In this document: positions 1-64,000 of the stretch, one piece after another
Layout of the letters: every line of letters begins with the position of its first letter
Numbering within the stretch: position 1 is the stretch's first letter
Origin: Magnetovibrio blakemorei
Lineage (GTDB): Bacteria > Pseudomonadota > Alphaproteobacteria > Rhodospirillales > Magnetovibrionaceae
Assembly: GCF_001746755.1 (NCBI RefSeq)
Contig: NZ_MCGG01000008.1
Location: 62,001 to 126,000 of the forward strand
Reading direction: 5' to 3'
DNA: 64,000 nucleotides
Notes under the pieces: model-generated
Seen by the model: the letters and a program-made list of their open reading frames with translations, nothing else
Databases searched by the model: none
What the model was told of the DNA's origin: nothing
Made by a program: the position numbers and the translations under genes

Positions 1-108
1 GGTGGTGTCGGACGGTTTGCCGTCCGCCATCGGAACGTTCAAATCAGCGCGCACCAGCACGCGTTTGCCGGCCACGTCGAGATCGTCGATGGTTTTAAAA
101 GTGCTCAT
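1..108 (-). CDS. pgk: Phosphoglycerate kinase, N-terminal fragment cut by window edge
   Basis: Only the first 36 codons lie in the window, read leftward from an ATG at 108. The peptide opens with a short lead and then [12 protein letters not shown], the substrate-binding N-terminal signature of phosphoglycerate kinase, the glycolytic/Calvin-cycle enzyme that moves a phosphate between 1,3-bisphosphoglycerate and ADP. An AAGGA ribosome site sits seven bases upstream of the ATG. The rest of the enzyme (about 360 residues) lies beyond the left edge. The 208 bases between this start and the kinase stop at 317 show no other gene. Confidence 0.9.
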
Positions 109-316
109 GATCAAATCCTTCCTACAGACAAACGTCTGCGTCCCTGTTTCGTTATGGCCTGCTTGTTTAAGGGCCCAATTCAAGATCCTGGCGGCTGGGG
201 AGGAAGGCCGTCGGCGTCTTCGTGCGGGTTTTTATGCGGATTCTTGTGTAAAAAGGCAAGTGAAGAGTCGCGACGATTACCCACCCCGCGGTTTTTGCAG
301 GCTTTTCTCAGAAGCT

Positions 317-1672
317 TTAAGCCGCGCGGAGCTGCAAACGCACCCGCAGCCCCCCCAGATCCGAACGCCCCAGGCTCAAGTTGCCTTGGTACAGTTGGGC
401 CAGTTCCAGCACAATGTTGAGCCCCAAACCGCTGCCCGGCGTCGCTTCGTCCAAGCGTTTGCCGCGTTGCAGAACCGCGCTGCGCTGGTCTTCGGGGATA
501 CCGGGGCCATCATCATCAATGTCCAAGATGATGTCGCGGCCGATCCGCTGGGCGCTGACACGCACCTGCGTGCGCGCCCATTTGCAGGCATTGTCCATCA
601 AGTTACCAAGCATTTCTTGAATGTCTTGACGGTCCCCGCCAATGTCTTGCCCCTGCACATTCACCAAGGAAATGATCACGCCCGCACCATCGTTTTTACC
701 CTGGTGAATGCGCACCAAAGTGCGTTTCAGCTCGGTGACGATTTCGCCGACGTCGGCCTTCAAACCGGGTACCCCCATGCCGCCTGCGGCCCGCGCACGG
801 GCCAAATGACGGCTGACCAATTCATTCATAATCTGGACCTGTTCGCCCACCGTCCCAGCGCATTCACTGTGTTTGCCATCGGCTTCGTTGCTCAACACCG
901 CCAAGGGGGTTTTTAAGGCATGGGCCAAATTGCCCGCGTGGGTGCGGGCGCGCTCAATCACTTGCGCGTTATGGTCCAACAATTTGTTCAAGTCATGGAC
1001 CAGGGGCTCGACTTCACTGGGAAATGTGCCGCTCATACGATCCGATTCGCCGGCATGAATGGCCGCTAATTTTTGCCGCACCAATTTCAGTGGCCGCAAA
1101 CCCAAAATCACCTGCACCACCACCGCCGCCACCAGCCCTAAGCCCAACAGAAACAAAGAGCCCACCAAGGTTTCCGAAAACTCTTCAACCGCTTGATCCA
1201 GCACCTTTGCCGGTCCGGTAAACGTGATGATCACATCTTTGTCAAAACCGGGCAGAACAAACGTTTTTGAGACGGCGCGCAATTTCTCGCCACGAGGGCC
1301 ATCCATGAAGAAGTTCTTAGTTTGACCACTCTGGGGGTGATGACCACGCAGGCTCTTCATATCCAGAACTTGGTCCCATAACGACCGGGAGCGGCCGAAC
1401 ACCTGATCACCCGCAACGATTTCCCAATACCACCCCGAAAGCGGTCGCTGATAAGACGGGTCGGTGGGGCGGTTTTTCAGCACCAAATGATCGTCCACCA
1501 CCTCCACATACGACACCAACTCTTCGACGTGGCGTTCCAGCCCAAAATCAAAAGAAGTTTCGACGTGAACGCGAAAATGGTGGCTCAGGACCAACCCGCC
1601 AATGACCAGCGCGGCGGCGATCCACGCCACCGAGAGCAAAATCAAACGAACACTGACGGAGCGGCCCAGCAT
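317..1672 (-). CDS. Sensor histidine kinase of the SHP/DHC locus (PhoQ/QseC type)
   Basis: A 451-residue membrane kinase. A transmembrane helix at about 10-30 and another at about 170-190 enclose a periplasmic sensor region of about 135 residues. HAMP-like sequence follows, then the phosphoacceptor helix with His251 in LAHALKTPLAVL, and a HATPase domain with a D.DDGPGI box and a GSGLGL box near the C terminus. It lies nine bases downstream of its response regulator and is surely co-transcribed with it. SHP/DHC/cytochrome b gene sets are known to occur beside kinase-regulator pairs, so control of the divergent cytochrome operon is the likely job. The signal is unknown. Confidence 0.88.
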   Translation of the reverse strand: MLGRSVSVRLILLSVAWIAAALVIGGLVLSHHFRVHVETSFDFGLERHVEELVSYVEVVDDHLVLKNRPTDPSYQRPLSGWYWEIVAGDQVFGRSRSLWDQVLDMKSLRGHHPQSGQTKNFFMDGPRGEKLRAVSKTFVLPGFDKDVIITFTGPAKVLDQAVEEFSETLVGSLFLLGLGLVAAVVVQVILGLRPLKLVRQKLAAIHAGESDRMSGTFPSEVEPLVHDLNKLLDHNAQVIERARTHAGNLAHALKTPLAVLSNEADGKHSECAGTVGEQVQIMNELVSRHLARARAAGGMGVPGLKADVGEIVTELKRTLVRIHQGKNDGAGVIISLVNVQGQDIGGDRQDIQEMLGNLMDNACKWARTQVRVSAQRIGRDIILDIDDDGPGIPEDQRSAVLQRGKRLDEATPGSGLGLNIVLELAQLYQGNLSLGRSDLGGLRVRLQLRAA

Positions 1673-1681
1673 ATCTGCCAG

Positions 1682-2353
1682 CTATCCAAGTGCACCGGGC
1701 GGCGATAAACAATAGCCGCGCCCGCGATGCGTTTTGATCAGGTCTGGCGAAAGTTTTTTACGCAGTCTGGCAATAAACACTTCAATGGTGTTGGAATCGC
1801 GATCAAAGTCTTGGTCATAAACGTGTTCGATCAATTCCGTCTGTGACACCACCCGACCCTGGTGATGCATGAAATAAGACAACACTTTCAACTCATGCGC
1901 GGTCAGCACCACCGCAGCACCGTCCAATGTCACCCGACCGGAGCGGGTATCGAGCTGAACCGGGCCACATTCCAACACAGACGTCGAAAGCCCCGCAGAA
2001 CGACGAATCAACGCACGAACTCTGGCCAACAGTTCCTCCATATGGAACGGTTTGGTTAAATAATCATCGGCTCCGGCATCAAAACCGCCGACTTTTTCAG
2101 TCCAGCTGTCGCGCGCGGTGAGGATCAGCACGGGCATGCTGTGACCCGCTTGTCGCCAATTGTTCAAAACCGAAATGCCGTCAACTTTGGGCAATCCCAA
2201 ATCCAAAACGATGGCATCGTAAGGTTCCGTCGCGCCCAGAAACTCACCCTCTTCCCCGTCCGGCGCTTGATCAACGCTGTAGCCAGCTTCGCCCAACGCG
2301 GTGCAGATTTGGCGGCGCAAATCGGGTTCATCTTCAACGACTAAAATCCGCAT
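1682..2353 (-). CDS. OmpR-family response regulator
   Basis: A 223-residue two-domain regulator. The receiver domain carries the acidic pair at residues 7-9, phosphoacceptor Asp51 in VLDLGLPKVDG, and the conserved Lys100 in LTKPF. A winged-helix DNA-binding domain covers about 125-220 and ends in the RGRGYCL motif typical of the OmpR/PhoB class. The following kinase gene begins nine bases beyond its stop. It probably controls the neighbouring PepSY gene and the divergent cytochrome operon starting at 2964, which is an inference from position. Confidence 0.9.
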   Translation of the reverse strand: MRILVVEDEPDLRRQICTALGEAGYSVDQAPDGEEGEFLGATEPYDAIVLDLGLPKVDGISVLNNWRQAGHSMPVLILTARDSWTEKVGGFDAGADDYLTKPFHMEELLARVRALIRRSAGLSTSVLECGPVQLDTRSGRVTLDGAAVVLTAHELKVLSYFMHHQGRVVSQTELIEHVYDQDFDRDSNTIEVFIARLRKKLSPDLIKTHRGRGYCLSPPGALG

Positions 2354-2395
2354 TTTTAGACTTTCCCAATTTTAGCGGTCAGACCATATGCACTA

Positions 2396-2770
2396 TCAAT
2401 CACGGCGTTTTTCATGATCGCGCCCCTTGTCTTCCCGGTTTAAAATCTCAAGTGTTTTGGCATCAAGCTTAACCTTCACCACCAAGCCAGTGGGGGTCAG
2501 CACCTTAAATTCATAGATCATCTTTGGGACACCGGCCACCTTACTGTCTTCTTCAAGTTCAACCTCGATCACATTGCCCTTAAAATTTTGCTCGATGACA
2601 TTCAGCGCCTTGGACAAAGGCTCCACCTCGCCGCGCAGCAAGGCTGCCCGCGCAAGGTCTTGATCGGCTTTGTCCGCAAAGGCCACCCCGGCCACAGACC
2701 CGCACAGCAATACGGAGAGGGCGAGAGCCCGCAACGGCCAGGTCCCGGAGCGAACAGATTGTATCTTCAT
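2396..2770 (-). CDS. Secreted PepSY-domain protein
   Basis: A 124-residue protein with a signal peptide ending at about residue 32 and a single PepSY domain covering about 45-115. The domain includes the usual pattern in which a Glu/Asp-rich strand is followed by K(V/L)DAKTLEIL. PepSY proteins of this size are commonly encoded beside two-component systems and cytochrome b561 genes in Proteobacteria and are thought to act in the periplasm as modulators or chaperones. It stands at the head of the leftward regulator-kinase genes and is divergent from the cytochrome operon, with about 190 bases for promoters between them. Confidence 0.82.
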   Translation of the reverse strand: MKIQSVRSGTWPLRALALSVLLCGSVAGVAFADKADQDLARAALLRGEVEPLSKALNVIEQNFKGNVIEVELEEDSKVAGVPKMIYEFKVLTPTGLVVKVKLDAKTLEILNREDKGRDHEKRRD

Positions 2771-2963
2771 GGCCTCTTCTCATTTTCAGACGTTGATTTA
2801 AGCAAACGACACCCAGTAAAACACACGGGTTCCCACACTGGCGAGTGCAAACGATGACCCACGCAATATGAATGAAAGCTGAACAACAAGCTCAGCAAGG
2901 GTTCAGTTTAGCACCTGTACGATCTCCACATAACGTCCCCTATTCCCCAAAAGGCAGCCTTTC

Positions 2964-4103
2964 ATGTCTACTGCACAACACAAAAATCCAACTCAAAACC
3001 GTCCGGTTAAGGTCTGGGATTTGCCCACGCGGGTGTTTCACTGGACCTTGGTTGCGATGGTGTTGATGGGTTATCTCACGGGCTGGGTTTTTCCCGAAAA
3101 CACCATGGGTCTGCATTTGTGGGCGGGCTATATCACTGTTTCCTTGTTGGTGTTCCGCCTCACCTGGGGGGCGTTCGGCAGTGAATATGCCCGCCTGGAG
3201 ACCTTCACTTTTCATCCCGTGCATATTTTACAGCACATGAAAGAACTGGCGACCCTGCGCCCGGTGAAGCATTACATCGGTCACAATCCGACCGGATCAC
3301 TGATGGTGTTCGGTCTGTTGATTGTGCTGAGCGTGATCACCCTTTCGGGCTTGATCATGTTGGGCGGCGAAGAAAATCAAGGTCCCTTGGCCGGTGTCGC
3401 CAGTTACGCCCTGGGTGACGTGGCCAAGGATGTACACGAGGCCTTCGTGATCTTGTTGCTGATGATGATCGTTCTGCACGTTGGCGGCGTATACATGGAA
3501 ATCAAGCTGACCGGAGAAAAGCTGGTGCGCGCCATGATCACCGGCCTTAAATCCGTGCCCAAGAACACGCCCGCCCTCAAACATCGCAAAGCGCGGGTGT
3601 TGCCCGCCACTCTGACCATCGCCGCTTTTGTCGGCGTGGTCGGCAGTGCGCTTTGGTACTTGTCCACCATGCCACCTTCTGGCCTAACGTATCTGCCGCC
3701 AAATCAAGCTTATGAATCCCAATGCGGTGATTGCCACAGGCCTTACCATCCCAGCCTGTTACCGGCTGCAAGCTGGACCAAAATGATGGCGGACCTCAGC
3801 GATCACTTTGGCGAAGACGCCAGTTTAGACGACGCGACCGTTGCCCAAATCACCGCTTATTTGGTGCAATACGGCTCGGAAGCCTGGGACACAGAAGCCG
3901 CCAACCGCTTTCGCATTGTCGATCCGGCCGCCCCCTTTCAAATCACCAAGACCCCTTACTGGATCAACAAACACGAAGACATCGCTCCGGCCATCTTCAA
4001 GCGTAAAACAGTAAGTGTCCCATCCAATTGTCCCGCCTGTCATACCGATGATTACAGCGGTCGTTTTGACGACCAGAAAATCAAAATCCCTGAGGAGAAA
4101 TAA
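2964..4103 (+). CDS. Cytochrome b561 fused to a diheme cytochrome c (DHC) domain
   Basis: A 379-residue fusion. Residues 15-190 are a cytochrome b561 membrane domain with four helices and the usual His residues (FHWTL at the first helix, LHLW, VHEAF, LHVGG), which should bind two b hemes and take electrons from quinol. A further helix at about 212-232 is followed by a periplasmic DHC domain with two heme motifs, CGDCH and CPACH. The DHC part resembles the free DHC genes at 4530 and 19914. It heads the operon with SHP and DHC. Such b-DHC fusions fit the known SHP/DHC/cytochrome b electron-transfer module. Confidence 0.9.
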   Translation: MSTAQHKNPTQNRPVKVWDLPTRVFHWTLVAMVLMGYLTGWVFPENTMGLHLWAGYITVSLLVFRLTWGAFGSEYARLETFTFHPVHILQHMKELATLRPVKHYIGHNPTGSLMVFGLLIVLSVITLSGLIMLGGEENQGPLAGVASYALGDVAKDVHEAFVILLLMMIVLHVGGVYMEIKLTGEKLVRAMITGLKSVPKNTPALKHRKARVLPATLTIAAFVGVVGSALWYLSTMPPSGLTYLPPNQAYESQCGDCHRPYHPSLLPAASWTKMMADLSDHFGEDASLDDATVAQITAYLVQYGSEAWDTEAANRFRIVDPAAPFQITKTPYWINKHEDIAPAIFKRKTVSVPSNCPACHTDDYSGRFDDQKIKIPEEK

Positions 4104-4106
4104 CCC

Positions 4107-4520
4107 ATGAAATCCTTCAAAGTGTTCCTAACCACCGTTGCCCTGGCCACCGTCATCAGCGCCACCGTATCCGCCCCGGCGTTTGCAGGCCCCAGAGAAG
4201 ACATCATCGCTGGCTTTATGGCCCAAGGTGCCGGTCCTGCGGATCTGGCCAACGGCAAGCACATGTATGATACCACCTTCGCCACAGGCAAACCCGACAC
4301 CCCCAAATGCACCACCTGCCACGGTGCCACACCGCAAGAAGGCGGCCAAACCCGCACCGGAAAAGCCATCGAACCTATGGCTGTGTCCAAGACTCCGGCG
4401 CGGTTCACCGACCAAGCCAAAGTCGACAAATGGTTCTTGCGCAACTGCAGTGGCGTCATTGGCCGCGAATGCACGGCGCAGGAAAAAGTCGATTTCATCT
4501 CTTACCTTGCCAGCCAATAA
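4107..4520 (+). CDS. SHP-type monoheme cytochrome c (DUF1924)
   Basis: A 137-residue secreted cytochrome starting three bases after the cytochrome b-DHC stop. A signal peptide ends at about residue 27 (PAFA). The single heme motif is CTTCH at about 66-70. The C-terminal segment FLRNCSGVIGREC has an Asn between cysteines, the arrangement seen in sphaeroides heme protein, where an Asn is the labile sixth heme ligand beside a disulfide. SHP binds oxygen and other small ligands and accepts electrons from DHC. Its place between the membrane donor and the soluble DHC gene supports the assignment. Confidence 0.88.
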   Translation: MKSFKVFLTTVALATVISATVSAPAFAGPREDIIAGFMAQGAGPADLANGKHMYDTTFATGKPDTPKCTTCHGATPQEGGQTRTGKAIEPMAVSKTPARFTDQAKVDKWFLRNCSGVIGRECTAQEKVDFISYLASQ

Positions 4521-4529
4521 AGGAATATT

Positions 4530-5006
4530 TTGATGCTCAAAATCTCAACCCTGGCAGCCGCGTTATCCGTGTTCGCGCTGACCCTCCCGGCACACGCGGA
4601 AAGCTTTACCCCGATTAAAGATCCCAAAATCATTGCGGCGTGCGGCGAATGCCACATGACATACTTCCCGCAAATGCTGCCCCAGGCCTCTTGGTCCAAG
4701 ATTTTGAGTGATCCGTCCAACCACTTTGGCGAAGACGCCACCCTGACCCCGGCCACCCAGGACTACGTGCTGAACTATTATTTGAATGACGCCGCCGATG
4801 TGCAATCGACTCGGGCGGCAAAAAAATGGATGACCGGCGTGGATCTGAAGAATCCACCGTTGAGCATCTCCACAGCACCGCGTTTTGTGCAAAAACACAG
4901 CGAACGTGAGTTCACCAGTATGTGGAATCGCAAAAATGTGAAGTCCAAATCCGACTGCGCGGCCTGTCACAAAGACGCCCAGCGCGGCATTTTTGAAGAC
5001 GATTAA
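4530..5006 (+). CDS. Diheme cytochrome c (DHC)
   Basis: A 158-residue periplasmic diheme cytochrome. The signal peptide is cleaved after about residue 23 (AHA). Heme motifs are CGECH near the N terminus and CAACH near the C terminus. Between them lies the family pattern SWSKIL...HFGEDA. DHC is the electron donor of SHP in the described systems. It is the last gene of the operon, nine bases after the SHP stop, and is followed by a clear terminator at 5031. A second free copy lies at 19914. Confidence 0.9.
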   Translation: MMLKISTLAAALSVFALTLPAHAESFTPIKDPKIIAACGECHMTYFPQMLPQASWSKILSDPSNHFGEDATLTPATQDYVLNYYLNDAADVQSTRAAKKWMTGVDLKNPPLSISTAPRFVQKHSEREFTSMWNRKNVKSKSDCAACHKDAQRGIFEDD

Positions 5007-5030
5007 GGCTCCCTCCCCCAACTCCCAAAA

Positions 5031-5060
5031 AAAGACCCCGAAAAAATCGGGGTCTTTTTT
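5031..5060 (+). terminator. Rho-independent terminator of the cytochrome operon
   Basis: A perfect ten-base stem AAAGACCCCG / CGGGGTCTTT with an A-rich loop, followed by a T run. It lies 25 bases after the DHC stop. Confidence 0.9.
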
Positions 5061-5233
5061 CGTTGGCAGCCAAAGACATTTCAGGTACACCCGGTTTCTA
5101 GGTACACCCTGATAGAAGACCTGCATCGCGCTGAGGTCCGTTTACCTTAACTGCGAAACCTTATGTAGGGGCATCATCACAAGGTAAAGGAGCTTGCGCG
5201 TGGGTCTATTGATCCCGTTCGCCTGTCAGAACA

Positions 5234-6400
5234 ATGCGACATCTTTTTACTGAATTTAACGTTTCATGGGATCAGATCCATCACCTGATTGTCTCGACCC
5301 CGCATTCTCCTTACCTCCGCCGCCATCGAATGACGTACATCATCGGACGCGTACAGTTGGTGGCGTTTGCCTTCGCCATCTTCATTCCGTTGTGGTCGGT
5401 GATCGACTATTTCACATTTCCCTGGCCGCAATGGGCTGTTTTAACGGGCATGCGGGCGTGTTCCAGCGCCATGCTGTTTGCCTTGGCTTGGCCCTGGAAA
5501 ATTGAAGCCTCCCCACGCAACGCCTTTGGCATGACGGCGCTGATGCTGATGGGACCGCCGATTTTCTACCTGGCCTCATTGCCCTTGTTTGCGGGCCTGG
5601 AACTGGACACCTTAGGCGAAATTTCATTGTCGCTTTATGGGTTATTGCCGTACATCGTGCTCGCCGGGCTCAGCGTTTTTCCCTTAACCATTGTCGAATG
5701 CATTCTCTTTGGCATACCGGTTTTGGCGCTCACGGCCTTTGGTGGGTATATGTCTGATACCTTTACCTGGGCCAGTTACATCGGCAATTTGTGGTTGGCG
5801 CTGGTGATTTTCGGCGTGTCCATGTTCGCCGGTGTGTCCAGCTTGCGCTATATGATCGCCTTGGTCAGTCGCGCCAGCCTTGATCCTTTGACCAACACCT
5901 ACACGCGACGCAGCGGTTCTGAAATCATCGACATGCAGTTTCGCGTTTCTGCACGCCAAGACGCACCGTTCGCCATCGTCTTTTTTGATCTGGACCACTT
6001 CAAATCCATCAACGACAGCTATGGTCACGACGAAGGCGACAAAACCTTGGTCATGTTCACGCAAAACCTGCGCGATTTGTTGCGCGGCAGTGACACCATT
6101 GTGCGTTGGGGCGGCGAAGAATTTTTGGTCGCTCTGCCCAACACCGATGTCCGTGGTGCCCGTCTGGTGGTGGGACGCATTATTGAAAAATGGCTCGGCA
6201 CCCGCCCGGACGGCACCGCGTTAACCGCCAGCATCGGTGTTGCAGAACGCAAAGTGGATTCTCTGGTCGATTGGTCCGACTTGGTAGAATTGGCCGACAA
6301 ACGCATGTACGTCGCCAAAGAAACTGGCCGCAAGCGCGCCGTCTTTGGGGAAAACGATGTGTTGGCCGAAGGCGACTCTTACGAACTTGAGACCGCCTGA
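5234..6400 (+). CDS. Membrane-bound diguanylate cyclase (GGDEF)
   Basis: A 388-residue protein. Six hydrophobic helices between about 38 and 210 form an N-terminal membrane sensor. The GGDEF domain covers 215-375 and has FDLDHFKSIND at 251-261, an intact active site GGEEF at 293-297, and an inhibitory RxxD site (RGSD, 284-287), so it should make cyclic di-GMP from two GTP and be feedback-inhibited. No EAL domain is present. The ATG at 5234 has only a weak ribosome site. No regulatory partner is nearby. Confidence 0.88.
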   Translation: MRHLFTEFNVSWDQIHHLIVSTPHSPYLRRHRMTYIIGRVQLVAFAFAIFIPLWSVIDYFTFPWPQWAVLTGMRACSSAMLFALAWPWKIEASPRNAFGMTALMLMGPPIFYLASLPLFAGLELDTLGEISLSLYGLLPYIVLAGLSVFPLTIVECILFGIPVLALTAFGGYMSDTFTWASYIGNLWLALVIFGVSMFAGVSSLRYMIALVSRASLDPLTNTYTRRSGSEIIDMQFRVSARQDAPFAIVFFDLDHFKSINDSYGHDEGDKTLVMFTQNLRDLLRGSDTIVRWGGEEFLVALPNTDVRGARLVVGRIIEKWLGTRPDGTALTASIGVAERKVDSLVDWSDLVELADKRMYVAKETGRKRAVFGENDVLAEGDSYELETA

Positions 6401-6465
6401 AGGTCCGTTCCTCATGTCCTCAGCCCTGCCCCGCCCTTTATGGGGATAGGGAGATGGGCATATGG

Positions 6466-6492
6466 CAAAAAAGACCGCCCCGAAGGACGGCC
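6466..6492 (-). terminator. Terminator for the leftward bacteriohemerythrin gene
   Basis: On the minus strand GGCCGTCC-TTCG-GGGCGGTC forms a stable tetraloop hairpin followed by six T. It lies about 180 bases beyond the stop at 6672. Confidence 0.7.
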
Positions 6493-6671
6493 TAGAGTTG
6501 ACGAACAATGGCGTTAAAATAATGCCGTACTTGAAACTCAAGCGTCTATAGGCTCAAGCCTTTAGGTCCGGCAGACCTAAAATTGCACCCTTGCAGTACA
6601 TATGCATTCTCTAATATATCGGCCAGAATTGCAAGAAATTTGTGTTAAATAGAGTAATTAAAAAGAACACC

Positions 6672-7085
6672 CTAATAAGGTGAAACAACACCTTTATCTT
6701 TTAGGAAAGACACAAACTGCAAATCGCCTTTGACCACATCTTCAATCAAAAGCGTCGCCATCTCTTGAAAACACCGATCAATACGGTCGGGGTTGCGCTG
6801 GTCCATGCACAAGACTTTCACCGCTTTGGCTTTGAGCACCAGTTCACCATGAAACAAGGCGTGATCTTTGAGCCGCGGATATCCCAGCTTCCCCAACAAG
6901 TCTTCTTCTGACTTAAAATGGTCTATGCAAATTTTCAGAAAATCGTCCAAAAGCGTTGCGCATCGGTCATATTCCCCCGCAGCCACAGCGTCCGCCACGC
7001 TGTTGATCGCGTTCACAATTTTTTTGTGTTCCCCATCAATGACGGGGTGGCCTGTCAAGAATGTATCGAGCATTTCTATATGCAT
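6672..7085 (-). CDS. Bacteriohemerythrin-like protein with one altered iron ligand
   Basis: A 137-residue hemerythrin-fold protein. Most di-iron ligands are recognisable: His20 (DGEH), His56 and Glu60 (DHFKSE), His75 and His79 (KDHALFH), and Asp121. At the fifth histidine position, usually HxxxxD in the last helix, the sequence is DVVKGD, so Asp116 replaces His. Known family members bind oxygen, store or deliver iron, or detoxify NO. With the changed ligand the oxygen chemistry may differ. It is a single gene with its own terminator. Confidence 0.82.
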   Translation of the reverse strand: MHIEMLDTFLTGHPVIDGEHKKIVNAINSVADAVAAGEYDRCATLLDDFLKICIDHFKSEEDLLGKLGYPRLKDHALFHGELVLKAKAVKVLCMDQRNPDRIDRCFQEMATLLIEDVVKGDLQFVSFLKDKGVVSPY

Positions 7086-7165
7086 GAGGATGCCTATTTA
7101 TCGGTTTATGAACCTCATCTGGCACGTAGAATTGTATCGCGATTTCACCAAATTGTGAAGCGCGC

Positions 7166-7474
7166 CTAACGGACGTCGCGGGTCTTTTTCTCGCTCTGTT
7201 CCAGCAGCTTTGGCGTTACGTCCTGAGCCTTGCGCCGTTCAATCTTGCGGGTTTGAATGAGGCGATTCATTTCCGATTTCACCTGGGCGCGTTCGGCGGA
7301 ATCTGTTGATTTCGACAGCAAGGCTCGATAGTGGGTGCGCTCCGCCTCGCTCAGCAAACTTGTATCATGGGCCGCTTGGGCAAACGCGTTCGTGCCCCCC
7401 ATCAAAAAACCCAAAAGCACAAACAACCCCCCCAAAGGGCGAACAAACGACATCAAAAGCAATCCTTTTCGCAA
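7166..7474 (-). CDS. Small secreted hypothetical protein
   Basis: A protein of up to 102 residues, or about 95 if the internal Met at residue 8 is used. A hydrophobic signal segment ends at about residue 33 (AFAQA). The mature part is short, charged and helical, rich in Lys, Arg and Glu, with no cysteine or recognised domain. It lies 32 bases after the end of the fetAB pair on the same strand but is probably a separate unit. I do not recognise the family. Confidence 0.55.
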   Translation of the reverse strand: MRKGLLLMSFVRPLGGLFVLLGFLMGGTNAFAQAAHDTSLLSEAERTHYRALLSKSTDSAERAQVKSEMNRLIQTRKIERRKAQDVTPKLLEQSEKKTRDVR

Positions 7475-7506
7475 TGAAGGTCATATGAGGTGCGAAGACG
7501 GTTCCG

Positions 7507-8316
7507 TCAACGCGGTGTTTCTTTAAGTCGGTCCAGGCGCAGGCGATCACGTTCATCACCCAGCCGCTTGGCCGTCGCCAGCACCGCCATCAACGCCCCC
7601 AGCGACGTGGTCCCCGCCAGCAAAAACATGATGAGAATTTGATATTTGACCGCCTCGGTGGGATCGACCCCGGCCAAAATCTGCCCCGTCATCATGCCGG
7701 GCAGGGATATCAGGCCCGCCGCCGACATGGCGTTGATGATCGGTATCAGGCCCGCGCGCATGGCTTCGCGCACATAAGGCTTCACCGCATCACGGCGCGC
7801 ATGACCCAAAACCAAACGCGCTTCGATGGCGTCTTTTTCCCGCTTCAAGGTCGCGCTCAACCGCTCCATGCCCACCGAAATTCCGGTCAGGGTGTTGCCC
7901 AACATCATGCCCAACAGCGGCAAAGCGAAACGTGGGTCGTACCAAGGTTCCGGGCGCACGGCGGTGGTCAGCGCCAAGATGGTGACGATGCCGCCCGCCG
8001 TCAGCAGCGCCGAGGTGGCGATGGAATAGCTCCACCCGCCGCGCAGTTTGATGGATTGACGAGCGGTGACTTCACGCCCCGCCAACAAAATCATCGCCAG
8101 CGCCGCCAACCCGGTCCACAACGGCGACACCATTTCAAACAGCATCTTCAGCACCAACCCGATGAGGGTCAGCTGCACCGTGGTGCGCAACGCGGCAACG
8201 CCCAAAGACTTTTCCAGGCCCAAATTCATGGCCACCGACAGCCCCCCCGCCAGCAGCAACAAGACCGACGCAATGGCCAAATCGATATAGCTCAGTTGCA
8301 CATAAACCCCGGTCAT
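7507..8316 (-). CDS. fetB: Metal (iron) exporter permease FetB
   Basis: A 269-residue membrane protein of the UPF0014/FetB family with about six to seven helices and the conserved stretch PLLGMMLGN followed by the amphipathic loop with GATRRDAV-like sequence (here GHARRDAVKPYVREA) and SLPGMMTGQILAG. E. coli FetAB exports iron and protects against oxidative stress. The gene overlaps the ATPase gene by four bases, consistent with translational coupling. Confidence 0.87.
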   Translation of the reverse strand: MTGVYVQLSYIDLAIASVLLLLAGGLSVAMNLGLEKSLGVAALRTTVQLTLIGLVLKMLFEMVSPLWTGLAALAMILLAGREVTARQSIKLRGGWSYSIATSALLTAGGIVTILALTTAVRPEPWYDPRFALPLLGMMLGNTLTGISVGMERLSATLKREKDAIEARLVLGHARRDAVKPYVREAMRAGLIPIINAMSAAGLISLPGMMTGQILAGVDPTEAVKYQILIMFLLAGTTSLGALMAVLATAKRLGDERDRLRLDRLKETPR

Positions 8317-8918
8317 GGTGTCCCCTCCACCAATTGGCCGCTGGTCATATCAAGGCGGCGGGTGCTCAAGCGTTTGGCCTGGGCCATGTCATGAGTGACG
8401 AACAACACCGCCACGCCCCCGGCGGCCACCTCACCGACCAGCTTTTCAACGCGCGTCGCGTTGTCCGCGTCCAGACCCGATGTCGGCTCATCCAACAACA
8501 GAACTTTGGGCGCATAAGCCAGCGCCCGCGCCAAGGCCAGACGTTGGCGTTCTCCGGTGGAAAGGTTGCTCACCTGCCAGCCCAGCGCCGTGGATTCAAG
8601 CCCTAATCGGTGCAAGGTGTCTTTGACCAGGGCAAGGGACAGGCCTGCAAAATGGGGTTCAACCGTATCCGCCCACCAGCCCGTGTGTGCGGGCACGTAC
8701 ATGACTTGGCGACGCCAATCGGGCGCGCTCATGGATTCGCGACTTTCCCCCAACAGGCTCAAGGTGCCCTCATTGGGGTCCAAATCGGCAATGGCGCGCA
8801 GCAGCAAAGACTTGCCCACGCCGCTGGGCCCGCACAACGCCACGATGTCGTGCGCGGCCACATCCAAATCGACAGGCCCAATGGATAGGCGTTTTAAGTT
8901 CCGAACGCTGAGCATCAT
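8313..8918 (-). CDS. fetA: Metal (iron) exporter ATP-binding protein FetA
   Basis: A 201-residue ABC ATPase, compact like the FetA family. Walker A is GPSGVGKS at about 32-39, the signature is LSTGERQRLALARAL, Walker B is VLLLDEPTSGLD, and the switch His is in FVTHD. It powers the FetB permease encoded downstream, whose start overlaps its stop by four bases. Confidence 0.87.
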   Translation of the reverse strand: MMLSVRNLKRLSIGPVDLDVAAHDIVALCGPSGVGKSLLLRAIADLDPNEGTLSLLGESRESMSAPDWRRQVMYVPAHTGWWADTVEPHFAGLSLALVKDTLHRLGLESTALGWQVSNLSTGERQRLALARALAYAPKVLLLDEPTSGLDADNATRVEKLVGEVAAGGVAVLFVTHDMAQAKRLSTRRLDMTSGQLVEGTP

Positions 8919-8984
8919 CCAGCCATAGCATTGTCATGTGACGAATCATAGTGGAGACGCGCTGAGCTTGGGTATACTGGGGGT

Positions 8985-11792
8985 ATGGCGAATCACTCTT
9001 CCCTCCCGCCCGAAATCCTGATGCCCGAGACGTTTGCCTTGGTCGCAGGGGTGCGCGCGGCTTATGTGGTTGAGCCCACCGGCGAAGTGGTGTCACTGAG
9101 CTTTACGGATGCCGCCCGGCGTCTCAAATCCGGACCACCGCCAGTGCTCTGCCACGCCCGCCAGACGGCGGCGCGCCTCAAGATGGATGGTCTGCGCGGC
9201 TTTGATGTGTTGGAGTTGTTTGCCTTCATTGAGCCCGCCCGCTTTTGTCTGCCAACGCCGGGCGGCGTGGCCCAAGCGTTGGGTTTGAGTGTACCGCGCG
9301 GTCATGAAGACGAAGCCATCAGTTTGCTCACCAGCGCGCGCACCTTGTTGGAACGCCTGAGCGCCCGGCTCACATCCGACGCCCAAGACGCCCGCCAAGC
9401 GGCGCGTTTGGCCCACGCCATGAACGCGGGCGGATGGCCGTGGGCACGCCCGGTATTGGCCGCCCTAGGTGAAGGCGACACACCCCATTCGCAAAACGCG
9501 GCGCGGGCCTTTCGCGTGTGGGAAGGTCTGCCCAAGTGGGAAGAACGCGGCGGCGAAACGCCCCCCGGCGACGCCCCCGTCAGCCCCCAGGAAGCCCGCC
9601 AACGCTTAGATGCGTTGCTGGCGGGCGGGCGGGCGGAAAAACGCACCGAGCAGCAAATGTTCACCGCGGGCGTCACCGCCGCGTTTGATCCCTGCGACAT
9701 TCCGGGCCAGCCTCGGTTCGTGTTGGCCGAAGCCGGAACCGGGGTCGGCAAGACTTTGGGCTACGTCGCCCCCGCCAGCGTGTGGGCGGATAAAAACGCC
9801 GGTGCGGTGTGGCTATCGACTTACACCCGCAACCTGCAACGCCAGCTGGACGGCGAAATGGATCGCCTTTATCCCGATCCGGAGCAGAAAAAACGCTACG
9901 TGGTGGTCCGCAAGGGCCGGGAAAATTATTTCTGCCTGCTGAATTTCCAAGAGGCCCTAAGCCGTTTGCAAATGCGCCCCGACGGGGCCATCGCCTTGGG
10001 GCTGGTGGCCAGGTGGGCCGGCAAGACGCGGGACGGTGACATGATCGGTGGCGACTTTCCCGCTTGGGTCGGCAGTTTGCTGGGTCGGGGCCTGACGGCA
10101 GAGCTCACCGACACCAAGGGCGAATGCACCTATACGCTCTGTGAACACTTCAACCGCTGTTTTATCGAACATTCCAAGCGCCGCGCCAAACGCGCCAAGC
10201 TGGTGATCGCCAACCATGCGTTGGTGATGATCCAGACCGCCTTGAACGCGGGCGGCGGCGCGGCAGCGGAAGGCGGCGCACCGACGCGGTTTGTTTTCGA
10301 CGAAGGCCACCATGTCTTCGACGCCGCCGATTCCGCCTTTGCTGCGCATCTGTCAGGACAAGAAACCGCCGATCTCAGGCGCTGGATTTTGGGCGCGGAA
10401 GAAGGCCGCCGAACGCGCTCGAAAGGCTTGAAAGCCCGCCTCGACGATTTAACCGCAGACGATGAAAAGCTCGACCATTTGGTTCAAGATGTGCGCCAAG
10501 CGGCCCACGTGTTGCCCGGTCCCAACTGGCGCACACGGCTCAACGACACCGTCTCACAAGCCCCCTCGTCCGGTGCTGCGGAAGCGTTTTTGGCCTTTGT
10601 GCGCCAGCAGGTTTATGCCCGCGACAAAGGGTCTGATGGCGGCTATTCGCTGGAATGCGAGGCCTTTCCCCCTATTGACGGCTTGTTGGACGTGGCGCTG
10701 GAATTGGACCAGGCGCTGATGACCTTGGAAAACCCCATCAAGGGGCTGATCAAGCGCTTGCTCAACAAACTGGACGACGAAGCGGTGGAGCTGGAAACGT
10801 CCGAGCGCACCCGCATCGAAGCCTTAGCGGGCAGCTTAGAACGCCGCGCCTTGTTGCCCGTTCAAGCGTGGCGCTCCATGCTCAAGGCACTGCGCGAAAC
10901 GCCTGTTTTGGATGGAAATGCCACACCGGAAAAGCCCAGCGACTTCGTCGATTGGATGAGTGTCGAACGCACCCACGGGCGCGATTTGGATGTCGGCCTC
11001 AACCGCCATTGGATCGACCCCACCAAACCGTTCGCGGCCGCCATGAGCCAGACCGCCCAGGGTGTCTTGATCACCTCGGCTACCTTGCGCGACGAAGGCG
11101 AATGGACCAGCGCCGATCAGCGCACCGGGGCCAAGCACATGCAAAGCCCCATCGTTTACGTGGCGCAAAAATCACCGTTTGATTACGCCCGCCAGACGCG
11201 CATTTTGGTGGTCACGGACTTAAACAAAAATTCCGTCAGCCAAGTGTCGGCGGCGTATCGGGAATTGTTTTTGGCCGCGGGCGGCGGCGGCTTGGGGCTG
11301 TTCACCGCCATCCACCGGTTGCGCGCTGTGCACGAACGCATTGCGCCCGATTTGGACCAACAAGGCTTTCCGCTCTATGCCCAACACATCGATCCGTTGG
11401 ACGTCGGCACGCTGGTGGACATCTTCAAGGCCGAGCCCAATTCGTGCCTGTTCGGCACCGATGCGGTGCGCGACGGCGTGGACGTTCCGGGCCAATCGTT
11501 GCGTTTGATCGTGTTTGACCGGGTGCCGTGGCCGCGCCCCGACATCTTGATGCGGGCCCGGCGCGATCACTTTGGCGGGCGGGCGTATGACGAAATGCTC
11601 ACGCGCCTGAAACTCAAACAAGCCTACGGGCGTTTGGTGCGCAAAAAAGACGATCAGGGCGTGTTTGTCATGCTGGACAGCGCCCTGCCGTCGCGCATCG
11701 CCACAGCGTTTCCCAAGGATGTGGAAATCCAACGGGTTGGTTTGAAGGACGCGATTTTAGAAACAAAGGCTTTTTTGTCCGATCACGCTTGA
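8985..11792 (+). CDS. DinG/Rad3-type ATP-dependent DNA helicase with Fe-S cluster
   Basis: A 935-residue superfamily 2 helicase. An N-terminal extension of about 230 residues precedes Walker A (GTGVGKT, about 250-257). Four cysteines that could hold a [4Fe-4S] cluster follow (one in ENYFC, then GEC, TLC and NRC). The DEAH box is DEGHH at about 438. The C-terminal domain has the Rad3 motifs FGTDAVRDGVDVPG and LKQAYGRLVR. DinG-like enzymes unwind 5' to 3' and resolve R-loops and G-quadruplexes. The N-terminal part matches the ATP-dependent helicase form common in alphaproteobacteria rather than E. coli DinG. Confidence 0.88.
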   Translation: MANHSSLPPEILMPETFALVAGVRAAYVVEPTGEVVSLSFTDAARRLKSGPPPVLCHARQTAARLKMDGLRGFDVLELFAFIEPARFCLPTPGGVAQALGLSVPRGHEDEAISLLTSARTLLERLSARLTSDAQDARQAARLAHAMNAGGWPWARPVLAALGEGDTPHSQNAARAFRVWEGLPKWEERGGETPPGDAPVSPQEARQRLDALLAGGRAEKRTEQQMFTAGVTAAFDPCDIPGQPRFVLAEAGTGVGKTLGYVAPASVWADKNAGAVWLSTYTRNLQRQLDGEMDRLYPDPEQKKRYVVVRKGRENYFCLLNFQEALSRLQMRPDGAIALGLVARWAGKTRDGDMIGGDFPAWVGSLLGRGLTAELTDTKGECTYTLCEHFNRCFIEHSKRRAKRAKLVIANHALVMIQTALNAGGGAAAEGGAPTRFVFDEGHHVFDAADSAFAAHLSGQETADLRRWILGAEEGRRTRSKGLKARLDDLTADDEKLDHLVQDVRQAAHVLPGPNWRTRLNDTVSQAPSSGAAEAFLAFVRQQVYARDKGSDGGYSLECEAFPPIDGLLDVALELDQALMTLENPIKGLIKRLLNKLDDEAVELETSERTRIEALAGSLERRALLPVQAWRSMLKALRETPVLDGNATPEKPSDFVDWMSVERTHGRDLDVGLNRHWIDPTKPFAAAMSQTAQGVLITSATLRDEGEWTSADQRTGAKHMQSPIVYVAQKSPFDYARQTRILVVTDLNKNSVSQVSAAYRELFLAAGGGGLGLFTAIHRLRAVHERIAPDLDQQGFPLYAQHIDPLDVGTLVDIFKAEPNSCLFGTDAVRDGVDVPGQSLRLIVFDRVPWPRPDILMRARRDHFGGRAYDEMLTRLKLKQAYGRLVRKKDDQGVFVMLDSALPSRIATAFPKDVEIQRVGLKDAILETKAFLSDHA

Positions 11793-11862
11793 ACCCCCGC
11801 CTCAAACAGCCCACATTGATTATAGGGTTATAACAGGGGTTAAGTCAGAAAGGACCGCACGC

Positions 11863-12294
11863 ATGGGGGAGCGCATCTCCATCTCCAAAGCCGCCAAGCT
11901 CATGGGCATCAACCGCCACGAGCTGTGTGAGCGACTGTGCAGCGCGGGCATCGAAGGGTTTGAAGGCAAGGTCGAGCTGGATCAAGTCAAAAGCATTTCG
12001 CCCAAACTCACCATCGACGAGACCTCGGTTTCCGAGCGCCTACGCCTGATCCGCCAAACCGCGCGCCGCCGCCAAGGGGTCGCGCCGCCGCGCAAAAAAG
12101 CCCTCGAGTTGCAAGACGAGCTCGACCGCATGCACAACAAGTGGCTGCTGGAGCGCAAAAAGGCCCAAGAATTCAGTGTCCTGTTGGACGCCATGATCGA
12201 CGAACTGGGCCACTGGCAGGCCAGTGAAGACAAAAACAAAGCCAAATTCGCGATTGAGTTTTCTCATTGGATTTGTAAGCAGTTTGAGGGCTGA
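11863..12294 (+). CDS. Hypothetical protein with N-terminal helix-turn-helix
   Basis: A 143-residue charged protein. Residues 5-25 (ISISKAAKLMGINRHELCER) look like a MerR/AlpA-type helix-turn-helix. A basic stretch RQTARRRQG lies at about 62-70, and a coiled-coil-like helix covers about 78-115. There are no transmembrane segments. The gene follows the helicase after 70 bases, so it may be co-transcribed. Function is not recognised; DNA binding is an inference from the N terminus. Confidence 0.62.
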   Translation: MGERISISKAAKLMGINRHELCERLCSAGIEGFEGKVELDQVKSISPKLTIDETSVSERLRLIRQTARRRQGVAPPRKKALELQDELDRMHNKWLLERKKAQEFSVLLDAMIDELGHWQASEDKNKAKFAIEFSHWICKQFEG

Positions 12295-12334
12295 GGCGTG
12301 AGTCCTTCCCCTACCTACAAAATGCCCCTTCGGG

Positions 12335-12643
12335 TTACTGGCGAAACGCCCCTTCGGGTCGATATTTGTCCATCACCCGATCCAGCATGTCATTGGTGAT
12401 TGAGGGATTGGCCTGTTGCAGACACGGCAGCAAGATGGCCTTGTTTTGACGCTGCTGCACTCCCGTCGGATATTTGTTTGGTTCCGGATGCACCGGCAAA
12501 AAACACCCCTTAAACTGCGCCTCACTCACCCCCAAATCCACCGCAACCCGATCCGTCGGACGATTGGGATCGGCGTCGGCAAAACTCAGTGTGCCGAACA
12601 CAGCAACTGCCAAGAAAACCAAAAGCGTAAAGATGACGTTCAT
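12335..12643 (-). CDS. Small secreted hypothetical protein with two cysteines
   Basis: A 102-residue protein with a signal peptide ending at about residue 22 (SFADA). Mature cysteines in KGCFLPV and LPCLQQA could form a disulfide. No known domain is evident. It stands alone, downstream of a region with a palindromic repeat. Confidence 0.6.
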   Translation of the reverse strand: MNVIFTLLVFLAVAVFGTLSFADADPNRPTDRVAVDLGVSEAQFKGCFLPVHPEPNKYPTGVQQRQNKAILLPCLQQANPSITNDMLDRVMDKYRPEGAFRQ

Positions 12644-12729
12644 CGTTTCCCCCCAATGGTGGTTCTTGAGACGCCCGTCAGTTTAGATCTACAGAGGGCG
12701 AAAATCAATTTTACCCATTTTGCAAACAC

Positions 12730-12828
12730 CCGTCATTGCGAGCAAAGCGAAGCAATCCAGAGCCACTTGACAGACTTTGCAGCCCTCACTCTGGATTGCC
12801 ACGCCCCCTTCAGGGGCTCGCAATGACG
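12730..12828. repeat. Palindromic interspersed repeat (REP-like)
   Basis: The ends read CGTCATTGCGAGC...GCAATCCAGAG and CTCTGGATTGC...GCTCGCAATGACG, nearly perfect inverted copies that would fold into a long hairpin. A diverged copy is at 20503. No coding capacity. Confidence 0.8.
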
Positions 12829-12881
12829 AACGAATCTTTTCAGTTCTTAAAAAAACGGATGTGTGACGATCAACCTCAGCC

Positions 12882-15800
12882 TTAAGGCGCATACCCCAAA
12901 CTCGGTGCCAACCACTGTTCGGCTTGTTCCACGGTGATGCCTTTGCGCTCGGCGTAGTCTTTGACTTGGTCGCGGCCGATTTTTCCGATGCCGAAGTATT
13001 TGGCTTGGGGGTGGGCCAGGTAGAATCCCGAGACCGAGCTGGCGGGCATCATGGCGTAGCTATCCGTCAGTTCAATGCCGGTCGCGTTGGTGGCATCGAG
13101 CAATTTGAACAGGGTGGTTTTTTCTGTGTGATCGGGGCATGCGGGGTAACCGGGTGCCGGGCGGATGCCGTCGTAGGTTTCTTTGATCAAATCTTCGTTG
13201 GCCAGGTCTTCTTCGGCCGCGTAGCCCCAGAATTCTTTGCGCACCCGTTCGTGCATGTGCTCAGCAAACGCTTCGGCCAAACGGTCGGCCAGGGCTTTCA
13301 GTAAGATGTCGCTGTAGTCGTCATGAGCGGCTTTAAATTCGGCCGATTTTTTTTCAATGCCAATGCCCGCCGTCACCGCAAAGCCGCCGATGTGATCCGC
13401 CACGTCGGCCCCCATAGGGGCGATGAAGTCGGCCAAGCAATCGTTGGTGCGGCCTTCAGCCTTGACCATTTGTTGACGCAAAAAATGAACCTTCGCCAAG
13501 GTGTGGCCGCGGGTTTCGTCGGAGAACAATTCAACATCGTCATGGCCCACCGAAGCGGCCGACCAAAAGCCGATCACGGCGCTGGCCGACAACCATTTCT
13601 CAGTAACGATTTTTTTCAACATCTCTTGTGCATCGGCAAAAACGGAACGCGCACTGTCGCCCGCATCGCCCGCTTCTTCCAAGATGGACGGGTACGTGCC
13701 TTTCAATTCCCAAGTGCGGAAGAACGGCGTCCAGTCGATGCGCTCCACCAGCTTGTCCAAGGGATAGTCGGTGAAGGCGCGGGTGCCGATGAAGGAGGGC
13801 TTGGTAATGTCTTTGGCATCCCAATTGATTTTCAATCGCCGTTCACGGGCCGCCGTCAAGGTCAGCTGATCGCGTTCGCGCTGGCTGGCTTCGTGCTTGG
13901 CTTTAACCGCGTCGTAGTCTTCTTTAACAGAAGCCACGTAAGCATCGCGCTGGGTATCGGACACCAGTTGCGACACCACACCGACGGCGCGCGATGCGTC
14001 GTTGACGTGAATGACGGGGCCGGAATACATGGGCGCAATTTTCACCGCCGTGTGCACTTTGGACGTGGTCGCCCCGCCGATCAGCAACGGCTGGGTCATG
14101 CCCCGGCGTTCCATTTCTTTGGCCACCGTGACCATTTCATCCAGCGACGGGGTGATCAAGCCGCTCAGCCCAATGACGTCGACATTTTCTGCCTCGGCGC
14201 GATCCAAGATGGCCGCGTAAGGCTGCATCACGCCGATGTCGATGACGTCGAAATTGTTGCACTGAAGCACCACGCCGACGATGTTTTTGCCGATGTCGTG
14301 GACATCGCCTTTGACCGTCGCCATCAAGATTCGTCCCTTGGATGATCCCGCCGCTTTGCCTTCTTCGATGTAGGGCAACAGATGCGCCACGCCTTGTTTC
14401 ATGACCCGTGCGGATTTCACCACTTGGGGCAAAAACATTTGGCCCGAACCGAACAAATCGCCGACCACGTTCATGCCGTCCATCAATGGGCCTTCGATGA
14501 CGTGGATGGGCTGGGCGGCTTTGAGGCGCGCTTCTTCAACGTCGGCGACGATGAATTCGGTGATGCCTTTGACCAGCGCGTGCTCTAAGCGTTTTTCCAC
14601 GCTTTGTTCGCGCCACGCCAGATCCGGGCCGCTTTCTTTAATACCCAATCCACGCGCTTCTTCGGCAACGTCCAGCAACTTCTCGGTGGCGTCTTCGGAG
14701 CGGTTCAAGACCACGTCTTCGATGCGATCGCGCAGATCTTTGGGGATGTCGGAATACACCCCCAGCTGACCCGCGTTGACGATGCCCATGGTCATGCCCG
14801 CCTTTACGGCGTGATACAAAAACACCGAATGCATGGCTTCGCGCACCGGGTTGTTGCCACGGAACGAAAACGACATGTTGGACACGCCACCCGATATCAA
14901 CGCACCGGGCAGGTTTGCTTTGATCCATTTACACGCATTGATGTAATCGACCGAATAGTTGCGGTGCTCATCCAAGCCCGTGGCGATGGGGAAAATGTTG
15001 GGATCAAAAATGATGTCTTGGGGCGGGAAGCCGATGCCCGTCAAAACGTCGTAAGAGCGCCGACAAATTTGTGTCATGCGTTCAAAGCTGTCGGCTTGGC
15101 CTTGTTCGTCGAACGCCATCACCACCACGGCTGCGCCATAGCGCATGATTTTGCGCGCGTGTTCGACAAACGGCGCTTCGCCTTCTTTGAGGCTGATGGA
15201 ATTCACCACGCCTTTGCCCTGCGCACACTTCAAGCCTTTTTCGATGACATCCCACTTGGAGCTGTCGATCATCACCGGAACCCGCGCGATGTCGGGCTCG
15301 CCCGCGATCAGGTTCAAGAACCGGGTCATTTCTTTTTCGGCATCAAGCATGGCGTCGTCTACGTTGACGTCGACGATCTGCGCGCCGTTTTCCACTTGCA
15401 AGCGACCGATCTCGGTAGCGCTTTGATAATCGCCTTCGGCAATCAATTTTTTGAACTTCGCCGAACCCGCCACGTTGCAGCGTTCGCCCACATTCACAAA
15501 GCCCGTCACGTCGTTGATGACCAGCGGTTCAAGCCCCGACAAACGGCACACCAATTCACCCTTGGGCAACACGCGCGGCTGAACATCGGCGACCGCATCG
15601 GCAATGGCTTTGATGTGATCGGGTGAGGTGCCGCAGCACCCGCCGACGATGTTCAGCAAACCTTCTTCGGCAAAGCTCCGCAGAACTTTGGCCATGTATT
15701 CTGGAGTGTCGTCGTAAGCGCCGAATTCGTTGGGCAGGCCCGCGTTGGGATAGACCGAAACGTGGGTGTCGGCGATGGCACCCACCGCTTGCACGTGGGG

Positions 15801-16577
15801 GCGCAAATCCTCCGCACCCAGGGCGCAGTTAAACCCGATGGATACCGGATTGGCGTGGGCCAACGAATTCCAAAACGCTTCCGCCGTTTGCCCCGAAAGG
15901 GTACGCCCGGACGCATCCGTAATGGTGCCCGAGATCATCACCGGAAGATCAAAACCCAGTTCGTCAAACACCGACTTCACCGCATAGACGGCGGCCTTGG
16001 CGTTCAAGGTGTCGAACACGGTTTCGATCAAAATCAAATCCGCGCCGCCTTCGATCAGGCCGCGGGTGGCTTCGATGTAAGCCTCTTTCAATTCATCAAA
16101 GGTCACGTTGCGCATACCCGCGTCGTTGACATCGGGGGACATGGACGCGGTGCGGTTGGTCGGCCCCAGACCGCCCGCGACAAAACGCGGGCGGTCTGGG
16201 GTCGCATATTTATCGGCTGCACGGCGCGCCAATTTTGCGCCTTCGACGTTCAGCTCATAGACCAAACTTTCCAGACCGTAATCGGCTTGGGAAATTGATG
16301 TGGCGTTAAAGGTGTTGGTTTCGATGATGTCTGAGCCCGCCGCCAAATAGGCTTCATGAATCCCTAAGATCGCATCCGGCTGGGTCAAGATCAAAAGATC
16401 GTTGTTGCCCTTCAGTTCAGAATTGTGACTGGCAAACCGCTCGCCGCGATAATCCGCCTCTTCAAACTTGTGCCGCTGGATCATGGTGCCCATCGCGCCG
16501 TCGAGGATCAGGATGCGTGATTTTAACGCGTCGAGGAGCTGTTGTTTGGCGTTCGGATTGTGCAGTTTGAGGGACAT
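12882..16577 (-). CDS. metH: Cobalamin-dependent methionine synthase
   Basis: A 1231-residue full-length MetH. Domains in order are homocysteine-binding with zinc cysteines (NCALG and GGCCGTSP), pterin-binding (about 360-620), the cap and B12-binding domain with the [10 protein letters not shown] motif holding the lower-ligand His, and the C-terminal SAM-dependent reactivation domain ending with ADCH-type sequence [12 protein letters not shown]. It transfers a methyl group from 5-methyltetrahydrofolate to homocysteine. It is the last gene of the operon after metF, twelve bases downstream. Confidence 0.95.
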
Positions 16578-16589
16578 TGGTTCTATCTC

Positions 16590-18475
<1,886 letters not shown>

Positions 18476-18858
18476 AAAACGGGTCGCCTTATCATCATTT
18501 CATGTTTTCACATTTAGATATAACGATATCTTTATATACATTGGTTTACGGGCTGTCTAGACGCTTAATGATCGACAAGACTTCCCGCCCACCCCAAACA
18601 GTGTTGCAATTTAGCCACACCTGTTTCGCAAGCACGATCCGCATTTGAGAGCGTGCTGGTCTTCGTCAAAACCGTATGGTAATTCGTTGTTGTGTGGTTA
18701 ATGCACATTAAAGTTTGGCGTGGTCTGTTTTGTGTGTAAATTCAGTCTCATGCCATGAAGAGTGTAGACGCATAAACGTGCGTAACTGAATTTAACGAAA
18801 AGCTGCCTTCCCCAAAGGTTTGGGGTGAATTGGTCAACTTTTTGTGACGGAGCCTTGA
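18476..18858. other. Intergenic region between divergent met operon and mlaA
   Basis: A 383-base AT-rich gap with no supported gene. It must hold the promoters of the leftward ArsR-metF-metH operon and the rightward mlaA. The only clear structure is the palindrome at 18516. Confidence 0.6.
18516..18531. promoter_or_regulatory. Candidate operator of the ArsR-methyltransferase regulator
   Basis: AGATAT-AACG-ATATCT is an inverted repeat with six-base arms, 40 bases upstream of the regulator ATG. ArsR-family operators are typically AT-rich palindromes of this size. A looser TATATAC half site follows on the right. Binding is inferred. Confidence 0.5.
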
Positions 18859-19773
18859 ATGTTCGACACCAAATCCAGTGCGTTAACCGCTTTTGATCAA
18901 AACCTATGGACCACCGTATGCAATTTTGCCGCAAATTTGCGTCAAAATGGCCTGCGCGTTTTTGCTGTTTTGATGCTGGGCTTTTTGGTCACCGCCTGTG
19001 CTGCCGTACCCAACAGCTCCGATCCAGAAGCTGTTGCCGAATATCAAGAAGTCAATGATCCGCTGGAACCGTTCAACCGTGCGATGTTCGAATTGAACCG
19101 CGGTTTGGATACGTTGATCCTGCGTCCCGCTGCAACGCTTTATCGTGGTTTCGTGCCGCCGCCCATCCAAGACATCGTCAATAACTTCTTGAACAACCTC
19201 AAAGCTCCGGTTGTGTTGCTGAATGACGTCTTGCAGGGCGAAGGTGATCGGGCCATGAACACCCTTTCGCGGTTTGCCATCAACACCACGGTCGGCGTTT
19301 TGGGCTTTGGTGATCCGGCGACCGAATTGGGCTATCCGGCACACAAAGAAGACTTCGGCCAGACCCTCGCGATTTGGGGAGCAGATGGTGGACCTTACTT
19401 GGTGCTGCCGATCCTCGGCCCATCCAATCCCCGCGATGCGGTGGGTAAGGTTGTTGATACGCTGACCGATCCGATTTGGCATTACGCGCAAAACACCGAC
19501 AAAGAATACATCACCAATGAACGTATGGCTGCTGAGATTGTCAACTTCAGAGCGCGCAATCTGGAAGCCATCGACGATTTGGAACGGACTTCGTTGGATT
19601 ATTATGCCGCCGTGCGCAGCCTCTACCGTCAGGTAAGAGAAGATGAAATTCGCAATGGCACCATGCCCAAGACCGGCCTGCCGGCCATCAGCTCGAACGG
19701 CACGGACCCGTATTCCATAGGCTCCATGCAAGACCCGGATGCTGTTGACGCGACGCTCGCCACCAAAAACTAA
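18859..19773 (+). CDS. mlaA: Outer-membrane phospholipid-transport lipoprotein MlaA (VacJ)
   Basis: A 304-residue lipoprotein. An unusually long leader precedes the lipobox LVTAC with Cys47. The MlaA domain follows, with NDPLEPFNRAMFELN, FAINTTVGVLGFGDPA and FGQTLAIWG in family order. MlaA sits in the outer membrane with a porin and returns misplaced phospholipids to the inner membrane via MlaC and MlaFEDB. The start has a GGAG site six bases upstream. A strong terminator follows. The other mla genes are not in the window. Confidence 0.93.
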   Translation: MFDTKSSALTAFDQNLWTTVCNFAANLRQNGLRVFAVLMLGFLVTACAAVPNSSDPEAVAEYQEVNDPLEPFNRAMFELNRGLDTLILRPAATLYRGFVPPPIQDIVNNFLNNLKAPVVLLNDVLQGEGDRAMNTLSRFAINTTVGVLGFGDPATELGYPAHKEDFGQTLAIWGADGGPYLVLPILGPSNPRDAVGKVVDTLTDPIWHYAQNTDKEYITNERMAAEIVNFRARNLEAIDDLERTSLDYYAAVRSLYRQVREDEIRNGTMPKTGLPAISSNGTDPYSIGSMQDPDAVDATLATKN

Positions 19774-19796
19774 GCGTTTTTTATCTGCACAATTCA

Positions 19797-19828
19797 AAAG
19801 CCCGCCGCTCACCCGGCGGGTTTTTTTT
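19797..19828 (+). terminator. Rho-independent terminator of mlaA
   Basis: A hairpin AAAGCCCGCCG-CTCAC-CGGCGGG followed by eight T, 24 bases after the mlaA stop. Confidence 0.9.
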
Positions 19829-19913
19829 GCGCCGTTCTGAGGCCATTCAGCAACGGTTCATGCAGCTTCCCTATAGTGGGCCAACCGTTTTAAATCGTGG
19901 AGCCCGTCGCACA

Positions 19914-20477
19914 ATGCACATTCAACGCCCCCCTGTTCTCGCTGCCCCCGTTCTCACGATTCTCGTCACGGCGCTGGCGCTGATCGCCGCCACACCCGGC
20001 GCACAGGCCGATGGCGCGTTCCCGCCCATCACCAATCCCGACGTTGTGCGTGAATGCTCCGACTGCCATCTGCTGTACCGCCCGGAAATGCTGCCCGCCG
20101 CTTCGTGGAAAGCGATCATGGGGAATTTGGGCGCGCACTTTGGCGAGGACGCCACCTTGGCGGAACCGCTGCGCACGGATATTGAAGCCTATCACGTGAG
20201 CCACGCATCCGACGTCAGCGGGGCCCGTCAGGCACAGAAATTCTTAAAAGGTGTTGATCTCAAGAATCCCCCCATACGCATATCCGCAACGCCTCGCTTC
20301 ACCCGCAAACACGACGAACTGGACCCGGCCGTCTTCACTACCAAAGACGTCGGCTCCAAAGCCCACTGCAACGCCTGTCACAGGGAAGCCAAAGACGGCC
20401 TCTTCGACGAAGACACGGTCAAAATCCCCGGCTACATCAACTTGCCGTTTGGCATCAACATCAAGCCGTTGTGGTGA
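19914..20477 (+). CDS. Second diheme cytochrome c (DHC)
   Basis: A 187-residue secreted diheme cytochrome, with the start at the ATG at 19914 preceded by GGAG; the in-frame upstream extension would run into the mlaA terminator. The signal peptide ends at about residue 34 (AQA). Heme motifs are CSDCH and CNACH, and the middle has SWKAIM...HFGEDA as in the DHC at 4530. It has an extra C-terminal tail of about 20 residues ending in KPLW. It lies away from any SHP gene, so it may pair with another partner. Confidence 0.88.
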   Translation: MHIQRPPVLAAPVLTILVTALALIAATPGAQADGAFPPITNPDVVRECSDCHLLYRPEMLPAASWKAIMGNLGAHFGEDATLAEPLRTDIEAYHVSHASDVSGARQAQKFLKGVDLKNPPIRISATPRFTRKHDELDPAVFTTKDVGSKAHCNACHREAKDGLFDEDTVKIPGYINLPFGINIKPLW

Positions 20478-20502
20478 TATCTAGGCGCACTCACGCATAT
20501 AC

Positions 20503-20587
20503 CCGTCATTGCGCAGCGAGACGGCAATCCAGACCGTCCCACACGCACAGACGGATCGCCCCGCGCCTTGCGGCGCGCGCGATGACG
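20503..20587. repeat. Palindromic interspersed repeat, diverged copy
   Basis: Starts CCGTCATTGCGCAGCGAGACGG (first 20 bases shared in style with 12730) and ends GCGCGATGACG, with GGCAATCCAGAC inside. It resembles the element at 12730, but the arms match less well. Confidence 0.65.
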
Positions 20588-20607
20588 TCCTTGGAAGAAA
20601 TCGAAGC

Positions 20608-22293
<1,686 letters not shown>

Positions 22294-22427
22294 TGGGCTC
22301 CGAGTCTGAGGAAAACGCTATATCGAGGGTTTTAGCGCATTGCAGGGCCTTCAAGCAATGGCGGATAGGCAAATCGTCAAAGTTTGACCCCGAACATCTC
22401 GACACCAAGGCCCCTGTCGCAAACAGC

Positions 22428-22745
22428 TTAAGCCGGATCTTTAGCGGCGATAAGGTGTTCGGCCGCGTCCAAAATGGTGTCCAAGTCGTCCATCTTCACC
22501 CGGTGGAAAAAGTCGCCGCCGATGATTTTGACGTTGGGGCCATCGCCGCAATAACCCATGCACACACTGGGGCGAACATGGACCAGCGCATGACCTTCCA
22601 CGACGCGTTCGTCGGCGCGCCGCTCCAAGGCCCGTAAAATGGCCTTGGACTTGTGACCCGCGCACGAACTGCCACTCACGCGCAGATTGGTGCACACGTA
22701 AACGGTAATATGACGTTCTGGTTTGTCGTCCATTGGCGGGCTCAT
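22428..22745 (-). CDS. Thioredoxin-like [2Fe-2S] ferredoxin
   Basis: A 105-residue protein of the thioredoxin-fold ferredoxin family. Cluster cysteines are Cys18, Cys28, Cys62 and Cys66 in VCTN, SCAG and VCMGYCG. Similar domains occur as free proteins and in NuoE/HoxF subunits. The partner is unknown. The start could also be the Met at residue 5. Confidence 0.8.
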   Translation of the reverse strand: MSPPMDDKPERHITVYVCTNLRVSGSSCAGHKSKAILRALERRADERVVEGHALVHVRPSVCMGYCGDGPNVKIIGGDFFHRVKMDDLDTILDAAEHLIAAKDPA

Positions 22746-22808
22746 ACTTTAGACATGGGCGATTGTTAGCCTCAGGTCAAGACATGCATCTGCGCACCAA
22801 GTTTAGCC

Positions 22809-23882
22809 TTAGCCAAACCGGGCCACGCCTTGGCGGTGGATGTGAAGCGGGCGCAGTTGGAGGAGTTTTTTGTTCAAGCGGCGCAAAGATTCGCTGAGCG
22901 CGCGGCCCACTTCGCCGCCTTCGCCGCGCACGTCCTGGCGCACAACGGTGTCTAAACCGCTCAACGCAGCGGCAAAAATCTCCGATGTTTGGTCCCACAG
23001 GTGCACATCGGTCTTGATGGTGTTGTCGAGCGTATGGGCAAAGGCGGAAATGAGCGGGTAGCCCAACAGCGCCCCTTCACGTTCCAGGCGCTGGATCAAA
23101 GCCCCCATCAACGACATGGAGCGCGCCCGCATATCGGGGTTTTCGTCGGCCAAGCGGAAGGCCAGACGCAAAACCTCGGCATCTCCGCGCACCCAATCGG
23201 CGTAATCTTCGCTGTGGGCGGCCAACTGTTGATGGGCAAAATTGCGCTCGGCATAATCGATCCGATCCCGCGGCTTACCCAAGGAAATTTCACTGTAGTA
23301 GTGCGGCAAGTCAAAGCAGCCCACGTAGGGATGTTCCCCGCCGCCCAAGACTTCTGAGTAGGGCTTTTTCACCCGGCGGCGTTCTTCCAGTACAAATTCG
23401 GGGCTGTTGCGGCGGCGGTCGGGGCCAAAATAGGTCTGTGATTTGAAAAAAGCGGGGTTGTTGAACAACACGTGCAAAACATGTTTGCGCAGCGAACTGA
23501 TGGAGAACGGCTTGGCGAACACGGCATTGGCCCCGGCATTGCGCGCGCGCTCTACCTTTTCCGAATCCAATTCGCCGCTCATGATCACGGTGCGGGTGAA
23601 CCGATCCGGAGAATCGAGATGACGGCGGATCCAGTTGATCAGCATCATCCCGCCAACGGGTTGCATATCCCATTCACTGATCACCAAATCGACGGGCGGC
23701 GTTGGGCTGTGAATGGAGCTCTTCGCACTGAGGCGCAGGTAATCAATCGCCGCAACACCGTTGGGAACGGTGTGCACGACGTCGACGCCTAAATCTTTCA
23801 ATGTGGTCGACAACAATGTCCGCGACGCAGCGCTATCGTCGGCGACCAACACAGAGCAGTGTTTGAGCCCTTTTTCTTTCAT
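22809..23882 (-). CDS. Receiver-domain protein with Glu in place of the phosphoacceptor Asp
   Basis: A 357-residue protein starting at the ATG at 23882, which has a GGAG site four bases upstream; an in-frame extension to 24011 looks non-coding. Residues 8-140 are a CheY-like receiver with the acidic pair Asp15-Asp16, Ser102 and Lys124. The acceptor site reads VISEWDMQ, aligning with VISDWNMP of CheY, so Glu70 replaces Asp. A FGPDRRR linker and a C-terminal helical domain of about 190 residues follow, with no recognised output motif. It may be a constitutively active or phosphorylation-independent signalling protein. Confidence 0.75.
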   Translation of the reverse strand: MKEKGLKHCSVLVADDSAASRTLLSTTLKDLGVDVVHTVPNGVAAIDYLRLSAKSSIHSPTPPVDLVISEWDMQPVGGMMLINWIRRHLDSPDRFTRTVIMSGELDSEKVERARNAGANAVFAKPFSISSLRKHVLHVLFNNPAFFKSQTYFGPDRRRNSPEFVLEERRRVKKPYSEVLGGGEHPYVGCFDLPHYYSEISLGKPRDRIDYAERNFAHQQLAAHSEDYADWVRGDAEVLRLAFRLADENPDMRARSMSLMGALIQRLEREGALLGYPLISAFAHTLDNTIKTDVHLWDQTSEIFAAALSGLDTVVRQDVRGEGGEVGRALSESLRRLNKKLLQLRPLHIHRQGVARFG

Positions 23883-24079
23883 ATACTCCAAGCCTATAGG
23901 CCGTGCGACCACAACGCGCGAATCGCATAGAGTCATTATGCGCGAATGAATGCTAACGCATTCTAAACAGAAGAATTTTGCTTCTAGGCTCAGGTTTGTT
24001 CGCCCCGACATGGCATCTTGACCCTCCCGTGGCCAGAAGGTTTATAACGTGCCCAACAAGCGTTCTCGTGTTAGGATAT

Positions 24080-24505
24080 ATGCGCATGCCTAAACATCTG
24101 ATCCTGATCGTGCTGAGCATCGCCCTTCTGACGGCCGGCATCAGCGTGGCCGTATATGACGGCAACAGCCCCGCCGAAGACCATACGGGCGGCAAAGCTC
24201 AAGTTGTTATTCCCAACTTTTCCCCCACCGAACAACATGGCAAGACGCTGTTCGAGACCCATTGCGCCCAATGCCATGGCATCAACGCCATAGGCACGGA
24301 CAAAGGCCCGCCGTTTTTACACCGCGTCTATCACCCGGGTCATCACGCGGATGGAGCCTTTTTCCTGGCCGTGAGGCGCGGGGTGCGCAGCCATCACTGG
24401 CCCTTTGGCGACATGCCCGCCCAGCCCCAAATCAACGACAGCGACATCAGCGCTATCGTCACGTATGTCCGCGCCCTGCAACGCGCCAATGGTTTCGCCC
24501 CGTAA
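24080..24505 (+). CDS. Small membrane-anchored cytochrome c
   Basis: A 141-residue class I cytochrome. The start ATG at 24080 follows AGGA. An uncleaved N-terminal anchor covers about 6-26. The heme motif is CAQCH, followed by GTDKGPPFLH, HPGHHADG and the Met ligand in GDMPAQPQ. It is a paralogue of the gene at 60290, which shares the HPGHH/NPGHH and HHWP motifs in the same order. It stands alone, between the receiver gene and the phosphatase gene. Electron transfer at the periplasmic face is likely; the partner is unknown. Confidence 0.87.
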   Translation: MRMPKHLILIVLSIALLTAGISVAVYDGNSPAEDHTGGKAQVVIPNFSPTEQHGKTLFETHCAQCHGINAIGTDKGPPFLHRVYHPGHHADGAFFLAVRRGVRSHHWPFGDMPAQPQINDSDISAIVTYVRALQRANGFAP

Positions 24506-24631
24506 AACCTCTATTAAGCCTATGTGGCAAAACCGTGAATCTTTGTGGACAGTCCCAAAGTGACATCGAACTGTAAGAATTAACGTGTCATATCAGCGCA
24601 TGTTTTTTACTCAGGCCGCAGACGGGCTGTC

Positions 24632-25432
24632 ATGAACGCCATGGATCGCAAACACACCTACCGCACCGTTTGGATCTCAGACCTGCATTTGGGTTCGCTG
24701 GGCTGCCAGGCCGACGTTTTGCTGGATTTTTTGCGCACCATCGAATGCGACACTTTATATCTGGTGGGCGACATCATCGATGGCTGGCGGTTACGCCGGT
24801 CTTGGTATTGGCCCCAGGCCCACAACGACGTGGTGCAGAAGATTCTGCGCAAGGCCCGCAAAGGCACGCGAGTGGTGTTTGTGCCGGGCAACCACGATGA
24901 ATTTGCCCGTGACTACATCGGTTTGCATTTTGGCGGGGTTGAGGTTCAACGCGAAGCTATTCACGAAACCGCAGATGGGCGGCGTTTGTTGGTCACCCAT
25001 GGCGACGAATTCGACGCCATCGTGCGTTATGCCAAGTGGCTCGCAGTGATTGGCGACAATGCCTACATGTTCATGCTGGTGCTCAATCAAGGCCTCAACC
25101 GGGTGCGCACCCGGCTGGGCTTTTCCTATTGGTCATTGTCGGCGTATCTCAAATACAAAGTCAAAAATGCCGTCAAGTTCATTGCCGAATACGAAACGGC
25201 CGTAGCCGCCGTGGTTGAACGTCGCGGCCTGGACGGCATTGTCTGCGGCCACATCCACCACCCCGAAACCCGTCAAATCGGCAACGTCTTGTACTGCAAC
25301 GACGGCGATTGGGTGGAAAGCTGTTCGGCGTTGGTCGAACATGCTGACGGTCAATTGGAAATCTTGCGTTGGGAAACCTTTGCCGTTGCCAACCCGCCCA
25401 GCCCGATCAGCTTGGCCGAAGCAGCGGAATAA
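24632..25432 (+). CDS. LpxH-like UDP-2,3-diacylglucosamine diphosphatase family metallophosphoesterase
   Basis: A 266-residue calcineurin-fold phosphoesterase. The metal ligands are in SDLHLGS, GDIIDGW, GNHDE, THGDEFD and GHIHHPE, in the family order. It belongs to the LpxH-related group in COG2908 common in alphaproteobacteria. The substrate may be UDP-2,3-diacylglucosamine in lipid A synthesis, but other LpxH-like members have different roles, so the exact reaction is not certain. Confidence 0.8.
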   Translation: MNAMDRKHTYRTVWISDLHLGSLGCQADVLLDFLRTIECDTLYLVGDIIDGWRLRRSWYWPQAHNDVVQKILRKARKGTRVVFVPGNHDEFARDYIGLHFGGVEVQREAIHETADGRRLLVTHGDEFDAIVRYAKWLAVIGDNAYMFMLVLNQGLNRVRTRLGFSYWSLSAYLKYKVKNAVKFIAEYETAVAAVVERRGLDGIVCGHIHHPETRQIGNVLYCNDGDWVESCSALVEHADGQLEILRWETFAVANPPSPISLAEAAE

Positions 25433-25465
25433 CGCAGCACAATTACCGAGCCGCTTGAGCCCCTT

Positions 25466-27757
25466 TTATTCGACCTCTTTCGGTTTGGCGCTTTCGGCCG
25501 CCAACTGGGCTTCGACACACGCCAGTGCGGTCAGGTTAAACAGTCCGCGCGGCGTCACCGATGCGGTGACGATGTGTGCCGGTTGCGCCGCCCCCAACAA
25601 CACCGGACCAACGCGCAATCCATTACCCATAATTTTGAGCAAATTCGACGATGTGTTCGCCGCGTCCAAACTGGGCATGATCAACAAATTGGCCACCCCG
25701 GTGAGGCGTGAATTGGGAAAAACGCGCTGGCGAATTTCTTCGTCCAGGGCCGCATCGGCATGCATTTCCCCTTCGTATTCGAACGTCGGTCCCAGCTCAT
25801 CCAGGATTTCAACGGCGCGGCGCATCTTTTGCGCCGACGGACTGGACACATTGCCGAAGTTGGAATGACTGAGCAAGGCGACCTTGGGCTCGACCCCAAA
25901 ACGGCGCACTTCTTCGGCGGCCAACAACGTAATCTCGGCCAATTGTTCCGGGGTGGGGTCGGGGTTGACGTAGGTGTCCGCCATAAAGATGGTGCCCATG
26001 GGCAAAATCAACACGCTCAGCGCCGCCGTAACCGAACAATCTTCACGTTTCCCGATCACGCCCATCACATAGCGGTGATGCCACATGTATTGACCGTAGG
26101 TGCCGCAAATCATGGCGTCCGCTTCCCCCTGCTTCACCATAATTGCGGCGATGGCGGTGGTGTTGGTGCGGATGATGGTTTTGGCCGCTTCGGGTGAGAC
26201 GCCCTTGCGTTCGTTCAAGCGATGATAAAGCTGCCAATAGTCTTTGTAGCGCGGATCGTTCTCGGGATTACAGATTTCCACATTGCCCAGACGCAAGCCC
26301 AGTTTTTCAATGCGCCGGGCGATAACCTCGGGACGTCCGACCAAAATCGGGTGAGCCAGTTTTTCATCCAAGAGCGCCTGCACGCAGCGCAGCACACGTT
26401 GACTTTCGCCCTCGGCGAACACCACCCGGCGGACATCGCGCTTGGCCGCATCCATAACCGACTTCATCAGCATGCCGGAACGATACACAAACCGCTCCAG
26501 GCTTTGCCGATACGCCTCAAAATCTTCAATCGGTCGGGTCGCCACGCCGCTGTCCATGGCGGCGCGCGCCACCGCAGGGGCGACTTGGACGATCAAACGC
26601 GGGTCAAACGGCTTGGGAATGATGTATTCGGGACCGAACATCAAATCTTCGTTGCTGTACGCCGCCGCCACTTCGGCTGACGATTCCGCATGGGCCAAAT
26701 CCGCCAGCGCTTTGACGCAGGCCAGCTTCATCTCATCATTAACCGTGGTGGCCCCCACATCCAAGGCACCGCGAAATATGAACGGAAAACACAAAACGTT
26801 GTTCACTTGGTTGGGATAATCTGAGCGCCCCGTGGCGATGATGGCGTCTGAGCGCACTTCACGCACCAATTCTGGAAGAATTTCCGGCTCCGGATTGGCC
26901 AGCGCCAAAATGATTGGATCGACGGCCATCATCTTGACCATGTCCTGGGTCAGCACCCCCGGTGCGGACAGCCCCAAAAACAAATCGGCACCTTCCATCA
27001 CGTCGACCAGTTTGCGCGCATCGGTGTCTTGGGCGTAGGTGGCTTTTTGCTCAGTGACGGCCTCTTTACGGCCTGTGTAGATGACGCCTAAGTGGTCTGA
27101 TAAAAAGATGTTTTCGCGCTTTGCGCCCATCAACACCAACATGTCCAGGCACGCGATGCCCGCTGCCCCGCCGCCGGTGGAAACGATCTTGATGTCTTCA
27201 ATATTTTTGCCGACCAAGCGCAGGCCGTTAAACACCGCCGTGCCGACCACAATCGCGGTGCCGTGCTGGTCATCGTGAAAGACCGGAATTTTCATCCGTT
27301 CGCGCAAATTCTTTTCAACGATAAAACACTCCGGCGCTTTGATGTCTTCGAGATTGATGGCGCCAAAAGTGGGTTCCATCATGGCAATGGCGTCGGCCAA
27401 CTTCAGGGGATCTTTTTCGTCCATTTCAATATCGAACACGTCGATTCCGGCGAACTTTTTAAACAATACCGCTTTGCCTTCCATCACCGGCTTGGCAGCC
27501 AGCGGACCGATATCGCCCAGCCCCAACACCGCCGTGCCATTGGTCACGACCCCGACCAAATTGCCGCGAATGGTAAAGCGCGCCACCGCAGAAGGATCTT
27601 CGACAATCGCTGTGCACGCGTCCGCAACCCCCGGTGAATAGGCCAGCGACAAATCGCGCTGATTGGCCAGCGGCTTGGTCGGCGTGATGGAGAGTTTTCC
27701 GGGGGTCGGAAATTCATGATAATTGAGGGCGGCTTCGCGGGTGACTTTACGGGTCAT
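25466..27757 (-). CDS. maeB: NADP-dependent malic enzyme with C-terminal phosphotransacetylase-like domain
   Basis: A 763-residue enzyme. The start is set at the ATG at 27757 with AAAGG upstream; the longer open frame to 27916 adds a non-homologous leader. Residues 1-430 are the malic enzyme domain ([39 protein letters not shown]). Residues 440-763 resemble phosphotransacetylase and probably act as a regulatory or oligomerisation domain, as in MaeB. It converts malate to pyruvate with NADPH production. Single gene. Confidence 0.94.
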
Positions 27758-27950
27758 GATGGGGTGCCTTTGTGGTGCTTGGTCCTGATGGGTCTTGTAG
27801 TGCCTGGGGAACACACAAACGGGGGGCGCTCTGACAACACGCTTAGAACGGCTTAAAAAACACCGCATCTGTGCGTAGTATAATTTAGAGTACAGATTTT
27901 CACGACTGTACGCCAAGGCATGGCGACTTTAAAGGTTATTGTACCAAGTC

Positions 27951-28439
27951 TCAGCTCGCCGACGTGTCGTCCAGGCCGAATTGAGCATTGAGCCCCGGCA
28001 CGCTTTCGCCCTTGATCTTGCACGACTGACCACGAAACAAGGCCACGACCTCGTCCTTTTGATTACGCACTTCAACGTCATATACCCCGATCCGTCCGGC
28101 GGCGTTGACGACGTGGGCGGTGGCGGTCAGCACATCGCCCAGATGTGCGGCGCGGGTGTAGTTGATGGACCCCGCCTGGGCCACCGTGGCGCGGTTGTCA
28201 GCGTTGCAGATATACGCGAACACGCTGCCCGCCAAGGCGTACATAAAACCGCCATGACAGGTGCCGTGAAAATTCAACATATCTTCACGCACGACCATGC
28301 GCACAGCGGCGCGGTCGCTCCGCGTTTGCAAAAGTTCAATGCCCAAACCTTGGGCGGCATGATCGCGCGGATACATGCCCTCGGCGACGGCTTGGGCCAG
28401 GCGGTCTTTATCAATCGTGTGGTCTTTGTCCTGGGTCAT
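27951..28439 (-). CDS. PaaI-family hotdog thioesterase
   Basis: A 162-residue hotdog-fold protein. The active-site region NFHGTCHGGFMYALAGSVF and the RVDFLRPA-like strand NYTRAAHLGD identify the PaaI (hydroxyphenylacetyl-CoA thioesterase) family. No other phenylacetate genes are near, so the acyl-CoA substrate cannot be named. Confidence 0.85.
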   Translation of the reverse strand: MTQDKDHTIDKDRLAQAVAEGMYPRDHAAQGLGIELLQTRSDRAAVRMVVREDMLNFHGTCHGGFMYALAGSVFAYICNADNRATVAQAGSINYTRAAHLGDVLTATAHVVNAAGRIGVYDVEVRNQKDEVVALFRGQSCKIKGESVPGLNAQFGLDDTSAS

Positions 28440-28540
28440 GGGAAGGGAGATCCTGATCGGTGATCACCAACCTTAACCAAGCCCAGCCGCTTTGTCGAAT
28501 ACATCACGGGCCTGGGCGGGCCCATTTATAAAGTTTCGCC

Positions 28541-29650
28541 CTAGCGCGGCACCAGACCGCTTTTGATGTCGATGCCTTGTGCAGCGGGAACGTCTTGGCG
28601 CCGATCAACCAGATAATCGGTTATGCCGCCGCCGATCCACATGGCGACAAATGCCATCCACGCGGTGAGCGAAAATATCGAGCCCCCGGTCATCACGGCA
28701 CCGACAGCGCAACCGCCAGCCAACATGCCGCCAAAGCCCATCAGGGCTGCACCGATGATGTAACGCGGCATGGGGTTTTGCTCGATGCTGAAGCATTGAA
28801 ACTTAAAATCGCGCCCGACAAGCGAGGCCAGGAAAGACCCGGCGAACACGCCCGGCACCAACCCCAAATCAAACACTAGCGGCAAATGGGTGTGATCGAT
28901 CAGGCCCATCAAGGTATCTGCGGACGGCCCGATGAAACTGATGCTTTTGACCGCCAGGGGGGTAAAGGACTGAAGCGAAATGGTGTACGTCAGCAACCAC
29001 CCCGCCGTGATCATCAAACCAACGCCGGTGGTGCCGACAATGACCCAACGGCTAACACCCGTGCGCAACGCTATCGCCAACGCCGCCGCAAACAAAACTA
29101 AGCCGACCAGCAGAGGCGTCGAATCGGACAAGCCAAAAACATAAGACAGGTCGCGCGTGCCTTCGTCGCTGACCGTCCACAAACCCGCAATCCATTCGCG
29201 CAGCGGCGACAGCACACCGCGCAGCGAGGACTGCGCAATAATCGTCAAAATCAGCCCCGTGACCAAGGCGCGGAGGTTTCCCGTTGCCGACAACACCAAA
29301 ATGCGGCTGGCGCAACCGCGCGCCAAAACCATCCCGGCGCCAAACATCAAGCCGCCGATGACGGCCCCCGAAAGGCTGCCCTGACCGGTCAATTGGCGAA
29401 CGTTGGTCACATCCAGCAACCCCGCCGCGATCACCCCCTGAGTGCCGATGATGGCGGCCGCGAAAGCCAGCACCCAAATGGCCACTTTGGGACCCAGTCC
29501 AAAACGAAAGAATTCAATCGTCGCCGCGCGCATACAAAATCGACTGCGCTGCGAGAGCGCACCGAACGCCAAGCCAATGGCCAGACCGCCCAAAGAGACG
29601 GTGCCGCCTTCGCCAAAGAGACCAAACAGATATTCGAGGTTCATGGACAT
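28541..29650 (-). CDS. YeeE/YedE (TsuA-like) sulfur-compound transporter
   Basis: A 369-residue membrane protein with about nine helices in two pseudo-symmetric halves. Conserved cysteines lie at 39 (SRFCMRAA), 113 (ARGCASR), 286 (KFQCFS) and 314 (AGGCAVGAV), matching the cysteine path used for thiosulfate uptake in the studied YeeE. Two kilobases away on the other strand is the aprMBA sulfur-oxidation operon, which supports a sulfur substrate. No TusA-like partner gene adjoins it. Confidence 0.83.
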   Translation of the reverse strand: MSMNLEYLFGLFGEGGTVSLGGLAIGLAFGALSQRSRFCMRAATIEFFRFGLGPKVAIWVLAFAAAIIGTQGVIAAGLLDVTNVRQLTGQGSLSGAVIGGLMFGAGMVLARGCASRILVLSATGNLRALVTGLILTIIAQSSLRGVLSPLREWIAGLWTVSDEGTRDLSYVFGLSDSTPLLVGLVLFAAALAIALRTGVSRWVIVGTTGVGLMITAGWLLTYTISLQSFTPLAVKSISFIGPSADTLMGLIDHTHLPLVFDLGLVPGVFAGSFLASLVGRDFKFQCFSIEQNPMPRYIIGAALMGFGGMLAGGCAVGAVMTGGSIFSLTAWMAFVAMWIGGGITDYLVDRRQDVPAAQGIDIKSGLVPR

Positions 29651-30104
29651 TGATTCACATTCCGCGCGAAAAAAGCGCTCTCAGGTCACTGATCAATTGG
29701 TCGCGCCTCAGATTAGAGTACATCTAAATAAGGCAAACCGAAACCTTTGAACGGCACAAAACACCCTGTTTTCTGCTAAAAAAGGACGACACGGAACACC
29801 TTGCCAAAAACACAGGCCCCCCGCACTTCTCAGTGTTGATCATCGAGAAGTCTCTATATAAGATAAAACTAATATAGAATTACGTCAAAACATAATTTGA
29901 TTTGCGAATGCATGTGTTTTTTGCATGTCTTTATATTATGTTCTGAAGGGTCGACACCTTATAACGAGGGGTCGATCGAAATCGTTATCCGGCATAAGAC
30001 GTATGCCAGCCGGCGCTGGCGCTAACGCCGTGTCTGTGTTGAGAGTAAATAAGCTTTTTTGCCTTGTGGTTTTGGACAAAGGCTTTGTGAAACGGAATTT
30101 ATTG
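29651..30104. other. AT-rich divergent intergenic region
   Basis: A 454-base gap between the leftward transporter and the rightward repeat protein. It holds small hairpins (for example ACTTCTC...GAGAAGT at 29825-29851 and GGCATA...TATGCC near 29993) but no supported gene. An in-frame extension of the repeat protein to 29925 lacks any homology and is not used. Confidence 0.5.
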
Positions 30105-30659
30105 ATGTCCCAACAACCTGAAAAAATAGAAAAAGAAGACGGAACGACCGAGTGGCACTTAGATGGACGCTTGCACCGTGAAGACGGCCCCGCAGCCATT
30201 CGCCCCGATGGATCAAAAGGTTGGTTTCTAAACGGCAAGCAGCATCGCCTGGACGGCCCGGCTGTTGAGCTTGCGGACGGAACCCAAGAATGGTGGGTAA
30301 ACGGCGCCCTGCACCGCGAAGACGGTCCGGCCCTCATCGAGGCCTATGGCTCAAAAGAGTGGTATTTCAACGGCAAGCTTCATCGCGAAGGCGGCCCCGC
30401 TGTTGAACGAGAGGACGGAACCTTGCAATGGTGGGTCCATGGCGAGCGCCATCGCGAAGATGGGCCAGCCGTGGTCGAAGAGCACGAAATGCGCCAATGG
30501 TGGGCCAATGGAAAGCTGCATCGTGAAGACGGCCCCGCCATTGAATATGATGATGGCACGCAAGAATGGTACATTTTGGGCATGCCCGTTTCTGAAGACG
30601 TGGCGATGGATGCCGACAAGCGCGCCGATTTCATGAAGAAAATGATCAATCCCGTATAA
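30105..30659 (+). CDS. Tandem 23-residue repeat protein (WxxNGxLHREDGPA)
   Basis: A 184-residue soluble protein made almost wholly of six 23-residue repeats (residues 14-151) with consensus (T/S)xEWxxNGxLHREDGPA plus a variable acidic end, and a seventh degenerate unit. There is no signal peptide or membrane segment. The repeat resembles MORN-like WxxNG units known from giant viruses, phages and scattered bacteria. A beta-hairpin repeat solenoid is likely. The function is unknown. The chosen ATG is the last Met before the repeats. A bidirectional terminator follows. Confidence 0.75.
   Translation: MSQQPEKIEKEDGTTEWHLDGRLHREDGPAAIRPDGSKGWFLNGKQHRLDGPAVELADGTQEWWVNGALHREDGPALIEAYGSKEWYFNGKLHREGGPAVEREDGTLQWWVHGERHREDGPAVVEEHEMRQWWANGKLHREDGPAIEYDDGTQEWYILGMPVSEDVAMDADKRADFMKKMINPV
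30144..30557 (+). repeat. Six in-frame 69-bp tandem repeats
   Basis: The DNA encoding the 23-residue protein repeats. The units share the CATCGCGAAGAYGGCCC-like core but differ elsewhere, so they have diverged and are not recent copies. Confidence 0.75.
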
Positions 30660-30750
30660 ATCGGGATGAATTGGCGACCTCGGGGTGCTGTAAAGCCCCC
30701 TTGGGCACCCATGGCGACCCAAAAACAGACAAAAAGAACATAGACAAAAG

Positions 30751-30781
30751 AAAAAGGGGGGCGTCCAGCGCCCCCCTTTTT
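30751..30781. terminator. Bidirectional terminator
   Basis: AAAAAGGGGGGCG-TCCA-GCGCCCCCCTTTTT is a perfect hairpin with A and T flanks, able to end both the rightward repeat-protein gene and the leftward 52-residue gene. Confidence 0.88.
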
Positions 30782-30834
30782 GCATTCTTTATTGGGCTAC
30801 GTGCGCCCCTCCAGAAAGCCTGCAGGCGAAAAGC

Positions 30835-30993
30835 CTACGGGCGTTTCGGGGTCTCGTAAGGAACTTCCTTTTGCCACTCGACCCATTCGGTCTTGTAGCC
30901 GACGAAACCTTTTTCGTTTACCGGTTGTTGTTTCGTTGTGTAGTACTCGGTCTTGCCATCAGGAACCGGATCTTTAGCGTTTACGTTAGCCAT
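30835..30993 (-). CDS. Small 52-residue hypothetical protein
   Basis: A short gene with ATG at 30993, a GGTGAG ribosome site nine bases upstream, and a stop just before a bidirectional terminator. The 52-residue product is hydrophilic, rich in Lys, Glu, Val, Tyr and Trp, with C-terminal EWVEWQKEVPYETPKRP. It has no signal peptide or cysteines. It is divergent from aprM across a 635-base regulatory region. The good ribosome site and terminator make it likely to be real; the family is not recognised. Confidence 0.65.
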   Translation of the reverse strand: MANVNAKDPVPDGKTEYYTTKQQPVNEKGFVGYKTEWVEWQKEVPYETPKRP

Positions 30994-31178
30994 AATTCAA
31001 CTCACCTGTTATCTGGTTACAAACCGGGACAGCTCCCTGCAAAACTGCAAATCACCCTACCCCAGCATGAAGATTTTCTAATATTCGAAAATGAATATAT
31101 AGGATGGTGTTGCCGGAGGGAAGCAGCTTTTCACACCCCTTTTTTGCACAGCCGAAAAAGCCCGATCTTGACCTCCAG

Positions 31179-31199
31179 CAGTTCTGCGCTGCAGAACTG
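31179..31199. repeat. Inverted repeat upstream of the apr operon
   Basis: CAGTTCTGC-GCT-GCAGAACTG has perfect nine-base arms and a three-base centre, about 430 bases upstream of aprM. There is no T run, so a regulator site is more likely than a terminator. Confidence 0.5.
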
Positions 31200-31530
31200 G
31201 CATACACCTTATATATATGTATAGAGCTGCGAGGGTGTTGTGTGACCGGGGCAGAGGGCACAAAACGCCAGAAAAAGAGGTCACTCCGGGTTAAAAATTG
31301 TGCTTTGCAGCATTACCGCTTCGAATCAAGATTCGGTGTTTGACCTCATTTGGATGTCACCTCAACTGCGGGGCTTAATCGGCCAAATACAAGTCAATTT
31401 GCACCCTAGAGGGATATATTTGGACGGAATTATAAGGTCATATATTACCCTAAGCCACGGATCCAAATACAAAAATTACCTATACCCCCTTTGTCAAAAC
31501 ATCTAATTGCCGCGCGTTTGATCATTCTGA

Positions 31531-31558
31531 TTGTCAAAACAAGATTCACTTATATAAT
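31531..31558 (+). promoter_or_regulatory. Candidate sigma-70 promoter of aprMBA
   Basis: TTGTCA, a 16-base spacer and a perfect TATAAT. The predicted start of transcription at about 31565 leaves a leader of about 64 bases before aprM. The -35 lies inside the second TTGTCAAAACA copy. Confidence 0.6.
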
Positions 31559-31628
31559 GCGCTGCTAATAGAAAAGATCTGACCTATAGATTTTTCAATA
31601 ATTGACGACTGCGACAGGGGAGGAACTA

Positions 31629-32474
31629 ATGTTCGCCAGTAATCCATTCGCTGAACTTGTGACCACCATTCCGCTCGTCGGTATTCAGGCTTACGTCGTT
31701 TTGATGTTTATCCTGGTTATCGGCGGCACAGTTTTGGACATGATCCACAAGAAAAGCGCCAAATACTTTTTTGCTAAAGCCAAAGCGGCTCAAGCTTCAC
31801 GCACACGTGAGCTGGGTGCCGGTGACAAAATCGGCATCGCCGTCAGTACGGTTGCTGTCGATGTAATGACGTCGGGTGAGTTTTGCAACCCACGCCGTCG
31901 CATTTCTCACTTGTTCACCATGTACGGGTTTATCCTGTTCGTCGTGACGACTGTGGCCTTGGTGTTTGCTTATCCGACCAACGAAGCACCTTCCATCGTC
32001 TCTCAATTGTGGCACTTGAGTGCTGCTATGGTGATGTTCGGCGGGTACTGGTTCTGGTTCTTCATCCGCGTCGATGTCTCTGCTGAGGGCAACCCTTGGT
32101 ATCGTATCGTGAAGGCTGACATGTTCATCTTGTCGCTTTTGGGCACCACGACCTTCGGTCTGGTCTGGTCCATCCTTCAAGCCAATGGCGTCGCACCCTG
32201 GACCACCGTGTTCCTGGCCTTGTTCATCATTGCCGCGACGGTTTTGTTCGCTGGTGTGTTGTGGTCGAAGTTCGCTCACATGTTCTTCAAGCCTGCTGCT
32301 GCGTTCAACAAGCGCGTCATCAAAGCTGATGGTTCCCGTGAAAACCTGCCGGAATTGGGCGATCTGTCCGATCCCGCTTTGCACAAACGTTTTCCCGATA
32401 TCCCAGAATATATGGGCAAAAACCCGGCCAACATGGGTCTCGGCATCAAACGCGAGCAACCTCAGCACTACTAA
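31629..32474 (+). CDS. aprM: APS reductase membrane anchor AprM
   Basis: A 281-residue membrane protein with about five to six helices. The ATG at 31629 follows an excellent GGGGAGGA site, so the in-frame upstream start at 31602 is not used. It resembles the NarI/QmoC-like AprM that links APS reductase to the quinone pool in sulfur-oxidising bacteria lacking QmoABC. It lies directly ahead of aprB and aprA in one operon. It probably carries reverse-APS-reductase electrons into the membrane. Confidence 0.85.
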   Translation: MFASNPFAELVTTIPLVGIQAYVVLMFILVIGGTVLDMIHKKSAKYFFAKAKAAQASRTRELGAGDKIGIAVSTVAVDVMTSGEFCNPRRRISHLFTMYGFILFVVTTVALVFAYPTNEAPSIVSQLWHLSAAMVMFGGYWFWFFIRVDVSAEGNPWYRIVKADMFILSLLGTTTFGLVWSILQANGVAPWTTVFLALFIIAATVLFAGVLWSKFAHMFFKPAAAFNKRVIKADGSRENLPELGDLSDPALHKRFPDIPEYMGKNPANMGLGIKREQPQHY

Positions 32475-32517
32475 ATCAATCCTGAAGGATTCTTTCTAAC
32501 AGGGAAGGAAATAAATT

Positions 32518-33000
32518 ATGCCTACTTTCGTATATATGACACGATGTGATGGCTGCGGACACTGCGTAGATATCTGCCCGTCCGACATTATGCACATCGA
32601 CACGACCTACCGTCGTGCTTACAACATCGAACCGAACATGTGTTGGGAATGCTATTCTTGTGTGAAGGCTTGCCCGCAGAACGCTATCGATGTTCGCGGT
32701 TACGCAGACTTTGCACCGCTCGGCCACAGCGTCCGCGTCGTTCGCGACGAAGAAAAGGGTGTCATTGCCTGGCGCATCAAGTTCCGCAACGGCAAAAAAG
32801 ATATGAGCCTGCTGGCTCCGATCACCACGAAGCCCTGGGGCACGTGTATTCCTCAACTCGCTAACGTTGCTGGTCCGTCTCAGGAACAACGCAACAGCCA
32901 GTTGCTGTATAACGAACCGAAGTACATCCGCATGGATGACGGCGGTTTGCATACCCTGGAATCGAACGGCCTCGTGATGAAGGAAGGGGTTTACTACTAA
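32518..33000 (+). CDS. aprB: Adenylylsulfate reductase beta subunit
   Basis: A 160-residue iron-sulfur protein. Two [4Fe-4S] clusters are held by CDGCGHCVDICP near the N terminus and CWECYSCVKACP at about 42-53. The rest is the tail that wraps around AprA. In sulfur oxidisers the enzyme runs in reverse, making APS from sulfite and AMP. Its stop TAA overlaps the aprA ATG (TAATG), giving translational coupling. Confidence 0.95.
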   Translation: MPTFVYMTRCDGCGHCVDICPSDIMHIDTTYRRAYNIEPNMCWECYSCVKACPQNAIDVRGYADFAPLGHSVRVVRDEEKGVIAWRIKFRNGKKDMSLLAPITTKPWGTCIPQLANVAGPSQEQRNSQLLYNEPKYIRMDDGGLHTLESNGLVMKEGVYY

Positions 33001-34883
33001 TGGCTTACAAAACTATCGTCGAAGACAACATCGACATTCTCGTCGCCGGTGCTGGTCTTGGTGGCACGGGTGCGGCTTTCGAAGCACGCTACTGGGGCCA
33101 GAACAAAAAGATTATCGTTGCTGAAAAAGCGAACATCGACCGTTCCGGTGCTGTTGCTCAGGGTTTGTACGCGATCAACTGCTACATGGGCACGCGCTTT
33201 GGTGAGAACAACCCCGAAGATCACGTGCGTTACGCGCGTATCGATTTGATGGGCATGGTTCGTGAAGATTTGCTGTTCGACATGGCGCGCCACGTCGATT
33301 CCGCGGTCCACCAGTTCGAAGAATGGGGTCTGCCGATCATGCGCGACCTGCAGAAGGGTTCCTATCTGCGTGAAGGTCGTTGGCAGATCATGATCCACGG
33401 TGAGTCCTATAAGCCGATCGTTGCTGAAGCTGCGAAGAAGTCGGCCGATAAGGTCTACAACCGCGTTTGCATCACGCACTTGCTGATGGATGAAGCCAAA
33501 GAAAACCGCGTTGCGGGTGCCGTTGGTTTCAACGTCCGTACCGGTGACTACCATGTGTTCAAATCTAAGACTGTGATTTGTGGCGCTGGCGGTGCATCGA
33601 ACCTCTTCAAGCCGCGTTCCGTTGGCGAAGGCGCTGGTCGCGTTTGGTACGCACCTTGGTCTTCCGGTTCCGCTTATGCGTTGATGATCAACGCTGGCGC
33701 GAAGATGACCCAGATGGAAAACCGTATCGTTTTGGCCCGTTTCAAAGACGGTTATGGCCCGGTCGGTGCTTACTTCTTGCACCTCAAAGCCTACACCCAG
33801 AACGCTTATGGTGATGAATACGAATCCAAGTGGTTCCCCGGCCTGCAGGAAATGGTTGGTAAAGAATACCTGGATCCCGAATTGTCCCACGCCACGCACC
33901 GTCCGATTCCGACCTGCTTGCGTAACCATGCGATCATCCACGAAGTGAACGCGGGCCGCGGTCCGATTCACATGGTGACGATGCACTCGTTCCAAGATCC
34001 GCATCTGGAAGAAATTGGTTGGCACAACTTCCTCGGCATGACTGTTGGTCAGGCTGTTCTGTGGGCTGCCACGGACGTTGATCCGAAGAACGAAAACCCG
34101 GAATTGACCACGTCTGAGCCGTATGTCATGGGTTCCCATGCCACCGGTTGCGGCGCTTGGTGCTCCGGTCCGGCTGATATCTCTCCGCCCGAATATCAAT
34201 GGGGCTACAACCGCATGATGAGCGTCGAAGGTTTGTTCGGCGCTGGTGACGCGGTCGGTGGCACGCCGCACGCGTTCTCGTCCGGCTCCTTCACCGAAGG
34301 CCGCATTGCTGCGAAATCTGCTTGTCAGTACATCGACGACGGTAAAGCCGAAGGCATCCGCGTTTCAGAGGCGACCATCGCCAAACTGAAAGAAGAAGTC
34401 TTCCGTCCGATGGAACACTACAAGGTTCATCGCAACGATATCGTGGCTGGTGAAGTCAACCCGAACTATCACAACCCGCGTCAGAACCTCGACCGTCTGC
34501 AGAAGCTGATGGATGAATACTGCGGCGGTGTGACGGTCAACTACATGACCAACGACAAACTGTTGAGCATTGGCCTCAAGAAACTGAAAATCATGGAAGA
34601 AGATCTTCAGAAGATTGCGGCTAAGGACCTTCACGAATTGCTGCGTGCTTGGGAAGTTAAGCACCGTCATCGTACGTCCGAGTGTGTTATGCAACACACC
34701 TTGTTCCGCAAAGAAACACGTTGGCCCGGTTACTACTACCGTGGTGACGCCCTGAAGCTGGATGACAAAAACTGGCACGTTCTGACCGTGTCCCGTCGTG
34801 ATCCGCAGACTGGCAAATACACCATGGAGAAGGCTCCTCTGTATCACTTGGTTGATGTAGATAAAGCTGCTGCAGCCGAGTAA
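33000..34883 (+). CDS. aprA: Adenylylsulfate reductase alpha subunit
   Basis: A 627-residue flavoprotein of the fumarate reductase family. The FAD-binding N terminus is DILVAGAGLGGTGAA at about 12-26, and later motifs include SGAVAQGLYAINCYMG and GAGDAVGGTPHAFSSGSF. Full length. It carries the sulfite/AMP active site of the dissimilatory pathway. Codon use is strongly biased to a few codons, consistent with high expression. The gene is followed by two overlapping hairpins. Confidence 0.96.
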   Translation: MAYKTIVEDNIDILVAGAGLGGTGAAFEARYWGQNKKIIVAEKANIDRSGAVAQGLYAINCYMGTRFGENNPEDHVRYARIDLMGMVREDLLFDMARHVDSAVHQFEEWGLPIMRDLQKGSYLREGRWQIMIHGESYKPIVAEAAKKSADKVYNRVCITHLLMDEAKENRVAGAVGFNVRTGDYHVFKSKTVICGAGGASNLFKPRSVGEGAGRVWYAPWSSGSAYALMINAGAKMTQMENRIVLARFKDGYGPVGAYFLHLKAYTQNAYGDEYESKWFPGLQEMVGKEYLDPELSHATHRPIPTCLRNHAIIHEVNAGRGPIHMVTMHSFQDPHLEEIGWHNFLGMTVGQAVLWAATDVDPKNENPELTTSEPYVMGSHATGCGAWCSGPADISPPEYQWGYNRMMSVEGLFGAGDAVGGTPHAFSSGSFTEGRIAAKSACQYIDDGKAEGIRVSEATIAKLKEEVFRPMEHYKVHRNDIVAGEVNPNYHNPRQNLDRLQKLMDEYCGGVTVNYMTNDKLLSIGLKKLKIMEEDLQKIAAKDLHELLRAWEVKHRHRTSECVMQHTLFRKETRWPGYYYRGDALKLDDKNWHVLTVSRRDPQTGKYTMEKAPLYHLVDVDKAAAAE

Positions 34884-34892
34884 TCTTCTTGT

Positions 34893-34927
34893 CCCCGACA
34901 GGCGTTCACGTTGAACGTCTGTCGGGG
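34893..34927 (+). terminator. Strong hairpin after aprA
   Basis: CCCCGACAGGCGTTCA-CGT-TGAACGTCTGTCGGGG forms a 16-base stem nine bases after the aprA stop. No T run follows directly, so it may be a processing or stabilising hairpin rather than a terminator. Its right arm overlaps a second hairpin. Confidence 0.7.
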
Positions 34928-34976
34928 GCATAAAAATGGATCAGCATTTAGGTGTTGGTCTTTTTTTATGCCCCCG
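34923..34976 (+). promoter_or_regulatory. Second hairpin overlapping the aprA hairpin
   Basis: CGGGGGCATAAAAA pairs perfectly with TTTTTATGCCCCCG, 14 bases each, around a 26-base loop. It shares the CGGGG bases of the first hairpin, so the two folds exclude each other. Confidence 0.6.
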
Positions 34977-35020
34977 TACGCCCCCGCAAGACTTTCTTTC
35001 CCGTATGACTGAGGACAAAG

Positions 35021-35374
35021 ATGAACATTATCGATCTCACAGATGACGAAATTCTGAACGGCGCCGAGCCGATGTGGACGGAGCTCATCCGCGCTTCCAA
35101 CGATGGTGAATACGGAAAGTTCATCCGCAATTTCGACTACAGTCTGATCCAAGGCTTGAACGAAGTGGAAATCGGCAAACAATTCGCCAAAAGCGAACTG
35201 ACCCGTAGCCTCTCGGAAGTCTACGACTATCTCGGCATGATTCGCCGTGGTGAACATGTGACCGTGCTGTACCGCGTCAGAAGCACCAAAAAAGAAGGTG
35301 AATGGCTGGGCCGGTTGGTTCTCGGCTACAACGATAAGGGTGAGGTCAAGATTTTCGGGGCATCCGTATTCTAA
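35021..35374 (+). CDS. Small NTF2-like hypothetical protein downstream of aprA
   Basis: A 117-residue soluble protein. The N terminus ILNGAEPMWTELIRASND and the C-terminal beta strands VTVLYRVRSTKKEGEWLGRL suggest an NTF2/SnoaL-like cone fold, but I do not recognise a specific family. It lies 137 bases after aprA on the same strand and 19 bases before the FKBP-type gene. A link to sulfur oxidation is inferred from position only. Confidence 0.65.
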   Translation: MNIIDLTDDEILNGAEPMWTELIRASNDGEYGKFIRNFDYSLIQGLNEVEIGKQFAKSELTRSLSEVYDYLGMIRRGEHVTVLYRVRSTKKEGEWLGRLVLGYNDKGEVKIFGASVF

Positions 35375-35381
35375 GAACCCG

Positions 35382-35903
35382 ATGGAATTGAATATGAAGC
35401 AAGTGATCCGAGAAAATAAGTTCGTCGAACTGACATACGAAGTGACCGACCGCAAAACCGGCCTGCGCCTGAGCCATGTCGAGTTCCCGTTGGGCTACGT
35501 GCACGGCACCAATTCGGTCATGGCCTCTACGGTCACGGATGAGCTGGAAGGTAAGACCGTCGGTGACGTTATCGAGGTGCCGATTGATTGCAATCTGATT
35601 TACGGTCCGCGTGACGAATCCCTGGTCTTCACCGACCGTCTCGAAAATGTGCCCGAGGAATACCGCGAGCTGGGCACCACGATTGTCATGGAAAACGAAA
35701 AAGGCGTACCGCGCAACTTTATCGTGACCCGCATGGACGAAGAGACCCTGACCGTCGACGGCAACAACCCGCTGTGCGGCCGCGACGCCATCTTCAAGCT
35801 CGAAGTTCTCTCTATTCGCGACGCCACCGATGAAGAAATCGAAGTCGGCGGCGCCATCGTCGCAGAACCTGACGTCGGCGGATCGCGCAAGGTGCCCATC
35901 TAA
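35382..35903 (+). CDS. FKBP-type (SlyD-like) peptidyl-prolyl isomerase
   Basis: A 173-residue protein of the SlyD-like FKBP class: a short FKBP domain with an inserted IF loop (about 68-125) and YVHGTNSVM near the N terminus where family members have YLHG. The His/Cys-rich metal-binding tail of E. coli SlyD is missing. The start may be the ATG at 35382 or the one at 35394, which has a slightly better ribosome site. It may help fold or metallate the APS reductase subunits, which is an inference from context. Confidence 0.75.
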   Translation: MELNMKQVIRENKFVELTYEVTDRKTGLRLSHVEFPLGYVHGTNSVMASTVTDELEGKTVGDVIEVPIDCNLIYGPRDESLVFTDRLENVPEEYRELGTTIVMENEKGVPRNFIVTRMDEETLTVDGNNPLCGRDAIFKLEVLSIRDATDEEIEVGGAIVAEPDVGGSRKVPI

Positions 35904-35981
35904 AGCCAATTTGCGTCAAGGGCGCTTGTCCGGCCTCTCAAACACGCCTGCACACCCTAAATACACATAGCCTTTGACCCA

Positions 35982-36010
35982 AGCCCCAGGTGACCGCCTG
36001 GGGCTGTTTT
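35982..36010 (+). terminator. Rho-independent terminator
   Basis: AGCCCCAGG-TGACCG-CCTGGGGCT followed by GTTTT, about 80 bases after the isomerase stop. It closes the apr region just before the genomic island. Confidence 0.8.
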
Positions 36011-36096
36011 GGTATCGGCAGGTGTCGCGAAAGCCTGTGTCCGCTCAATCCACGGCACATATTCGCTCAGTATACCTGAGACTGAGATTTTAAAGG

Positions 36097-36144
36097 ATGG
36101 AGCGGGTGAAGGGAATCGAACCCTCGTCGTAAGCTTGGGAAGCT
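36097..36144. repeat. attL: duplicated 3' end of tRNA-Gly
   Basis: Forty-eight bases identical to 44362-44409, covering the anticodon stem-loop to the CCA end of tRNA-Gly on the minus strand. It is the left attachment site; alone it cannot form a tRNA. Confidence 0.93.
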
Positions 36145-36202
36145 CTTTATGAATAATTTTACTTCTTTGTTATTATTGTATTTTTTTATATTTATGTAAT
36201 TT

Positions 36203-36222
36203 AAGTAAGTGTTTACGTAAGT
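36203..36222 (+). repeat. 20-base end repeat, left copy
   Basis: AAGTAAGTGTTTACGTAAGT matches 18 of 20 bases of 44258-44277 in the same orientation, about 60 bases inside attL. Probably an arm-type integrase or excisionase site. Confidence 0.65.
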
Positions 36223-36335
36223 AAAATGCGTGAACAGCACCTTCATTGCTCTAGCGTTGCATCCGTCACTGCATTTGACCAAACCATGCAAACGCAAAGA
36301 GCGCGGCGCAGCCGCTCATTATCGTTAATTTTCTT

Positions 36336-36467
36336 TGTGACACGTAAAATCCCCCAATTTTTGGTGTGTGACACACAAATCGTGACGAATTAGCGGGTGT
36401 GATACATGAAATAATTGTATTGTATTTATGTGACACACCCAGTGTTTGAATTTTCAAAGTGTGACAT
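36336..36467 (+). repeat. Five TGTGA(C/T)A(C/T) repeats with exact 31-bp period
   Basis: Copies begin at 36336, 36367, 36398, 36429 and 36460. Three read TGTGACAC, the others TGTGATAC and TGTGACAT. The 23 bases between copies are unrelated. Thirty-one bases is close to three helical turns, so all sites face the same side of the DNA. This looks like a protein-binding array: arm sites, iterons or operators. Confidence 0.8.
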
Positions 36468-36811
36468 GAGGGTTTCCGTCTAATTTTCACTAACCCATTG
36501 AATTACATAAACACTGAAAATTAGCCTAGATATGCAGGATACGCATTTAGTAGTACACAATTTTAGTAGGGTCTCTTCGAGGAACCCGCGGGCCGGAATC
36601 ATTTACGGTGTGGTCTGAAATCCTCCGCTTGGAAACTTTGTTTGCGAGCCCGTTTTTCTGTCTAGTCCGAATTCAGCAGAGGACATTCGATCACATGTTC
36701 TTTAAGAAAATCCGTATTGTGTTGCAGGTTAAGGGCAAAAAGAAACCGCGAACAGAACGACCACAAGGAGCCGTGACGCAGTTCCGCCACAACACTCCAA
36801 AACTCAAAAAT

Positions 36812-37123
36812 TTATAAGTTCAAATCACCAAAAAACTCAGATGCTGGCTCGATGCCAGTTACGAGCAATCTGTCCCTTGCCCTGGTGCAAGCCACATAAA
36901 AAAGGTGACGTTCCGTTTCATAGACTTCGTCCAGTTCCATTTCGTCGACGACGGTTTCAACACGCTCTTGCAGGGGTAGAACATCATCATCACACGCCAT
37001 AACGATGACAGTTTTAAACTCAAGCCCCTTAGCGAGATGCATCGTTCCGATGGAAATCCGGCCACTTCGATCTTCTACCCGATCTGAGAGCTCTAGCGCC
37101 GTTTGCCCGGCTTCAGACCCTAG
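36812..37123 (-). pseudogene. C-terminal stump of a UvrD/Rep-type helicase
   Basis: The reading frame ends in about 104 residues with superfamily 1 helicase motifs V and VI: SIGTMHLAKGLEFKTV, then ETERHLFYVACTRARDRLLVTG. The N-terminal ATPase domains are missing; an upstream stop lies at 37124-37126, inside the end of the siaC gene. It is either a remnant left by a deletion or a recombination scar. The ATG at 37042 could start a 76-residue piece, but a functional product is unlikely. Confidence 0.75.
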
Positions 37124-37506
37124 TTAGCTGCAACCTCATTGAGGACGAACTTGGCGTTTTCCAAGTCTTCCCCGAACTCTTCCCCCATTTCCTGCATGTT
37201 GTCGTCTTCAGCTTCATAATTCCAAGTGACGGTGACGTCATTGTTTTCCCCGGCTTCGTCGAACATCTCGAACAGGCCCATGAGAATTTTGGCAGTGGAG
37301 CTGTTGAAATAAATCAGGCTGAAGGTGAAGCTTATGGTTGCGCCCTTTTGCTCCGCTAAGTGCGCCTCCAACGTTTCCATCAGAGAGCCGTAAAAAGCGG
37401 TCACATCCTCTGGATAGGATTCTCCGCTAATCTGAAAAACGTTGCCGTCAAAATCGAAGTCGATGGCGGGGGAACGCTCTGTGGCGTCAATCTTTATGCT
37501 GTCCAT
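37120..37506 (-). CDS. SiaC-like partner-switch protein (DUF1987)
   Basis: A 128-residue protein; the ATG at 37506 has AAAGGAC upstream, better than the longer frame to 37548. It matches the DUF1987/SiaC family: the core IDFDFDGNVFQISGESYPED and YFNSSTAKILMGLF, with the Ser/Thr cluster where SiaC is phosphorylated. In Pseudomonas, SiaC is phosphorylated by SiaB, dephosphorylated by SiaA, and in its unmodified state activates the diguanylate cyclase SiaD. No siaD is present here. Confidence 0.85.
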   Translation of the reverse strand: MDSIKIDATERSPAIDFDFDGNVFQISGESYPEDVTAFYGSLMETLEAHLAEQKGATISFTFSLIYFNSSTAKILMGLFEMFDEAGENNDVTVTWNYEAEDDNMQEMGEEFGEDLENAKFVLNEVAAN

Positions 37507-37551
37507 GTGTCTATTGTCCTTTGGGCTCAAACGTAGGCTTTGAGGCAAAAA

Positions 37552-38070
37552 TTAAGAGTGGTTGTCATCGACATTTGCAAAATCGAATTCAAATCCGTGA
37601 GATGCCTTGCGGGCGATATCGATGAAACCCACCCCGGCGCCTTTGCTGCCTTCTGGCGTGTCACCTTTTAAGGTTTCTTTGTAGAGCGCCTTGAGCCCAT
37701 CAGCAGCCAAGTGCTGTATGTTAGACAGACTGCCACTCAAGCGATCAACATCATTTTGGGCAATCAGGTTGGCGCAAGAGACAAAGTACTTTCCGTCTTT
37801 CTTGCCAACGACCAGAACGCCATATCGAAGTTAAGCCCTCACCATCGGCTTCCCGTTCTGCGGAGTAGCGGACCACGTTGTGGACCTGCTCGACAAAAAC
37901 AGCAAAAAGGGTTCGAGCACGGGATTTCTCCTCCTGCTCTAAGGCAAGCTATGTCTTCACGGCACCGCCAAGCCGGCAAAAACTTCTTCTGTCATGTAGC
38001 CGCTATAGCAGAAAATTATCCCTTTTTCTGCCAGCTGGTTTCTAAAGTCGTACATATCTTGTGCAAGCAT
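37552..38070 (-). pseudogene. siaB-like protein kinase, disrupted
   Basis: The reading frame opens at an ATG at 38070 (LAQDMYDFRNQLAEKGIIF), loses one base after about 38 codons, hits a TAG where the sense frame continues LALEQEEKSRARTLF, shifts again near GEGL, and ends with an open 62-codon segment (37552-37740) SLSNIQHLAADGLKALYKE and GAGVGFIDIARKASHGF. All segments match the SiaB kinase family in order. Two frameshifts plus one stop make a pseudogene more likely than a sequencing error. It lies between the siaA-like and siaC genes. Confidence 0.85.
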
Positions 38071-38081
38071 TTTCCTGCCCC

Positions 38082-40913
38082 TTACACCTTAAATCCTACG
38101 ACGGAAACATCATCCCGCCGAATATCTTCGCCCTGGTATTCTAACAACGTTTTATAGAATTTCTTCTTTTGCTCGGCAAAAGGCAAATCTTCCATGCTCA
38201 AAAGCAGTTCCTTAAAGCGCTTCTTACCGAACATACGCCTTCTCTCACCACCCACTTGGTCGAGGAACCCATCGGAAGACATATAGAATGAAGCACCGTT
38301 CTGGAGGGATAATTCAGTCTCTGCGTATGTCTGTCCCAGGAGAATACCACGATAGCCGATGCCCTTCTTCGTTCCCTTGATCTCGTCGACTGCTCCATCT
38401 TTGACGGAGAACAGTGAGAACCGGGCCCCAGCGAAAGTCATCTTGGTCAAATCCCCATGAAGGAAGCAAGCGCCCATCTCCAGACCGTCGTCGCTTTCGC
38501 CTCGGTCTCCATGCTGTCCAAGCATAACTTGGATGATTTGATGCATGCGTTGGATCATTTCGCCGACTTGGCCCGGCGGAACGTCCGTCATGGCACGATC
38601 GAGCGCGCCGCTGGCGATCAAGGTCATAAAGGCACCGGGCACCCCGTGGCCAGTGCAATCGGCAAGAGCCACCAGAACACCGTCGCCCCACAGATGGCAC
38701 CAGTAGATATCCCCGCCCACCACATCACGAGGCTCCCAAAGTACCAGATGATCGCTCATGGTCGCGGTCATCGTGTCGTCGCCGGTCAGCACTGACCGTT
38801 GAATGCTCGATGCATAGGTGATGCTGTCGGAAATGACCCCATAGGCATCCTGCAACTTCGCTTCGGCCTCCTTGCGAATGGAAATGTCAGCAAAAGAGAT
38901 CACCGCGCCGGTGATTTCCCCATCCTTCATGATGGGTGTGCTGTGATACTCGACCTCGAATCTGGTACCATCCTTACGCCACAACACTTCGTCCTCAATC
39001 CGATGGGACTCGCCGAAAGTGTAAGATTTGTACATAGGACACGTTTTGACGTCATACTCTGTACCGTCGGGATGGGTGTGGTGAATGATGGCGTGAACTT
39101 TCTGCCCGAGCAATTCTTCGGCTTCATAACCGAGCAGGCGAATGGCTTCTGGATTTAGGAAGGTGACACGGCCTTCATTATCGACCCCAAAGACGCCTTC
39201 TCCGACAGATTCAAGCAACAGTCTCGTCCGCCCTTCACTGTCGCGCAGTTCCGCCGTGCGTTCCTCGACCAAGTCTTCCAACTGGTCCTTGTAGGCGTCT
39301 AACTCTGCACGAGCCATTTCCGCATCTTCCGCCAGGTTCATCGCGGCGATGCGTTCCTGCTGCACATTTTCTTTGCCCTTTAGGGCTTTCCACTGCTCAA
39401 TGGCAAACGCCCCCATCAACTTCGAGAATCTGGCCAGAAAGCCCAATATCGCGGGAAGGCTGTGTTCATCCATCACCGGTGCTTCACGCACTGCGGCAAG
39501 GTAATCTTCTACATCAAATCCCAGATCCTCGGCCTGGGCTTTGAAAAACGCTTCATCAAGGTGATTGGTGTGAAACTGCCCAATAAAGACGTTGGCCACA
39601 TGGTGTCCCGCTATGACGATCGGCGACGCACAGTCAGTCATGCCGTTCTTGCAGCGGTACATGGCGTAGTTCTTTCCCTCAGTCAAATTGAGGGAAAGTT
39701 CGGTGTCGCTTTCTATGCAGCGTGCACAGCTCGCATTATTGACTCGATGGAAATCAGTGCAGGCGCGCTGCCACGGCGACGATGCCAGGACATTGGCTTC
39801 TAGATCGATGATTGCCGCTGGTACGCCCGCGACCTTGCAGAAATCCGTAAACAAGTTTTGCAGCTCATTTTCATTGAGCAGTTTGACAAACTCCGTTTTG
39901 ACCGTTTCGAAATCAATATCCCCGTCTGCGGCGAAGGTTGGGGAAACCAAGGCCTCCTCTAACAAATTTCCGGGATCAAATTTGAGTGCTCGTCCCGCGT
40001 CTTCTAGGACCGTGTTCATTTGTTTTTTGAGTTCAATGATCCGCAGCTCCCGGCCCACGGCGAGATGGTTAAACCGTTCAATCTCCTCGACTTTATCCCG
40101 CAGTAGCCTTTCTGCCGCCTCGGCCTCCATTCGCGCAGCCTCGGCCTGGATGACAGCCATGCGGAGTTCCTCTTCCCGCTGAACCATGGCGGTCTCGGCC
40201 CGGTGGCGGGCCTCCAGCATTACGTGGTAGGCGCGAAGTACGTCCCCCAACTCGTCTTGGCGTTCCCAATGCAGGGGGGCCGCAAGCTGTTCTTCTGGCG
40301 AGCGCCCGATTGAGTTACGGAATTCCTCGAGGGGCCGACTGATCACTGCACGCACACCGAAAATTGTCCCAGCGATTAGGGTGCTCATCAAGACTAAGAG
40401 GATCGCCCCATTGATCCAAAGGTGCCGATAAAGGGCGGCGCGAATACCGTCGTCGTGGACTGTTAACACCAGTCGCCCGATTGTCTTCGCGCTCATGACA
40501 GACGTATGCTGCAGCGGGCGGTCAATGCGAAAGTCAGAAGCACGGGGGGGCGTACCGGTTTCGCCGATGGCGGCCAGAATCTTGCCGTTCTCGTCGAAAA
40601 CCTGGGCAGACTGGAGGAACGGTAAATGGGACTGTTCTTCCAGTAACTTCCTCACCGCCTGGATGTCGAAATCCCATACTGCGGCTTCGATGGCGGCGGT
40701 CTGCCCATCGGCCGCTCGCGTAAGGTTCTCGATCAACCGAGCCCGCTCTCCACGGTAAAAACCCACCTCTAGCACGCCGAATACAGAAAGGACCGCCACC
40801 ACAGTCAGGGGCATGTAAATCGCGAGCAATTTGCCGCTGAGGCTGGAAAAGTTTAAGAACTTGGGCGTCACAGGCTTATATCCATCATTTGGTCCCAGCC
40901 TGCCCACCGTCAT
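38082..40913 (-). CDS. SiaA-like membrane PP2C phosphatase with HAMP, PocR and PAS domains
   Basis: A 943-residue sensor-phosphatase. Helices at about 29-51 and 167-187 flank a periplasmic sensor. Then come a HAMP domain (190-240), a coiled coil (240-310), a PocR-type domain (350-500) with cysteines at 385, 396, 399, 421 and 428, a second coiled coil, a PAS domain (565-685), and a SpoIIE/PP2C domain (720-943) with intact metal sites DVVGGD and DCTGHGVPG and terminal RRDDVSVVGF. It should dephosphorylate SiaC. It overlaps the binding-protein gene by 29 bases. Confidence 0.87.
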   Translation of the reverse strand: MTVGRLGPNDGYKPVTPKFLNFSSLSGKLLAIYMPLTVVAVLSVFGVLEVGFYRGERARLIENLTRAADGQTAAIEAAVWDFDIQAVRKLLEEQSHLPFLQSAQVFDENGKILAAIGETGTPPRASDFRIDRPLQHTSVMSAKTIGRLVLTVHDDGIRAALYRHLWINGAILLVLMSTLIAGTIFGVRAVISRPLEEFRNSIGRSPEEQLAAPLHWERQDELGDVLRAYHVMLEARHRAETAMVQREEELRMAVIQAEAARMEAEAAERLLRDKVEEIERFNHLAVGRELRIIELKKQMNTVLEDAGRALKFDPGNLLEEALVSPTFAADGDIDFETVKTEFVKLLNENELQNLFTDFCKVAGVPAAIIDLEANVLASSPWQRACTDFHRVNNASCARCIESDTELSLNLTEGKNYAMYRCKNGMTDCASPIVIAGHHVANVFIGQFHTNHLDEAFFKAQAEDLGFDVEDYLAAVREAPVMDEHSLPAILGFLARFSKLMGAFAIEQWKALKGKENVQQERIAAMNLAEDAEMARAELDAYKDQLEDLVEERTAELRDSEGRTRLLLESVGEGVFGVDNEGRVTFLNPEAIRLLGYEAEELLGQKVHAIIHHTHPDGTEYDVKTCPMYKSYTFGESHRIEDEVLWRKDGTRFEVEYHSTPIMKDGEITGAVISFADISIRKEAEAKLQDAYGVISDSITYASSIQRSVLTGDDTMTATMSDHLVLWEPRDVVGGDIYWCHLWGDGVLVALADCTGHGVPGAFMTLIASGALDRAMTDVPPGQVGEMIQRMHQIIQVMLGQHGDRGESDDGLEMGACFLHGDLTKMTFAGARFSLFSVKDGAVDEIKGTKKGIGYRGILLGQTYAETELSLQNGASFYMSSDGFLDQVGGERRRMFGKKRFKELLLSMEDLPFAEQKKKFYKTLLEYQGEDIRRDDVSVVGFKV

Positions 40914-41769
40914 ACCAATATTCTGCCGGTATCGCCCGGGTCTCTGGTGTCATCAGGAGGTTGTCGATGGTCAGTTTTCGCCGTTGGTTGAGCCGCACCT
41001 TCTTGAGCGCCCCGGCGATCGCAGGGTGGCTCTCAAACAGTGCCTGAAACGAGCCGTCCGCGAAAGCCGCGGCCAGTCCGTCACGGATGGCGTCGTGAAG
41101 CGCCACGTCGGAGCGTGAAACGAAGTAGAACATGGCGAAGGGATAGACCAGGGTCAGTTCTTCCTCCACCGCAAGGTTTGGGTTGTTCAGGCCGAAATGC
41201 TCCAGTTCGGCGAAGGCCTCAGTTACCCCCCGGGGGAAGTAGTCACCCCGCCCGCCGTTCAGCATGGGAAAAAGATTATTGTAACGGGCAGTGTCCACGT
41301 TGAGCCCGGCACCGGCGAGAATCTCGACGTCGCTCCACCCCTGTCCCTGCAACGCCAACAGCGGGTGAAGATCGGCGACCGTTTTTACGGCGCTGAACAG
41401 AGGCTGCTTGGCTTTGTTAATGAGAAATATGCGATGACCGAGCAAGCCTCTATACATGGGGATGCGAACGGGACGCAAACGCTGTTCGAAGTCCCTTGAT
41501 GTGCCGAACCAGGCTACGGTTAAGTTACCATCACCAGCCTCAAGGATTGATCGGGCGCGAGCCTCGTTCATTGATTCTTGAAAGGGCTGCATCTCGTATG
41601 GTTTGCCACTCTTTCGGAGAGCCAGCTCCAGCAACTGCACAGGATAGGCGTTTGCCGTATCGCGTCCTGCTTCGGCGGGGTATACGACCCGCAGCGGCTC
41701 CGCGTTGGCAACGGTCCCCCAGAACAGACAAACAATCACTGCAAAACAACCAAGCCTACTCATGCCCAT
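40885..41769 (-). CDS. Periplasmic solute-binding protein (family 3-like) of the partner-switch operon
   Basis: A 294-residue secreted protein starting at the ATG at 41769 with AAGGAAG eight bases upstream. The signal peptide ends at about residue 23 (ANA). The mature sequence LRVVYPAEAGRD...YPVQLLELALRKSG and later EELTLVYPFAMFYFVSR resemble amino-acid-type binding proteins. No permease or ATPase gene accompanies it. Its end overlaps the siaA-like gene by 29 bases, so it probably senses a ligand for that receptor rather than feeding a transporter. Confidence 0.8.
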   Translation of the reverse strand: MGMSRLGCFAVIVCLFWGTVANAEPLRVVYPAEAGRDTANAYPVQLLELALRKSGKPYEMQPFQESMNEARARSILEAGDGNLTVAWFGTSRDFEQRLRPVRIPMYRGLLGHRIFLINKAKQPLFSAVKTVADLHPLLALQGQGWSDVEILAGAGLNVDTARYNNLFPMLNGGRGDYFPRGVTEAFAELEHFGLNNPNLAVEEELTLVYPFAMFYFVSRSDVALHDAIRDGLAAAFADGSFQALFESHPAIAGALKKVRLNQRRKLTIDNLLMTPETRAIPAEYWYDGGQAGTK

Positions 41770-41961
41770 AACTCGACTTCCTTCGTGTGCCGACATTAGC
41801 CGACATTCCCCATATGAGGCCAGAATTCAGCCATGATTGTGCCAAAAGATGGTCCCCCCCACAAGCATGAAGACATTTCCGTCCGACGAACGAAGTCTCC
41901 GACCGCCGGATTGGCAAGCCCCTAGTACCAGGGCCTCGCCACAGCATTTAAAACCGTGCGT

Positions 41962-42555
41962 TCATAACTCTCCTCCATATGGTAAGCGGCGCTTCTCTAC
42001 ATAACTTTTGACCCAGGCTAAAAAGCATTTGCATGGATCTTTCGGAATCACTTGGTTTTTTGCAGACAACTCCTGCCAAGCCACTTTCAAGTTATCTATG
42101 TCGTAACCAGGAAATCTTTGCCTTGCCTCATCGAGGCATGACCGTGTGAGCAAAACTGTGGGGGGAGTTAGGCGAGTATTAGATTTACGGGAAATTTCTA
42201 GGAGGGGTTTAGATGACTTAATATTAGCCTCCCCTAACCTGTTGTCATTAACCCCTGACATTTTATCAGTGGTAGGCACTACCTCATTTTCACGTCCCAG
42301 CACACCGATCAATTGATAGATTTTAACACCTGAAAAATGAGATCCAACAGGTCGTATCTTCTTCTTAAAAACTAGCTGTTCTATAACACTTCGAACATGT
42401 CGATCACTCAACTCTGTATCCCGCGCTATCCTCTTCGCACTCGGCCAAGCTGTATGCTCTTCTCCTGCACGATCAGCAAGTGATAACAAAACAGTCTTTT
42501 CCTCGGGTGTAAGCCCCTTCTGATTCCAGGCCCACAATGTCGCATCTAGGCTCAC
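41962..42555 (-). CDS. Winged-helix protein of the island (replication-initiator-like)
   Basis: A 197-residue protein. The start is set at a GTG at 42555 because a perfect AAGGAGG lies seven bases upstream; a longer frame to 42708 overlaps the AlpA gene. Residues about 8-85 (KGLTPEEKTVLLSLADRAG, then SAKRIARDTELSDRHVRSV) form a helix-turn-helix domain found in RepA-like and phage replication O-like proteins. The C-terminal part is Lys/Arg-rich. Its role may be replication of the excised circle or regulation; no family name is certain. Confidence 0.72.
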   Translation of the reverse strand: MSLDATLWAWNQKGLTPEEKTVLLSLADRAGEEHTAWPSAKRIARDTELSDRHVRSVIEQLVFKKKIRPVGSHFSGVKIYQLIGVLGRENEVVPTTDKMSGVNDNRLGEANIKSSKPLLEISRKSNTRLTPPTVLLTRSCLDEARQRFPGYDIDNLKVAWQELSAKNQVIPKDPCKCFLAWVKSYVEKRRLPYGGEL

Positions 42556-42571
42556 CTTTATGCCTCCTTGA

Positions 42572-42811
42572 TCAATTGTCATTTTCTGCCGTTGAGGACT
42601 GCAAGCGCATGCCCAGCCAATCATCCAAAGTTGATTCTGGATACCGAATACACCTTGCAGATAATGAAATGAACGCAGGTCCTGCTCCACGTACCCGCCA
42701 ATGGGCAAGTGTTTGCACAGAAACTGAGAGGCGGGTTGCTGCTTCCCGTGGGGTCAGCAAGTTACCAAAATTGATTGTGCCATTGATGCGCTTCGCGTTT
42801 ATTCTATTCAT
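42572..42811 (-). CDS. AlpA-like helix-turn-helix regulator (possible excisionase)
   Basis: A 79-residue DNA-binding protein; the ATG at 42811 is chosen over an upstream TTG at 42832. The core LLTPREAATRLSVSVQTLAHW is a MerR/excisionase-type helix-turn-helix, followed by the wing IRYPESTLDDWL. Such small proteins next to integrases act as directionality factors or activators of integrase genes. The following gene's start lies 17 bases beyond its stop. Confidence 0.8.
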   Translation of the reverse strand: MNRINAKRINGTINFGNLLTPREAATRLSVSVQTLAHWRVRGAGPAFISLSARCIRYPESTLDDWLGMRLQSSTAENDN

Positions 42812-42968
42812 TGCTTCAGACGACTCCGACAATCAACTAAACGTTCAAATCTTCACCCTTTCATTTTACATGTTATCTAATTATAACGGAAGTAATGTTC
42901 ATGATTTGTTCTTCTTGCAGGCATAGATTTATATATAAACCTGTCAATTTCCCTCCTCTTTTTTTGAG

Positions 42969-44171
42969 TTACTGGTCTTTCTTTAGGCTACCAACCGCTA
43001 TTATCGCGAGTCGCTCGGACGCTTGGCGGAGCGGATCATCCAACAAGTGCGCATAGCGCGAAGTGGTTTTAGCCTGCGTGTGACCAAGCAGTGCGCCAAT
43101 CACCGGCAGACTTTCACCTGACGACACCAGCAAACTCGCAAAGGTGTGGCGCAGGTCGTGGATGCGGACTTCTTTGATTTTGGCGCGTTTGCAGACGGCA
43201 GCCCAGAAGGTGCGGATTGTGGTCATGTGGCCTTGCTGGCTTTTGCCGGGAAACACCCATTCCGATTTGTCGCGCTTCTTGCCGGACTGTTGCTTCTTAA
43301 ACCGAGCTTTAAGCAGATCAACCACGGGCGGCGAGAGTGGCACGCGGTGGATTTTGTTTTGCTTCGTGGTCGCGGCGGGCTTCACCCACACGCCCGCTTT
43401 CAAATCCAAATGATCCCAACGCATGCACAGCACTTCACCCACGCGTGCGCCGGTGAGCATGAGGACGCGCACCACATCGGCTGAATTTTGCGACGGGCTT
43501 TCATCGAGCGCCGTTTGCAGCATTTTGATCTCATCAAGCGTCAGGTAGCGCTCGCGACCATGCTCGACATTGCGTTCAATGCCGAGCGCCGGGTTCTCGC
43601 TCACCAGCCCCCAACGGATGGCCGTGGTGAAGATGGCCGAGCACAGCGACACGGTGCGGTTTGCGGCCACCGGGAATTTTTTCGACACCTTGTGGTGCAT
43701 GTCTTCGATTTGGCGCTGGGTGATTTCCGTCAGGCGCTTATTGCCCAATTGGGGCAGCACATGATTGTCGAGCAACAGGCGGCGATGCTTAAGGGTGCTA
43801 TTGCGGTTCTTGCGCGCCGCCACGTCTTCTAGCCAGCGCGTCGCAAAATCCTTAAACAACGGGTTCTGATCTTCACTGACGTTTTTCGCCTCACGACGCT
43901 CAGTCGCGGGATCACCGCCTAAGTCTGCCGCCGAGATCAACTTGCTCGCTTCTCTGCGCGCCGTATCCAAGGCCACACGATCACAGCGCCCAACCGCCAT
44001 ACGGCGTTCCTTGCCACCGCGCACCTTAAACTGAGCAACGTAGGTTTTGACGCCAGCCCGCGAAACCCGCACGCCGAACCCCTTGAGCACAGAGTCCCAG
44101 GTGAAGGCTTGAGCCTGTTCAGGTGTCGGCAGATTTTCGACGACCGTCTTTGTAAGTTTGATACGTGCCAT
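42969..44171 (-). CDS. Tyrosine-type site-specific integrase
   Basis: A 400-residue integrase of the P4/DUF4102 class. The N-terminal arm-binding domain covers about 1-95, and a core-binding helix region follows at about 100-200. The catalytic domain has Arg in LTGARVGEVL, HDLRHTFASLL with His and Arg, a later His in LLGHTQAKTT and Tyr in SRYAHL. It lies 191 bases from the intact tRNA-Gly gene on the same strand, the usual arrangement for tRNA-targeting islands. Confidence 0.94.
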   Translation of the reverse strand: MARIKLTKTVVENLPTPEQAQAFTWDSVLKGFGVRVSRAGVKTYVAQFKVRGGKERRMAVGRCDRVALDTARREASKLISAADLGGDPATERREAKNVSEDQNPLFKDFATRWLEDVAARKNRNSTLKHRRLLLDNHVLPQLGNKRLTEITQRQIEDMHHKVSKKFPVAANRTVSLCSAIFTTAIRWGLVSENPALGIERNVEHGRERYLTLDEIKMLQTALDESPSQNSADVVRVLMLTGARVGEVLCMRWDHLDLKAGVWVKPAATTKQNKIHRVPLSPPVVDLLKARFKKQQSGKKRDKSEWVFPGKSQQGHMTTIRTFWAAVCKRAKIKEVRIHDLRHTFASLLVSSGESLPVIGALLGHTQAKTTSRYAHLLDDPLRQASERLAIIAVGSLKKDQ

Positions 44172-44257
44172 GCCCCAATCCTCTTACGTCAGACTTACGC
44201 GGCTTCGTCACATAAGTCGGAAACTCACGACTTAAAAGCGGTATGGGCCCCCTTAAA

Positions 44258-44277
44258 AGTAAGTGAATACGTAAGTT
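44258..44277 (+). repeat. 20-base end repeat, right copy
   Basis: AAGTAAGTGAATACGTAAGT, 85 bases inside attR, matches 36203-36222. The motif ACTTACG, its inverse, recurs at 44193 just before the integrase start. Confidence 0.65.
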
Positions 44278-44361
44278 ACCACACGGCAAAAACGGGCACA
44301 ACGTCGCATATCCCGGCAACACGGGAATGGCTCAAAATCTTATATTTTGTGCGGAATTTGT

Positions 44362-44409
44362 ATGGAGCGGGTGAAGGGAATCGAACCCTCGTCGTAAGCT
44401 TGGGAAGCT
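44362..44409. repeat. attR: tRNA-Gly 3' end
   Basis: Forty-eight bases identical to 36097-36144; they form the 3' part of the intact tRNA-Gly gene. Confidence 0.93.
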
Positions 44410-44436
44410 TCTGCTCTACCATTGAGCTACACCCGC
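44363..44436 (-). tRNA. tRNA-Gly (anticodon CCC)
   Basis: A 74-base tRNA including encoded CCA. The acceptor stem GCGGGTG pairs with CACCCGC, the D arm is GCTC...GAGC, the anticodon loop is TTCCCAA giving CCC, and the T arm contains GGTTCGATTCC. The anticodon stem has one G.A mismatch at its base. It closely resembles other Gly-CCC tRNAs. The 3' half is the integration site of the island. Confidence 0.95.
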
Positions 44437-44627
44437 AGACTGGGGCAGATTACTCGGCCCAGTGATGGGCGGCAAGAGGGTTGTGAGGGGGCGTATACGT
44501 CCCGTTGGACATTTGCCCAATCCTTGATTTTGATAGGCTACCACCCCATTTTTTGCGTATGATACAATTGTATGTAAAGACCTAATCTTGCCCCCCCTCT
44601 TGCCCCCCCGATTTTCAAAAATAAATT

Positions 44628-46847
44628 ATGCACGTCGCTGAAACACAAAATTTGCCAAAGTCAACAAAGCCCCAGTCCACCGCTCGTCAGTGGTTGGCGC
44701 TTGGTTTTCTGTGGCTGCTCATTGCCATCCCGCTTGGTTGGGAAGCAAAAATAGAGCGGGATGCCATTTATGATCAACAACGCGCTTTGTTGCTCAACCA
44801 AACCAAAATCATCGATGACAATCTTCAAGTTCAGCTACTCGCAACGAATTCGGCGTTGAACGCCGTCCGCGGTGACTTCCTCGCTGTAAAAAATCAAAAA
44901 ATTCCCACCAAGCTTCTCAATTCTCACATGAAGGCGATGACCGATGCGATGATTGGTGTGCGTACAATCGTCGCGCAAGACGTGGACGGGACAATTGTCG
45001 CCAGCAACCGCGAGAATGTTATTGGCATGAACTTCATTGGCCGCGCGTATTTCCAAGCGCCCTTTAAAGGCGCCGATCCCGATGTCTTGTACGTAACGCC
45101 CCCGTTCAAGACCGTTCTTGGGATTTTTGCCATAACCGTATCCAAAGCGGTTATCGAAGAGACCGGAAAATTCATCGGTGTTGTCAGCGCAACCTTAAGC
45201 CCTGACTACTTTAGCACCTTGCTCAATTCGGTGCTTTATCTGCCGGAAATGCGGGCGTCGATCATTCATGGTGAAGGCACCATCATCATTGAAGAGCCCA
45301 ATCGTGCGGACTTGGTCGGCAAGAACCTGGCCAAACCGGGCACACACTTTACGGAGCACGTTGAAAGCGGTCAGGACCATAGCTTTTTTGCCAGCACGGC
45401 GTGGACAACCAAGGACAAGCGGATGAGCGCTTGGCGTACCATTCAAGCGGCAGAGGTACACACGAGCGTGCCGCTGTTGGTGACGGTCAACCGCAATATG
45501 TCGATCGTTTTTATCGATTGGGAGCGCAATGTTTTTTTGTTTGGTGGTTTTTCTGCGCTGCTGATGGTGGCCTCGGCTTTGGGAATGGCTTTTCTGCAAA
45601 ACAGACAGCGCGCTATTCAGCTCATAAAAACGGGGCGAGAGGAAGAACGCAGCCAAGCTGAAGAAGACCTTCGCAAAAGCAGAGCATTGTATAAAACCAT
45701 TACCGACACGTCCCCGTTGGCCATTTATATGTCGACGGGTATCGATCAAAAAGGTGCATACATCAACGAGACCTTTGTCAGGCTTTTTGGCTACACGCTG
45801 GAAGACGTACCCTCGGCTGCCCAATGGTGGCCGCTTGCCTATCCAGATAAAGCCTATCGTGAACGCTTGGAAAAAGAATGGCAGCTCCGGGTCGCCCATG
45901 CCATTGATACCCTTTCAAAGATTGAGCCGATGGAAACCATCGTGACGTGTAAAGATGGCTCTCACAAAAACATCTCGTGGGGATTTATCAGCAGTGGTGA
46001 ACAAAACTGGGCATTTGGGCTTGATCTGACCGAGCGCCGACAGGCGGAAACCCATTTGATCGAAGCCAAAGAACAAGCCGAGGTGGCCAACAAAGCCAAG
46101 TCGGATTTCCTTGCCGCCATGAGCCACGAGTTGCGCACTCCGCTGAATTCGATCATTGGCTTTGCGGAAATGATGCAGTTTGAAATCAAAGGTCCCCTTT
46201 CTGAAACCTACAAGGATTACACAAGTTTGATCACCCGCAGCGGCAGACTGCTTTTGGAAACGATCAACAGCGTATTGGACATCGCCAAAATCGAAGCGGG
46301 CAAGTTCGACCTTTACAAAGAACCCACCGATGTCAGTAAAATTGTCGATGACGTGATCACCATTTTGAGTGTTCAAGCCCAAGAAAAGGACATTGCCATT
46401 CGCAATGAACTGCATGGCATGAGTAGACTGACTCTCGACCCCTTGCGGTTAAAACAGGTCTTTTTGAACATCATCGGCAATTCGATTAAGTTCATGGAAA
46501 AGGGTTCTGTCACCATCACCAACAACTGCGAAGCAGGTGATCAGGGGTGCGACATCACCATAACGGATACCGGCATTGGCATGTCGGATGAACAAATCAA
46601 AATTGCCTTGCAGCCGTTTCGCCAAGTCCATGGATCGGTGCTTGCCCGGCGTTACCAAGGCACCGGTTTGGGGCTGACCTACAGTCAAAAAATCATGGAA
46701 CTGCACGGTGGCAAATTGACTCTGGCCAGCGAACCCAACGTGGGCACGCAGGTCACGTTGCACTTTCCGTCCACAGTACGGGTGGGCGGATTTGGCACGG
46801 TCTCGCAGTCAGATCCACAAGGAACCGTACTGGGATCTACTGAGTAA
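44628..46847 (+). CDS. Orphan hybrid-input sensor histidine kinase (dCache-PAS)
   Basis: A 739-residue membrane kinase. A helix at about 26-43 and another at about 299-321 enclose a double-Cache periplasmic sensor (PDC-like, with ISNRENVIG- and GRAYFQAP-like motifs). A PAS domain (about 345-470) follows, then the HisKA helix with His500 in MSHELRTPLNSIIGFAEMM and a HATPase domain with TDTGIGM and GTGLGL boxes. There is no receiver domain or regulator gene beside it. It may sense a small organic ligand. Confidence 0.9.
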   Translation: MHVAETQNLPKSTKPQSTARQWLALGFLWLLIAIPLGWEAKIERDAIYDQQRALLLNQTKIIDDNLQVQLLATNSALNAVRGDFLAVKNQKIPTKLLNSHMKAMTDAMIGVRTIVAQDVDGTIVASNRENVIGMNFIGRAYFQAPFKGADPDVLYVTPPFKTVLGIFAITVSKAVIEETGKFIGVVSATLSPDYFSTLLNSVLYLPEMRASIIHGEGTIIIEEPNRADLVGKNLAKPGTHFTEHVESGQDHSFFASTAWTTKDKRMSAWRTIQAAEVHTSVPLLVTVNRNMSIVFIDWERNVFLFGGFSALLMVASALGMAFLQNRQRAIQLIKTGREEERSQAEEDLRKSRALYKTITDTSPLAIYMSTGIDQKGAYINETFVRLFGYTLEDVPSAAQWWPLAYPDKAYRERLEKEWQLRVAHAIDTLSKIEPMETIVTCKDGSHKNISWGFISSGEQNWAFGLDLTERRQAETHLIEAKEQAEVANKAKSDFLAAMSHELRTPLNSIIGFAEMMQFEIKGPLSETYKDYTSLITRSGRLLLETINSVLDIAKIEAGKFDLYKEPTDVSKIVDDVITILSVQAQEKDIAIRNELHGMSRLTLDPLRLKQVFLNIIGNSIKFMEKGSVTITNNCEAGDQGCDITITDTGIGMSDEQIKIALQPFRQVHGSVLARRYQGTGLGLTYSQKIMELHGGKLTLASEPNVGTQVTLHFPSTVRVGGFGTVSQSDPQGTVLGSTE

Positions 46848-46925
46848 CCTTGTCCAGCGTCCAAACGAAACCCACATCCGTTTCACCACCCCTTTTTGCC
46901 CACAAGACCATGAGAAAGTTTTTGC

Positions 46926-47885
46926 ATGCCTGAAGGTGCCCATGACCACACACCGCTGGATTCCGCAAAGTTCCAAAACCCGTTGATCACGGCGACAGGT
47001 GAAATGCGGGCTTCGGTGTCACTCAGCGCGCTCAGAACCTTGTGGTTTAACACCGGAAGCTTGTGCAACATCACCTGTGCCAATTGCTATATGGATTCAA
47101 GCCCCAGCAACGACGATTTGGCCTATCTGGGCCTGGATCATGTGCTCGCCTATCTGGAAGAAATCCGCACTGAAGGCTTAAACGTTCCCGAAATCGGTTT
47201 TACCGGGGGCGAACCGTTCATGAACCGGGATCTCATCAACATGCTCGAAGCCGTGTTGGAGCGCGGACATAGCGCCTTGGTGCTCACCAATGCCATGAAA
47301 CCGATGTGGCAAAAGCGCGCGGCCTTGTCCGCTTTGGCGGATCGTTTTGTCATGTCGGGTGTGAAAATCCGCGTGTCCGTTGATCATTACACCCAACGCG
47401 CCCACGAAAAAGAACGCGGTGCAGGCACTTGGGCCCCCATGGAAAAGGGCATCCAGTGGCTTGCCGCGCAGGGTTTTTCCGTTTCCATCGCCGGGCGCAC
47501 CCTGTGGAATGAAGCCGAGGACCAGGCACGACGCGGCTATCAGCAGTTGTGCGACGCATGGGGCTTGTCTATTGACTGCAGCGACCCGGCGCGTTTGGTG
47601 CTTTTCCCCGAAATGGATGCGGCCGACGACGTCCCCGAAATCACCACCCGTTGCTGGGACCTCTTGAAAGTGCGCCCGGACGCCATGATGTGTGCCACGT
47701 CCCGCATGGTCGTGCTGCACAAAGGCGATGCCGGACCGCGCATCGCGCCATGCACCTTGCTGCCTTATGATCGGCGCTTCGATATGGGGGCGCTTTTGGT
47801 CGAGGCTCACACGCCCGTGGCGCTCAATCACCCCCATTGCGCCAAATTCTGCGTTTTGGGCGGGGCCTCTTGTTCTGTGATTTAA
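46926..47885 (+). CDS. Radical SAM protein with additional C-terminal cysteines
   Basis: A 319-residue radical SAM enzyme. The cluster motif CNITCANCY is at about 49-57, and the FTGGEPFMN motif follows at about 95. The end has CAKFCVLGGASC, cysteines that could bind an auxiliary cluster. The substrate is not recognisable. Its last 60 bases are repeated at 50571, beyond the flagellin-like gene, so the region just after it has been rearranged. Confidence 0.82.
   Translation: MPEGAHDHTPLDSAKFQNPLITATGEMRASVSLSALRTLWFNTGSLCNITCANCYMDSSPSNDDLAYLGLDHVLAYLEEIRTEGLNVPEIGFTGGEPFMNRDLINMLEAVLERGHSALVLTNAMKPMWQKRAALSALADRFVMSGVKIRVSVDHYTQRAHEKERGAGTWAPMEKGIQWLAAQGFSVSIAGRTLWNEAEDQARRGYQQLCDAWGLSIDCSDPARLVLFPEMDAADDVPEITTRCWDLLKVRPDAMMCATSRMVVLHKGDAGPRIAPCTLLPYDRRFDMGALLVEAHTPVALNHPHCAKFCVLGGASCSVI
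47821..47884 (+). repeat. 3' end of radical SAM gene, copy A of a flanking duplication
   Basis: Matches 50571-50634 with a few differences, mostly silent in the shared reading frame. Confidence 0.85.
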
Positions 47886-48222
47886 AAAGCTTCTTTTGAA
47901 CGTTCAAGAGAAGTTGGTGCTGGAACAGAAAGGAAGCGACTTACAAAACTCTTCTCGATTTTCAAGGCCTGTAAGTGGAAATGATCGGCATCGTTTTTAT
48001 TCTTCTCAATAGGTTCGAGACGTGATTCAAATAATTTAATGAATGGATATTTTTAAACTGGCATGTATAGCGATGAGCATTTGACGCACATACCAATGCA
48101 TGGTACAGAATCCATTAGTCATATTAACGTTATGGTTACATAATTCCGAAAAATAGATCGTATATTCAGATACGTGGGCATGCATTTGACGCTTAACTTC
48201 AGTATGAATTGCTGGCGCGGAC
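47886..48222. other. Intergenic region ahead of the flagellin-like gene
   Basis: A 337-base AT-rich gap with no gene. The only structure is a near-perfect palindrome at 47890-47913. No convincing flagellar sigma-28 promoter is seen. Confidence 0.6.
47890..47913. repeat. 24-base near-perfect palindrome
   Basis: CTTCTTTTGAAC followed directly by GTTCAAGAGAAG: 11 of 12 positions pair. It starts five bases after the radical SAM stop. It could be a terminator stem without a T run, a regulator site, or the end of the inserted segment. Confidence 0.65.
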
Positions 48223-48783
48223 ATGTCGAATATTTCATTGAACGGTGCTGAACGAAAAGCGTTGCTCGCCCTGAAGCAGACAACGGGTCTTCAGGAACGC
48301 ACGCAAAATCGACTTGCGACAGGCTTGAAAATTGAAGGTGCCATTGATGGCGCCGAAGCTTATTACAAATCAAAATCCTTATCAGATCGCTCTGCCGACT
48401 TTGTGGAGCGCATGAGTGACATAGACCAAGCCATCAGTCTGATCCTGGCGACGCAAGAGGCGTTAAGTTCTGTCACCACAGTTTTGAAGCAGATGAAGGG
48501 TGTCGTTCTTGCCGCCACAGATTCTGATGGCGCTGACACCACTCAATTCGACGAAATGATCAACCAGATCAACCTTCTTATTGGTGATGCGTCCTATCAA
48601 GGCACATTTAATTGGCTAACACGCCCCCCCTCGGTGAAACGGTCAAAACGTCCTCCCACACAGTTGATTTCAGTGAGAAAACGAACAGCAAAGTTGTCAT
48701 CAATGGCAACTACTTGGGTTCCAGCTACTATTTATCTAACGGATCATCGAAGCTGTTGCCGAACACGGCGGGCGATAGCATGA
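48223..48783 (+). CDS. Flagellin-like protein, N-terminal part (frame broken)
   Basis: The first about 130 residues match flagellin D0/D1: SNISLNGAERKALLALKQ, RLATGLKIEGAIDGAEAYY, DIDQAISLILATQEALSSV and KQMKGVVLAATD are in canonical order, and INLLIGDASYQGTF stands where flagellins have the TEFNGxxLL segment. After about residue 130 the frame becomes meaningless, and the homologous sequence goes on in another frame from 48612. A run of seven C (48624-48630) lies at the switch point. There is no signal peptide, as expected for a flagellar export substrate. Confidence 0.78.
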   Translation: MSNISLNGAERKALLALKQTTGLQERTQNRLATGLKIEGAIDGAEAYYKSKSLSDRSADFVERMSDIDQAISLILATQEALSSVTTVLKQMKGVVLAATDSDGADTTQFDEMINQINLLIGDASYQGTFNWLTRPPSVKRSKRPPTQLISVRKRTAKLSSMATTWVPATIYLTDHRSCCRTRRAIA

Positions 48784-50390
48784 ACGCCTCTGGTGGCACC
48801 GGTCCGATCAATGCCGATGGTGGGGAGTTTCAAGTCAACACCACAACGACAGGTAACCAGCATGACCCCAAAGTTGCGGGGCTAACTGGCGGTGGCTCGG
48901 TTGTGGTCTGGGTTGATGACAGCGGTGTTGATACAAGCGGCATTGGGGTTCTGGCACAGATCTATGACAACAGTGGTAACGCTGTTGGAGGTGAATTTGT
49001 CGTCAACACCTCCGTTGCTATAACGCAACAAAAACCCTCCGTCGTCGCACTCAGCGGTGGAGGATTTGCTGTCTCATGGGAAGACTTCACGGGTGTAACC
49101 CGTATCAATGCCCAGGTGTTTGATGCAAGCGGCAACACAGTGGGTGGTGAAATTGTCTCCGCATCCGGTACGACAACGGCAACCGATCCTTCCATCGGTG
49201 CGACTGCCGATGGAAATTTTGTTATCTCATGGGTCGACGGCGGCGACATCATAGCCCGCCAGTATGATTCCAGCGGTTCTGCCATGGCCGCCAAGTTTAC
49301 CGTGAACACGGCGACGGCTGGTGCTCAGGATCGGACGTTTGTTACGGGTCTCACGGGCGGCGGATATGTGATCACATGGACTGATGCAAATGCTTTAGAC
49401 GGAAATGGACGAGGCACCTTTGCCCAGAGGTATGATGCCAGTGGCGTTGCCCAAGGCGGCCAATTCCAGGTCAATACGACCACTGCAAGCGACCAGTATC
49501 CATGGGATATTCAACCATTGTCCTCCGGTGGATTTGTCGTCACCTATACCGATGTCGGTGGGGCCGATGGAAATTCGCTCGGTGTATTTGGACAAATCTA
49601 TGATTCTTCTGGCAATACGGTGGGCAATGAGTTTCAGGTCAACGCCACAACGACCGCTGGCCAGCAGGACTATGTGCGAACGGCTGCCATGAACGATGGC
49701 GGTTTCATTGCCGTTTATGCGGCACAAAATTTGGATTCCGGCGGATGGGGTGTCGCTGGGCAGCGTTTTGATTCCAGCGGCAATACAGATGGGGCCGAGT
49801 TCCAAATCAATACGACGGAAACGGCTGATCAGTGGTTGCCTGCAATCGCCTCCGTCGACAACGGTGGCGGCTTTATCGTCACATGGGAAGACACCAACGC
49901 AACGGATGGAGCAGGAAAAGGCATTTTTGCCCAGCGTTATTCACTTGGCGTTACCGCAGGCGTTATCGCAAGTGGCGCCGTCTCTTCTGTGAATTATACG
50001 ACAGGTGTCGTCACGGCCACCATCGGTGGAAAAGAACAGACCCTAACGATGAACAAACAAGGTTTGGGGGTCGCCCAAGCTTGGTACTACCAGGACTTCA
50101 GCACCAGCGCGGGTCGGGAAGCGGCATTGTCAGACCTCAATGACGCGATCTCGACCACCCGTTCAAAATCGGCAGGTTTTGGCGTCAACTTCAACCTGCT
50201 CCAGATACGCAATGACTTCGCTGATAAATATACGAACACCCTAAAAAGTGGTGCTGGCAAACTTGTTTTGGCAGATATTAATGAAGAAGGTGCAAATCTG
50301 TTGGCCCTTCAAACGCGCTCTCAACTCGGTGTGAATGCATTATCATTTCTTGGTCAGGCGACGCAGAGCATTCTCAAACTATTCCGCTAG
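48612..50390 (+). CDS. Flagellin-like protein, propeller repeats and C-terminal part
   Basis: This frame (opened by a TTG, so its own start is doubtful) continues the flagellin-like gene. Residues 70-446 are seven repeats of 47-56 residues with pattern GGxFxVNTTT...GGGFVVxWxD...GxxAQxYDxSGNxV, which predicts a seven-bladed beta-propeller. Residues about 510-592 are the flagellin C-terminal helix (GFGVNFNLLQIRNDFADKY, then EEGANLLALQTRSQLG and SILKLFR). Joined to the N-terminal frame, the protein would be about 720 residues. Confidence 0.8.
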   Translation: MANTPPLGETVKTSSHTVDFSEKTNSKVVINGNYLGSSYYLSNGSSKLLPNTAGDSMNASGGTGPINADGGEFQVNTTTTGNQHDPKVAGLTGGGSVVVWVDDSGVDTSGIGVLAQIYDNSGNAVGGEFVVNTSVAITQQKPSVVALSGGGFAVSWEDFTGVTRINAQVFDASGNTVGGEIVSASGTTTATDPSIGATADGNFVISWVDGGDIIARQYDSSGSAMAAKFTVNTATAGAQDRTFVTGLTGGGYVITWTDANALDGNGRGTFAQRYDASGVAQGGQFQVNTTTASDQYPWDIQPLSSGGFVVTYTDVGGADGNSLGVFGQIYDSSGNTVGNEFQVNATTTAGQQDYVRTAAMNDGGFIAVYAAQNLDSGGWGVAGQRFDSSGNTDGAEFQINTTETADQWLPAIASVDNGGGFIVTWEDTNATDGAGKGIFAQRYSLGVTAGVIASGAVSSVNYTTGVVTATIGGKEQTLTMNKQGLGVAQAWYYQDFSTSAGREAALSDLNDAISTTRSKSAGFGVNFNLLQIRNDFADKYTNTLKSGAGKLVLADINEEGANLLALQTRSQLGVNALSFLGQATQSILKLFR

Positions 50391-50774
50391 TTATCCGGAA
50401 CAGAAATCAGACACAAACGGTCAAAGCAAATTTATTTATTCGCCTAAAAGAAGGCCAACGGGAACCTGATTTTTTTCAATAGGTTGCACTTCCGGAAGTG
50501 GGCAAACATGCCCAACCCACCAGGTATATGAAACCGCATCCAGAGTCGTTTTTGGGGTCCTAATTCGGGGCGTTCAATCACCCCCATTGCGCAAAATTCT
50601 GCGTTTTGGGCGGGGCCTCCTGTTCATCAATTTAATTGAGGAAACTCTAATATATTAGCGATCAGCTCTGGACAATGAACATAAAAGGCCCAGATAATAG
50701 ATGTTGAATGTTTATAATGTGCTCCGCGCACATGCGTTGCGCCCGGTGGAGCTAAGATCAAGAGAGAGCCTATT
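50391..50774. other. Intergenic region with copy B of the radical SAM 3' end
   Basis: A 384-base gap. It holds short palindromes (CACTTCCGGAAGTG near 50488) and copy B of the duplicated radical SAM gene end at 50571. No complete gene. Confidence 0.6.
50571..50634 (+). repeat. 3' end of radical SAM gene, copy B of a flanking duplication
   Basis: Encodes FNHPHCAKFCVLGGASCSSI plus stop, nearly the same C terminus as the gene at 46926. Differences are mostly silent (GCC/GCA, TCT/TCC), so it is a diverged homologous end rather than a recent exact copy. The gene body upstream is absent. Confidence 0.85.
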
Positions 50775-51197
50775 ATGGAGCACCTTGCCTCTGTTCCTGT
50801 TGGTGTATATGCCCTGACCACGCGGTCCATCACCGTAACGGTGGAACCGGAATTCTTGGATGATCAAAGTGATCCGGAAGACCATCGCTATGTGTGGGCC
50901 TATCATGTGCGCATCGAAAACCAGGGCCCACAGACCGTACAGCTGAAAAGTCGCTATTGGCACATCACCGACGAAATGGGCAAGGTGCAGGAAGTTTCCG
51001 GCGCGGGCGTCATTGGCGAACAACCGTTCTTGTCGTCTGGGCAAAGCTTCGAATACACCAGCGGCACCCCGCTGAGCACACCGTCCGGCATTATGCGCGG
51101 CCATTACGTGATGGAAGATGAAACGGGCACCGTTTTTGAAGCCACCATTCCGGCATTTTCGCTCGACTGTCCGTATCAGCGCCGCCTACTGAACTAA
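50775..51197 (+). CDS. apaG: ApaG family protein
   Basis: A 140-residue protein of the ApaG/DUF525 family, a small fibronectin-III-like fold. Family stretches are HRYVWAYHVRIENQGPQTVQL, YWHITDEMGKVQEV and GxxMRGHYVMED. Slightly longer than usual. The exact role is not established; in E. coli it is associated with apaH. Single gene here. Confidence 0.92.
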   Translation: MEHLASVPVGVYALTTRSITVTVEPEFLDDQSDPEDHRYVWAYHVRIENQGPQTVQLKSRYWHITDEMGKVQEVSGAGVIGEQPFLSSGQSFEYTSGTPLSTPSGIMRGHYVMEDETGTVFEATIPAFSLDCPYQRRLLN

Positions 51198-51350
51198 ATC
51201 GGCCCCGCAATTCTTTGTACTGCTGGCCCAAATTCAAGACATTTGATCGCCTGTTTTAGAATAACTCTTACTTGAACACGTCTCACTGGCCCCCATATGG
51301 GTTAAGACGCCGGGTTGCCAAAGCCCGACACCAGAATAAGGACAACACCA

Positions 51351-51986
51351 TTGGCCAATCACAAGCCGCTGACCATCGTTACAGATGGCGCATCGCGTCC
51401 CGACCGCACCGAAGCCGAACAGGCTGTGCGCACCCTCATTCAATGGGCTGGCGACAACCCTGACCGCGAAGGCCTGCTGGACACCCCGGCGCGCGTGGTC
51501 CGGGCGTTTGAAGAATACTTCCAAGGTTACAACGCCGATCCGCAGGAAATTCTTGAGCGCACCTTCGAAGAAGTTGAAGGCTATGACGAGATGGTGCTGC
51601 TCAAAGACATCCGCTTTGAAAGCCATTGCGAACATCATATGGCCCCCATCATCGGCAAGGCTCATGTGGCATATTTGCCGAAAAGCCGTGTGGTCGGCAT
51701 CTCTAAACTGGCTCGGGTGGTCGAAATTTACGCCCAGCGCCTGCAAATCCAAGAAAAAATGACCGCTCAGATCGCCAACGCCATCAACGACGTTTTGCAA
51801 CCCGACGGCGTCGCCGTGGTCATTGAAGCCTCGCACCAGTGCATGACGTGTCGCGGTGTGCACAAGCCGGGCGTATCGATGATCACGTCGAAAATGCTGG
51901 GCGCTTTCCGGGAAAACGACCGCACCCGGCGTGAATTTTTGTCGATGGTGTCCAATCCGTCCGGATCAGCGTTTGAAATGGTCTAA
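51351..51986 (+). CDS. folE: GTP cyclohydrolase I
   Basis: A 211-residue enzyme of folate/queuosine synthesis. The start is set at a TTG at 51351 because AAGGA lies eight bases upstream and the frame before it lacks homology. Zinc and active-site motifs are SHCEHHMAP and HQCMTCRGV. It converts GTP to dihydroneopterin triphosphate. It stands alone. Confidence 0.92.
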
Positions 51987-52121
51987 GAAAGCCCCTCATT
52001 ACCCTTGACCAAACATGCAAAGCCATGAAGATTGTGCCCATCCGCGCATGGCTTTAGTATGCGGATGCCCTCGCGATGTATCCTGGCAACGCAAAATGAA
52101 CAAAGGCTTGGTCCCCCGCAC

Positions 52122-53570
52122 ATGATGGATATTCGACCCGTAATGATGATTTTGGGGATTTTGCTGGCGACCTTGTCGGTTGGCATGTGCATCCCGGCCT
52201 TGGTGGATGCCATGCGCGGCAATCCCGATTGGCAGGTTTTTGCCGTCTCGTCGGGGTTGACGTTGTTTGTCGGGGTGTCGTTAACCCTCACCAGTTCGAC
52301 CGGACGGATCAAGCTCAACGTCCGCCAAGCGTTTGTCATGACCGCGCTGAGCTGGCTGGTGCTGACCGTCTTCGCCGCCTTGCCGTTCATGTTTTCGGAA
52401 CTGAAGCTCAGCTACACCGACGCCTTTTTTGAAGCCATGTCCGGCATCACCACCACCGGCTCGACGGTGATCACCGGGCTGGACGGCGCACCGCCCGGAA
52501 TTTTGCTGTGGCGGGGTATTTTGCAATGGTTGGGCGGCTTGGGGATTGTGGTCATGGCCATCGCGGTGATGCCGATGATGGGCGTTGGCGGCATGCAAAT
52601 GTTTAAGGTTGAAGCCTTTGATACGGGCGAAAAGGTGTTGCCCCGCGCGGCGCAAATCTCCCTGGCGCTGGTGCTGATTTACGCCGCCCTGACGCTCATC
52701 TGGATCGTTTTGTTATGGTGGGCGGGCATGACCCCGTTCGAAGCCGTGGTGCATTCCATGACCACCATTTCAACCGGAGGCTATTCCACCTCGGACGCTT
52801 CGGTCGGGCATTTCGACAGTTGGGCCATCGACATCATCACCACCTTGGGCATGCTGGTGGGCGGGATGCCGTTTTTGCTGTTTTTGCAAGTGATCCGCGG
52901 CAAACCCATGCAGTTGTGGCGCGACGAACAGGTGCGTGGCTATTTGACCATCGCGACGGCCATCGTTTTGGTGGTGGCTGCACTTTTGTGGTTTGAAACC
53001 GGTATGGAACCCGCCACGGCGCTGCGCTATTCAGCCTTTAACGTGGTGTCGGTCATGACCGGAACGGGCTACACCAACCACGATTACGGTTTATGGGGCA
53101 CCTTTGCGTTGCCCATTTTCTTTTTCATCATGTTTATTGGCGGCTGTGCGGGGTCAACCACGTGCGGCATTAAAATTTTCCGCTTCCAGGTGTTGTACGC
53201 CGCAGCACGGGTCCAGGTGCGTCACCTTTTACAGCCCCACGGCGTTTTTATTCCCTACTACAATCACCGTCCCATTCCCGACGAAGTCATCATGTCAGTG
53301 CTGACATTCTTTTTTGTCTTTGCCTTGTCGTTCGCCTTTTTGGCCCTGGGTTTGGGCATGCTGGGCCTGGACTTTATGACGGCGGTGTCCAGTGCGGCGA
53401 CGGCGATCTCAAACGTGGGGCCGGGTTTGGGCCCCATTGTTGGGCCTTCGGGCACCTTTCAAAGCCTGCCCGATGCCGCAAAGTGGATGTTGTCTGCCGG
53501 TATGCTGTTGGGCCGACTTGAACTGTTCACCATTCTGGTGCTGTTTTCGCGGACCTTCTGGCGCGGCTGA
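52122..53570 (+). CDS. trkH: Potassium uptake protein TrkH
   Basis: A 482-residue membrane protein; the ATG at 52122 is chosen because it directly precedes the first helix. The four M1-P-M2 repeats with selectivity-filter glycines are visible (SGITTTGSTVI, TTISTGGYS, MTGTGYTNHD, AISNVGPGLG). It takes up K+ with the cytoplasmic TrkA subunit, which is not encoded nearby. Confidence 0.92.
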   Translation: MMDIRPVMMILGILLATLSVGMCIPALVDAMRGNPDWQVFAVSSGLTLFVGVSLTLTSSTGRIKLNVRQAFVMTALSWLVLTVFAALPFMFSELKLSYTDAFFEAMSGITTTGSTVITGLDGAPPGILLWRGILQWLGGLGIVVMAIAVMPMMGVGGMQMFKVEAFDTGEKVLPRAAQISLALVLIYAALTLIWIVLLWWAGMTPFEAVVHSMTTISTGGYSTSDASVGHFDSWAIDIITTLGMLVGGMPFLLFLQVIRGKPMQLWRDEQVRGYLTIATAIVLVVAALLWFETGMEPATALRYSAFNVVSVMTGTGYTNHDYGLWGTFALPIFFFIMFIGGCAGSTTCGIKIFRFQVLYAAARVQVRHLLQPHGVFIPYYNHRPIPDEVIMSVLTFFFVFALSFAFLALGLGMLGLDFMTAVSSAATAISNVGPGLGPIVGPSGTFQSLPDAAKWMLSAGMLLGRLELFTILVLFSRTFWRG

Positions 53571-53668
53571 GGACCGTTTATGGTCCTTTTTGTGCGTTGC
53601 AAAATAATGTTGATTGGCTCACCTTGGAACAGGCTTCGTTTCGAGCCTGAGATAAGGACACGTTGCCT

Positions 53669-54406
53669 ATGCTTTCCTTTTTGACCCTTGCTGTTTTGAT
53701 GGGCATGAGCCACGCCTTGGAAGCCGATCACATTGCAGCGGTGTCGTCCTTGGCATCGCGTCAAACGTCGTTGGCGCAAATCGTGCGCACCGGGGCGGTG
53801 TGGGGTTTGGGTCACACCCTCACCCTGATGGTCTTTGCCGGCGTGGCGCTGGTGCTGGGATTGAGCCTTCAGGGCAATCTCGCCGGTTGGCTGGAGTTTT
53901 TTGTGGGTGTCATGTTGGTGGGCCTGGGCGGACACATCCTTTACCGTTTGATCCGTGACCGCGTGCATTTTCACATCCATAAGCACTCTCAACACACGCC
54001 CCTCAAGACCAGCGGCGAAATTGCGCATTTTCACGCCCACAGCCACGCGGGCGAGGCCAAGGCTCACACCCGATCGGAACACGATCACGACCACAAAGCC
54101 TTTCCCCTCCGCGCCCTGATCGTTGGCATGATGCATGGCATGGCCGGGTCGGCGGCGTTGTTGGTGCTGGCCGCCACCACCGCGCCCAGCGTCCCCATTG
54201 GCTTTACCTATGTGATGTTGTTTGGCGCGGGCTCAATCCTCGGCATGGCGGCGCTCAGCGCCATCATCGCCGTTCCCATCGCCTTTTCCGCACGCTTTCT
54301 CACCTGGGCCAACCGGGGCATTCAAGCCACCACCGGGCTCTCCACTGTTGGATTGGGCATCTTCACCATGTACCAAACCCAACTGGCGCAACTGTTCGCG
54401 GCTTAA
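53669..54406 (+). CDS. Nickel/cobalt transporter-like (UreH/NiCoT type) membrane protein
   Basis: A 245-residue membrane protein with six helices. The first carries MSHALEADHIAAVSS, the HX4DH metal motif of NiCoT proteins, and the second GLGHTLTL. A His-rich loop (HFHIHKHSQH, HFHAHSHAG, EHDHDH) lies between the halves and suggests metal binding. The ATG at 53669 or a TTG at 53663 may be used. The metal (nickel or cobalt) and direction are not certain. Confidence 0.82.
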   Translation: MLSFLTLAVLMGMSHALEADHIAAVSSLASRQTSLAQIVRTGAVWGLGHTLTLMVFAGVALVLGLSLQGNLAGWLEFFVGVMLVGLGGHILYRLIRDRVHFHIHKHSQHTPLKTSGEIAHFHAHSHAGEAKAHTRSEHDHDHKAFPLRALIVGMMHGMAGSAALLVLAATTAPSVPIGFTYVMLFGAGSILGMAALSAIIAVPIAFSARFLTWANRGIQATTGLSTVGLGIFTMYQTQLAQLFAA

Positions 54407-54409
54407 GCG

Positions 54410-54721
54410 TTATTCCGCCGCCAGTCTTGCCCCCGCATTGCGCTGCAAGCCCAAATAACACGAAATGCTTTGGGCCGCGTCCAAATACGGAGCGGTGGTC
54501 TCGGGGCTGGACTGGGACAGGCCTTGGCTCTGCAATCGACTGAGCAAACAAAAGCCGCACAAGGTCCGGTCCAACATCTTGGTTTCACAAACACAGCCCT
54601 CAAAGCGGCTCATATGCTTGTTCCACAAAACGATGGACAGGGGAATTTGGCCGTCTTGAACCAGGGCGAAAAGCTGTTCAAACGACCGTTTTTTGAGATG
54701 GTTTATGCTGTTGGGTTTCAT
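54410..54721 (-). CDS. Small cysteine-containing hypothetical protein
   Basis: A 103-residue protein with ATG at 54721 and an AAGGAG site upstream. Four cysteines in CVCETKMLDRTLCGFC could bind a metal. The N-terminal half FEQLFALVQDGQIPLS is helical. No family recognised. It is convergent with the transporter gene, four bases apart. Confidence 0.6.
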   Translation of the reverse strand: MKPNSINHLKKRSFEQLFALVQDGQIPLSIVLWNKHMSRFEGCVCETKMLDRTLCGFCLLSRLQSQGLSQSSPETTAPYLDAAQSISCYLGLQRNAGARLAAE

Positions 54722-54805
54722 CACGCTGACACTCCTTTTTGCTGAGCTTGTCTTAGCCCGCAAAAATGGCGTCAGTCCGACAACTTCATGAAGCTATTGT
54801 GATGC

Positions 54806-54846
54806 CTCGCCCAGAAACCTGCCCAGAATCCTGCCCAGAACCTGCG
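54806..54846. repeat. Short CTGCCCAGAA direct repeats
   Basis: Three imperfect copies of about 11 to 12 bases in the gap between 54721 and 54968. No coding significance seen. Confidence 0.5.
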
Positions 54847-54967
54847 AGAAGCCCTCCAAACACCACCCTTATTCTTTTGGACAACCCATAAGAAAATTTT
54901 ATAGACAATAAAAATCAACAGGATGCAGAGTTTTCTGGATTGCCTCAAGTAGAGAAATCAGCCGATT

Positions 54968-55606
54968 TCATCTCATCCAGCGTTGCAGATGGGCGTGGAT
55001 TTGCGTTTCCATCTGGCTGTTGAAGTCCGCCATCAGCGCTTCAATCATTTCAAACCAAGCCTTTTCCCGCTCCCCCAAGGTGGCGTTTTCACGCACTTCG
55101 ACGGAGCGCGTGGCGCTGACCCGGATCTCGCCACTGGCGATCCCGCTCACCCCACCTGGAGCTTCTTGAACGCTCAGGTGAGCCACCGCATGGGCGTCAT
55201 AGCGCGCGGTTGGCTCGTAGGTGAACATGCCTTTAAAGCCTTTTGTTTTTTCCAACTTGGTTTCGATGACGCTGGCGTCTTCGATGACAAACTGGGCGGT
55301 GGCCGGGCTGCCTGCCCCGCCGACGGCTTGCAGACGGCTGCCCGCCCAAATTTTCATGGCCTGCGCGGGCGAGGTGGGAAACCGTTGTTCGGCGTTGGGT
55401 GCCTTCATCGGGCTTTGATAGGTGGAACTGACGCCAATGCGGTCAACATTCAACGGAATGGTGCCCAAATGGGCAAACCCAATTTTGGGCACCGGACCCG
55501 CGAGGGGGGCCTCACTGGCGCACGCGGCCAACACACAAGTGCCCACGACAATGAGGAGGGCGGCACGCACGGACTTCAAAACCTGACGATGTGTTTTCAT
55601 GATCAT
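54968..55606 (-). CDS. Hypothetical lipoprotein
   Basis: A 212-residue protein starting at the ATG at 55606 with AAGG eight bases upstream. The signal peptide ends with lipobox LAAC (Cys at about 29). The mature part has about 180 residues with beta-rich sequence and a long C-terminal helix (about 160-205). Downstream of hslO on the same strand. Family not recognised; outer-membrane anchoring is likely. Confidence 0.7.
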   Translation of the reverse strand: MIMKTHRQVLKSVRAALLIVVGTCVLAACASEAPLAGPVPKIGFAHLGTIPLNVDRIGVSSTYQSPMKAPNAEQRFPTSPAQAMKIWAGSRLQAVGGAGSPATAQFVIEDASVIETKLEKTKGFKGMFTYEPTARYDAHAVAHLSVQEAPGGVSGIASGEIRVSATRSVEVRENATLGEREKAWFEMIEALMADFNSQMETQIHAHLQRWMR

Positions 55607-55660
55607 ATGATGGGCCTTGATTGTGAACACTTCAAGACGCGCTGTGCACAAAATACACTT

Positions 55661-56545
55661 TTAAGCATCCCCGCCGTCAAAGAGCGCGTCCAAATCGGCG
55701 GCGGCAAATGTGTAATCGGCTTTGCAGAACTCACACACCACCTGAGATACGCCGTTATCGTCGGTGATTTCGGCACGAGGAAATGATTTTAAGGTGGTGG
55801 CGACTTTTTCCCGCGAACAGCGACAGCGGTGAAACACGGGCTGCGGCGGCTGCACGCGCACGCCGTCTTCGTGATACAGGCGAAACAGCAAGGCGTCCGA
55901 ATCCAAGGATGGGTCCAGCAATTCGCTCTCGCTCAAACTGGCCAAAAGCGCCACCGCGCGCCGCCAGCCATCTTCAGACTCGGCCTCGTCGGCATTTTTT
56001 TGATGCGGCATCCGTTGCACCATCATTGCCCCGGCGCGCATGTGTCGCGCTTCCCCATCAAAGCGCACCGACAAGGATATAGCCGTTTCCAGCTGTTCTG
56101 AGTTGCGGAAATAATGGTGGGTGCATTCCGCCAAAGTGGCGCCTTCCAGGGCTGCGATGCCTTGGTAGCGCTCCATATCTTGCCCCTGATCGACGGTGAA
56201 CGCCAAATGCCCGGCACCCAACAACCGCGGCACTTCGGCCCCGTCCGCCTTCACCGCCTCCGCCAAGCGGGCTTCATCAAAGCGGGCATAACCGCGCACC
56301 GCACCGTCAGAGGTGATATCGGCCACCAGCAACGAAATCGGCCCATCGCTTTGCGTCTGCAGGGTAAAGATGCCCTCATACTTCAAGGCGCTGGCCAAAG
56401 TCACCGCCAAGGTTAGGGTTTGCGCCAGCATCCTTGAGACGGCTTCCGGATAGCCGTGGGCATCCAGCACGGCGTCCAAGCTCGCACTTAAACGCACCAA
56501 CCGCCCGCGCACATCCACACCTTCGATTTGAAAGGTCTGGGCCAT
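55661..56545 (-). CDS. hslO: Redox-regulated chaperone Hsp33
   Basis: A 294-residue chaperone; the ATG at 56545 is preferred over a GTG at 56584 that overlaps argF. The C-terminal zinc center is CRCSREK and CEFCKADY, the four cysteines that form disulfides when oxidised and switch the chaperone on. It follows argF closely, the argD-argF-hslO order common in alphaproteobacteria. Confidence 0.94.
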   Translation of the reverse strand: MAQTFQIEGVDVRGRLVRLSASLDAVLDAHGYPEAVSRMLAQTLTLAVTLASALKYEGIFTLQTQSDGPISLLVADITSDGAVRGYARFDEARLAEAVKADGAEVPRLLGAGHLAFTVDQGQDMERYQGIAALEGATLAECTHHYFRNSEQLETAISLSVRFDGEARHMRAGAMMVQRMPHQKNADEAESEDGWRRAVALLASLSESELLDPSLDSDALLFRLYHEDGVRVQPPQPVFHRCRCSREKVATTLKSFPRAEITDDNGVSQVVCEFCKADYTFAAADLDALFDGGDA

Positions 56546-56568
56546 GTCGAAATTTGGGGAATTGAGGC

Positions 56569-57492
56569 TCAACCCATGCACCACGCCAAGATGCCCTTTT
56601 GCGCATGCAGGCGGTTTTCCGCTTCGTCCCAGATGACCGATTGCGGACCGTCCAGAACCTCTGCCGTGGCTTCTTCTTCACGGTGTGCGGGCAGGCAGTG
56701 CATGAACAAGGCGTCTGCCTTCGCCAAAGCCATACGCCGTCCATCCACCTGATAGGGCTGCAGCAACTTGTGGCGTTTATCGGCATCTTTGTCGCCCATG
56801 GACACCCACGTGTCGGTAACGATCAAGTCCGCCCCCTGGCACGCTTCATCGGCGTTCTGGGTGACCGAGATATCGGCCCCTTGGGCTTTCGCCCACGCCA
56901 ACACGTCGGGGCGCACACTCAGGTCTTTCGGCACAGCCAGGACCAGCGAAAACTCAAAACGCTGGGCGGCATGCACAAAGCTCGCTGCCATATTGTTGCC
57001 GTCGCCGCACCAAACGACCTTGCGGCCCTTGATTGAGCCGCGCTGTTCTTCATAGGTCATGATATCGGCCATCAACTGGCAAGGGTGACTGTCGTCGGTC
57101 AAGCCATTGATCACCGGAACCGAGGCATGGCTGGCCAATTCATCCAACTTGGCCGGATCGTCGGTGCGGATCATGATGGCATCCACATAGCGCGACAGCA
57201 CGCGCGCGGTGTCCGCCACGGTTTCGCCGCGGCCCAATTGGCTGCCGTTGTCGTCCATCACCACCACGTGGCCGCCCAGTTGCATCATGCCGACTTCGAA
57301 CGACACGCGGGTGCGCGTGGATGGTTTTTCGAAAATCATCGCCAAGGTTTTGCCGCTGAGCAAGCGCGTATCGCTGACGCCCGGCTTGGCCATGTGCCCG
57401 CCCGCCTTAATGGCCGAGCCGAGATCCAAAATGGCGCGCAACGTCTGAGCGTCCACCTTGTGTAAGTCCAAAAAATGCTTCGGAGCCGACAT
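56569..57492 (-). CDS. argF: Ornithine carbamoyltransferase
   Basis: A 307-residue enzyme. Carbamoyl-phosphate motif [13 protein letters not shown], substrate motif HPCQLMAD, and ornithine motif [11 protein letters not shown] are present in order. It forms citrulline from ornithine and carbamoyl phosphate. It lies 29 bases after argD, in one operon. Confidence 0.96.
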
Positions 57493-57521
57493 ACCAGCTC
57501 TCCTTCTTACAGAAATAGGCT

Positions 57522-58703
57522 TTAGACGTGACCCAAATCGTGACGGGCGGCCACAGTTTCAAGAATGGCGAGGGCTTCCGCAACGTGGCTGTCTTCAATG
57601 ATCAACGGCGGCAACAAGCGCAAAACGTTATCGCCCGCAGGAGCCAGCAAAAGACCTTCGGCTTCCAGTTCCGTCTTGAATTCACGGTTGACGATGGAGT
57701 CCACCAACTTGAGACCCTGCATCAGACCCTGACCCCGCGCCGCGACAAACACGGTGGGGTATTTTCTCACCAACGCTTGTAAACCTTGGCTCAATGTGTG
57801 GCCAACGTGAACGACGTGATCCAAGAACCCGTCTTTCAGCAATTCGTCCAACACCGCACCACCGACCGCCATGGCCAGCGGGTTGCCGCCATAAGTCGTG
57901 CCGTGATTGCCCACCCCCAAAACCGCCGCTTTTTCGGTGGTGAGGATGGCGCCCAGCGGAAATCCGCCGCCGATGCCCTTGGCGGTGGCGACCACATCAG
58001 GGATCACGTTCGCCCATTCGTGGGCAAACAGTTTCCCGGTGCGGCCCATGCCACATTGCACTTCGTCGAACATCAACAGCAAACCGAACTCGTCGCAAAT
58101 GTCGCGCAAGCCTTGCAGATAGCCTTCGGGGGCTTCGCGCAGGCCGCCTTCGCCTTGCACCGGCTCGACCAAAATCGCCGCCGTTTCGTCGGTGATGGCG
58201 GCGCGCATTTCGTTCAAGTTGCCAAACGCCACCTGATCGAAGCCGTCCACCACCGGGGTGAAGCCCTCCAACAACTTGGCTTGGCCCGCCGCTGCGATGG
58301 TCGCCAAAGTGCGGCCGTGAAAAGCGTTTTCACATGCAATGACCCGATAGCGTTCCGGATGGCCGTGGTCTTTTTGGTACTTGCGGGCGATTTTGATCGC
58401 CCCTTCCAGGGCTTCCGCACCGGAATTGGAAAAGAACACCCGATCCGCGAACGACGCTGCCGCCAACCGGTTCGCCAATTCGATCTGGCCCGGAATGATG
58501 TACAGGTTGGACACGTGCCACAGCTTTTCAGCCTGGGATTTCAGCGCTTCAACCAAGTGCGGATGGGCGTGGCCCATACAGCTGACCGCGATGCCCGCGC
58601 AAAAATCCAAGAAACGTCGTCCGTCATCTGTGTACAAATAGACTCCCTCGCCTTTGACAAAAGCGAGATCCGCAGGCGCATAGGTTGGCATCAGCGCGGA
58701 CAT
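57522..58703 (-). CDS. argD: Acetylornithine aminotransferase
   Basis: A 393-residue class III aminotransferase dependent on PLP. Family motifs are [24 protein letters not shown] and [14 protein letters not shown], with the PLP Lys in [13 protein letters not shown]. It provides acetylornithine in arginine synthesis, one step before ornithine is used by ArgF. It is the first gene of the argD-argF-hslO operon. Confidence 0.95.
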
Positions 58704-58829
58704 GACGATCGTTTCCTTCTCAATTCAGCTCAAATCCAAAAAACACAACCGGGCGACCGAAGCCGCCCGGGAAAGCCGGGGATTATGGGAATCGAAGCCA
58801 TTTATGTCAATGGCAATAAGGTAATGGGC

Positions 58830-59666
58830 TTACGGCTTGAGCTTGTAGCCGCTTTCGAACATGCGCCAACAGATGATCCACAGCACCAGGTCCATGATGC
58901 CGACAACCGCCATTCCGGTCACCACCGAGGCGTCACTGTTGCCGATAAAGCCATAGCGAAAGCCGTCGATCATATAAAAAAACGGGTTCACGCGGGCGAT
59001 GGTTTGGGCCAATTCGGGCAGCCGTTCGATGGAATAAAAGGTCCCCGACAAAAACGACAGCGGCGTGATGATGAAGTTTGTGACCGCCGCGATGTGGTCA
59101 AACTTATCGGACCAAATGCCGCCGATCACGCCCAACAGCGACAGCATCAGCGACGCCGCCACGGCATGAAACAGAACAAAACCGACGTGATGAATGCTGA
59201 TCGGCACCCAAATTGCCAACACCAGCGTCACCGCAATGCCGACCAAAATGCCCCGCGTCATGCCGCCCATGGCGATGCCGAAGGTCAGCTCGTGGGCGCT
59301 CAGCGACGGCATCAAGGTGTCGACGATGTTGCCTTGCACTTTTGAAATCATCATCGAGCTCGACGTGTTGGCGAAGGCGTTTTGCACGATCGCCATCATG
59401 ATCAGGCCGGGGGCCAGAAACTGCATAAACGGGACCCCGTGGACTTCCGTCACCGCACGCCCCAGGGCCAGGGAAAACACCGCCAAAAACAACAGCGTCG
59501 TCACCACCGGACCGATGATGGTCTGGGTATAGACCTTAACGAAACGGCGCACTTCACGCATATACAGCGTATAGAGGCCGATCCAATTGCTGGCAGGCGT
59601 TTGTTGCATGAGGTCGTGTATCCTAGCCGAAGGTCCGATGGGGTCTTGTCCCCATGACTCCGACAC
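58830..59666 (-). CDS. ABC-2 type transporter permease
   Basis: A 278-residue membrane protein of the ABC-2 class with about six helices: YMREVRRFVKVYTQTIIGPVVTTLLF is typical of the N terminus, and PLSFLSGTFYSIERLP of the C-terminal half. The true start may be the Met at residue 20. The matching ATPase gene is not in the window next to it. The exported substrate is unknown. Confidence 0.86.
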   Translation of the reverse strand: MSESWGQDPIGPSARIHDLMQQTPASNWIGLYTLYMREVRRFVKVYTQTIIGPVVTTLLFLAVFSLALGRAVTEVHGVPFMQFLAPGLIMMAIVQNAFANTSSSMMISKVQGNIVDTLMPSLSAHELTFGIAMGGMTRGILVGIAVTLVLAIWVPISIHHVGFVLFHAVAASLMLSLLGVIGGIWSDKFDHIAAVTNFIITPLSFLSGTFYSIERLPELAQTIARVNPFFYMIDGFRYGFIGNSDASVVTGMAVVGIMDLVLWIICWRMFESGYKLKP

Positions 59667-59681
59667 TTATATAGTCTTGCC

Positions 59682-60287
59682 ATGAACGATGACCAGCCCC
59701 GTGACAAAAAAGCCAAAGCCTACATCCCGCGCAAAATGACCCAAGCGCGGCTGGCCAACATTGCCCTGCATTATTTAGACCGATATGCGTCCAGCGCCCA
59801 GAACTTAAAACGCGTCCTGGAACGCCGGGTTTACAAAGCCTCCTTGTATCACGAAGACTTAGACGTCCAAGTCGCGCACGGCTGGATTGACGAACTGATC
59901 GAACGCTACCTCCGATCCGGGTTGCTCAACGATTTGGCTTATGCCGAAACCCGCGCGCGTTCGTTGATGGCACGCGGCTCAGCGGGGCGGGTTATTCGCA
60001 TCAAGTTGATGGAAAAAGGCATTGCGCCGGACATCATTGACCAAGCCCTCAAGGCCTTGGAAGAAGAACACCCCGACCCGGAACTGGCCGCCGCCATCAA
60101 ACTGGCGCGGCGCAGACGTTTGGGCCCCTACGCCGATCCCACCAAGCGCGACGACAAAAAAGACAGAGACATGGCCGCCCTGGCACGTGCCGGCTTTGGC
60201 TACGACATGGCCCAGCGCATTGTGGAATGCGATGACAAGGACGAGCTGGAAGACTTGCTCAACCCGCCCGCGCACAATTTTTCGTAA
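59682..60287 (+). CDS. recX: Regulatory protein RecX
   Basis: A 201-residue RecX: helical repeats with LANIALHYLDRYASSAQNLKR, LNDLAYAETRARSLMARG and YDMAQRIVE. It modulates RecA filaments. recA itself is not beside it. It is divergent from the ABC-2 permease. Confidence 0.87.
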   Translation: MNDDQPRDKKAKAYIPRKMTQARLANIALHYLDRYASSAQNLKRVLERRVYKASLYHEDLDVQVAHGWIDELIERYLRSGLLNDLAYAETRARSLMARGSAGRVIRIKLMEKGIAPDIIDQALKALEEEHPDPELAAAIKLARRRRLGPYADPTKRDDKKDRDMAALARAGFGYDMAQRIVECDDKDELEDLLNPPAHNFS

Positions 60288-60289
60288 AA

Positions 60290-60727
60290 TTACATACGGT
60301 GTTCGCGAGTCACGATACCGTTGGCCATTTGAACTTCACGCACATAAGCTATGATGTCACCGATATCATTGGCTTTGACCTTGGGCTGTGGCGGCATATT
60401 GCCGTATGGCCAGTGGTGCTGCTGCACGCCGTTACTCACCGCATTGTAAAATGAGCCGTCGCCATGATGGCCGGGATTGTAGATGTCATGGATCAGAGGC
60501 GGCCCCTTATCAGAGCCCGCGCCATTATCGCCATGACACTGAGCACAAATCTTTTTAAATGTGACGCTTCCGCGTGCCGCCTGAGCCGTCAAAGTGGGAA
60601 CCGTAACGGCCACTTGTGCCCCAGGCACGCTGGCGCTGTTCATCATTTTGGAGGCCAACAAAGCGCCCCCACCGAGGACAAAAACCAAAACAGCTATTTT
60701 AGGCAAATGTTTGATCAAGCGGCTCAT
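60290..60727 (-). CDS. Small membrane-anchored cytochrome c, paralogue of 24080
   Basis: A 145-residue cytochrome; the ATG at 60727 has GAGGA seven bases upstream. An N-terminal anchor covers about 11-30. The heme motif is CAQCH, followed by GSDKGPPLIH, NPGHHGDG, HHWPYG and the Met ligand in NMPPQP. The same pattern as the protein at 24080. It is convergent with recX. Confidence 0.88.
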   Translation of the reverse strand: MSRLIKHLPKIAVLVFVLGGGALLASKMMNSASVPGAQVAVTVPTLTAQAARGSVTFKKICAQCHGDNGAGSDKGPPLIHDIYNPGHHGDGSFYNAVSNGVQQHHWPYGNMPPQPKVKANDIGDIIAYVREVQMANGIVTREHRM

Positions 60728-60891
60728 GGGGAGATCCTCTGTTCTTTTCATCGTACTATATCAAATATAACTTTATCGGAAATATGTCCGACTCCCCAAT
60801 AATAAAGGCCGATGCGGTTTTATTTTTCCATCCTCATGCCTATATGTGCATGAAATGATTTTGCATTCCTTCACAGACAAAGGCCGTTTTC

Positions 60892-61233
60892 ATGTCCGTA
60901 ACCATTTATCACAATCCGCGCTGTTCCAAGTCGCGCACCACCTTAGAACTGATCCGCGAAAAAGGCATTGAGCCCAACATCGTTGAATACCTGGAAACAC
61001 CGCCCAGCGCTGCAGAACTGAAAGACCTCCTCACCAAGCTGGGCCTAAAAGCCAAAGACATCGTACGCAAAAAAGAAGCGGGCGAAGAAGGCATCGACGT
61101 CGCCGCCCTGGACAACGACGCGCTCATCAAAGCGCTGGTGGCACACCCACGCGCCATTGAACGCCCGATTGTGGTCAAAGGCGCCAAAGCCGTGATGGGC
61201 CGCCCACCGGAAAACGTCATCAATTTGCTCTAG
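60892..61233 (+). CDS. arsC: Arsenate reductase (glutaredoxin-dependent)
   Basis: A 113-residue ArsC-family protein. The catalytic Cys is in HNPRCSKSRTTL, and the arsenate-binding arginines are in AHPRAIERPIV. It reduces arsenate to arsenite; no other ars genes are near. Its last codons are tandemly duplicated downstream. Confidence 0.92.
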   Translation: MSVTIYHNPRCSKSRTTLELIREKGIEPNIVEYLETPPSAAELKDLLTKLGLKAKDIVRKKEAGEEGIDVAALDNDALIKALVAHPRAIERPIVVKGAKAVMGRPPENVINLL

Positions 61234-61440
61234 CCCGCGCAACGCGGCCCATCTTTTGACAATGGCGCACGCAACGCGCAAGCGCGCCGCTTCGCGCTGG
61301 GGGCCGCCCACCGGAAAACGTCATCAATTTGCTCTAGCCCGCGCAACGCGGCCCATCTTTTGACAATGGCGCACGCAACGCGCAAGCGCGCCGCTTCGCG
61401 CTGGGGGCCGCCACCGGAAAACGTCATCAATTTGCTCTAG
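61197..61440 (+). repeat. 104-bp tandem repeat including the arsC 3' end
   Basis: Two full 104-base units (61197-61300 and 61301-61404) and a third partial one to about 61440. Each starts with GGGCCGCCCACCGG, the arsC C-terminal codons, and runs past the stop. The third copy lacks one C. Near identity points to a recent duplication. Confidence 0.9.
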
Positions 61441-61456
61441 AGCACCACACAACAAA

Positions 61457-61487
61457 AAACGGGCGCTCCAGAAAGAGCGCCCGTTTA
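61457..61487. terminator. Bidirectional terminator between arsC and the chemotaxis receptor
   Basis: AAACGGGCGCTC-CAGAAA-GAGCGCCCGTTT hairpin with A and T flanks; it can serve both convergent genes. Confidence 0.88.
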
Positions 61488-61504
61488 ATTGAGCACAGCG
61501 AAAT

Positions 61505-63226
61505 TTAGCCGCGAATGGTGGCAAGGAACCCGTCGACCTCTTTGGTGAGCAAATTGGACTGACGACCCAATTCGGTCGCCGCGTCCAAAATCTGGCTGGC
61601 CGAACTGCCCGTTTGCGAAGCCGCCATCGTCACTTGAGAAATGTTCGATGACACTTCTTGGGTGCCGCTCGACGCTTGCTCGACATTGCGGGCGATTTCC
61701 GAGGTGGCGGCCCCTTGCTCTTCGACCGCTGCGGCAATCGCCGAGGTGATCTCATTGATGTGGTTGATGATCCCGCCAATGGACCCGATGGCCGTCACGG
61801 CCCCCTGGGTCGCGGTCTGAATGCCGCCGATTTGGTTGGAGATTTCTTCCGTCGCCTTAGCCGTTTGATTGGCCAGGTTTTTCACTTCAGACGCCACAAC
61901 GGCGAAGCCTTTACCCGCTTCACCGGCGCGCGCCGCTTCGATGGTCGCGTTCAAAGCCAACAGATTGGTTTGATCGGCGATATCGGTGATCAACGCCACC
62001 ACTTCACCAATTTTATTGGCGGCTTCGGCCAAACCTTGAACCTTGGCGTTGGCCCCTTCAACTTCGGCAACCGCTTCGCCGGCAATGCGCGTGGACTGCG
62101 ACACTTGGCGAGAAATTTCAGAGATCGAACTGGACAGCTCTTCCGCCGCGCTGGCCACCGTCTGCACGTTGGAAGACGCCTGTTCCGCTGCCGCCGCAAC
62201 GTTGGTCGCTTGTTGGCTGGTTTGATCGGCTGTGGCCGACACGGATTTTGCTGAGCTTTGCATTTCGCTGGCCGCCGCCGAAACGGTTTCCACCACCGCG
62301 CCGACGCTGGTTTCAAACTGTTCCGCCATGCGCAGGCGTTCCGTGCGTCGTTCTTCCAATTGTTGGATTTCAGCCGCTTTTGCTTGTTTTTCGCGTTCTA
62401 CACTTTCCGCCAAAGCGGCTTTGGTTTCATCCAGGGCACGGGCCACGGTACCGAATTCGTCGGTACGATGGGCTCCCAAAACAGATTCAGCCGTGTAGTC
62501 GTGATTTGAAATATGGCTGATGTCGGCCAACAACCCTTCGATGGAGCCTTTGATGACCGAGAACAGGTACGCCGCAGCGCCCAGCCCGATGACCAAGCCG
62601 ATGGCGGTCAAAATCAAGTTCAGCTGCGCCACACCTTCGAGAGAGCTTTGCACGTCGTGAATGGAGTGTTGCAAGCTGTCCAAGCGGACCTGGGTGGCCT
62701 CTTCGACTTTTGCCGTCAACGCATCCATGCTGGTGCCCATCGCTTCGGCAACGGCGTCAAAGTCCGGCATCATCGGGTTACCGCCTTCTGGACCGTTGTC
62801 CACATAGGCTTGACCCAACTTAACACCCGTTGCGTAGAAGGGACCGAAAGCGGCTTCAGCGCCTTGCAACGCCTTCACCACACCGTCCAAACCCAAAGAC
62901 GCCGCCAAGGTGCGGGCGGTGGTCACGTCTTTCGCAAATTTTTCGGCAAATCCTGCGGCTTCGGCAAAGCCATCATCCAAGCCGTCACGCCCGCGGGTTG
63001 ATGAAATATCGCCAATCCACTGCTGAACCTGGACCACGTCAAGCTTGATTTCTTTGATCAAGACCATCAACGGAATGGACTCGGTCGCCACCGTGTTGGC
63101 GTTGCTTTCCGTGATCTCCAGCTTTGGAAGCTGAGCATTCAAGTTGACCAATGTGACAATGGCCGCACCGGTAAACACCAACAAAATGACCGCGAGCACC
63201 GCAACCAAACGCGCTTTAACTGACAT
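61505..63226 (-). CDS. Methyl-accepting chemotaxis protein
   Basis: A 573-residue receptor. Helices at about 7-29 and 205-228 flank a helical periplasmic sensor (with a NIT- or 4HB-like pattern). The cytoplasmic part has a HAMP-like linker and the conserved signalling tip [21 protein letters not shown]. No C-terminal NWETF-type pentapeptide. The ligand is unknown. Other che genes are absent here. Confidence 0.93.
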
Positions 63227-63398
63227 GAGAACTCCCCACAGGACGTGAATATGAAGAAAACATTGCCGCTTTCTCCCCCGGAGTTATTTCTCCGAAAACG
63301 ACACACATTTTTTCCACACATACCATGAATATTTCATGAATACCACACTGAGCCCATGGTTTTACCCAAGCGCCGGAACACCTTAAAACGACTAGGCC

Positions 63399-64000
63399 CT
63401 AGAGGCTGCGCAGGAAACGCGGCCGCAACGGGGCGGCCCCAGATCTGGCAGCACGGACTTGGGCCAACAAATCAGGCGTATCGCGCGGCAAATTGCCCGC
63501 CAGCGCCAGGGCGTTTGAGGCGTGGTTTGAGCGAAAAATAACCGGCTTTTCCGGGTCGAGGCGTTCCAGCAAATACGCCAGCTCATCCAAAATTCCGGCG
63601 TCGTTCTGCCAGGTGAACCCCGCACCCTCAACCCGGTCGAACGCTTCGCGAAAATGTGGCTCTTGGTCGGGATCAAGATCCAATTGCAAGGTGGAGAGAA
63701 ATTTGGGCGGCACTTCATTGATTAAATCGGCGGTACCTTCGATGTGTTCGCGCCAATGCGCCTGCCCGCCGAGCCCCAAAATGACCGTCGCAGACACTTT
63801 AATGCCCGCGCCCGCAGCGGCCAATAGACCGTTTTTCATCAGTTTTGCTGAACCTTTGCGGATTCGTTTGAGCATCGCATCGGAGCCCGATTCGATCCCC
63901 AAATAGACTAAGGTGAGGCGCTTTTCGCGCAATTTAGCCAAGTCTAGGGGTGATTTCTTGGTGAGATTTTGCGGCGTCGCATAACAGGTCACCCGTTGCA
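63399..64000 (-). CDS. Radical SAM protein, C-terminal part cut by window edge
   Basis: The last about 200 residues of a protein that continues past the right edge. LTLVYLGIESGSDAMLKRIRKG is the typical region after the cluster motif in Elp3/B12-type radical SAM proteins. SATVILGLGGQ is the following strand. The cluster cysteines lie beyond the window. Function not assignable. Confidence 0.8.
   Translation of the reverse strand, partial: QRVTCYATPQNLTKKSPLDLAKLREKRLTLVYLGIESGSDAMLKRIRKGSAKLMKNGLLAAAGAGIKVSATVILGLGGQAHWREHIEGTADLINEVPPKFLSTLQLDLDPDQEPHFREAFDRVEGAGFTWQNDAGILDELAYLLERLDPEKPVIFRSNHASNALALAGNLPRDTPDLLAQVRAARSGAAPLRPRFLRSL

Follow-up and report, generated by a model that had tools for sequence, protein, structure and literature searches.

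A flagellin family with a predicted seven-bladed, CylK-type propeller between its conserved ends, represented by a frameshifted and an intact copy in Magnetovibrio blakemorei

Magnetovibrio blakemorei encodes two members of a small flagellin family in which a seven-bladed beta-propeller of the type known from CylK is predicted to sit between the two halves of domain D1. On balance, and with modest confidence, we posit that these proteins are exported, displayed on the flagellar filament, held together by calcium and used for binding, and that the copy in the window (the whole analysed stretch of 64,000 nucleotides) is inactive and its paralogue on contig C17 functional. The evidence comprises the layout of the genes, the predicted structure of the repeats, their distribution among other proteins and the comparison of gene order between related genomes.

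The window gene is divided over two overlapping open reading frames (ORFs) in different frames that together span 48223-50390 (Table 1). The first (48223-48783, 186 aa) matches Pfam Flagellin_N over residues 4-125 with 42.9 bits against a cut-off of 26.6, and the second (48612-50390, 592 aa) matches Flagellin_C over residues 509-591 with 29.2 bits against a cut-off of 23. Within the second ORF a blade profile finds exactly seven repeats (residues 72-450), spaced start to start by 56, 55, 46, 55, 56 and 56 residues. Both the flagellin-like ends and the seven repeats claimed in an earlier sequence-only reading are thus borne out on the window gene. The layout is beyond chance, since the second ORF aligns along its length (47–51% identity) with three further flagellins built in the same way, each containing seven repeats: the C17 copy and one protein each from the genomes G007 and G134. 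By eye, a good ribosome-binding site is absent upstream of the window copy, which counts against our preferred explanation.

Table 1 Features of the propeller-flagellin gene and its insertion in the window
Feature	Position	Strand	Basis or remark
First copy of 70-base direct repeat	47816..47885	+	3' end of the gene 46926-47885, taken to be radical-SAM-like
Inserted stretch of ~2.75 kb holding the flagellin	47886..50635		Gene order in all five other genomes of the genus
N-terminal D0/D1 half of flagellin	48223..48609	+	Flagellin_N; tblastn of three relatives, frame 1; ORF continues to 48783, out of frame beyond ~48609
One-base shortfall between the two frames	48603..48612	+	Conserved L-A-N readable only in the second frame, from 48612
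Seven-C run, possible slippage site	48624..48630	+	Sole homopolymer longer than 5 in the gene
Second ORF: neck, propeller, neck, C-terminal D1/D0	48612..50390	+	Flagellin_C; AlphaFold2 model
Seven blade repeats	48825..49961	+	Starts 48825, 48993, 49158, 49296, 49461, 49629, 49797; blade profile, model
C-terminal flagellin helices	50136..50384	+	Flagellin_C match
Second copy of 70-base repeat	50566..50635	+	89% identical to the first; followed by a spacer like that of relatives

The two parts total 721 codons, and the earlier reading, which treated them as one joined protein of about 720 residues, passed over a real lesion: the halves lie in different frames, one base short. In tblastn, the three relatives' proteins align to the window in frame 1 as far as ~48609 and in frame 3 from 48612, with the frame-1 alignments extending slightly further. 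The motif L-A-N, where relatives have L/I-A/G-N, can be read in the second frame only, which places the lesion at ~48603-48612, before the seven-C run. With a base missing here, the window copy as sequenced cannot yield a whole flagellin, in contrast to the uninterrupted reading frames of C17, G007 and G134, and it is probably a frameshifted member of the family that has lost its function. An assembly or sequencing error in an intact gene would fit a single lesion in ~720 codons; we consider this unlikely, as the lesion site itself is not a long homopolymer and the surrounding motif, Y-Q-G-T-N-L in relatives, is altered as well. A further possibility is that the copy is switched rather than dead, slippage in the seven-C run, either in the DNA or in the course of transcription or translation, restoring the frame in some cells. 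Consistent with this, the run is no more than ~25 bases from the frame change and is bracketed by the stops of both frames, the remainder of both ORFs is free of stops, and runs of seven C or seven G are rare (only 11 in the 128,403 bases examined of the M. blakemorei genome). We nevertheless judge such a switch improbable, because the L-A-N motif upstream of the run puts the lesion ahead of it, none of the three relatives has a seven-base run at that place, and homopolymer runs such as seven C are prone to sequencing error.

The reading of an inactivated window copy leaves C17 as the copy that would carry the function, and the window copy itself appears to have come with an insertion of ~2.75 kb. 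In all five congeneric genomes the radical-SAM-like gene is followed directly by genes that we take to be apaG- and folE-like, with no flagellin match between them; in the window these two genes come after the flagellin. The spacer behind the second copy of the 70-base repeat resembles the spacer that follows the radical-SAM-like gene in relatives. Combined, the congeneric gene order, the 70-base repeat and the spacer indicate that the flagellin entered as one stretch, and on this comparison it is an insertion at its site, absent from the congeneric genomes. The inserted stretch has a G+C content of 49.7%, compared with 55.0% for the window. The C17 copy, too, is missing from between its neighbours in all four congeneric genomes that have the adjacent GGDEF gene, the fifth giving weaker GGDEF matches only. 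The G134 gene is located between two direct copies (98% identical) of a 182-base repeat (L100:6732-6913 and 9417-9598) that has internal inverted repeats and occurs in six near-full copies in that genome, the flanking two included; no flanking repeat of that kind was found at C17 or G007. Separately, a presumed integrase-like gene (42969-44171, minus strand) adjoins a tRNA-Gly (44363-44436, minus strand) about 4 kb before the window flagellin, a pair with the look of an integrated element's end.

The intact paralogue in the M. blakemorei genome (G000:C17:114191-116401; locus L016:8192-10402, minus strand) has the same layout and a protein of 737 aa as listed, the true start of which, judged by eye, is probably a GTG, codon 9, preceded by AAAGGAGG. 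The G007 and G134 proteins measure 748 and 728 aa, respectively. A search for other alphaproteobacterial flagellins with the same repeat had been suggested in the sequence-only reading; once these three proteins had come to light, the idea of the insert as one of a kind was dropped. A query made of the C17 protein's C-terminal neck and helices singles out four places at E <= 3e-65 among 317 genomes of the order (two in M. blakemorei, one each in G007 and G134; next 1e-28), which, as far as the best 8 to 10 first-look candidates per genome show, places the family in three of the 317. A weaker member could escape such searches, as could a propeller inserted in a flagellin whose neck is unrelated. 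Among genomes sampled evenly from the class (385 genomes; next 5e-30) and phylum (398 genomes; next 1e-27), searched in the same way, the two M. blakemorei copies alone stand out.

Flagellin_N scores above its cut-off in C17 (32.4 bits), G007 (50.5) and G134 (32.9) as well. Flagellin_C remains below cut-off in C17 (18.1 bits) and G007 (16.4), and G134 has no match to it in Pfam at E 0.1, all of which counts against our preferred explanation. The ends of all three proteins align with flagellins despite these weak or absent matches, and those of C17 match the solved flagellins 7sn9, 8uxn and 9cef and five others in a search of PDB sequences, its C end reaching E 4e-14 (phmmer). A plain 391-aa flagellin is encoded on contig C15 of the M. 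blakemorei genome together with FlhA, the presence of which we count in favour of the proposed function. Main flagellar genes do not adjoin any of the four propeller-flagellin genes within the stretches examined, a further point against our explanation. Upstream of the genes, simple patterns for sigma-28 and sigma-54 yielded a single weak match, at G134, and sites resembling promoters or terminators exceed shuffles by about one standard deviation. Large flagellins with threonine-rich inserts lacking the blade repeat were also observed in relatives (L101:3719-7270, 1184 aa; L102:501-3263, 921 aa; L052:1-3021, 1007 of 1089 aa, cut by the stretch).

All four flagellin inserts have seven blades by the blade profile, and exactly seven units are present in 24 of the 34 distinct arrays of the repeat found in ORFs of at least 150 residues, a non-random sample from loci picked because they resemble the C17 or window protein. 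A closed ring would require just such constancy in number. One array has 14 units and reaches the locus end. The nine remaining arrays comprise four that run into a locus end (L027, L024, L043, L036), the two parts, of 3 and 2 units, of a region interrupted by a stop codon (L031; G035:C215), two of 4 and 2 units lying 43 residues apart in a 2597-aa protein (L018), and a lone pair (L037). Structure prediction, proposed earlier as a check on the propeller, agrees: both AlphaFold2 models show a seven-bladed propeller, with pLDDT by ten-residue blocks of 72-96 for the C17 protein and 72-94 for the second ORF of the window. Neck and helices are poorly modelled, which counts against our explanation; the whole-model means are 70.1 (C17) and 72.9 (window second ORF).

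By their titles, nearly all of the 50 Foldseek matches listed for each model are lyases, lectins, sialidases or arabinosidases, which we take to have propeller folds. The C-terminal domain of CylK superposes on the C17 model with Z 43.6 (361 residues, 2.2 A) and on the window model with Z 42.9 (356 residues, 2.2 A), and the other entries listed reach Z of at most 30.3 and 30.2, respectively; sialidases, WDR5-like propellers and lectins, at Z ~13 below CylK, were rejected as the closest fold. In the published comparison, other matches to the CylK propeller were at Z ~31, and the propeller itself is described as carrying internal loops of unusual length, together with calcium sites that bridge each blade junction (PMC8916777). 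As modelled, then, the blade repeats share CylK's version of the propeller fold. PDB searches with profiles and single sequences found no sequence link between the repeat and CylK, and nothing significant for the repeat in any solved structure, which leaves common ancestry and calcium sites hypothetical and counts against our explanation. Three conserved polar blade positions, N5, Q12 and D35, are retained in 26, 27 and 23 of the 28 blades of the four flagellins, with the window copy poorest (6/7, 6/7 and 5/7); by analogy, these are candidate calcium positions only. The sequence-only reading is therefore supported as to the flagellin ends and the seven-bladed propeller, and had not foreseen the frameshift, the intact paralogue, the insertion or the CylK-like fold.

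The blade repeat is not restricted to flagellins. In the scanned proteins it gives no match above cut-off to any family of Pfam or NCBIfam, and it recurs in two giant adhesin-like proteins of M. blakemorei, on contigs C22 (2597 aa) and C47 (1721 aa), and in long proteins of many among 60 relatives searched. A total of 126 plasmid records match, none with 80% of the query covered at one place; the 15 plasmid matches listed lie over the propeller and are annotated as calcium-binding, cadherin-like, Ig-like or hypothetical, among others. Phage records gave no match. The two giant proteins (L018:3036-10826 and L019:5806-10968) have near-identical N-terminal parts and a seven-blade array each, and the larger has a second, degenerate array of 4 and 2 units. 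A repeat widespread in the adhesin-like proteins of this group and lacking a family match is thereby given a fold through the match to CylK.

The ends of the four propeller flagellins form one clade (support 100) in a tree of 16 flagellins and their propellers form one clade (support 95) in a tree of 24 arrays, which makes a single fusion the simplest origin. Within the family the two trees disagree, and plain vertical descent was discarded on that account: the C17 ends group with G007 (93) and the C17 propeller groups with G134 (100). Identities follow the same division, C17 and G007 being 68% identical over the N half, 83% over the N neck, 73% over the C helices and 45% over the propeller, and C17 and G134 sharing 49%, 58%, 62% and 59% in these parts, climbing to 60-73% in blades 5 to 7. 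C17 has the appearance of a mosaic flagellin, its ends nearest G007 and its propeller nearest G134. On these conflicting groupings and identities, exchange of the propeller between family members is the most likely history.

Binding is the likeliest use of the propeller in view of the same module in adhesin-like proteins, and an adhesion or recognition role is suggested by analogy with those giant proteins. Flagellins exit the cell unfolded via a channel of ~2 nm, and since a closed propeller could not pass folded, we propose that the chain of the intact copies is exported unfolded by the flagellar machinery. The flagellin ends would then become part of the core of the filament and the propeller would fold outside the cell, calcium probably holding the blade junctions, to give one knob per such subunit that could bind a surface, a glycan or a neighbouring cell. 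The main rival explanation, which we regard as unlikely, is that the propeller acts simply as bulk on the outside, changing the stiffness, thickness or drag of the filament or shielding its core, and binds no ligand. Giant flagellins thicken filaments (PMC6248924), outer domains have been tied to motility in viscous media (PMC10256154), and the four flagellin propellers are just 44-59% identical, a divergence to be expected where no particular ligand is conserved. Seven blades in all four and the conserved polar positions fit a folded domain and are compatible with this rival too, whereas the other hosts of the module look like adhesins, which argues against it.

An enzyme displayed on the filament, CylK-like or glycan-cutting, has very little probability in our estimation. 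The nearest fold is that of CylK, the Foldseek lists include lyases, glycoside hydrolases and sialidases, and enzymatic flagellins exist (PMC5595980); however, the CylK active site lies between beta-roll and propeller and needs Arg105 of the beta-roll (PMC8916777), a beta-roll is not seen in these flagellins, and they have no Pfam or NCBIfam enzyme match above cut-off. Returning to the proposed binding propeller, RTX-type proteins fold or assemble outside the cell, where calcium is plentiful (PMC8916777). More tentatively, and at somewhat less than even confidence, we suggest that the propellers follow a similar calcium-gated logic, staying unfolded in the calcium-poor cytosol, passing the export channel and closing only outside. 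If true, calcium gating would explain the export of a propeller of ~380 residues, and the propeller would be a mobile, exchangeable display cassette for filaments. In the open-licence literature, judged mostly by titles and the first lines of abstracts, we recognised no description of calcium-dependent folding of flagellins.

Among known systems, the calcium-bearing seven-bladed C-terminal domain of CylK (PDB 7RON, 7ROO, 7FH6) is alike in fold over the whole propeller and differs in sequence (15% identity, no sequence match). CylK joins its propeller to a beta-roll and makes carbon-carbon bonds (PMC8916777), whereas here the propeller lies inside a flagellin; the CylK-type N-terminal calcium-binding beta-roll with Arg105 is absent, and flagellin ends and neck precede the propeller. 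The giant adhesin-like proteins (C22, C47 and the plasmid records) have the same blade repeat, mostly in arrays of seven, but are large, contain other domains and are not flagellins. Sialidases have a propeller fold as well. A 2017 survey of 26,587 flagellins listed 61 domain types in the hypervariable region; metalloproteases were among the most frequent, and a 'Sialidase' domain occurred in 10 cases (PMC5595980, its Table 1). In Pfam, as against the CDD used in the survey, we found no sialidase match at E 0.1 (C17, G007, G134) or E 1 (window). Given these cases, an inserted domain in a flagellin, perhaps even a propeller, is not new in kind. A search for propeller flagellins, domain-inserted flagellins or the motif in the open-licence literature, again judged mostly by title and abstract start, brought up no recognised CylK-type propeller flagellin. 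The giant flagellins of marine gammaproteobacteria likewise have a long insert between the D0/D1 halves, but exceed 1000 aa and have unrelated inserts (PMC6248924), compared with 728-748 aa here, below that size. Flagellinolysins are similar in having a large autonomous domain between flagellin ends, a patchy spread and both whole-gene and domain-alone insertion, and differ in that the insert is a metalloprotease, not a propeller (PMC5595980); the HExxH peptidase of that group has no match here in Pfam or NCBIfam, the insert consisting of seven propeller repeats. The propeller flagellins point to a route, other than that of the proteolytic flagellins, for bringing a large autonomous domain into the flagellar filament, and pose the question of how a closed propeller passes through a channel for unfolded chains.
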